A stretch of DNA of 23,038 nt from IMG/VR virus record IMGVR_UViG_3300031963_000968, positions 1-23,038 of that record. One strand, written 5' to 3'. The DNA is from a virus. The notes beneath the pieces were generated by a model. That model was not told the origin of the DNA. It ran no database searches and saw only the letters and a list, made by a program, of their open reading frames with translations. The position numbers and the translations under genes are program-made. Below are positions 1 to 23,038 of the stretch, one piece after another. Position 1 is the stretch's first letter, and each line of letters opens with the position of its first letter.

Positions 1-50
1 GCCCCGCTGTTGGTCGTTACACCAGCACTACCATTGATTACAACTGACAT
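1..50 (-). CDS. Tail-fibre-like protein, N-terminal fragment (cut by window edge)
   Basis: A leftward gene begins at the ATG at 50-48 and runs off the window. Its first residues read MSVVINGSAGVTTNSG. This opening resembles the N-terminus of short phage fibre or tip proteins, like those encoded at 475-906 and 916-1485. It overlaps the end of the upstream gene by 13 bases in another frame, in keeping with the tight packing of this operon. Only 16 complete codons are visible, so the family call rests on that short match and on position in the fibre block. Confidence 0.5.
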   Translation of the reverse strand, partial: MSVVINGSAGVTTNSG

Positions 51-265
51 GACAGCCCCTTGAGTTCATCCAAAGTTGTGCATCCGTCTACCAGATTCGT
101 GATGTCTCGCAGACGCTGTTTTTCAGCCACGATAGCCGATGTGTCTCCACTAGCCTCAAGAGCGCGTTGAAACGCAACATCTTGAGCAACCAGCAACGGC
201 GCACGTTCAGCCCTCAACCTATCCTTCGTGATGGCTTGTGCCTTTGCAAAGTCAATAGTAATCAT
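38..265 (-). CDS. Small tail-associated protein, possible fibre-assembly accessory
   Basis: This is a 75-residue soluble, mostly helical protein with no membrane segment. The pattern of an N-terminal MITIDFAKAQAI, a KDRLRAERAPLL helix and a C-terminal TTLDELKGL helix resembles small phage proteins of the XkdW/DUF4376 kind, found next to tail fibres and thought to help in their assembly. The start ATG overlaps the upstream stop by four bases (ATGA), indicating coupled translation. It lies between two fibre-like genes, which fits a chaperone or connector role. The function is inferred from position and general resemblance; no catalytic motif is present. Confidence 0.55.
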   Translation of the reverse strand: MITIDFAKAQAITKDRLRAERAPLLVAQDVAFQRALEASGDTSAIVAEKQRLRDITNLVDGCTTLDELKGLSCQL

Positions 266-465
266 GCAGTCACCTCTGAAAAGTCAGCAGTCCATGCAGC
301 ACGGAATGTGCGATCAGACGGAATGTCAGAAGCCTCAATGATCTTGAATGGCTTGCCTGCTGGAACGTCCTTGGCTGCAATTTGTTCGATGCTCAATCCG
401 CAATCTGCTGGGATGATGACGGACACACTGCCATCGTCGTTGGGGTAGATGATGCGTTGGTTCAT
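262..465 (-). CDS. Small protein of the tail-fibre block, assembly-chaperone-like
   Basis: A 67-residue protein starting MNQRIIYPND. It has a beta-rich first half (VSVIIPADCGLSIEQIA) followed by AGKPFKIIEASDIPSDRTFRAAW. This layout, a short strand-rich head and a KPFKI..SDIPSDRTFRAAW core, resembles small proteins encoded immediately after tail fibres in many proteobacterial phages. The ATG has a good ribosome site (AAGGA) a few bases upstream, and the stop overlaps the next gene by four bases. A role in folding or trimming of the fibre is an inference from context; nothing in the sequence proves it. Confidence 0.55.
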   Translation of the reverse strand: MNQRIIYPNDDGSVSVIIPADCGLSIEQIAAKDVPAGKPFKIIEASDIPSDRTFRAAWTADFSEVTA

Positions 466-474
466 GGTTGGTCC

Positions 475-906
475 TTAACGGAAGATGGCTACTGACACGT
501 TGGCAACATCAAATACCGTCCCTTGGCCTCCAGTTCCAGATACATAGCCGGTTGTGAAGCGATAACTGCCAGATGCTGCGGTGTTGATAGAGTTGACTAG
601 TCGAGCGTTTGTACTACCGGAATCAATAGCCGTTGCAACTACGGCGTAGTTCGCATCAGGCATCGCCGTCGTGAAGTTCACCGTGTAGTCACCCGTACCG
701 TTATCCGTGATGCTCGTCACGTTGAACGAAGCACGAATTGCAACCGTACCCGTGCCATTAAAGTTCACCCAGGCACGGCAGAAAGTTCCGATCTGAGTGC
801 CAGCACTGTCCTGAACCGTTGGAGGCGTACCGGAAACGCCATTCTTGAGGACTAGGGTGCTAGTGCTAGCCGCTTCTAATTGATCTGCGATTACTGTTCC
901 AGCCAT
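475..906 (-). CDS. Short tail-fibre/receptor-tip-like protein
   Basis: A 143-residue protein rich in Thr, Ser, Gly, Val and Asn, with no charged clusters, as expected for a beta-structured fibre domain. The N-terminal part (MAGTVIADQLEAASTSTLVLKNG) looks like a short trimerisation segment. From about residue 40 the CRAWVNFNGTGTVAIRASFNVTSITDNGTGDYTVNF type of sequence matches a domain common at the ends of phage and prophage tail fibres. It sits between another fibre-like gene and a chaperone-like gene. It is far shorter than a classical fibre, so it probably attaches to a larger tail protein. Ligand unknown. Confidence 0.7.
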   Translation of the reverse strand: MAGTVIADQLEAASTSTLVLKNGVSGTPPTVQDSAGTQIGTFCRAWVNFNGTGTVAIRASFNVTSITDNGTGDYTVNFTTAMPDANYAVVATAIDSGSTNARLVNSINTAASGSYRFTTGYVSGTGGQGTVFDVANVSVAIFR

Positions 907-915
907 GATTAGTTC

Positions 916-1485
916 TCACTCATAAAGGATGTTGATGGAACCGGCATCAAAGGTGTCAGTGCCGTTGACCGTAGTGATGCGAACGCGATCAAGGGTGTCA
1001 GAAAGTGTTTTACTAGACGCACACACTCCACCCGTACCGCCAGCGACTATGGGACGAATTACGCCAAAACCAATCCACCGATTGCTACCCAGTAGCGAAA
1101 AAACCACTGATCCAATGTTGTTGTCAGACGCACCTATGTTTCTGACAATCGCTCCAGAACTTGACGCAGCGGCAGTGCCCCCATATTCGGCGCTAGAATC
1201 GTATCCAGTAGTCTCAATGCCACCAGCATCACCAAGTTGTATCAAAAAGTTACTGGAACCACTTGTACTAACGGCTCCAAACATCACCGTGATGCGTCGC
1301 ACCCACGACGGAATGCCGGTGAAGTCAATGCTGGTGCCAGAGGTCGATGCTTGAGCGGTAGCAGCGACAATTGGTGCTAGCGTCCCAGTAACTGCCACTA
1401 GCGTCTGCGTGTTTGATCCAGAGACAGCAGGAGCCGAGACAGTGATCGCTCCTGAAGTGTCGCCAGAGAGAACTAAAGAGGCCAT
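916..1485 (-). CDS. Tail-fibre-like virion protein
   Basis: A 189-residue, low-charge, beta-rich protein. The opening MASLVLSGDTSGAITVSAPAVSGSNTQTL is a stretch often seen at the start of short phage tail or fibre proteins. The rest (IDFTGIPSWVRRITVMFGAVST, then a C-terminal DRVRITTVNGTDTFDAGSINILYE) looks like a jelly-roll type receptor domain. The ribosome site AAAGGA overlaps the upstream stop codon, and the start follows by a few bases. With its neighbours it forms a set of small separate fibre modules rather than one long fibre. The specific binding target cannot be read from the sequence. Confidence 0.7.
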   Translation of the reverse strand: MASLVLSGDTSGAITVSAPAVSGSNTQTLVAVTGTLAPIVAATAQASTSGTSIDFTGIPSWVRRITVMFGAVSTSGSSNFLIQLGDAGGIETTGYDSSAEYGGTAAASSSGAIVRNIGASDNNIGSVVFSLLGSNRWIGFGVIRPIVAGGTGGVCASSKTLSDTLDRVRITTVNGTDTFDAGSINILYE

Positions 1486-1495
1486 GTCTGTCCTT

Positions 1496-2269
1496 TCAAA
1501 TGATTACCCAACGCGAGCCAGTTGGTACTGTGACTGCGACAGTGGTTGTGATAGTGGTAGAAGAAACTGTTTGAGATGGCGAGACAACATAAGTTCCAGT
1601 TGTCCCCGTTCCAGTGCCAAATCCAGTGACAACCGTACCAGCAGTCACTCCAGTTCCACTAATAAGTGATCCAATGACCAACACACCACCGCCAGTGCTT
1701 CCACTAATGGTGAGTGTAGTTCCAGAAATAGCCCCAGTGCCTTCAAAACTTGAGGCCACGGTGATCGGCCCAGTAGACATTGCGTTCTTGTTGGCAGAGA
1801 TCGAGTACTCAATTTTCACAGTCTGTGAGTTCTCATAAAAAACATCATCTCCACCGCCACCAGAAGCTCCCCCGCCACCAATTGCTCCCCACGCAGTACC
1901 GTTGTATCCTTCAAACTCCGTGTTAGTCGTATTGAAGCGAACTTGGCCAGAAGTTGGAGAACCAGGGCGCTGTGCCGTAGAACCCTTAGACAACAACACG
2001 GCACCAGTTGAGGTAAAGCTGGAGTCTGCTGATGCAGTCAGCGAAGTGCCAGATATAGAAGTGCCAGTAAACGCACCAGTGGCCGTCAATGCTGCTGTAG
2101 TAACAGTGCCAGTGAACGTGGGTGATGCTAGATCAGCCTTCGTCGCAATGGCAATCGCAATGTTGTTGTACTCAGTGTCAATCTCAGTACCTTTGACAAT
2201 CTTGAGTGGATTGCCAGAAGGAAGAGCGTCTTTAGTCGCAAAGTTGGTGCTTTTGGTGTAGTTGCTCAT
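1496..2269 (-). CDS. Tail fibre protein
   Basis: A 257-residue fibre-like protein. Residues 1-35 contain [33 protein letters not shown], a typical phage fibre anchor region, followed by a Thr/Ala/Ser repeat zone (residues 45-95), a [31 protein letters not shown] segment common in fibres (about 95-130) and a Gly-rich linker. It ends in [12 protein letters not shown], closely similar to the end of the collagen-stalk protein at 10115-12019. Its start overlaps the stop of the nozzle-like gene by four bases (ATGA). Position directly after the nozzle supports attachment at the tail tip. Host receptor not predictable. Confidence 0.75.
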
Positions 2270-3810
2270 GCCAATTTCCCATTTTTCGATTGGATCTCAA
2301 TTTTCTGGATGGACAAAGCAGATCCATTGATCGTTGCTTCATATCCACTCTGTACAAATTTACCAGATCCAGATGTTGGACAACTCAATTCTTGAATAAG
2401 AATGCCGTTAGAGTATTGAGCAATATTGTATTCACCAATGTTGTATTCTGAAATGCCTTGTGTCGGTATCAATACATTTGCTGATTGATATGCAGATGTA
2501 AAGTCAAAAGACCATTTTACAGTGACAAATTGGTTAGTCCCGCCGATCACTGTAACTTTGATTTTTTTCAGGATAGACGTAACAGTCTGCTCATTGAGAT
2601 CGGCATAGTTGGTGTAGTACATCATTCGATATGATGTCGTATCATCCAAGTAGGCATCGTACTTACCGATGTAGCCAGTCTTGCCAACCAAAATATCGCC
2701 GTTTCTCCTGGCAAGCAATGCCGTAGGCTCTATCGAGTCCCATGATGTGACCCTAAACGATCCGTCTTGAAGCTGTTGGCGCGTATCAAAACAGTACACA
2801 CCCTTCACAGATGGGAACGTCAGCAAATAGAACGCATCTTTTTCAGAATAGACAGACTTGATGTTCGCAAGTGTCTCTCCATTGATGATCGTTATGAGGT
2901 CGTTCCTGACATTCTTAGACAAGTCGCCAAGCGGTGCAGACTTCTCAATGATAGTCCTGGCAAACGACCTGACACCAGAGTTGGACAAAAACAGCACATC
3001 TTTGCCCGTGGTCTGAATCGTATCCCGTGCGATACATCCAATCCCGCCTACAGTGTCGCTCAGGCTCATCGTAGAGGGCGTAGTGGCATTTTGATAGACC
3101 AGGATCTGCCGTTTGCCAAAGATGATCAGGAAGCCGTTGTGAGCAGCAAGGCCTTGGATCTCATCAGGGCCGTTTGGCCAGATCCTGTCCACATTGAGAG
3201 AGCCAGCAGTGCCAGTAGACCACACATGGCCTGCCAGCAGATCAGAAAAATAGACCGTGTTCTTGACTGTGGATGTATTGGCTACCCACAGCCTACCAAA
3301 AGCTGACAAAGCGATGTTGGCGCTTGGCACCGTAGCGACATAGCCTGTTTTCTCACTCACACGACGATAGGTCGTAGTGCTAACAGCGGGGTCATAGATC
3401 AGCGGATCATGGCCCGTTTGGAAGAAATAGGTGATGCCATTGAGGGAAGCGCACGACCAGTTGTTAGCAGTGATCGTAGGAGCCGTCCCACCCCCCCCGT
3501 AGGTCAATTCCACGACAGCATTAGCTCCATCGAGCTTAAACAGCTTGTTATTGCCTGCGAACAATACAGTCAGTGTGCCGTCAGACTGAACAAGCTCATG
3601 GATCACACCAACAGGATTAGCCCCAAGATTGCCAGAAGAGCTATTGACCTTAGACCAGCCCTTGCGAGAGCCGATGCGGCCATACTGGTCGATGATGCAG
3701 TTCGTCGCAACAAGAGCAAAGCCAGCCGCCAGATCAAGAGGCGAGTCTTGCGTGTTCAACCCGAAAAAGCCTGGGGCTGAAATGCTGGCAATCTGAAGCG
3801 GCTCACTCAT
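2266..3810 (-). CDS. Tail nozzle / tail hub protein of a short-tailed phage
   Basis: A 514-residue beta-rich protein. The N-terminus has [38 protein letters not shown], a pattern characteristic of nozzle or tail-tube-B-like proteins of short-tailed phages (beta-propeller type). Repeated strand pairs such as [15 protein letters not shown] and [14 protein letters not shown] follow, suggesting propeller blades. It lies directly after the adaptor gene and before the fibre genes, the expected position for the lower part of a podovirus tail through which DNA leaves. Start and stop overlap both neighbours by four bases. Exact family (T7 gp12-like or SU10 nozzle-like) is uncertain. Confidence 0.75.
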
Positions 3811-4454
3811 ATCGCAACAAATTCTTGGTTCTCAGGGTAACGAGTGCTTTCAAGAGCGATGTAATCTGCTAGCATGGCTCTATAAAGCTGGTAAGCCTCC
3901 GATGAAGCTAACCCACCATCTTCCCCGCGCTCCACCAGGGCACGAGCATAGGCATTCTGTACCACCAGAACGTCTGGAACCAGTACAGATGTACTGTCCG
4001 ACGACAGAGTAGCCTGTGGCACTGTCAGGCTGAAGTTCATTGTGTAGACACCATCTGGCCGACCAAACAGAACTACTTTAGTGTCGCCATTGCCATCAAC
4101 ACCATCAAATGTGTAAGCCTCTGGAATCCCAGAAAGCGGAGTTGAGAAGTTTTGCAGACGGTTCATCTCCACAAAACTGATGTTCCGCAAGCCAACATTA
4201 GACGTTACATTGAGTGCGTCCATCACCTGAAACTTCTGACCAGCACCAGTCATCGAGTAGATGTAAGTACCGCCAACGGTGTTGAACGTCAGAGTCTGTC
4301 CCAATACGTTCCAGGCGTAAGAATCCTCAATCTGGCGCTTGGCATCGTTGACGAACTTTCCAATCAGAGTTGAGTAGGTCGTTTCCGTGCTGGTAGATAC
4401 GGTAGTCTCCCGCAGCCTAATCAGCACATCATTGATGAGTTCTAGGTAGGTCAT
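3807..4454 (-). CDS. Head-tail adaptor protein
   Basis: A 215-residue protein beginning TYLELINDVLIRLRE. A helix with FVNDAKRQIEDSYAWNVLGQTLTFNT follows, then a beta-rich middle and a C-terminal helical segment (VVQNAYARALVERGEDGG..YQLYRAMLADYIALE). This helix, beta-domain, helix plan is that of the adaptor which docks under the portal ring in SU10/P22-like short-tailed phages. It precedes the nozzle gene with an ATGA overlap, as expected for portal-adaptor-nozzle assembly. Family assignment is from remembered pattern and gene order, not a search. Confidence 0.75.
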   Translation of the reverse strand: MTYLELINDVLIRLRETTVSTSTETTYSTLIGKFVNDAKRQIEDSYAWNVLGQTLTFNTVGGTYIYSMTGAGQKFQVMDALNVTSNVGLRNISFVEMNRLQNFSTPLSGIPEAYTFDGVDGNGDTKVVLFGRPDGVYTMNFSLTVPQATLSSDSTSVLVPDVLVVQNAYARALVERGEDGGLASSEAYQLYRAMLADYIALESTRYPENQEFVAI

Positions 4455-4786
4455 TGCCGTGTCAATCCTGTTTCTTCAAAGGTGGCGATGAAGCTAAACG
4501 TACTGCCAGATTCAGTCGTAATCTTGATCGAATCACCTTCTTCCAACACAATGTACGCATTGCCATCGAACTGCAAGTAGTTCTTAGCTGATAAGGTGTA
4601 CTCTGTCAGAATGTCGTAAGTGGCACTTGCGCTGGAGTCAATCCACTGCACCGTGATGTGCTTTGTCGATCCACCAGTGTTGTGGATATACATCACCGTG
4701 AACTTGGCGTAGTAACCCGTCGGAACCGTATAAACGGTTGTTAGCGTTGCCGCTGTTGGATTTACACCGACGGAAACTGGCCTCAC
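4451..4786 (-). CDS. Small beta-rich virion protein, function unknown
   Basis: A 111-residue protein started by GTG at 4786, which overlaps the preceding stop (GTGA). It is made of alternating strands (YYAKFTVMYIHNTGG, ITVQWIDSS, YDILTEYTLSAKNYLQFD, AYIVLEEGDSIKITTESGSTFSFIATFEE). This is a beta-sandwich pattern resembling small decoration or tail-collar proteins. It sits directly upstream of the adaptor gene, so a minor head or neck role is likely. I do not recognise a named family. Confidence 0.65.
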   Translation of the reverse strand: MRPVSVGVNPTAATLTTVYTVPTGYYAKFTVMYIHNTGGSTKHITVQWIDSSASATYDILTEYTLSAKNYLQFDGNAYIVLEEGDSIKITTESGSTFSFIATFEETGLTRQ

Positions 4787-5076
4787 TTCTTGTTCCTCGC
4801 TGAGATCGCCTTAGCTTTCGACCTTGCATCTGCTTTGGACGATGCACCCCAGGCTCGGAGGGACAGAAGAAGGCGAGTGGGTTCGCCATTCTTGTACTCA
4901 GGCCCGGGCATATTGCCCATACGCGCTAGGAAGGAGGCCCTTCGTGGGTTATCGCCTGATTTGACGGGAGGTTTTAGGTTCCCGCCTGTAGACTCATTAT
5001 AGGACTTTCTGCCTTTGGCGTTAAGCCCACCAGCAGGATTTTTACCTTCTTTCCTAGTCCAAGCAGCGGTTTTCAT
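4783..5076 (-). CDS. Small basic protein, DUF6321-like
   Basis: A 97-residue, strongly basic protein. The opening MKTAAWTRKEGKNPAGGLN, with AKGRKSYNESTGGNLKPPV and then ARMGNMPGPEYKNGEPTRL, is the signature of a conserved phage family I recall as DUF6321. The tail is rich in Lys, Arg, Ala and Ser (ADARSKAKAISARNKK). No fold or reaction is known to me. It is the fourth gene of a block of small Lys/Arg-rich genes between 5792 and 4783, all joined by 4-base overlaps, so it is probably made in fixed proportion with them. Its DNA-binding-like composition suggests a role with packaged DNA, but that is speculation. Confidence 0.7.
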   Translation of the reverse strand: MKTAAWTRKEGKNPAGGLNAKGRKSYNESTGGNLKPPVKSGDNPRRASFLARMGNMPGPEYKNGEPTRLLLSLRAWGASSKADARSKAKAISARNKK

Positions 5077-5306
5077 CGATACCTCGCCGTCTTTTGAGCA
5101 ATCTTCTTTGGCTGAGCAACGAATTGCTTTCCAGATGCCTTGCCAGCACGTTTAGCCTTAGTGGTGGCAGCGTACTCGGCAGGAGTCAACGCTTTAATAG
5201 CCTTTTCTGGCAAATAACGCTCACCCGTAACACTAGATGGCTTACCAGACTTGGTACGCCATTTCTGCGCTGTCCAATCTTTGAGGGATTTCTGAGTGGC
5301 TTTCAC
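5073..5306 (-). CDS. Small basic protein, DUF5872-like
   Basis: A 77-residue protein started by GTG at 5306, the GTG overlapping the previous stop. The sequence KSLKDWTAQKWRTKSGKPS followed by TGERYLPEKAIKALTPAEYAATTKAKRAG matches a small conserved protein often found in phage and metagenomic genomes, which I associate with DUF5872. The C-terminus is Lys/Gln-rich. It has no membrane segment and no cysteine. A GGGGGG stretch just before the start may serve as the ribosome site. Function unknown; part of the basic-protein block. Confidence 0.65.
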   Translation of the reverse strand: MKATQKSLKDWTAQKWRTKSGKPSSVTGERYLPEKAIKALTPAEYAATTKAKRAGKASGKQFVAQPKKIAQKTARYR

Positions 5307-5476
5307 TTGTACCCCCCACCCTTGGCTTTGTACTCCTTGGCCAACAACTGGGCCTTACGGGCACTCCATTCACCAGCCGCCGTGCCTTGAATAGCCTGCC
5401 CTTTGATCCGCTCAAAAAGAGCCTTTCGCATGGCAGGTTTCGTGTAATTCTTGGCAGCGTTGACTTTGGATTTCAC
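5303..5476 (-). CDS. Small basic conserved phage protein (57 aa)
   Basis: I read this gene directly: GTG at 5476-5474, TGA at 5305-5303, 57 residues. It starts MKSKVNAAKNYTKPAMRKAL and ends AGEWSARKAQLLAKEYKAKG followed by GGYK. The VNAA.NYTKP..RK.LF..IK pattern and the WSARKAQLLAK.YKAKGGGY end belong to a small family I have seen repeatedly in phage genomes next to the DUF6496-like and DUF6321-like genes. Start and stop overlap both neighbours by four bases (GTGA at each end), strong support that it is translated. Function unknown; very Lys/Arg-rich. Confidence 0.8.
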   Translation of the reverse strand: MKSKVNAAKNYTKPAMRKALFERIKGQAIQGTAAGEWSARKAQLLAKEYKAKGGGYK

Positions 5477-5631
5477 TTCTTCTTCCGGGACTTCCCGGCC
5501 TCAGACAATGCAATGGCAATGGCTTGCTTGCGAGAGGTCACTTCTGGGCCTTTCTTAGACCCAGAGTGCAGCTTGCCAGCCTTGTACTCTCGCATAACCT
5601 TGCTGATCTTCTTTTCAGCTTTGGTTTTCAT
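5473..5631 (-). CDS. Small basic protein, DUF6496-like (52 aa)
   Basis: A 52-residue gene read directly from the sequence: ATG at 5631, TGA at 5473. The protein begins MKTKAEKKISKVMREYKAGK, continues LHSGSKKGPEVTSRKQAIAI and ends ALSEAGKSRKKK. This is a very recognisable small phage and bacterial family (DUF6496). Its ATG overlaps the stop of the gene at 5628-5792 and its stop overlaps the next GTG start, so it sits inside a translationally coupled chain. It is highly basic with no known activity. Such proteins are repeatedly found near structural genes; whether they enter the capsid is unknown. Confidence 0.85.
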   Translation of the reverse strand: MKTKAEKKISKVMREYKAGKLHSGSKKGPEVTSRKQAIAIALSEAGKSRKKK

Positions 5632-5792
5632 TTGCCACGGCTCATCTTGTTGGTCATTGCACGTTGACCACGCTTGGGCAGCGGTTTAGGCTTACCAACA
5701 GCCACCATGATGGCCACAGGCATAGCCTTCTTTGCGCCAGAAGACTTAGACTCTTTCTTACCCATTTTGGGAGCAGACATTTTGCCGTACAT
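5628..5792 (-). CDS. Lys-rich small protein, function unknown
   Basis: A 54-residue protein. I place the start at the ATG at 5792 (MYGKMSAPKMGKKESKSSG) because AAAGGA lies six bases upstream; a longer reading frame to 5828 would overlap the previous gene and lacks such a site. The protein alternates Lys clusters (KMGKKESKSSGAKK) with a short hydrophobic run (AMPVAIMVAVGKP) and ends PLPKRGQRAMTNKMSRGK. The stop overlaps the DUF6496-like start (ATGA). Too short and simple to assign. It opens the block of basic proteins. Confidence 0.6.
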   Translation of the reverse strand: MYGKMSAPKMGKKESKSSGAKKAMPVAIMVAVGKPKPLPKRGQRAMTNKMSRGK

Positions 5793-5794
5793 GA

Positions 5795-6280
5795 TCAATC
5801 CTTTGTGATAGGCCCACCAGACTTCCAAGCATCACAAGTACGGGCCGCTGCACAAGTGAAGTGAAATAGGTCGCAATAACCTAAATCTGCCGCCTTGACA
5901 AACTTCTTGTCATAGGACAACTCATTCTCATTCTCGTACTCAGTCTCGTTTTCAACTTCGTACTCGATCTCGTCTTCGATCTCGTCCTCGATCTCGTCCT
6001 CATTGTCGTATTGACTATCGTCATTTTCCAAGCCCTTAATGATGCATTCCATCATCTTTGGAGTTTGGATAAAAGCCGCACAATTGCCACACCGCATCCC
6101 TTTGATCGCGTCAGTAGGTGCGTTGTACATCTTAGCTTTTTTCAGCCAAAAAGCGGTGTTTGGCTCGTCAGGGTTCGGCGGTCCATAGCCGTACTCTTTG
6201 AACGCATGATTGCGGTTCTTGAGGTTGACATGAACGTCTTGTGTAGCGATTGGGCACACAAGCCCTGAGAGCATTCCCAT
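5795..6280 (-). CDS. Cysteine-containing protein with an acidic repeat insert
   Basis: A 161-residue protein in three parts. Residues 1-85 include PNPDEPNTAFWLKKAKMYNAP and a first cysteine group (CGNC, then C about 14 residues later). Residues about 87-121 are a nearly pure Asp/Glu/Asn/Tyr stretch built of repeated DEIE units. The C-terminal part carries GYCDLFHFTCAAARTCDAW. The six conserved-looking cysteines suggest a metal or iron-sulfur site; the arrangement weakly recalls HiPIP-type proteins, but I cannot confirm that. The acidic insert is encoded by a 12-bp tandem repeat (5964-5999) and may vary in length. It lies among virion genes, but no virion role is shown. Confidence 0.65.
   Translation of the reverse strand: MGMLSGLVCPIATQDVHVNLKNRNHAFKEYGYGPPNPDEPNTAFWLKKAKMYNAPTDAIKGMRCGNCAAFIQTPKMMECIIKGLENDDSQYDNEDEIEDEIEDEIEYEVENETEYENENELSYDKKFVKAADLGYCDLFHFTCAAARTCDAWKSGGPITKD
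5964..5999. repeat. 12-bp tandem repeat, three perfect-frame units
   Basis: Three consecutive units of TCGATCTCGTC followed by T or C (TCGATCTCGTCT, then TCGATCTCGTCC twice). They encode the DEIE repeats of the overlapping leftward gene. Degenerate related units extend on both sides (CTCATTCTCG, CTCGTTTTC, CTCATTGTCG). The 12-bp length keeps the frame, so slippage would change only the number of acidic repeats. Confidence 0.85.
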
Positions 6281-6281
6281 A

Positions 6282-6485
6282 CTAGGTGCCTTTTTGCTGT
6301 TTAGGTGGTCGTCCGGGCTTTTTGGCCACCACAGGGGCAGTCATAGGAAGAGGACGGCTTTCTTCCTGTTGAGGCTCTGGCTCATCAATCTGAATGTAGC
6401 CAGCGTGACCTTTCATGGATTCAATGTCGTGCGTGTAAGTGAACGAAACCGTATTGCCACTTGCCAAACAACGATAGGTTGCCAT
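6282..6485 (-). CDS. Small protein with an AT-hook-like C-terminus
   Basis: A 67-residue protein. The start is placed at the ATG at 6485 (MATYRCLASGNTVSFTYTHD), just downstream of the previous gene's stop; the longer frame to 6521 would overlap that gene. The N-terminal half is a compact strand-rich domain (YRCLASGNTVSFTY..GHAGYIQID). The C-terminal half is Pro/Glu/Lys-rich and ends VAKKPGRPPKQQKGT. The PGRPPK core resembles an AT-hook, a short minor-groove DNA-binding motif, so contact with DNA is possible but unproven. The stop lies a base from the start of the next gene region. Confidence 0.65.
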   Translation of the reverse strand: MATYRCLASGNTVSFTYTHDIESMKGHAGYIQIDEPEPQQEESRPLPMTAPVVAKKPGRPPKQQKGT

Positions 6486-6489
6486 TGTC

Positions 6490-6765
6490 TTATCCGTAGA
6501 TAGGGATGTACCCATCAGCACTCACAAGCCATGCTTTGGTTGCTGATGCGTCTTCGTAAACAGGGATGTAGTCAATCCAGGCTTTCTTGCCAGTGGTTGA
6601 CCCAAGGATGTCTGCGTCAATGTTCCCATCATAGGAATTGAGAATTCCAGGAGAACCAGCAGTTTTGACGGGGATGTAATCGGACCAACGAGTCAGACCT
6701 GTAAGAGTCGTGATCTTGAAAACAACCATCTTCCCGTTGTTAGAGGGAAAAGTCTGAGGAACCAT
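6490..6765 (-). CDS. Small virion-region protein with three YIPV repeats
   Basis: A 91-residue protein whose ATG at 6765 has a strong GGAGG ribosome site, directly after a transcription terminator. The N-terminal half contains FPSNNGKMVVFKITTLTG. The rest has three related units: SDYIPVKTA, IDYIPVYED and DGYIPIYG, spaced about 25-30 residues. Such repeats suggest a small beta structure with tandem strands. No family recognised. Its strong ribosome site suggests good expression in spite of the terminator upstream. Confidence 0.65.
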   Translation of the reverse strand: MVPQTFPSNNGKMVVFKITTLTGLTRWSDYIPVKTAGSPGILNSYDGNIDADILGSTTGKKAWIDYIPVYEDASATKAWLVSADGYIPIYG

Positions 6766-6775
6766 TTACACCTCC

Positions 6776-6802
6776 GAAGAAAACAGGGGGCTTGTGGCCC
6801 CC
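6776..6802 (-). terminator. Rho-independent terminator, leftward
   Basis: On the leftward strand a stem GGGGGC/GCCCCC (plus positions 6786-6791 and 6797-6802, loop of five) is followed by TGTTTTCTTC. It starts six bases after the stop of the gene at 6808-7131 and precedes the strong ribosome site of the next gene. It should reduce read-through from the capsid genes into the tail genes. Confidence 0.75.
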
Positions 6803-6807
6803 CGTCC

Positions 6808-7131
6808 TTACACAGCGCGCCCGATAATGAGCGTAACAGTGGTTGATGCCAGATTCACAGAACCGGCAGTCGGGTTGTAGGTAACGATAGTCACCGTGTT
6901 GGCAGCAGAAACGTAGGCCCGTTTGACCAGACCAGCCTCGCTAACGCCATGCGAAAAACCGATAACCATATCACCCAGTGCAACACCAGGAACCGTGACC
7001 GTATCCGTGTCGGTAGCACCAGCCGAAACTGCGCCAGCGTCAAGAGTACATTGCACTTCCCAGGTGTCCGAGAACAAGCCTCGGAATTGGTCGTTTCCAC
7101 GACGGGAAACAACAGCGGTTGCAGCAGCCAT
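6808..7131 (-). CDS. Small virion protein next to the capsid gene (decoration or minor head candidate)
   Basis: A 107-residue, low-complexity-free, beta-rich protein: VVSRRGNDQFRGLFSDTWEVQCTLDAGAVSAGATDTDTVTVPGVALGDMVIGFSHGV, ending NLASTTVTLIIGRAV. It has an AGGAGA ribosome site and lies between two terminators, directly downstream of the major capsid gene. That place, size and strand-rich make-up fit a capsid decoration or stabilising protein. The pattern DTDTVTVPGVALGD is seen in small phage structural proteins. The role is inferred from context. Confidence 0.65.
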   Translation of the reverse strand: MAAATAVVSRRGNDQFRGLFSDTWEVQCTLDAGAVSAGATDTDTVTVPGVALGDMVIGFSHGVSEAGLVKRAYVSAANTVTIVTYNPTAGSVNLASTTVTLIIGRAV

Positions 7132-7144
7132 TTCAATCTCCTAT

Positions 7145-7175
7145 AAGAAAAAGATCCCTCCCCCGAAGGGGAGGG
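7145..7175 (-). terminator. Rho-independent terminator after the major capsid gene
   Basis: Reading leftward, an eight-base-pair stem (CCCTCCCC with GGGGAGGG, plus positions 7156-7163 and 7168-7175) closes a TTCG tetraloop and is followed by ATCTTTTTC. The stop of the capsid gene is at 7187-7189. This is a strong, textbook-like terminator, expected to make capsid mRNA more abundant than the downstream tail mRNA. Confidence 0.88.
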
Positions 7176-7186
7176 GACAACTGCAA

Positions 7187-8161
7187 TTAGGCCGGGACAG
7201 CCAGGGCAAAAGCAGCGGAAGCGTCAGCAGCAGTGCTGGTAGCGTTGGTACGCAGAGCCTTCACACCGTAGATCGTGTCAGCGGTGAACAGGGTACCCAG
7301 GTACTCTTGCTTGTACTGCGTCTGCGAACGGATGCCAAGCTGCTCAACCAGAACCATCGCATCGCGGTGGCCCATCAGGCAGATACGGTCATTGCCAGAG
7401 TTACCGGCACCAGAGTCAGCGTTCGACGAAGAGAACACTGCCATGCCGTACAGTTGGCCAATCTCACCGTTGCGGATAGCATCGCCGTTGCCAACGAATG
7501 CTTGCTCGGTGTAACGGGCCAGACCCATCAGGGTGTTGCGGCTCGACGGGGGAATCAGGAAGAAACGGCCGTCCATGGGAACGTCGTTGTCATCCAGGCG
7601 CTGAATGGTGCGACGGATAGCAGCATCAGTCAGAGCGGCAGCGTTGGACGAGGTGCTGTTGTAAGCAGTCGTGCCATCAGAGCCGATGAACGCCTTGGTC
7701 GAGGTGTTGCTGGTAGCGTAGTCGTTCGTGCCAACGGTTGCGCCGTTAAAATAACGACCAAGCTGAACCAGGTCCGTGTCCATGCGACGAGCCAGGGCGT
7801 AACCAGCGTCTTCCGTGTAGAAAGCGCGCAGGCTGGTCAGGGCTTGCACTTCAACGATGTCCTCGATCAAGCGGCTGTACTCAAAGTGCTTGTTGATCAG
7901 CACTTGAATATTGGTGTCGCTCTCTGCAATCAGAGTAACGGCATCGGTAGCCACCTTAGCGTTGGCGGTGCCACGAGCGGGGGACGGGATGTTAACGGTG
8001 TCACCCTTCTTGCCTTTGAAAGACATACGCTTGACCAGATTGGCCAGAACGAGGTTCTTTTTAAAGGCGGCAACAATTTCATCACTCCAAATTTCGGGGA
8101 TGAAGTTTGCTGCAGAAGTGGTGGTAACCGCATTGTTCGGTGCGAAAGCAGTGTTTGCCAT
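7187..8161 (-). CDS. Major capsid protein
   Basis: A 324-residue protein, the usual size for an HK97-fold coat. It begins with a flexible Ala/Thr/Asn-rich N-arm, then FIPEIWSDEIVAAFKKNLVLANLVKRMSFKGKKGDTVNIPSPA, the typical coat opening. A spine-helix region follows (IEDIVEVQALTSLRAFYTEDAGYALARRMDTDLVQLG) and then RFFLIPPSSRNTLMGLARY and an A-domain-like end. It follows the scaffold-like gene, has a GGAG ribosome site and is followed by a strong terminator, all as expected for the most abundant virion protein. Forms the icosahedral shell. The subfamily is not certain. Confidence 0.9.
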   Translation of the reverse strand: MANTAFAPNNAVTTTSAANFIPEIWSDEIVAAFKKNLVLANLVKRMSFKGKKGDTVNIPSPARGTANAKVATDAVTLIAESDTNIQVLINKHFEYSRLIEDIVEVQALTSLRAFYTEDAGYALARRMDTDLVQLGRYFNGATVGTNDYATSNTSTKAFIGSDGTTAYNSTSSNAAALTDAAIRRTIQRLDDNDVPMDGRFFLIPPSSRNTLMGLARYTEQAFVGNGDAIRNGEIGQLYGMAVFSSSNADSGAGNSGNDRICLMGHRDAMVLVEQLGIRSQTQYKQEYLGTLFTADTIYGVKALRTNATSTAADASAAFALAVPA

Positions 8162-8188
8162 GTTAAATCTCCAAGAAACAAAGGTTGT

Positions 8189-8917
8189 TTACTTGACTCG
8201 CCCCTCGGAATAGGCTTGCATGATCTCGTCACTCAAAGCCTCATACCTAGCAGGGTCCGTCATTTTTAGCCGAATCAGGTCGGCACGTCTATAAACCCTC
8301 TTAGAACTCTCTCCAGATCCACCAACATCAACTTGTGCGGCTTTCATTGATTTAGCCCTACTTGCATCGCTTGCTTGCTCTGCTTGCTTGGACTTCACCC
8401 CGCGCAGTTGCTTGAAGGTCGACAACAGTTCGTTGGCAGAGTCATAGTCAAACTCAGAATCGGCCTTCGCGTAGAGCGCCAAACGAACAGATGAACCTTT
8501 CACCCAGTTCTGGAACTCCGAGTCGCCAACCACTTGTGTGTAGTCGGGATGCTCTTGCGTCAGCTTCTGCTGAATCTGCAGCCTCTTGAACTCCATGCTG
8601 GCCTGACGGGCAGCAAGGACATCAGGATGCTTCTCTATGGTTGCCTGAACCGCCTTTTGAGGATTCTCAAAGAAGTCTACTTCAGGTTCTTCCTGTTTTG
8701 CTGGTTGCTTAGAACTGATGTTCTGCTTTATAAGCTCATCTGCGAGTTTTCGGACCTCACCGACCTCTTGGGCCTGTTTACCAATCAGCTTTTCAGCCTC
8801 CTGGTGCATCCGAATGATCTCTTCCAAACTTTTGTCCCTGTACTTTTCAGGGAGTTCGGACTTCGCCGCCTCGACTTCAAGTTCGCCTAGCTCGTCAGGT
8901 TCTTTGTCAATCAGCAT
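8189..8917 (-). CDS. Capsid scaffold-like protein
   Basis: A 242-residue, highly charged, helix-rich protein (Glu, Lys, Gln and Ala dominated). I choose the ATG at 8917 (MLIDKEPDELGELEVEAAKS) because AGGA lies just upstream; the longer frame would start with TTG. The segment LPEKYRDKSLEEIIRMHQEAEKLIGKQAQEVGEVRKLADEL is typical of phage scaffolding proteins. Coiled-coil stretches and a basic C-terminal helix (RRADLIRLKMTDPARYEALSDEIMQAY), the usual coat-binding end, follow. Located immediately before the coat gene. It would guide shell assembly and leave or be cleaved before packaging; no protease domain is seen. Confidence 0.85.
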   Translation of the reverse strand: MLIDKEPDELGELEVEAAKSELPEKYRDKSLEEIIRMHQEAEKLIGKQAQEVGEVRKLADELIKQNISSKQPAKQEEPEVDFFENPQKAVQATIEKHPDVLAARQASMEFKRLQIQQKLTQEHPDYTQVVGDSEFQNWVKGSSVRLALYAKADSEFDYDSANELLSTFKQLRGVKSKQAEQASDASRAKSMKAAQVDVGGSGESSKRVYRRADLIRLKMTDPARYEALSDEIMQAYSEGRVK

Positions 8918-8967
8918 GTTTTTTCCTGCCAAAAATGGTTGTAGGAGATTCAACTCGGTCCAATGAC

Positions 8968-9195
8968 TTATGAGTTGGCTTTGCGCTCCGCATTCAACTT
9001 TTCGATGTGCTTGCGCTCAAACCGACCATGTTCGCTCGGAAAAGCACCAGACCATCCTTCAAGTTTGAATTTAGGAGCACTCATGATGCGATGGGCGATG
9101 CCACCACACCCACACTGAACAGTAGCTGTCTCATAACCAACTAGCTTCTCAGTGCGCTGTCCGCATTCGCAGACAAATTCATACATTCTTCGCAT
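8968..9195 (-). CDS. Zinc-ribbon protein, FmdB-like
   Basis: A 75-residue protein with two cysteine knuckles: CECG near residue 9 and CGCGG near residue 28. In between is TEKLVGYETATVQ, a layout of FmdB-type zinc ribbons (Y.F.C.CG...C..CGG). The zinc-binding head is followed by a basic tail (HGRFERKHIEKLNAERKANS). The start at 9195 has GAGGA five bases upstream and overlaps the previous stop; an internal ATG at 9186 is possible. Such ribbons occur in many phages and may bind nucleic acid or act as regulators; the target here is unknown. Confidence 0.75.
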   Translation of the reverse strand: MRRMYEFVCECGQRTEKLVGYETATVQCGCGGIAHRIMSAPKFKLEGWSGAFPSEHGRFERKHIEKLNAERKANS

Positions 9196-9418
9196 TCAAG
9201 TCCTCGTATGCGTCTTCGCTGACCTTTTTCAAGGTTTTTAGCCAAGTAAGAATGGAAATCTCACCTTTACGAAATTGTAAAGCCTTTTCGTCAGGGATAC
9301 TACTTACATTGTTCATAGATGCCAACATATTGTCAACATCTTCCATCAAATCGGCCCATCCAGGCTGTGACAACAGGTCAAATCTGTCTTCGTAGTAGCG
9401 TTGTAGCTCTGGAGTCAC
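9179..9418 (-). CDS. Small helical protein, function unknown
   Basis: A 79-residue acidic, helical protein (MTPELQRYYEDRFDLLSQPGWADLMEDVDNMLASM...ISILTWLKTLKKVSEDAYEDL). It starts with GTG at 9418, overlapping the upstream stop by four bases (GTGA), and its end overlaps the zinc-ribbon gene. It resembles small phage proteins encoded near scaffold and capsid genes that have no assigned function. No motif beyond the amphipathic helices. Confidence 0.6.
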   Translation of the reverse strand: MTPELQRYYEDRFDLLSQPGWADLMEDVDNMLASMNNVSSIPDEKALQFRKGEISILTWLKTLKKVSEDAYEDLNAKNV

Positions 9419-9888
9419 TGGTTCATTCCTTCAAGAAGCGCCCAAATAACGGCTGCAATCGATCCCAAGGCGACCAATAGGCCGACAATGATAATAAAAA
9501 GCTCGTCCATTTCCTCTTTTTTGCGTTTGTCAGCCTCTTTTTTGCGTCTAGCAGCGTGCGCTGCATCTGCTTCCATCCTTTGCGCCCTGGCTGCAATTCT
9601 GGCCCAAACGTCCATTTTGTTGGACTGAAAGAACAGCATCTTTACCTGCTCTTCAAACTCACGAGCTTGTTCAAGCGCCATTTCTAGCTCCAAAGCCTTG
9701 CCCAATGCGCTGCCCTTAAACTCGCCACGCTGAGACTTTTGGACGACCTCAATCGCATCAGCTTTGGCATCAAAATACTTGCCCAACACCGGCCCGAGCG
9801 ATGTCACATCGTCAACAGTTGCAGAGACTTTTTTTACAAGCTCAACGGCTGACGAGATGGCTGCGAGTGCGGTTATTGGATCAATCAT
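9415..9888 (-). CDS. Coiled-coil protein with a C-terminal membrane anchor
   Basis: A 157-residue protein. Residues 1-25 are a mildly hydrophobic helix (MIDPITALAAISSAVELVKKV). Residues about 70-127 form a charged coiled coil rich in Ala, Glu, Lys and Arg (RAQRMEADAAHAARRKKEADKRKKEEMDE), and residues about 128-152 are one membrane helix (LFIIIVGLLVALGSIAAVIWAL). The same plan occurs in small membrane proteins of short-tailed marine and freshwater phages that lie near head genes. It is next to another single-span protein, so the two may act together in lysis or at the envelope. No enzyme motif. Confidence 0.65.
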   Translation of the reverse strand: MIDPITALAAISSAVELVKKVSATVDDVTSLGPVLGKYFDAKADAIEVVQKSQRGEFKGSALGKALELEMALEQAREFEEQVKMLFFQSNKMDVWARIAARAQRMEADAAHAARRKKEADKRKKEEMDELFIIIVGLLVALGSIAAVIWALLEGMNQ

Positions 9889-9889
9889 T

Positions 9890-10114
9890 TCAGCCGCCTT
9901 TAAAGTGTCCTACTAGCCATGCTACAGCAGCACCGACTGAACTGGCAATAGTCATCCCCATCCAGAAACCACCTTTGCCCTTGTTGGCGAGCGCGAGCAA
10001 CTCCTCTATCTGACCTTCCATCTTGTCGATCTTCTTGTCCATGTTCTGGACACGCTCCCAAAGTACACCGTACTTGATTGGGTCAATTTCTGTTGGCTCC
10101 ACGATGCTCTCCAC
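9890..10114 (-). CDS. Small coiled-coil membrane protein, holin candidate (XhlA-like)
   Basis: A 74-residue protein, GTG start at 10114 next to the stop of the upstream gene; the ribosome site is weak. Residues 15-45 form a coiled coil (LWERVQNMDKKIDKMEGQIEELLALANKG). Residues 50-69 are one membrane helix (WMGMTIASSVGAAVAWLVG), followed by a short basic end HFKGG. A coiled coil followed by a single C-terminal membrane span is the layout of the haemolysin XhlA-type phage proteins. A lysis or membrane-anchoring role is therefore plausible. No endolysin gene is in the window to confirm it. Confidence 0.55.
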   Translation of the reverse strand: MESIVEPTEIDPIKYGVLWERVQNMDKKIDKMEGQIEELLALANKGKGGFWMGMTIASSVGAAVAWLVGHFKGG

Positions 10115-12019
10115 TTAAACCACAACCCATCTCTGGTTAGATGAGACGGTGACAGTAACGCCACTAGCTATCGTTACGTTTCCTGCGCTAAGACCATTTT
10201 GACCAGAGGCAATCGTATAGCTCGTAGAAATAGTTGAGCTATTGACCATAATGCCGTTGTCTGCAACTAATACAGATGATTCAAGTTCTCCAGTACTTGG
10301 TTTGTAAAGCAATTTTGCATTGCTGGTATACGCTGTTGTGATCGTGCCAGAAGTAGCTGCTGAAAACAACGGATAGAGAAAACTGCTAGTGCTCGTGTCA
10401 TTAGAGATCGTTGTACTAGCAGTGGCCCATGATGTATTGGTTCCATCTGTAGTGAGAAACTTCCCAGACTGAGATGACTGGCTAGGTACAAGAGCGTTGA
10501 ACGCAGCGTTAGCAGTTGTCTGGCCTGTACCACCATTGGCAATCGGCAGTGTGCCAGTGACTTGGGTTGCTAGGCTCACACCAGAAAGAGTGCCCCCAAG
10601 AGTAAGGTTACCACTAGAGGTAACCGTGCCACTCAAAGTAATTCCATTTACCGTACCAGTGCCACCAACAGAAGTGACAGTACCAACGTACTGATCGTTT
10701 GATGTGACCGTGAAGTTAGGGTATGTCCCAGAGATGCTGGTAGTACCAGCCCCGGTCAGCGAAACGGTTTGATCTGGCGCACTGTTCGTGATCGTTACCG
10801 TGTCTGTGCTGTCGTTTGTAGTGATTGTGATGCCGGTGCTAGCGGCCAGCGTCAGCGTGTCATCATTCGTGTCTGCAACAACAGTGCTTTGCCCAGCAAC
10901 GGCTACGTTCTTAAAGATGTTTTGAGACGAGCCACGATCCGAATTAGTGATCGTGAAGTTGGGATACGTCCCAGATGTGCTGATCCCAGTGCCAGCAGTA
11001 AGCGCAACCGTCTGATCCGGTGCACTATTGGTGATCACACCCGTCGAAGTGCTGTAGCTAATGCCTGTGCCAGCACTCAGAGCAGAACGCGCACGAGAGT
11101 CCAGATAGTATTGATTGGTGCCCTCGTTGATGTTTGTGGTGGTAAGCACCACAGCACCAGTTTGAGAGTTGACAGAGGTCACCAAATTGGATTGGTCGAT
11201 CTTCTGCCAGACCGTACCATTGAACATCAGCCAATCACCGATCTGCCAATCAGTGATGCCATCCAGGTTCGTCGATCCTGCCGTCGCAACGATGTAGTAG
11301 TAGCCGTTTGTACCAACACCAGACGCTAGGGTCGGCGTGTTCGTCGATGCGTTCCAAGTGCCTTGGTAGCTCAAGCCACCAGCAACCGATGCCCAAGACA
11401 GCACAGAGCCGTTTGTCGTCAGGAACTTGCCTGCTTGGCCAGTTTGGCTGGGGATTAGGTTGTTGATTTGGGTCTGGAGGCTTGCCAATGTATCAAGCAC
11501 TGATTGGCTAGTGCCGCCACCATTGGTAATCACCTTGATCTTTTCAGCGAGATCAGGCGCAACCACCTCACCCACATTGATCGTCCTGCCGCTAGATAGG
11601 CTAATGATCAGACTACCGTCAAAGTCGATGTGCGCGTCAGTTACTGATACGCCATCTTCACCGTCTTTGCCATCACGGCCATTCAGCCCGTCTTTGCCCT
11701 TTGGACCCATTGGCCCCATAGAGCCATCGCGGCCATCCCGGCCATTAGCGCCGTTCCTGCCGTCTTTCCCGTCTTTGCCGTCCTTGATAGACCTAACGCG
11801 AGACTCGATCTTGTTGCCAATGTCATCGTATCTATCGCGTATATCAGACTCGATCTTCTTGAGAGCCTGAATGACCAGTTGAGCGTTCTCGCCAACCTTC
11901 TGTTTCTGTAGCTCCCGCGTCTTCTGGACAGATTCGCGGATAGACATCAGAACAGCCTTCTGCTGTTCCTCCGTCATCCCCTTGAGAATCAGTTGTTTGG
12001 CGAGGCTTTCAACGTCCAT
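10115..12019 (-). CDS. Collagen-stalk fibre-like virion protein
   Basis: A 634-residue protein. Residues 1-78 are a helical coiled-coil head (MDVESLAKQLILKGMTEEQQ and following). Residues about 81-122 form 14 Gly-X-Y collagen-type triplets (GKDGKDGRNGANGRDGRDG, then GPMGPKGKDGLNGRDGKDG), a trimeric stalk. The rest is Thr/Ser/Gly/Asn-rich beta sequence with fibre-type motifs (TGQAGKFLTTNGSVLSW, LPIANGGTGQTTANAAFNAL, ending VTVTVSSNQRWVVV). It contains an internal duplication. The gene overlaps the portal stop by 11 bases and carries a GGGAG ribosome site. It lies far from the other fibre genes, between portal and membrane proteins; a head fibre or side fibre are both possible. Confidence 0.75.
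   Translation of the reverse strand: MDVESLAKQLILKGMTEEQQKAVLMSIRESVQKTRELQKQKVGENAQLVIQALKKIESDIRDRYDDIGNKIESRVRSIKDGKDGKDGRNGANGRDGRDGSMGPMGPKGKDGLNGRDGKDGEDGVSVTDAHIDFDGSLIISLSSGRTINVGEVVAPDLAEKIKVITNGGGTSQSVLDTLASLQTQINNLIPSQTGQAGKFLTTNGSVLSWASVAGGLSYQGTWNASTNTPTLASGVGTNGYYYIVATAGSTNLDGITDWQIGDWLMFNGTVWQKIDQSNLVTSVNSQTGAVVLTTTNINEGTNQYYLDSRARSALSAGTGISYSTSTGVITNSAPDQTVALTAGTGISTSGTYPNFTITNSDRGSSQNIFKNVAVAGQSTVVADTNDDTLTLAASTGITITTNDSTDTVTITNSAPDQTVSLTGAGTTSISGTYPNFTVTSNDQYVGTVTSVGGTGTVNGITLSGTVTSSGNLTLGGTLSGVSLATQVTGTLPIANGGTGQTTANAAFNALVPSQSSQSGKFLTTDGTNTSWATASTTISNDTSTSSFLYPLFSAATSGTITTAYTSNAKLLYKPSTGELESSVLVADNGIMVNSSTISTSYTIASGQNGLSAGNVTIASGVTVTVSSNQRWVVV
10706..11038. repeat. Internal duplication in the collagen-stalk fibre gene
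   Basis: Two copies of about 90 bp, at 10706-10794 and 10949-11038. Both encode SAPDQTV followed by (A/S)LT, a Gly/Thr linker and SGTYPNFT(I/V)T. The copies have drifted (for example GTTAGGGTATGTCCCAG against GTTGGGATACGTCCCAG) but remain in frame. They mark repeated beta modules in the shaft of the protein. Confidence 0.7.
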
Positions 12020-14036
12020 TGCTCAACTCCCTGGACAATTCTTCCAAGAAGTCTTCTTCCATGCCGGTTACCTTGTTCTTTTTCTCGGCCATCTGGAGTT
12101 CGACGATCTTAGACTTGTTTTTGATGTCTGCCTCTTTGAGCATCAACTCGGCAATCTTAACCCGCTTGTCAAACTCGCTAGCCTCTTGACCTTGCGGCAG
12201 GTTCGTAGTAGTCGAAGCGATGACTTTGGCCTGTACCTCTTGCGGCATAAGTTGCGCTTCAGTGAGCAATTTCTGCGCTTCAGCACGATTCTTCTCGGCC
12301 TGGGTCGTTTTGTCAGCGATCTGAGCCTGAGCCGCTTGCAACTCCAACTGCCGTGCCGCCATAGCCATTTGCTGGGCTTCTGGATCGGGCTGCGACATCT
12401 GATCAAGGGCTGCAATCAACTCGTACCTGTTCGACAGGCTGGAGTTGTTCAAGATGCCCTTCAAAATCAGCGGCAGAACCGGCGTATTCGGCCCCAGAGT
12501 CTGCAGCAGACCGATGAATTGCTGCTGCTCGTACTCACGAGCAATGATGCCCAAGGTTGCAGTCGGGATGAACTTCATATCCACGCTCGGATACCGCTCA
12601 GAATCGAACTGCATGTACCTAAACGCCGCCTTCTGGATGAACGGGATCAAGAAATCTTCTTGGAAGTTCACCAGAGTGCGCTTGTACTTCTTGATGATTG
12701 TTGCAACGGCAGTGGACATTGCCTGCCCATCACGCGCACCGTTCGTGACCATGCCCTGGCTGTCTAGAGTGCCCGTTGCTTGCAGCAACATACGCTCAAA
12801 TTCTTGGGCGGTACGCAGGTTATCAGGGCTGTTCTGGCCAAACTTGAAGGGATACAGGATCTCGGCAGGGTTACCGTTGACCATGAACGCTTTACCGGGT
12901 TTTACTTCAAACCTAGCACCCCTCGGCAGGCGCGTAGCATCCATGCCCATCATCGGAGCAGTCGTCAGAGCCAGAGAATCCAGGTGCGAACGGATCTGGG
13001 CATCGATAGCCTTCTGCATGTTGTAGGACTTTTCAACAGTCCCACGGCCCAGCAAGCGGTTCGGCACGGTGTCGTCTTGGTACGAGATGACCGGACGATC
13101 CTTCATCATGTACGGGTTCTCTTCTGCCTTCAGAAGCATCGAACCGTTGGCGATAACCACAATAGCCTCGACCATATCCGTGTAGTCTTCAGCCACGGAA
13201 TCGTCAGGAAACAGCACAACTGTCTCGGTGTCCTTCTCCTGAAGGTATTCACGCGGCACGAGACCATAGTATGTCAGCAGCAGAACCTTCTCGTCTTGGT
13301 ACTGGCTAGGCTCTTGAGTCGGCTCAAGATCGGAATCCTCGTAGGTAGTCCCGATGTTGACCTTCTTGTAGATTCCTTTTTCGATTCCTTCGACGACTTT
13401 GTGGATTGAGACATACTTTTCGATGGCCACGCCCATGCAGTCGTCAATAGAGGTGCCGTTGGGGTCAAACAGGAAGTTTTTCGGGTTGACCGGATTGAGC
13501 TTGACAGCCATGCGGTTCTTTTCAATCACACCGATGGCGGCTTGCCCAGGCTGACCAGGGATGGGCTGGGTTGCTGGCTCAAAGATTTTCTCGGTCTTGA
13601 CGATGATTTCGCCAATGCCAGTGCCGTAGATCTCTGCCATCAACTCAATCTGGTCGATAGACTTGCGGATCTTGTCCTGCTTGAAGTCCTCCATGAGCTG
13701 TGCCTTGAGGATAGACACATCGAGAGGATTGCCATTCACATCCCTGAGATCATCTTGGATGTCAAAGAACTCGCCCTGGCCAAAAATGGCCTCCATGATC
13801 TCGGCATGGCGGGTTTCGACGGCTTGTTGGGTAGCTGGAGTGACGATGCGGGAACGCTCGGAGTCACGAACCTTGTCTTCAGCGGCCCACTCGCCACGGA
13901 AGATGCGCTCGTATTCCAGCCAAGAGTCTAGAAAGTTGGTGTTTCGGTAGTCGCGCCACCGATCACAGTGATCTACGACAAACGCCGTCAGTTCTTTGTC
14001 GTTCTCTGTCGGCTCGTAGAACTCATTTTGATCCAT
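12009..14036 (-). CDS. Portal protein
   Basis: A 675-residue protein, near the size of P22/SU10-type portals. The N-terminal part has SWLEYERIFRGEWAAEDKVRDSERSRIVTPATQQAVETRHAEIMEAIFG, typical of podovirus portals. The middle has VISYQDDTVPNRLLGRGTVEKSYNMQKAIDAQIRSHLDSLALTTAPMMGMD, the stem/wing region, and the C-terminal third is a long Gln/Ala-rich helix (AARQLELQAAQAQIADKTTQAEKNRAEAQKLLTEAQ), the barrel. AGGAG stands upstream of the ATG at 14036. Twelve copies would form the ring at the packaging vertex that holds the terminase motor and then the adaptor. It follows the terminase gene directly, as in most tailed phages. Confidence 0.9.
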   Translation of the reverse strand: MDQNEFYEPTENDKELTAFVVDHCDRWRDYRNTNFLDSWLEYERIFRGEWAAEDKVRDSERSRIVTPATQQAVETRHAEIMEAIFGQGEFFDIQDDLRDVNGNPLDVSILKAQLMEDFKQDKIRKSIDQIELMAEIYGTGIGEIIVKTEKIFEPATQPIPGQPGQAAIGVIEKNRMAVKLNPVNPKNFLFDPNGTSIDDCMGVAIEKYVSIHKVVEGIEKGIYKKVNIGTTYEDSDLEPTQEPSQYQDEKVLLLTYYGLVPREYLQEKDTETVVLFPDDSVAEDYTDMVEAIVVIANGSMLLKAEENPYMMKDRPVISYQDDTVPNRLLGRGTVEKSYNMQKAIDAQIRSHLDSLALTTAPMMGMDATRLPRGARFEVKPGKAFMVNGNPAEILYPFKFGQNSPDNLRTAQEFERMLLQATGTLDSQGMVTNGARDGQAMSTAVATIIKKYKRTLVNFQEDFLIPFIQKAAFRYMQFDSERYPSVDMKFIPTATLGIIAREYEQQQFIGLLQTLGPNTPVLPLILKGILNNSSLSNRYELIAALDQMSQPDPEAQQMAMAARQLELQAAQAQIADKTTQAEKNRAEAQKLLTEAQLMPQEVQAKVIASTTTNLPQGQEASEFDKRVKIAELMLKEADIKNKSKIVELQMAEKKNKVTGMEEDFLEELSRELSNGR

Positions 14037-14037
14037 A

Positions 14038-15294
14038 CTAGACTCCTGATATTACGTCGATAGGCTCCCAGCCATCATCAGCCTCTTCAAAGTAGCTTGT
14101 CACAGCCAACTGGTCGATATAGCTGAGTGCATCTGGCAGATCATCGTGTACCCCTTGCGCGGGAAACATCAGAAGTTGGTCAACAAAGTCGTCCCAATTC
14201 TCTTCGCTGTTTAGCACTATTCTGCCGTGTTCAAACCGGCCTTGCAATGCCCACACGATTCTATCCGTTTTCTTGCGATTTCCGTGAGTTAAATCAACGA
14301 TGTGCGAAAACACGTTGTTTTTCCTCATGAGATCGCTCAAATACGGCAAAACCGCGTTCTTTAGCGCCCCCCGCTCAATTCCGACACTCAATGGCCGGTA
14401 ATCCCGCATCTTGGTCAGAATCTTAGTGGCTGTTTCCCGGATATCCCACCTGCCGTGGTCGATCTCCTGGACGAACCATTTGCCCTCATCCGTGACCTTG
14501 ACTACCGCAATGGCCGACTCATCTAGCCGTTTTTTGGAGTTTGCAGCCTGTTTGGCCACTTCCTCGAAGCCAGCCAGATCCACAGCCACAAAATAAGAGC
14601 CATAAGGCGGTTCTTCGCCATATTTGATCCACTCTTCCTTGAAGACATCCGATCCAGCATTGGAGAAGCTGGCCATGTATTCCTGCTTAAAAGCGAAGCT
14701 GGACAGCGTTTTCTTGGCAGACTCGATCTCGTCCGGATCTATCAGCGGGTTGTCTTTGGTCGTGAAGTGCCAGGACTTCCAATCCTTGTCATCGCCATCC
14801 TGGCCCAGCTTCCACAGGTCGTGAAACCAGTTCCTGCCCTTTGGCGTTCCAATGAAGATAGCCTTGCCCTTCTTGTCGGACAGAGAAGCGCGGATAACCT
14901 GCTCCCAGGCTTGGGGCTTGATGTCTGCAACCTCGTCCAGCACCGCGAACGTCAGAGACACGCCTCGCAGTGTGTCAGGACGATCAGAGCCACGGACGTA
15001 GATTCTGGCCCCGTTTATCAGGGTAATGTCCAGGTTGTTGACGTTGGAGGTCTGGATCACCTCCCTGCCAAGTTCCAGCAGCAAGTCCCAGACAATCTGG
15101 CGCGACTGTCCCATAGTGGGACTAACGTACAGCACCGCTGAACCCTGGGGACACCGCAGCCCCTCGATGATCAGCATGGTAGCGGCCAGCCTGGACTTCC
15201 CACACCTACGGCCAGCAGCGATCACCTTAAAGCGGGTCGGGTCTGCGTAAACCTCTTGCTGCCAGGGCAGTAGTGAGAAGTTCAGGTCACTCAT
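14038..15294 (-). CDS. Terminase large subunit (packaging ATPase and nuclease)
   Basis: A 418-residue packaging motor. Residues 11-14 (WQQE) supply the adenine-binding glutamine. The Walker A motif is GRRCGKS (28-34), Walker B is VLDE (118-121) and the coupling motif is IGTPKG (148-153). The RNase H-like nuclease begins near AVDLAG (Asp 239) and ends with HDDLPDAL (383-390), containing the metal-binding aspartates. Length and motif order are complete, with no frame break. It pumps phage DNA through the portal and cuts it. The gene overlaps the small subunit candidate by eight bases and ends just before the portal ribosome site. Confidence 0.95.
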   Translation of the reverse strand: MSDLNFSLLPWQQEVYADPTRFKVIAAGRRCGKSRLAATMLIIEGLRCPQGSAVLYVSPTMGQSRQIVWDLLLELGREVIQTSNVNNLDITLINGARIYVRGSDRPDTLRGVSLTFAVLDEVADIKPQAWEQVIRASLSDKKGKAIFIGTPKGRNWFHDLWKLGQDGDDKDWKSWHFTTKDNPLIDPDEIESAKKTLSSFAFKQEYMASFSNAGSDVFKEEWIKYGEEPPYGSYFVAVDLAGFEEVAKQAANSKKRLDESAIAVVKVTDEGKWFVQEIDHGRWDIRETATKILTKMRDYRPLSVGIERGALKNAVLPYLSDLMRKNNVFSHIVDLTHGNRKKTDRIVWALQGRFEHGRIVLNSEENWDDFVDQLLMFPAQGVHDDLPDALSYIDQLAVTSYFEEADDGWEPIDVISGV

Positions 15295-15589
15295 ATTTGG
15301 GTTCTACGTCCTCAGCCTCGATGGTTTCACCAACCTGGACACCGATGCCAGAGATGGTGATGTTGACAGCACTACGCTGGGCGCTGGTCTTCTCAAACAG
15401 GCTGACCGGCAACGCTCTTTCCATGCACATCTTAAGTGCAACCATCTGTTGGGGGTGATCGTCGTTCATGGCGATGTCAATGACCTTCTTGACAACAGCC
15501 TCGCCCTTGGACTCCACCAACATCTTCTTTAGCTCTTTGAGCCGCTGGTACTCAGTCTTGGGTAAAACAGCAGGTGTTCTGTAAGCCAT
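15287..15589 (-). CDS. Putative terminase small subunit
   Basis: A 100-residue mostly helical protein (LPKTEYQRLKELKKMLVESKGEAVVKKVIDIAMNDDHPQQMVALKMCMERALPVSLF) with a beta tail (AVNITISGIGVQV). It directly precedes and overlaps the large terminase gene, the classic place of the small subunit, which chooses the packaging site. It lacks an obvious helix-turn-helix, so the assignment rests on position, size and helical core. The ATG at 15589 has no Shine-Dalgarno sequence and lies five bases after a perfect TACAAT -10 element, so the mRNA may be leaderless. Confidence 0.65.
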   Translation of the reverse strand: MAYRTPAVLPKTEYQRLKELKKMLVESKGEAVVKKVIDIAMNDDHPQQMVALKMCMERALPVSLFEKTSAQRSAVNITISGIGVQVGETIEAEDVEPKYE

Positions 15590-15594
15590 AAGCC

Positions 15595-15633
15595 ATTGTA
15601 TAGGAAACTAGCGTTTACGAGAATAGGGTAAAC
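15595..15633 (-). promoter_or_regulatory. Candidate leftward promoter of the virion operon with a TAGGG box
   Basis: On the leftward strand CCTATACAAT stands at 15604-15595 with the -10 hexamer TACAAT at 15600-15595. The expected -35 place (15623-15618) reads TTCTCG, a poor match. Immediately upstream is GTTTACCCTA (15633-15624), the exact reverse complement of the array core TAGGGTAAAC. Its centre lies about 41 bases from the predicted start of transcription, a typical activator place. The distant promoter at 16.49 kb shares CCCTATTC-(15 or 16 bases)-CCTATACAAT. A reverse half GTTTAC lies at 15613-15618. Confidence 0.6.
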
Positions 15634-15988
15634 CATGATATAGTGAGTTCACGGGGGCATGACCCACCCCTCTATGCGGTTGAGCCGACCAAGTAGGATA
15701 AACGTGACGAACTGGGTGAGTTTCTAGTAGCCCCCTGCCAATGTCGTGAGACACCGCAGGTCAGGTGAACGGGGCAACGTAACTCAGGTGCCATCAGGCA
15801 TAGTCTAGATAAACGAGAGGCTCCCTCTTCAAGAGGACTACCCATCTACGGGTCTCTACTCTTTCTCCTCTCTTTTTTTTTAGCAGGCGTTGTCGTCACG
15901 CTGTTAGGCTAAATCCACTTTTTCGGAGGGGGTGGGGCACCACAAAATTTTTACACAGCCGCCCGACCCTCCCCCCCCTATCACACAT
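15634..15988. other. Non-coding stretch between the terminase operon and the repeat array
   Basis: No convincing gene on either strand. It holds one further box-like sequence, TAGGATAAAC at 15694-15703 (9 of 10 with the array core), and an inverted repeat GGGGGC (15653-15658) / GCCCCC (15730-15735). There are small hairpins such as CCTCTTCAAGAGG and ACCCATCTACGGGT near 15825-15855, then a run of nine T at about 15872-15880 and a C/G-rich segment with CCCCCCCC. It could be a packaging or replication-control site near the terminase genes, but no known site type is recognised. Confidence 0.5.
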
Positions 15989-16073
15989 CCGGGCAAACCC
16001 GCACAGGGTAAACCCTCATAGGGTTTCTACTGATAGGGTAAACACTAATAGGGTAAACGATAGTAGGGTAAAC
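15989..16073 (+). repeat. Six-copy direct repeat with an exact 15-bp period (core TAGGGTAAAC)
   Basis: Copies start at 15989 (CCGGGCAAAC), 16004 (CAGGGTAAAC), 16019 (TAGGGTTTCT), 16034, 16049 and 16064 (all TAGGGTAAAC). The five-base linkers differ, while the spacing is exactly 15 every time. The array sits in the control region between the leftward virion operon and the small regulator-like gene. Regular, short, non-coding direct repeats of this kind are either iterons for an initiator protein or a row of operators. The same core occurs once at 15624-15633 in front of the terminase operon. Confidence 0.88.
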
Positions 16074-16121
16074 CCTGATGCAACAGACGCATGAGGTTAT
16101 GCGTAAGATGCATTGTTTCAC

Positions 16122-16388
16122 CTATGAATCAGCGAGGGTGAGGGACGAGGATGGTGCTTTTCCTGTGGACTTCCCAGGGGTCTTGCCCTTGCTTGCCCTT
16201 GTCGGTGTTTCATGTGAAACATTCGAAGCGAAGCGACCATTGAGCGGGTGGATTGACCGCCACAATTCCAGGCATTCGTTGAAGCCTACAGTGATGTCAC
16301 CATCACCGGCATCTAGTAGGATTTCCCTTTGTTCGGGCGTGATTGGCCTGTGGAAAATCCGGGTGTCCTGACGGCATGGTCTGGCCAT
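16122..16388 (-). CDS. Small ribbon-helix-helix-like protein, candidate regulator
   Basis: An 88-residue protein. The N-terminal half, RIFHRPITPEQREILLDAG then DGDITVGFNECLELWRSIH, has the order strand, helix, Gly-containing turn and helix of ribbon-helix-helix DNA-binding proteins. The phrase PEQREILLDAGDGD..GFNECLELW also resembles a recurrent phage family without known role. The second half (FASNVSHETPTRASKGKTPGKSTGKAPSSS) is a flexible basic tail. The gene lies between the 15-bp repeat array and an inverted operator with the same TAGGG core, downstream of a good leftward promoter. A 97-codon frame on the opposite strand is less protein-like. That it binds those repeats is an inference. 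Confidence 0.65.
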   Translation of the reverse strand: MARPCRQDTRIFHRPITPEQREILLDAGDGDITVGFNECLELWRSIHPLNGRFASNVSHETPTRASKGKTPGKSTGKAPSSSLTLADS

Positions 16389-16425
16389 TAGCGTTTGCTC
16401 ACATTGTTGATTGTTCAGGCCCTGG

Positions 16426-16496
16426 ATTCTAAGGGTTTCCCCTAGTGGTCAATTAGGGTTTGTCCCTATTCCCAGGTGTTCAGATGCCTATACAAT
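16426..16496. promoter_or_regulatory. Divergent promoters sharing one TTAGGGT..GTCCCTAT operator
   Basis: The 17-bp box TTAGGGTTTGTCCCTAT lies at 16453-16469. Rightward, CCTATACAAT ends in the -10 element TACAAT at 16491-16496. Leftward, TTGACC (16452-16447) and TAGAAT (16431-16426) make a promoter with a 15-base spacer for the gene at 16122-16388. The box centre (16461) is about 42 bases from both predicted start points. A second inverted repeat, CTAAGGGTTTCCCCTAG (16429-16445), fills the leftward spacer and could be a repressor site. Start points are predicted, not measured. Confidence 0.65.
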
Positions 16497-16542
16497 ACCC
16501 TCATGCCCTAGCACATCGCACGGGGTCTCTTAAGGAAGCATC

Positions 16543-16743
16543 ATGCAAAACATCACCACACTCAGCGCCAAGGCCCTGGCCTATTTCGTCAAGCCTATGG
16601 ACTATGTCACCAATGGTTCGGACATTGGGCGCTACTTTGGCACTACCAAGCGTGGTGTCCATGTTGTCGCCTGGGGTGACAAGCGTGACGATTTTGAGAC
16701 GGCAGAGAAACTGGTCTCTTACCTGGAGCGTCACTCAGCCTAA
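16543..16743 (+). CDS. Small early-type protein, function unknown
   Basis: A 66-residue protein (MQNITTLSAKALAYFVKPMD...SDIGRYFGTTKRGVHVVAWG...ETAEKLVSYLERHSA). It has a helix, a short strand pair and a helix, no membrane span and no cysteine. The ribosome site AAGGAA lies in a leader (GGGGTCTCTTAAGGAAGCATC) almost identical to that of the next gene. It is the first gene after the rightward promoter at 16.49 kb, so it is probably transcribed early. Small first genes of phage early operons often redirect the host; nothing in this sequence shows which target. Confidence 0.65.
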   Translation: MQNITTLSAKALAYFVKPMDYVTNGSDIGRYFGTTKRGVHVVAWGDKRDDFETAEKLVSYLERHSA

Positions 16744-16751
16744 TCAATCCC

Positions 16752-16767
16752 GTGCCCTTCGGGGCAC
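16752..16767 (+). other. Perfect hairpin with TTCG tetraloop in a gene spacer
   Basis: GTGCCC-TTCG-GGGCAC forms a six-pair stem just after the stop of the gene at 16543-16743. No T run follows, so it is more likely an mRNA-stabilising or processing hairpin than a terminator. A related CCC-TTCG-GGG element recurs at about 17127-17138 in the next spacer. Confidence 0.6.
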
Positions 16768-16798
16768 TCAATCCCTCAGGGTCTATTAAGGAAACATC

Positions 16799-17074
16799 AT
16801 GACAACAATCGCAATTGTCGGGTATGAACAAGAGGGCTATTGCCAGCACTGCGGCCGTGCCCTCAAGCACTGCGTCCGACTTGGGGACGGCTCGATTGTC
16901 GGGGCTGACTGCTTCGATAAGAAACTGACTAAGCCCAAAGTCTATCAGGGCAAAGCCTACAGAGTCGGCGCTGAGAAAGTGCGCGAGCTTGCCAAAGTAG
17001 CCCAGTTTTGGACGCCCAGTCGTCAAGCCCTGGCTGGCTACTATCCATCACACTTCATTTTTGAATCAGCCTAA
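16799..17074 (+). CDS. Small cysteine-containing protein, possible zinc knuckle
   Basis: A 91-residue protein. The N-terminal part has CQHCGRALKHCVRLGDGSIVGADC (residues about 15-38), a CxxC followed by two further cysteines, a likely zinc-binding unit with the look of a zinc ribbon. The rest is a basic helical part (KKLTKPKVYQGKAYRVGAEKVRELAKVAQFW). The ATG has AAGGAAAC upstream in a duplicated leader (GGGTCTATTAAGGAAACATC). Its neighbour also carries conserved cysteines. Not assigned to a named family. Confidence 0.65.
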   Translation: MTTIAIVGYEQEGYCQHCGRALKHCVRLGDGSIVGADCFDKKLTKPKVYQGKAYRVGAEKVRELAKVAQFWTPSRQALAGYYPSHFIFESA

Positions 17075-17157
17075 CAGCCTACCCTATAGCATCCACTGGG
17101 TGCTATGTGGTGCGCTGTTGCACTAATGCCCTTCGGGGTCTATTTGGAGCATTTCGT

Positions 17158-17838
17158 ATGCGAATCATTCCGATCACTAAAGCAGCTGCTACTGCGGTCT
17201 GCGGGTCTGTCACCCAGACAACCAAAATGCCATGCCGCTCATTCTCCCTGCCTACTGAATCCTGCCAAACAGGGTTCCGCATGGCCAAGATAGCAGGCTC
17301 AATCTGTGCCAACTGCTACGCGGACAAGGGCAACTATGCCATGTACGCTAAGACGATCAAGCCTGCCCAATTTGCCCGTCTGGATAGCGTCTGGCTCGCA
17401 ATGGATAGCACAGACCATGCTGAAGCCTGGGTGTCTGGCATGGTGGCTCACATTGGCCATGATTCATATTTTCGCTGGCACGATAGCGGAGACATCCAGG
17501 GTCTGGCTCATCTGGAACTAATCGCTAGCGTCTGCAATGCAACACCCGATTGCCAGCATTGGTTGCCCACACGGGAATATGGCATTGTTAAGGACTACAT
17601 TGCCAAGCATGGGTCTATCCCTGCTAATCTGACAATCCGTCTGTCAGCCATGTATCCAGATCAGCCTGTAAAACTGCCTGCTAGTTTGCAGGGCATCCCT
17701 GGAATCACTGCATCCAATGTGCATACATCAGGCAAGCCGGTACATGGCCAATCCTGCAATGCACCCGCTCAAAATGGGGAATGCCGGGATTGCCGTCTGT
17801 GCTGGACGGATGGTATCGTTTCGTATGCTTTGCACTAA
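17158..17838 (+). CDS. Cysteine-rich phage protein, GP88-family-like
   Basis: A 226-residue protein. The start is the ATG at 17158, with GGAG eight bases upstream; the frame is open further back but without a ribosome site. Cysteines are clustered: C15, C26, C36, then SICANCYADKGNYAMY with C50 and C53, and a C-terminal group C200, C209, C212, C215 (SCNAPAQNGECRDCRLCW). FRWHDSGDIQGLAHLELI lies in the middle. The CANCYA.KG.Y motif and the C-terminal cysteine group match the phage family called Gene product 88 as I recall it. The pattern strongly suggests a metal or iron-sulfur cluster. The biochemical role is unknown; it belongs to the early-type rightward block. Confidence 0.7.
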   Translation: MRIIPITKAAATAVCGSVTQTTKMPCRSFSLPTESCQTGFRMAKIAGSICANCYADKGNYAMYAKTIKPAQFARLDSVWLAMDSTDHAEAWVSGMVAHIGHDSYFRWHDSGDIQGLAHLELIASVCNATPDCQHWLPTREYGIVKDYIAKHGSIPANLTIRLSAMYPDQPVKLPASLQGIPGITASNVHTSGKPVHGQSCNAPAQNGECRDCRLCWTDGIVSYALH

Positions 17839-17849
17839 TGGAGGACACT

Positions 17850-17933
17850 ATGGCTCAAAGAATCATTCTCGGAATCGTCTACTTGCTGGCCATTGCCGTG
17901 TTGTTTGCCGACCTGCTCGTCTGGAGGGCCTGA
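17850..17933 (+). CDS. 27-residue single-span membrane peptide
   Basis: Reads MAQRIILGIVYLLAIAVLFA and then DLLVWRA: almost the whole peptide is one membrane helix with a basic residue near each end. GGAGG lies seven bases before the ATG, and the TGA is one base before the next GTG start, so translation is very plausible. Small membrane peptides of this kind in early phage operons can alter host membrane proteins; no such target can be named here. Confidence 0.6.
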   Translation: MAQRIILGIVYLLAIAVLFADLLVWRA

Positions 17934-17934
17934 A

Positions 17935-18171
17935 GTGCGAACCATTCAGCACACCTATTCCGCAGGGTCAGGAATCGAACTAGATTGCGAATTGGAATAT
18001 GACCCAGGCGAACCCGCAAACACTGATCCAGAGTCACCAACTTGTGGCCCAGCATGGCCTCCAGTAGCCTACCTAATGTCAGCAAAGGTACACGGGCTGG
18101 ATATCCTGCCTGTCCTAGACCCTCAAATCATCGAACAAATTGAGGTGGCTGCATGCTCTATGCTGGACTAG
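17935..18171 (+). CDS. Small acidic protein, function unknown
   Basis: A 78-residue protein started by GTG at 17935, with GGAGG seven bases upstream inside the previous gene. It contains the pattern YSAGSGIELDCELEYDPGEPANTDPESP, then VAYLMSAKVHGLDILPVLDPQIIEQIEVAACSML. The ELDCELEYDPGEP core and the K(V)HG(L)DI(L)P..DP..I..IE end resemble a small protein common in proteobacterial phages. No assigned activity. It is the last gene of this operon, 40 bases before a terminator. Confidence 0.65.
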   Translation: MRTIQHTYSAGSGIELDCELEYDPGEPANTDPESPTCGPAWPPVAYLMSAKVHGLDILPVLDPQIIEQIEVAACSMLD

Positions 18172-18178
18172 CGCTGCT

Positions 18179-18197
18179 GCTTAGGATCATCCTAGGC
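18179..18197. other. 19-bp near-perfect palindrome
   Basis: GCTTAGGATCATCCTAGGC is palindromic except for the centre and one mismatched pair. It lies between the last rightward gene and the terminator, in the gap where two operons meet. It could be a protein-binding site or simply part of the 3-prime RNA structure. Confidence 0.5.
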
Positions 18198-18210
18198 AAG
18201 CGGTAAGAAT

Positions 18211-18230
18211 GGCCCTACGGGGCCGTTTTT
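18211..18230 (+). terminator. Rho-independent terminator of the rightward block
   Basis: Stem GGCCC (18211-18215) with GGGCC (18220-18224), TACG loop, then GTTTTT. It closes the operon 16543-18171 and faces the end of the leftward operon (18244). In the leftward direction the sequence after the stem is only ATTCTT, so it is mainly one-way. Confidence 0.82.
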
Positions 18231-18243
18231 GTTGATAGGCTGT

Positions 18244-18468
18244 TTACAAGTTTGCCGTGTAAGGTATCTTGAGCTTTTCCTGCTGTTGACCCGGGAACAA
18301 TTCCTCAGCCATCACCATGCGCCCGTTTACTTCATAGGAAACGCGCCCGTACTTGTTTTTCCGCACGCGATCAACCCTGCCGATAAATGGCTCACCAGTG
18401 ACAGGGTAGACGGCGGTTATCTGCCCAGGCTTTAGGTATTGATGTTTCCAATTTGCTACATGGTTCAT
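18244..18468 (-). CDS. Small basic protein, function unknown
   Basis: A 74-residue protein (MNHVANWKHQYLKPGQITAV...FIGRVDRVRKNKYGRVSYEVNGRMVMAEELFPG). The middle part, with alternating basic and hydrophobic residues in short strands, resembles a small SH3-like or OB-like barrel, which is only an impression. It is the last gene of the leftward accessory operon and overlaps the RusA stop by four bases (ATGA), so its translation is coupled to the resolvase. No family recognised. Confidence 0.65.
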   Translation of the reverse strand: MNHVANWKHQYLKPGQITAVYPVTGEPFIGRVDRVRKNKYGRVSYEVNGRMVMAEELFPGQQQEKLKIPYTANL

Positions 18469-18893
18469 GGCAACTCTTCCTTGATTAGCACATCAACCCC
18501 AGGCGCGGATGAGTAGACCTTGGTCACATGGAGGCTCACGATTTGGCCATCATCAACATAAACTACCCCATTCAGCCCATCCAGCACCGATTTGGCAAGG
18601 TTGTCGATATCGGGTTTCTTGGTTGGCCTCTCCAAGCCCCTTAAACAGGCCTCCAGGCGCTTTTTAGGGTAGGACTTAGGGATAGGTAGCCTAATGTACA
18701 GATAGACTGCCACGGGCGTTTCTAGCACTTCAGTTGGCCCCATTGCCTGCTTGGCGGTTGCCCGGACTATCGTTTCATAGTCGCTGGTTTTCCTGGGCGT
18801 GTAGGTTCGGACAAAGCCACCGATCTTGGAAAACTTTGGCCTGCCCTTTGGTACTGGGGTTGCGTCAATCGGGAACTGAACCATGAAAGTCAC
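18465..18893 (-). CDS. rusA: RusA-type Holliday junction resolvase
   Basis: A 142-residue protein of the usual RusA length. The opening PVPKGRPKFSK is followed by YTPRKTSDYE. The catalytic segment KPDIDNLAKSVLDGLNGVVYVDDGQIV contains Asp95, Asp97, Asp105 and the Asp114/115 pair, of which three bind the metal in the family. The start is GTG at 18893 with AGGAG eight bases upstream; an ATG at 18884 is an alternative. The enzyme cuts four-way DNA junctions as a homodimer and would remove branches before packaging or help recombination. It works naturally with the annealing protein and exonuclease encoded at 20456-21859. Confidence 0.92.
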   Translation of the reverse strand: MTFMVQFPIDATPVPKGRPKFSKIGGFVRTYTPRKTSDYETIVRATAKQAMGPTEVLETPVAVYLYIRLPIPKSYPKKRLEACLRGLERPTKKPDIDNLAKSVLDGLNGVVYVDDGQIVSLHVTKVYSSAPGVDVLIKEELP

Positions 18894-19072
18894 TTTTTAC
18901 GCTCCTCGTTCATCAGCCGCCGTAGTTCGGTTGCAGCATCCAGGCCCCGTTTGCGCTCAATGGCCGAGATAATTACGCTCCACCAAATCCTGGCCTGCTC
19001 TGCCCCAACTTGCCGGGCCTTGCGTTTGTACCGCTCCACCCATTCCCTGGCTTCCGTGCGCCTCATGTGCAT
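18890..19072 (-). CDS. Small basic helical protein overlapping its upstream neighbour
   Basis: A 60-residue protein started at the ATG at 19072, with GGAG six bases upstream. It reads MHMRRTEAREWVERYKRKAR, then QVGAEQARIWWSVIISAIER and KRGLDAATELRRLMNEERKK: two amphipathic helices with REWVERYKRKA and ARIWW..I..IE..RG motifs that recur in small phage proteins near resolvases. The same frame is open back to 19168, but that part translates as the out-of-frame shadow of the upstream gene. Its first 116 bases overlap the gene at 18957-19175. Function unknown; its GTGA overlap couples it to RusA. Confidence 0.65.
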   Translation of the reverse strand: MHMRRTEAREWVERYKRKARQVGAEQARIWWSVIISAIERKRGLDAATELRRLMNEERKK

Positions 19073-19175
19073 CAAGGTCTCCGGTGAGGAATAGGGCGAA
19101 ATCCACAATACTGGCCGGGTAGGCAACACCCTCGCGGACTTTGTCAAGGATTTTTTGGGCTTGCTCATGGGTCAT
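18957..19175 (-). CDS. Small phage protein with an extended, out-of-frame C-terminus
   Basis: A 72-residue protein started by the ATG at 19175, overlapping the upstream stop (ATGA). Residues 1-38, MTHEQAQKILDKVREGVAYP then ASIVDFALFLTGDLDAHE, match the complete length of a recurrent small phage protein (EA.KIL.KVR.G..YP...I..AL.LTGDL). The rest (AHGSQGMGGAVQTQGPASWG and following) looks unlike protein and lies opposite the reading frame of the next gene. The natural stop seems to have been lost, extending the frame into its neighbour. Start is well supported, the end is less sure. Confidence 0.6.
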   Translation of the reverse strand: MTHEQAQKILDKVREGVAYPASIVDFALFLTGDLDAHEAHGSQGMGGAVQTQGPASWGRAGQDLVERNYLGH

Positions 19176-19396
19176 GGTTTTACGTTCATCTCAATGAGTT
19201 TATCCAAGTAGTGCCGGGCCTTGCGTAGGTCTTCTACGCCGCCCTTGTCCTTGTACCGAACCAAATACTTGATGGCATTGCCGCGCAGGAATCCCGAAAA
19301 CTCCTCCTCGGTCATCCAGGCCTGCATTGCCTCCCAAGGCTGGATCGCTTTGGCCGTGTAGTGTGTGCCTCCGACCTGGGTTTGGTTTGCGCTCAT
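19172..19396 (-). CDS. DUF3310 family protein
   Basis: A 74-residue protein with the family pattern: TQVGGTHYTAKAIQPWEAMQAW at the N-terminus and FLRGNAIKYLVRYKDKGGVEDLRKARHYLDKLIEM in the second half. DUF3310 proteins are widespread in phages, sometimes annotated as nucleotide kinase-like, but no activity has been shown that I know of; there is no P-loop here. Start overlaps the upstream stop (ATGA) and its own stop overlaps the next start, so it is embedded in a coupled series with the resolvase genes. Confidence 0.9.
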   Translation of the reverse strand: MSANQTQVGGTHYTAKAIQPWEAMQAWMTEEEFSGFLRGNAIKYLVRYKDKGGVEDLRKARHYLDKLIEMNVKP

Positions 19397-19746
19397 ACGC
19401 CCCGCCTGATCTGAGCCAGCCGCTCCCGGATGTGGTCAGGCATCGGGACTGTGTTGGCAATACGCTGTTGGTACTCTTGCTCCATTGTGAGGGGCTTTTT
19501 GATTTCTGGAATCTCAGCCCCATCCCAACGCTGCTGATTTAAGTAAACAAGTGGTGCTGGGATGAATGCACCGTTGTCTTTTCGCCACTGATCGGTTGTT
19601 TTCATCCACTCAACGTGTTTGATGATCTGATCTGCACACGTCTCACAATAGGTCTTCTTCCACTTGGCTAGGCAGGCTGCTTTGCCGCCTTTTCTGAATG
19701 ACTTTGGCCATGCTGCCCAGAATCGGTCGAATCCACTCTCAAACAT
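19393..19746 (-). CDS. Phage replication O-like C-terminal domain protein
   Basis: A 117-residue protein. The start is the ATG at 19746, which has a perfect AAGGAGG seven bases upstream. The pattern F..FWAAWPKSFRKGGKAACLAKWKK (residues 3-30), then QIIKHVEWMKTTDQWRKDNGAFIPAPLVYLNQQRWDGAEI, is that of the small C-terminal domain of phage replication initiators and helicase-loading proteins (W.K..G.FIP.P..YLN..RW). No N-terminal origin-binding domain is attached, so this is a free-standing version. It heads the leftward operon with RusA. A role in loading the host helicase is plausible; an unrelated regulator is possible. Confidence 0.6.
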   Translation of the reverse strand: MFESGFDRFWAAWPKSFRKGGKAACLAKWKKTYCETCADQIIKHVEWMKTTDQWRKDNGAFIPAPLVYLNQQRWDGAEIPEIKKPLTMEQEYQQRIANTVPMPDHIRERLAQIRRGV

Positions 19747-19765
19747 TAAGCCTCCTTGTCGTTGA

Positions 19766-19791
19766 ATCATAAACACCATAATTCATATGGT
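19766..19791 (-). promoter_or_regulatory. Candidate promoter and inverted repeat before the leftward operon
   Basis: ACCATA-ATTCA-TATGGT (19775-19791) is a perfect inverted repeat that lies just upstream of a -10-like TATGAT (19771-19766) on the leftward strand. The start point would be about 12 bases before the first ATG, just ahead of the ribosome site. No good -35 is seen. The repeat is well placed for a repressor or activator. GGTTCACCC occurs twice nearby (19789-19797 and 19840-19848). Confidence 0.4.
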
Positions 19792-20024
19792 TCACCCAAA
19801 AGACCCCCCTACCCCACAGGTGTGAGGAAGGACGAGTTAGGTTCACCCCCCATTGAAGGGATCGTCATGCTACGGATTAAAACCGTATGCCCCAGGCTTG
19901 ACGATTCGACCAGCCCACCGGATTATTCGGGAACTGCCCCCTAGCCTTTCGGCATACCGGCTACCCTTTTCTTCCACGCCCTCAGGTTGAAGTCTTGCTA
20001 TCGTGTGGAGTACGGATGTCGAGC
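19792..20024. other. Structured non-coding stretch
   Basis: No gene is convincing on either strand. The sequence can fold: ATCGTCA (19861-19867) pairs with TGACGAT (19899-19905) around an inner hairpin TACGG-ATTAAAA-CCGTA (19871-19887), and TAGCC/GGCTA pairs at about 19942-19963. It holds C-rich tracts (CCCCCC at about 19804-19809 and 19846-19851). It may carry the leader of the leftward operon, an untranslated RNA or an origin. I cannot assign it to a known class. Confidence 0.4.
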
Positions 20025-20027
20025 AGA

Positions 20028-20107
20028 AAACAAAAAAGCCGCTTAAGTTCTACCCCCGATCGCGGAACCCCGGGGAAGTTCCGGGGCCGGAGGTAGACTT
20101 AAACGGC
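20028..20107 (-). terminator. Very large leftward terminator hairpin
   Basis: On the leftward strand the arms GCCG.TTAAGT.CTACC (plus 20038-20054 and 20092-20107) pair over about 15 bases with one mismatch and one bulge. An inner stem CGGAAC/GTTCCG (20063-20068, 20078-20083) nests inside. The structure is followed by TTTTTTGTTTT (20037 downward). It ends transcription coming from the Cro-like gene (stop at 20164). At about 70 bases it is much longer than usual, so it could also be a stable small RNA end. Confidence 0.75.
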
Positions 20108-20163
20108 CTTACTTGCTGTCCGCGACGACAACAATTGCAGTGTCTAGGATTTCTGTGGACTTG

Positions 20164-20322
20164 TCAAGCCCCTACAAACCACTCGGGTTTGATGACCATT
20201 AGCTGATAGACGCGGCCCTGTGGCATCTGCTTCCACTGGTTCACTGCGCCCCTGGACACGCCCAGTATCCGCGCCAGTGCAGCCTGCGAACCCGCCCGTT
20301 TGATCGCCTCTTCTTTGGTCAT
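20164..20322 (-). CDS. Cro/YdaS-like helix-turn-helix repressor
   Basis: A 52-residue protein. I start it at the ATG at 20322 (MTKEEAIKRAGSQAALARIL) because the upstream extension looks non-coding and includes the promoter. Residues 12-32, SQAALARILGVSRGAVNQWKQ, form a clear helix-turn-helix: Q..LA..LGVS.GAV..WK is the Cro/YdaS recognition pattern. The C-terminal strand end, QGRVYQLMVIKPEWF, is the dimer arm typical of tiny Cro-like proteins. Upstream lies the palindrome GTACAGTGTAC, overlapping the likely promoter, so it probably controls its own gene and the divergent recombination operon. A large terminator follows. Confidence 0.82.
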   Translation of the reverse strand: MTKEEAIKRAGSQAALARILGVSRGAVNQWKQMPQGRVYQLMVIKPEWFVGA

Positions 20323-20324
20323 CC

Positions 20325-20410
20325 GTACAGTGTACTCTACATTCACTGGCCACGGGTTAGGGTAAGTCCCTATGAAAAAGTCTTGTGTGGCGTTAAGAGA
20401 ACTGTACAAT
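20325..20410. promoter_or_regulatory. Divergent control region of the Cro-like gene and recombination operon
   Basis: Four elements are visible. GTACAGTGTAC (20325-20335) is an exact 11-bp palindrome just upstream of the Cro-like start and overlapping a leftward -10-like TAGAGT (20339-20334). The box TTAGGGTAAGTCCCTAT (20357-20373) matches the box at 16453-16469 in 15 of 17 positions. A rightward promoter has TTGTGT (20383-20388) and TACAAT (20405-20410), spacer 16. A second GTACAG half-site on the opposite strand (20402-20407) overlaps that -10, where a Cro-like protein would block transcription of the recombination genes. Confidence 0.6.
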
Positions 20411-20455
20411 CCACCCCATGCCGCAGCATCCCGCAGCGGTCTTTAAGGAGAGAAG

Positions 20456-21025
20456 ATGAGTATCGAGAATCTGCTCAAGACTAACGTCAACGAGCATACC
20501 GAGAAGAAGTCCAACCTGACCTACTTATCGTGGGCATGGGCCTGGGCAGAAGCACTGAAGGCTGATCCAACCGCCACCTTCAAGGTGGAGACGTTCAAGC
20601 GAGATCAGTACACAGAAGAGCCGTTCATGACCCTGCCAGGAGGCACTGCTCTGGTCTGGGTCACAGTAACGATCTTTGGTAAGCCCATGACCTGCCAGCT
20701 TCCGGTTATGGATCACCGAAACAAGGCTATCCCTAACCCAGATGCGTTTGCGGTCAATACGGCCATCATGCGCTGCATGACTAAAGCTCTTAGCTTACAT
20801 GGCTTGGGTCTTTACATCTACGCCGGGGAAGATCTGCCCGAGGGTGATGCGCCTGACATTACAGATTGGCTTGCAGCTATCGAGGCCACTGTGACCGGGG
20901 AAGAGCTTCAGACGGTCTACAAACAGGCCTACGAGGCTTGCCAAGGCCACCAGGAATCCATCAAGAAGGTGATCGAGGCCAAAGCAGCCAGGATCGCTCG
21001 TGCCAAGCAGGAGAAAGTAGCATGA
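20456..21025 (+). CDS. Single-strand annealing protein, Sak/DUF1071-type
   Basis: A 189-residue protein with the family hallmark near the start: KKSNLTYLSWAWAWAEALKADPTATFKVE (residues 17-46). A beta-rich middle follows (LPGGTALVWVTVTIFGKPMTCQLPVMDHRNKAI) and then NPDAFAVNTAIMRCMTKALSLHGLGLYIYAGEDLPEG, the Rad52-like core end. Its helical tail is basic. Such proteins form rings that anneal complementary single strands in phage recombination. AAGGAG lies six bases before the ATG. It is first in the recombination operon, followed by the exonuclease that supplies single strands. The family was recognised by pattern, not by search. Confidence 0.88.
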   Translation: MSIENLLKTNVNEHTEKKSNLTYLSWAWAWAEALKADPTATFKVETFKRDQYTEEPFMTLPGGTALVWVTVTIFGKPMTCQLPVMDHRNKAIPNPDAFAVNTAIMRCMTKALSLHGLGLYIYAGEDLPEGDAPDITDWLAAIEATVTGEELQTVYKQAYEACQGHQESIKKVIEAKAARIARAKQEKVA

Positions 21026-21249
21026 AAGACACCAACACAATTGAAACTTATGACACATGGCTGTCCAAATACGGCGGCTATGCCAACAGCATGACCATGC
21101 GCGATTACTTTGCGGCTCAAGTTTTGCAGGGTATTTGGAGTAAATCAGGGGGCGGTTTGCCTGATTGGGCAGAACACGAAATTGACATTGCTGAAGTGGC
21201 TTATGAGATGGCAGACGAAATGTTAAAAGTAAGGAGTTACCGTGGATGA
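21022..21249 (+). CDS. Small phage protein in the recombination operon
   Basis: A 75-residue protein starting at the ATG at 21022, which overlaps the SSAP stop (ATGA). It reads MKDTNTIETYDTWLSKYGGY and onward, with the pattern TMRDYFAAQVLQGIW and EIDIAEVAYEMADEMLKVRSY. MRDYFA..VLQG...AY..AD.ML is seen in many small uncharacterised phage proteins next to recombination genes. No enzyme motif. Its stop lies eight bases inside the exonuclease gene, so all three genes are co-translated. Confidence 0.75.
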   Translation: MKDTNTIETYDTWLSKYGGYANSMTMRDYFAAQVLQGIWSKSGGGLPDWAEHEIDIAEVAYEMADEMLKVRSYRG

Positions 21250-21859
21250 GCAGCGCACCGACGAGTGGTTCCAGCAGCGTCTGGGTAAAGTCACCGCCAG
21301 CAATTTGCACAAAGTTCTAGCGAAGACCAAAACCGGATATGGTGCTGATCGCGGCCATTACATGACTCAGCTAGTCCTGGAGCGGATCACTGGCAATCGG
21401 GCAGAGGGCTACACCAATTCTTCCCTCCAGTGGGGCATTGAGCAAGAGCAGTTCGCGAGGGCTGCATACGAGGCCTATAGGGGCGTTCTGGTGGAAGAAG
21501 TGGGGTTTATCCCTCACCCGACCATTGCGATGGCTGGAGCGTCTCCTGATGGCCTTGTAGAGGGTGGCTTGGTTGAGATCAAGTGCCCGGAGTCCAAGAC
21601 ATTCCTAGAAGTGCTACTGTCAAAGAACCCGGTGTCTGCACAGTATTACGCTCAGATGCAATGGCAAATGCGCTGCGCTGACCGACCCTGGTGTGACTAT
21701 GTTGTTTTTGACCCACGGTTTCCACCGAAAGCCCAACTATTTATTGCTAGGGTAAATAGGGATGACAGGTGGATTGAAGAGGCTGAAACTGAGGTCAAGA
21801 AGTTCCTGGCTGAAGTGGATGAAAAAGTGCAAGCGTTGAAACAGAAGATTGGAGAATGA
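21242..21859 (+). CDS. YqaJ / lambda-type recombination exonuclease
   Basis: A 205-residue nuclease, GTG start with AAGGAG just upstream. It begins RTDEWFQQRLGKVTAS (the R..EW...R.G..TAS motif of the family), then ALQWG-like LQWGIEQEQFARAAYE, and SPDGLVEGGLVEIKCPESKTFLEVL, which carries the catalytic D...E.K triad (PDG, EIKCP). QYYAQMQWQM follows, typical of the core. Family members degrade one strand of double-stranded DNA ends to give a substrate for the annealing protein. Directly after SSAP and ahead of an SSB-like protein: a complete two-component recombination set. Confidence 0.92.
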   Translation: MDEQRTDEWFQQRLGKVTASNLHKVLAKTKTGYGADRGHYMTQLVLERITGNRAEGYTNSSLQWGIEQEQFARAAYEAYRGVLVEEVGFIPHPTIAMAGASPDGLVEGGLVEIKCPESKTFLEVLLSKNPVSAQYYAQMQWQMRCADRPWCDYVVFDPRFPPKAQLFIARVNRDDRWIEEAETEVKKFLAEVDEKVQALKQKIGE

Positions 21860-21860
21860 A

Positions 21861-22121
21861 ATGAGCAAAGTGCTGAAAGAGATTTCCTGCGTTACTGGCG
21901 AGTACAAGAATGCCCAGGGTGAGGTCAAGAAGCGGTACACCCGCATTGGCAGCATCATTGACACCAAGAACGGTGCAATGCTCAAGCTGGACACGATCCC
22001 GCTCAAAGAGGGTGGCTGGGATGGCTGGGCCTACCTGAACGACCCGAAGAAGGAAGAGGGCCAGGAGCGCAAGCCAGTGCGGCAAGCCAAGCCCGATTTC
22101 GATGAAGATGTGCCGTTCTGA
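21861..22121 (+). CDS. Small protein with an SSB-like acidic tip
   Basis: An 86-residue protein. The start is the ATG at 21861 with GGAG six bases upstream; a TTG 12 bases earlier lacks such a site. The beta-rich body (MSKVLKEISCVTGEYKNAQG..KKRYTRIGSIIDTKNGAMLKLDTIP..GGWDGWAYLNDP) suggests an OB-like strand fold. The end, KPDFDEDVPF, matches the acidic tip (DDIPF type) that bacterial single-strand binding proteins use to recruit partners. A phage single-strand DNA-binding or exonuclease-partner role is likely. Its place after the SSAP and nuclease genes agrees. Confidence 0.72.
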   Translation: MSKVLKEISCVTGEYKNAQGEVKKRYTRIGSIIDTKNGAMLKLDTIPLKEGGWDGWAYLNDPKKEEGQERKPVRQAKPDFDEDVPF

Positions 22122-22123
22122 AC

Positions 22124-22333
22124 ATGAACAGCGCCCGACTCGATAAAAGTGATCGGCTGAACAGGGTGTTGAAGTTGCTTGAAGTTGGAGGCGAATTCAG
22201 CACTCTAGACATCATCAGACATGCGAATGTCTGCGCTGTCAACTCAATCATCTCAGAGTTGAGACAAAACGGCATCAACATTGCCTGTCAACGCAAAGGC
22301 CCATACTGGTACTACACACTGGAGAAATCATGA
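22124..22333 (+). CDS. Winged-helix DNA-binding protein
   Basis: A 69-residue basic protein with a clear helix-turn-helix: DRLNRVLKLLEVGGEFSTLDIIRHANVCAVNSIISELRQNGINIACQRKG, then a wing strand PYWYYTLEK. LEVGGEFSTLDIIR....AV...ISELR.NGI.I is the pattern of small winged-helix domains (HTH_39-like) found in many phages. Start is two bases after the previous stop; the end overlaps the next ATG by four bases. It may regulate phage genes or act as a replication-associated binder. DNA target unknown. Confidence 0.75.
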   Translation: MNSARLDKSDRLNRVLKLLEVGGEFSTLDIIRHANVCAVNSIISELRQNGINIACQRKGPYWYYTLEKS

Positions 22334-22527
22334 ACCATCACACGATGCAAATCAAAGTCAAAAACGGAGAGCAAAACGTCTTCGTGTCCTTGCTGCAAAA
22401 CAAGATCCTGCTGTCCATCTACGCACTCAATGGCAGCATGAACATCTCTCTTGATCAAGGACAAGTTGAAGAGTTGATCGAAGCCCTGGAACAAACCCAA
22501 GCCAAAGTTAAAGAGGTGACAGCATGA
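22330..22527 (+). CDS. Small protein, function unknown
   Basis: A 65-residue protein: MNHHTMQIKVKNGEQNVFVS then a second strand pair (LLQNKILLSIYALNGSMNISLDQG) and a helix (QVEELIEALEQTQAKVKEV). A strand-rich first half and an acidic C-terminal helix, no cysteine and no membrane span. It is linked by ATGA overlaps to the winged-helix gene before and to the secreted peptide after. Not recognised. Confidence 0.6.
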   Translation: MNHHTMQIKVKNGEQNVFVSLLQNKILLSIYALNGSMNISLDQGQVEELIEALEQTQAKVKEVTA

Positions 22528-22673
22528 AGAAGTTTTTTGCAGCCATTGGAATCGCCCTGGTGACCACCGGAGCCTGGGCATCTTGTTCTACCCATACCTA
22601 CACAATGAATGGACGTATGGTTACATGTACTACCTGCTGTTATTTCGGCAACTGTACAACCAACTGTTTCTGA
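22524..22673 (+). CDS. Secreted cysteine-rich peptide (49 aa)
   Basis: Read directly from the sequence; start ATG overlaps the previous stop (ATGA), stop TGA at 22671-22673. Residues 1-19, MKKFFAAIGIALVTTGAWA, are a classic signal peptide (two Lys, hydrophobic core, AWA cleavage site). The mature part, SCSTHTYTMNGRMVTCTTCC then YFGNCTTNCF, has six cysteines in 30 residues, likely disulfide-bonded in the periplasm or outside the cell. Similar short cysteine-rich peptides (C....Y..DG..V.CTTCC..G.C.T.CF) occur in phages and proteobacteria. Function unknown. Confidence 0.75.
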   Translation: MKKFFAAIGIALVTTGAWASCSTHTYTMNGRMVTCTTCCYFGNCTTNCF

Positions 22674-22764
22674 TCAATGGCCGAAAGCGGATGCTGTGCT
22701 CTAGCGACGATCCAAGTGCTCGGCTTCCAAGCAAAGCACAGACGCAGCGAGTAGGCCACCTTTT

Positions 22765-22983
22765 ATGAACCCATTCGACAAAGACTACAAGGCGCAACTG
22801 TCGTTCAGAGATCTAGAGACTGATAGGAAACGCTCTTATCAGGCCTCTAGAGTCCTCAACGACAAGCGCAAGACAGGCGTAGAGCCTTACCCCTCACTGG
22901 CAGCCCGAGTTGGGGCTTTTGAGGGCATCAATCCTCGCAAGGTAACGGTAGAAATGCCAAAGATGAAGAAGAGTCGCAGATGA
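22765..22983 (+). CDS. Small basic protein, function unknown
   Basis: A 72-residue, Lys/Arg-rich protein (NPFDKDYKAQLSFRDLETDRKRSYQASRVLNDKRKTGVEPYPSLAARVGAFEGINPRKVTVEMPKMKKSRR). It starts at the ATG at 22765 after a weak ribosome site, and its stop overlaps the next ATG by four bases, which supports it. No motif recognised; the composition would fit a nucleic-acid-binding protein. The 90 bases before it are without a gene that I accept. Confidence 0.55.
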   Translation: MNPFDKDYKAQLSFRDLETDRKRSYQASRVLNDKRKTGVEPYPSLAARVGAFEGINPRKVTVEMPKMKKSRR

Positions 22984-23038
22984 ACATCGAAGCAAAAGAA
23001 ATTGACGGTGAGCTTTGGATCAAGGCATCAGATCACCA
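22980..23038 (+). CDS. Gene start, cut by the window edge
   Basis: Begins at the ATG at 22980, overlapping the previous stop (ATGA), and reads MNIEAKEIDGELWIKASDH before the window ends. Only 19 whole codons are seen; too short to name. The overlap with the preceding gene is the main evidence that it is real. Confidence 0.55.
   Translation, partial: MNIEAKEIDGELWIKASDH

Follow-up and report, generated by a model that had tools for sequence, protein, structure and literature searches.

A predicted Cro-type phage regulator and its putative palindromic operator at the terminase and other promoters of an uncultured phage, and their relation to the −35 element

Background

In phage λ, CI bound at OR2 is centred at −42, and activators may also act about one or two helical turns further upstream. 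CI at OR2 lies close to the −35 of the leaderless PRM promoter, while YdaS represses both PRM and PR of its prophage (PMC8630535). The gp6 protein of GIL01 binds a palindrome centred at −43.5, which overlaps the −35, and activates the late promoter (PMC6182141). The C proteins of restriction-modification systems (C.Csp231I, C.Esp1396I) are made from leaderless genes that are auto-activated through sigma (PMC4824078, PMC4041747), with C.Csp231I using the inverted repeat CTAAG-n5-CTTAG (PMC4824078), and in T4 the MotA element replaces the −35, with the host −10 retained (PMC2988021).

The DNA analysed here, a 23,038-nucleotide viral record (hereafter the window), encodes a 52-residue helix-turn-helix protein that by its sequence belongs to the P22_Cro family, and which in its predicted action would be most like CI at OR2, GIL01 gp6 and the C proteins. 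The predicted likeness to CI at OR2 and PRM lies in a helix-turn-helix dimer whose palindrome adjoins a weak −35, a leaderless and autoregulated gene, and an operator overlapping a divergent promoter, but the protein (52 aa in all) lacks a CI-type C-terminal domain, its own promoter has one site rather than three, and a late operon is among the predicted targets. GIL01 gp6 is likewise a small phage helix-turn-helix protein with a palindrome near the same position on a late promoter; however, it is a LexA homologue, works beside host LexA and gp7, and belongs to a temperate phage. The C proteins have in common with the candidate the small Cro-like fold, which for the candidate is predicted, the inverted repeat, the leaderless gene and, as we infer here, auto-activation, but they use paired operators for activation followed by repression and control restriction genes, whereas the present setting is a phage, with a single full palindrome at the regulator promoter in place of two adjacent operators. 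T4 MotA also acts through an element in place of the −35, but it binds as a monomer and requires AsiA, and its box, with the centre at −30, is about 12 bp away from the −10, whereas the palindrome centre described here lies about 30 bp from the start of the −10. P22 Cro and N15 Cro, of the same protein family, are the nearest solved structures, but both are repressors of a lysis/lysogeny switch encoded beside a C2/CI-type gene, and no such gene was noticed among the selected open reading frames of this fragment that were searched against PHROGs and Pfam.

Results and discussion

Paired sequence blocks at two distant promoters

A megablast search of the window against phage records gave no match, and tblastn of the terminase large subunit (TerL) and the regulator against the same records gave remote matches only, all below 60% identity. 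Searching bacterial and archaeal genomes with TerL yielded one relative, 55% identical, on an 8-kb contig of a Flavobacteriales metagenome-assembled genome, which is too little to name a host. No paper on these phages or on a TAGGG/CCCTA operator was found in the open-licence literature, and a general scan of the window for sigma-70 promoters and terminators gave no more matches than shuffled sequence.

The preliminary description of the window reported two sequence blocks, 16 and 15 bases apart, in front of the terminase operon and of the gene at 16543. Both pairs were recovered, as CCCTATTC-N16-CCTATACAAT at 15628-15595 (minus strand, promoter P1) and as CCCTATTC-N15-CCTATACAAT at 16464-16496 (plus strand, promoter P2), and these are the only two exact matches in the 23,038-base record, compared with none in 100 dinucleotide-preserving shuffles. 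The elements of the two promoters are as follows.

15287-15589, minus strand: gene in the TerS position (100 aa, from the list of open reading frames), leading the terminase/portal/capsid operon
15595-15602, minus strand: P1 −10 element TATACAAT (hexamer TACAAT at 15600-15595)
15624-15637, minus strand: putative P1 operator CATGGTTTACCCTA, centred 30.5 bp before the −10
16454-16468, plus strand: P2 operator TAGGGTTTGTCCCTA, centred 30 bp before the −10 (about −42), conserved, 18.2 bits with the matrix described below
16489-16496, plus strand: P2 −10 element TATACAAT (hexamer TACAAT at 16491-16496)
16502-16528, plus strand: leader hairpin CATGCC...GGTCT, at the 5′ end of the P2 transcript

The ATG of the TerS-position gene coincides with the predicted transcript start (leaderless), with a −10 located 5-7 nt upstream in all distinct relatives, and the gene that follows encodes the terminase large subunit. 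Neither promoter has a good −35, as had been described, with a best match of 3/6 at P1 (TTCTCG, N17) and 4/6 at P2 (TTCCCA, N16). The proposed link between early and late genes is borne out only in part: P1 heads the terminase/late operon, but the genes behind P2 have no assigned function.

A looser pattern (CCCTATT-N15/18-CTATACAAT) was used to scan IMG/VR and gave 78 stretches. Some of these appear to be chance matches in unrelated sequence, and the others form a coherent group of relatives that have the site at P1 or P2. Among 13 related records (fragments), each match to the looser form was single-copy and located at the P1 or P2 promoter, and a reversed control pattern gave none, so that within these fragments the refuting case named in the preliminary description, a crowd of equal matches in coding regions, does not arise. 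The blocks are kept in these relatives and the DNA between them is variable.

The upstream block is half of a palindrome, the putative operator

The CCCTATTC block is not a separate element but half of a palindrome, TAGGG-N4/5-CCCTA, which the preliminary description did not include, nor did it include the likely regulator gene 3.7 kb away or the further sites. The palindrome is centred 30-30.5 bp before the −10 at P1 and P2, about −42. The block had been placed at −41 or −42; counted from the leaderless ATG it lies at about −37, and it is the full palindrome that has its centre at −41.5 (P1) and −42 (P2). At P2 the CCCTATT block forms the right half of TAGGGTTTGTCCCTA, while the P1 operator has one perfect half (CCCTA) and one degenerate half (CATGG), with TATCATGGTTTACCC being nearly invariant across 10 distinct P1 sequences. 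The left half at P1 is likely weak because it overlaps TGATAnnnT, an extended −10 facing the opposite way, and the P1 site is assigned, as a putative operator, from one half-site combined with conservation and spacing.

A half-site matrix was trained on the cro-promoter sites of 25 other phages alone and run over the window, with 40 shuffled windows as control. The sites at 20358 and 16454 ranked first and second in the window, both with 18.2 bits, whereas no shuffled window exceeded 14.9; they were followed by a site at 16430 (14.6 bits) and then a unit of an upstream array, while the P1 site was not recovered (6.7 bits, about rank 27).

16004-16077, plus strand: array of five operator-like units (TAGGGTAAAC...) with 15-bp spacing
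16430-16444, plus strand: second operator-like site TAAGGGTTTCCCCTA upstream of P2, 14.6 bits

In three relatives (L044, L056 and L078), other repeats (CACTAACTT/GTGAGC-type) are found upstream of the terminase gene where the window has its TAGGGTAAAC units, which suggests lineage-specific binding proteins. Between the array and P1, at about 15912-15985, lies a G-run (GGGGGGGAGGG, minus strand) with a conserved CGAAAAAG block, which is also present upstream of the terminase gene in distant relatives and is a candidate cos/pac site.

A 52-residue protein of the P22_Cro family is the candidate regulator

The best-scoring palindrome lies between a small gene on the minus strand and the divergent operon for a Sak annealing protein (20456 onward).

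20167-20322, minus strand: candidate regulator gene for a 52-aa P22_Cro-family helix-turn-helix protein, predicted to be leaderless (Pfam, profile search and structural model)
20329-20334, minus strand: Pcro −10 TACACT, six bases before the ATG
20358-20372, no strand assigned: operator TAGGGTAAGTCCCTA, 31 bp from the regulator −10 and 40 bp from the P3 −10
20405-20410, plus strand: P3 −10 TACAAT of the Sak/exonuclease operon

The protein scored 43.4 bits (E 3e-11) against Pfam P22_Cro (PF14549), well above the family cut-off of 30.2, and a profile search matched P22 Cro (1rzs) with an E-value of 1.2e-7. A structural model made with an alignment had a pLDDT of 90, and the nine best Foldseek rows were all Cro proteins, with probabilities of 0.99-1.00 but E-values of about 0.1-0.3; N15 Cro (Z 6.8, rmsd 2.6 over 51 residues) and P22 Cro (Z 6.2) were matched at a level where the fold alone is not decisive. 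Folding from the single sequence gave no useful structural match.

Relatives of the regulator were collected from 80 viral loci (64-100% identical). A TAnnnT −10 was found exactly six bases before the ATG in 34 of the 35 distinct upstream sequences scored, and with this fixed distance the regulator transcript is probably leaderless. Nearly all distinct upstream sequences also contain the TAGG(G)-N4/5-CCCTA palindrome (at −43 before the leaderless gene in the window), and a palindrome kept so constantly in front of the gene for a regulator commonly points to autoregulation. The regulator gene was found in records with a P2-type site, including the otherwise different phages L101, L124 and L147; in two fragments (L016 and L018) the P2 operator was present and the regulator gene was not seen. 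The region between the regulator and the replication genes (19780-20160) is a long gap lacking good reading frames and containing strong inverted repeats.

Operator position and the −35 hexamer across relatives

Operator position was compared with the −35 hexamer across relatives, which are metagenomic fragments, many of them near-identical, so that the counts below refer to distinct sequences rather than to independent samples, with no tree applied. Transcript starts were inferred from the −10-to-ATG distance, with +1 set either at the ATG of a leaderless gene or 7 nt downstream of the −10, and the identity of the host sigma factor, as well as its requirement for a −35, is assumed.

At P1, the 12 distinct sequences with the operator have a best −35 of 2-3/6, and their CCC(T/C)A is placed exactly 22 bp ahead of the −10, whereas 12 of the 15 without it have a −35 of 4-6/6, ten of these being TTGACA or TTGACC (Fisher p 4e-5); where the −35 is TTGACA, 19 bases separate it from TACAAT, or 17 when TATACA is taken as the hexamer. 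At P2, the operator is centred 29-30 bp before the −10 in 24 distinct sequences, with a −35 of at most 4/6, while in six others it is centred at 41.0 bp and all have TTGACA-N16. In one relative (L159), GCAAATACCTGTTGACAT replaces TTCCCAG of the window, with the same operator and a nearly identical downstream part, and the eleven extra bases both supply the −35 and shift the operator by one helical turn. Pcro follows the same pattern, with the palindrome 30-34 bp from the leaderless −10 and a chance-level −35 (2-4/6) in 31 of 34 distinct sequences, and at 41.0 bp with TAGACA-N16 in the other three. Taking the three promoters together, a −35 of at least 5/6 was present in 9/9 sequences with the site at 41 bp and in 0/67 with the site at 29-34 bp (p 7e-12), or about 3 versus 17 (p 9e-4) when collapsed by hand to separate contexts. 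An exception is P3 in the window, where the operator is 40 bp away and yet the −35 is weak (TTGTGT).

The operator centres of −41.5 (P1), −42 (P2) and −43 (Pcro) agree with the position near −41.5 typical of a class-II-type activator site, and in the comparison a weak or absent −35 is compensated by such a site. A close operator occurs where the −35 is lacking, and a moved or lost operator where the −35 is present, which a substitute activator explains and a repressor does not, and for this reason activation is the preferred reading. On these grounds the promoters are probably switched on by the Cro-type protein rather than repressed, and we likewise consider it probable that the operator is bound by the phage's own protein, which would activate its own gene, P2 and P1. 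The activator-dependent, phage-specific promoter class proposed in the preliminary description is thus favoured by the mutual exclusion and the quantised spacings, with activation itself deduced from these patterns.

It is unlikely, although by no means negligible, that the same protein instead acts as a repressor, keeping Pcro, P2 and P1 shut until late infection. The known P22_Cro and YdaS-type proteins are repressors and the candidate belongs with P22_Cro/YdaS, RNA polymerase could be impeded by a dimer covering −34 to −49, and the spacing at Pcro (30-34 bp) is looser than at P1 and P2. Repression leaves unexplained, however, why a close operator goes with a missing −35 and TTGACA appears where the operator is lost or shifted, as well as the exact 41.0 bp of the shifted operator, a position where a small repressor would hardly be expected to obstruct RNA polymerase. 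Much less probable is recognition of the TAGGG/CCCTA palindrome by a host regulator or another phage protein, with the Cro-type gene as just one target: the Cro-type protein is only the predicted binder and some contigs have the P2 operator and not the gene, but the almost constant palindrome before this one gene in nearly all of about 34 distinct relatives is a mark of autoregulation. Least probable of all are ordinary promoters with upstream likeness due to chance or functionless shared descent, as, despite the strong and conserved −10 (TATACAAT) and the many bacterial promoters that lack a good −35, this reading conflicts with the shuffle result (0/100), the variable spacer between conserved blocks, the ranking by the matrix from other phages, and the coincidence of operator loss with −35 gain at P1.

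Under the activation model, CCCTATT would be a half-site for the phage's own 52-residue P22_Cro-type helix-turn-helix protein, a dimer of which would sit about 42 bp ahead of the transcript start, next to the contact that sigma region 4 would make with a −35, and most likely stand in for the missing hexamer. The predicted targets are the regulator's own leaderless gene, giving positive feedback, P2, and the leaderless P1 of the terminase/late operon.

A divergent promoter and a conserved structured RNA next to the terminase operon

The left half of the P1 operator overlaps a promoter reading in the opposite direction (P1'), and the region to its right is strongly conserved with no convincing reading frame.

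15636-15644, plus strand: extended −10 TGATATAGT of P1'
15649-15848, plus strand: conserved structured RNA of about 200 nt downstream of P1'

Close P1 variants retain the TGATAnnnT sequence whether or not they have the operator, with the exception of L278. An alignment of eleven relatives gave a 52-pair consensus structure, in which seven pairs are changed on both sides; 27 double-change cells were counted, compared with a shuffle mean of 8.8 (0/500 shuffles as high), and the signal was destroyed by sliding the partners. The structure is clear only from the alignment, as single-sequence folding of 15645-15900 gave no better a result than shuffled sequence (z −0.48), and the RNA had no match in Rfam 15 even at E 10. 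A covariance model detected distant copies at L147:10905-10729 (minus strand, 1.6e-21) and L070:5634-5463 (minus strand, 2.8e-12), and in L147 the RNA divergently adjoins a very different terminase gene. Given the neighbouring genes, a role in packaging is an obvious guess.

At L147:10900-10930, terminase and RNA appear to be transcribed in opposite directions from one near-palindromic −10 (AGTATACT), and the leaderless terminase ATG is six bases from it. Other clades (L014, L053, L018 and L034) have different, apparently structured RNA modules right after the P1' −10, and the type in L014 and L053 has a terminal stem followed by TTTTTT.

If bound at the P1 operator, a dimer would lie over the extended −10 of P1', and the late genes and the RNA are therefore likely to be expressed in opposition, with the structured RNA off when the late genes are on. 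Taken as a whole, the scheme is tentative, and we regard it as possible rather than probable: a 52-residue Cro-fold protein with no further domain would activate, with positive feedback, the late genes of a widespread group of uncultured phages, one dimer would turn the terminase operon on and the divergent, terminase-linked structured RNA off, and operator and −35 hexamer would be interchangeable modules, the operator lying either about 30 or about 41 bp ahead of the −10, a difference of one helical turn. If correct, this would mean that the transcription programme of phages known only from metagenomes, including regulator, site, targets and late switch, can be predicted from sequence, and that a Cro-type protein can act as an activator. 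The relatives also form a natural experiment in which activator site and −35 are swapped at fixed spacings, which bears on how activator dependence is gained and lost, and the analysis suggests a new structured RNA in the neighbourhood of the packaging genes.

Other features of the P2 region

Between the array and P2, TGTTTCATGTGAAACA is located at 16206-16221, within the 3′ part of an 88-aa open reading frame (16388-16122, minus strand), and relatives have at this position exactly the canonical chromosomal parS TGTTTCACGTGAAACA (for example L014:237-252). No paper on a canonical parS in such a phage was found in the open-licence literature, and the carriage of a host-type ParB site by a phage would be unusual. 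Leader hairpins are found just before the ribosome binding sites of several genes (16502-16528, near 16782, near 17139 and 20417-20442), those at promoters having the form CATGCC-stem-GGTCT, and this kind of leader occurs in 43 distinct versions in relatives, with the stems complementary.

Follow-up and report, generated by a model that had tools for sequence, protein, structure and literature searches.

A 15-bp array of palindromes beside the terminase genes of an uncultured phage as candidate tandem operators in an exchangeable slot

A tandem-operator reading of the array

The window, by which we mean the whole 23,038-nucleotide stretch that was analysed, contains beside its terminase genes an array of six degenerate 12-bp palindromes, AGGGTWWACCCT, set at 15-bp steps (positions 15989-16076, assigned to neither strand; recognised from sequence and kept in relatives). 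We propose, with a probability of about 0.55, that these are tandem operators, and that a dimeric regulator binds AGGGTWWACCCT and acts on phage promoters from single copies placed at about -42 or -52. As the same palindrome occurs in the array and at fixed promoter positions, the array most likely binds, in tandem, the regulator that would use the single sites.

In this scenario, a two-fold-symmetric dimer would fill the array units side by side, and the same regulator, acting from single palindromes at the distances given above, may switch on several promoters of the phage. The interval that holds the array, between ORF88 and a poly-G element (the slot), would then serve as a hub of regulation ahead of the packaging/late operon, where, in relatives, host proteins (LexA, Fur, DnaA, SlmA, ParB, XerCD) may dock as well. 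Occupancy of the slot would buffer or time phage transcription.

The phage and its relatives

The window, a 23-kb virus record, represents part of the genome of an uncultured freshwater podovirus-like phage. Its minus strand encodes the large terminase (14038-15294), portal, scaffold, major head protein and tail genes, and the genes to the right encode GP88-like, RusA, initiator-like, Cro-like regulatory and Sak-like annealing proteins and a YqaJ exonuclease. The gene that we call TerS (15287-15589, minus strand, 100 aa) is assigned from its small-terminase position; its product gave no passing Pfam or PHROG match. Relatives of the terminase are encoded in at least 600 IMG/VR stretches. Two near-complete relatives of 37.6 kb are circularly shifted, or permuted, with respect to one another. 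Searches by terminase or portal found no close cultured phage, and searches with the array DNA found no plasmid or cultured-phage relative. A prophage search in GTDB for the host gave a single 55% contig, and no prophage or plasmid form of the phage family was found.

The array is far beyond chance and is kept in close relatives

Within the non-coding interval, period 15 scores 34, whereas 1000 shuffles reached no more than 13 at any period from 6 to 40, and a period-15 array was also called by Tandem Repeats Finder; the array is thus far beyond chance. Its units start at 15989, 16004, 16019, 16034, 16049 and 16064, with 3, 1, 4, 0, 0 and 0 mismatches to TAGGGTAAAC, respectively, in agreement with the initial annotation, which described six copies at an exact 15-bp period, three of them identical, one differing by a base and two drifted. 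That annotation had taken a 10-mer as the unit. Copies of the 10-mer are real, but they form only a part of the true repeat unit, which consists of the 12-bp palindrome and a 3-bp spacer. On the terminase strand the units read ATCAGGGTTTACCCT, ACTATCGTTTACCCT, ATTAGTGTTTACCCT, ATCAGTAGAAACCCT, ATGAGGGTTTACCCT and GTGCGGGTTTGCCCG; the perfect form, AGGGTTTACCCT, is found in two of the six, and most drifted units retain one arm. It had also been remarked that neighbouring sites would face opposite sides of the helix, and that this is unusual. The arithmetic is right (15 bp amount to about 154 degrees of net rotation), but such an arrangement is unremarkable for separately bound dimers.

The array is, as first described, non-coding, with the exception of one unlikely short ORF, and about 45 bp separate it from the 3' end of ORF88. 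Relatives with the same gene order and no array at this place had been named as the observation that would speak against a function; on the contrary, close relatives retain it in the identical place, beside the conserved poly-G element and before the terminase genes, with copy numbers that differ mostly by 15-bp steps. The order shared in the aligned close relatives is ORF88, array, poly-G GGGGGGGGAGGGT, a near-invariant non-coding block, TerS and TerL. Among the relatives sharing the core, 54 pairs of successive matches are 15 bp apart, and a symmetric palindrome emerges from the base profile of 132 matches, which were chosen by their similarity to the palindrome.

Single palindromes stand at fixed distances from predicted promoters

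In related loci, copies of the palindrome beyond the slot are rare and stand mostly at two constant positions, one immediately ahead of TerS and the other ahead of ORF88. The former corresponds to the single core reported earlier at 15624, which proved real: it is the 12-mer ATGGTTTACCCT (15625-15636, minus strand), invariant among close relatives, and its dyad, at about -42 of the predicted TerS/late promoter, precedes the -10 hexamer by 30.0 bp. This hexamer, TACAAT (15596-15601, minus strand, within TATACAAT), lies only 6 bp before the ATG at 15589, and a leaderless messenger would be expected from the predicted promoter (15587-15604). Before ORF88, the operator AGGGTTTGTCCCT (16455-16467, neither strand) is at about -42 with respect to each of the two predicted divergent promoters, that of the plus-strand gene at 16543 and that of the minus-strand ORF88, while a second one, AGGGTTTCCCCT (16432-16443, neither strand), falls between the -10 and -42 positions of the ORF88 promoter and at about -65 of the 16543 promoter. 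This pair between divergent promoters resembles, by analogy, a phage switch. Finally, the gene of the Sak-like annealing protein (recombinase) has AGGGTAAGTCCCT (20359-20371, plus strand) at about -52 of its predicted promoter; this copy is also near the start of the P22-Cro-like gene on the opposite strand.

When distances from the dyad to a -10-like hexamer on the same strand were counted in related sequences, so that the cases are not independent of each other, 30.0 bp occurred in 36 cases, nearly all at the TerS promoter, and 29.5 bp in 24 cases, at the divergent ORF88/16543 promoters. In these 60 cases the palindrome is therefore near -41.5 of a predicted promoter, as in class II activation. 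A few cases, at TTGACA promoters and the recombinase promoter, showed 39.5-41 bp, one turn further; others showed 53 bp. If the -10 hexamer is taken to start at -12, the dyads are at about -42 and -52, positions where activators can sit. The spacing of the single sites before the predicted promoters is thus an activator geometry, and it is on this geometry that we base our interpretation of the array as a set of tandem operators for a protein regulating phage promoters. The cooperative operator suggested in the initial annotation is accordingly favoured as far as the dyad symmetry and the placement at about -42/-52 of several predicted promoters are concerned.

By eye, no good -10 hexamer was found at a proper distance from the array, so the units would not be promoters in their own right. 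A generic promoter scan returned no more promoters than expected by chance. The single sites at promoters often have a 13-bp form (AGGG-N5-CCCT), as opposed to the 12 bp of the array, and a rigid dimer might not tolerate both.

Candidate binders of the palindrome

TerS is an unlikely reader of the array, as TerS proteins 97-100% identical are encoded beside differing arrays. ORF88 is probably an unlikely binder as well: L258 has the same array type and an identical TerS beside a divergent ORF88 (its terminase agrees with that of the window over the part read), and other loci have a single operator and no ORF88. The product of the P22-Cro-like gene (20164-20409) is a candidate regulator only. 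The palindrome is present near the start of this gene in close relatives, but absent there in L012 and L229.

In relatives the slot holds sites of host-protein type

A tandem repeat that beats its own shuffles (p<0.05) is present in the ORF88-to-poly-G interval of 39 of 46 distinct relatives, with unit lengths of 7, 8, 9, 11, 15, 22-24 and others. At least one consensus site for DnaA, LexA, ParB (parS), XerD (dif), SlmA or Fur was found in 80 of 99 distinct slots. When random intervals taken from these loci were scored, the number was 0-6, and with shuffled slots it was 1-5. The counts come from related sequences, however, and overstate independence. AGGGTWWACCCT is the commonest kind of site (50/99 slots), and more than one kind, AGGG included, is present in 63 of the 99 intervals at a slightly looser parS threshold. 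Close relatives exchange one kind for another, which implies that sites have been gained and lost repeatedly. The window itself has, among the six host-type kinds, only a parS site with one mismatch, TGTTTCATGTGAAACA (16206-16221, neither strand, inside ORF88), of which relatives have a perfect or near variant.

We counted a panel of 37 motifs on 76 distinct intervals and compared the counts with those in the remainder of each locus. In the slot, the six named kinds and AGGGTTTACCCT were enriched 27- to 1070-fold, with 15 to 66 sites each; AGGGTTTACCCT itself was found in 33 of the 76 intervals (28-fold). None of the other known motifs in the panel was comparable, the strongest being MetJ, 15-fold and in a single locus. 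As the six kinds had been picked after the sequences were seen, they were retested, with thresholds unchanged, on 23 new intervals from relatives fetched with two other terminases. The enrichment mostly held: the counts inside and outside the slot were 5/0 for DnaA, 5/0 for LexA, 1/0 for parS, 12/1 for Fur and 4/2 for SlmA (one locus), XerD being weak (5 inside, 13 outside), and AGGGTTTACCCT was present in 17 of the 23 intervals, with 26 sites in 7.6 kb vs 6 in 116 kb outside.

For LexA, Fur, DnaA, dif and the rest of the panel, generally known consensus sequences were used. Exact DnaA boxes, TTATCCACA, number 27 in 16 kb of slot vs 16 in 625 kb elsewhere; they occur in the slots of 13 of 99 relatives, and some relatives have nine near-matches within about 220 bp. 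XerD arms are present in 19 of the 99. Dif-like sites (e.g. ACTTCGCACAA-CGTCCA-TTATGTAAAGT) stand 65-165 bp from poly-G, and the twelve best in 641 kb are all near the slot. In relatives' slots, the step between LexA-type boxes (CTGT-N8-ACAG) is 18 or 32 bp, that between Fur-type boxes is mostly 30 bp, and SlmA-type sites (consensus GTGAGTACTCAC; PMC3116907) most often follow one another every 22 bp. The parS variants (consensus from PMC10197239) TGTTTCACGTGAAACA or TGTTCCACGTGAAACA occupy a single position within ORF88 in close relatives, with varying flanks; exact parS is present in many viral contigs and is thus not specific to this phage family.

In the slots of L009, L019, L238, L247 and L261, a further palindrome-like repeat, TGTTGTATTTACGCAACA, alternates with AGGGTAAACCCT among close relatives. 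The slots of L031, L035, L045, L052 and L025 are filled by GC-rich, microsatellite-like repeats of 7-9 bp (CTGGCCG, CCAAGCC, CGGCCCGCT), in which no recognisable binding site was found.

Conserved elements beside the slot

ORF88 (16122-16388, minus strand) encodes a small protein, modelled as an extended stretch and two helices, whose family stands beside the slot in most clades; over 45 distinct members adjoin it. The family has no match in Pfam, PHROGs or PDB. Its sequence pattern and helices hinted at an RHH fold, which Foldseek, VIA-align and profile searches did not support. The C-terminal peptides NVSRET and NENDSQL found in the family are, respectively, a translated parS site and a translated Fur-type box.

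The poly-G element on the other side of the slot (G8-A-GGG-T; 15966-15978, minus strand) is present in nearly all relatives, where its form is G7-9 A G3-5 T (L002-L079, L330-L445). It contains GGGNAGGG, which we take to resemble the FtsK-orienting KOPS consensus. A conserved A/T-rich and C-rich stretch follows 20-50 bp beyond it in nearly every relative. Between poly-G and TerS lies the near-invariant non-coding block (15650-15850, minus strand), which precedes TerS in 56 IMG/VR stretches (L213-L263). Its alignment shows compensatory base changes, with nine base pairs changed on both sides and up to four pair types per pair, and the block is probably a new structured RNA. It has no Rfam match, and folded as a single sequence it does no better than its shuffles, the covariation being visible in the alignment only.

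Alternative explanations

It is also conceivable, though we hold this only tentatively, that the slot serves for docking or as a decoy, its banks of sites titrating or recruiting host chromosome and stress proteins, and that the array is the bank of a host-encoded binder. This explanation overlaps with tandem operators and differs from them in the host origin of the binder and in the purpose of capture. The 80 of 99 slots with a host-type consensus, the absence of anything comparable in the rest of the motif panel, the repeated enrichment in the 23 later intervals and the swapping of kinds between close relatives all argue for such a function. On the other hand, AGGGTWWACCCT fits no host-protein consensus known to us, and we found no published papers on this palindrome or on comparable phage slots; its position at predicted phage promoters fits a working regulator better, and 2 to 6 sites per genome are few for titrating abundant proteins. 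A simple roadblock, in which any tightly bound array, irrespective of the protein, halts read-through from ORF88 into the late operon, would also account for kinds of site that replace one another, occur in several copies and crowd between two transcription units. However, neither the single palindromes at promoters nor the singly placed parS and dif-like sites are explained in this way, and we consider a roadblock improbable.

The initial annotation offered a phage origin as well. The repeats would then be iterons bound by an initiator, and the DnaA boxes, dif-like sites and parS sites would be auxiliary to replication or plasmid maintenance. Direct repeats of a fixed 15-bp period are what iterons look like, no other iterons were seen around the initiator-like gene (19393-19779, 3 kb from the array), and the concentration of DnaA boxes and of the best dif-like sites in the slots of some relatives, together with the parS variants, points in the same direction. 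Yet most relatives have neither DnaA boxes nor XerD arms in the slot, in the window no exact DnaA box lies closer than 300 bp to poly-G, and LexA-, Fur- and SlmA-type arrays would be misplaced at an origin. Cumulative GC skew, proposed as a check, makes no turn at the array, but it appears to follow gene direction and is not informative on an origin. The missing prophage or plasmid form does not help either, and an origin is, in our opinion, unlikely. Least probable is a pac or cos site recognised by the small terminase. Its location next to the terminase genes and the strongly conserved poly-G would suit packaging, but TerS proteins are identical or 97-98% identical where arrays differ, so the two do not change together. 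In addition, the near-complete relatives are permuted and most contigs cross poly-G, which indicates that this place is not evidently a fixed genome end.

Possible meaning of the slot

Returning to the tandem operators, the window provides a concrete predicted promoter regulon built on one palindrome. A broader idea, which we consider plausible but would not bet on, is that an abundant family of uncultured phages keeps exchangeable banks of host-protein sites by its terminase genes and through these banks senses or subverts the state of the host. The proteins meant are DnaA, LexA, Fur, SlmA, ParB and XerCD, our array being the bank for yet another protein, and the state in question would be that of the cell cycle and of stress. 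If this were true, phages could adjust to host control of DNA replication, SOS, iron and division, or disturb it, via DNA sites alone, with no need for dedicated proteins. The slot family would also constitute a natural series of similar phages that differ in the docked host protein, so that effects of the latter could be compared.

Comparison with known systems

Like the iterons of plasmid and phage origins, the array consists of tandem direct repeats of a fixed period, accompanied by single or inverted copies at promoters, and the Rep/O proteins of iteron origins may, in addition, recognise an operator in the promoter of their own gene. Unlike in those origins, each unit of the array is itself palindromic, no initiator gene adjoins it, and relatives swap the repeats for LexA-, Fur- or SlmA-type sites. 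In class II activator operators a dyad near -41.5 takes the place of the -35 hexamer, as with lambda CI at OR2 and CRP sites. The single palindromes resemble these by standing about 42 bp before a predicted start, or, in a few cases, one turn further upstream where there is a -35 hexamer or at the recombinase promoter; the multi-copy array does not, having no -10 of its own and being placed about 350 bp ahead of the TerS promoter. A third likeness is to datA, the host locus that titrates DnaA, and to operator decoys, as the slots appear to hold clusters of sites for host DNA-binding proteins. What would set our phages apart from these is that one slot, in one phage family, seems to exchange sites that fit six or more host proteins.
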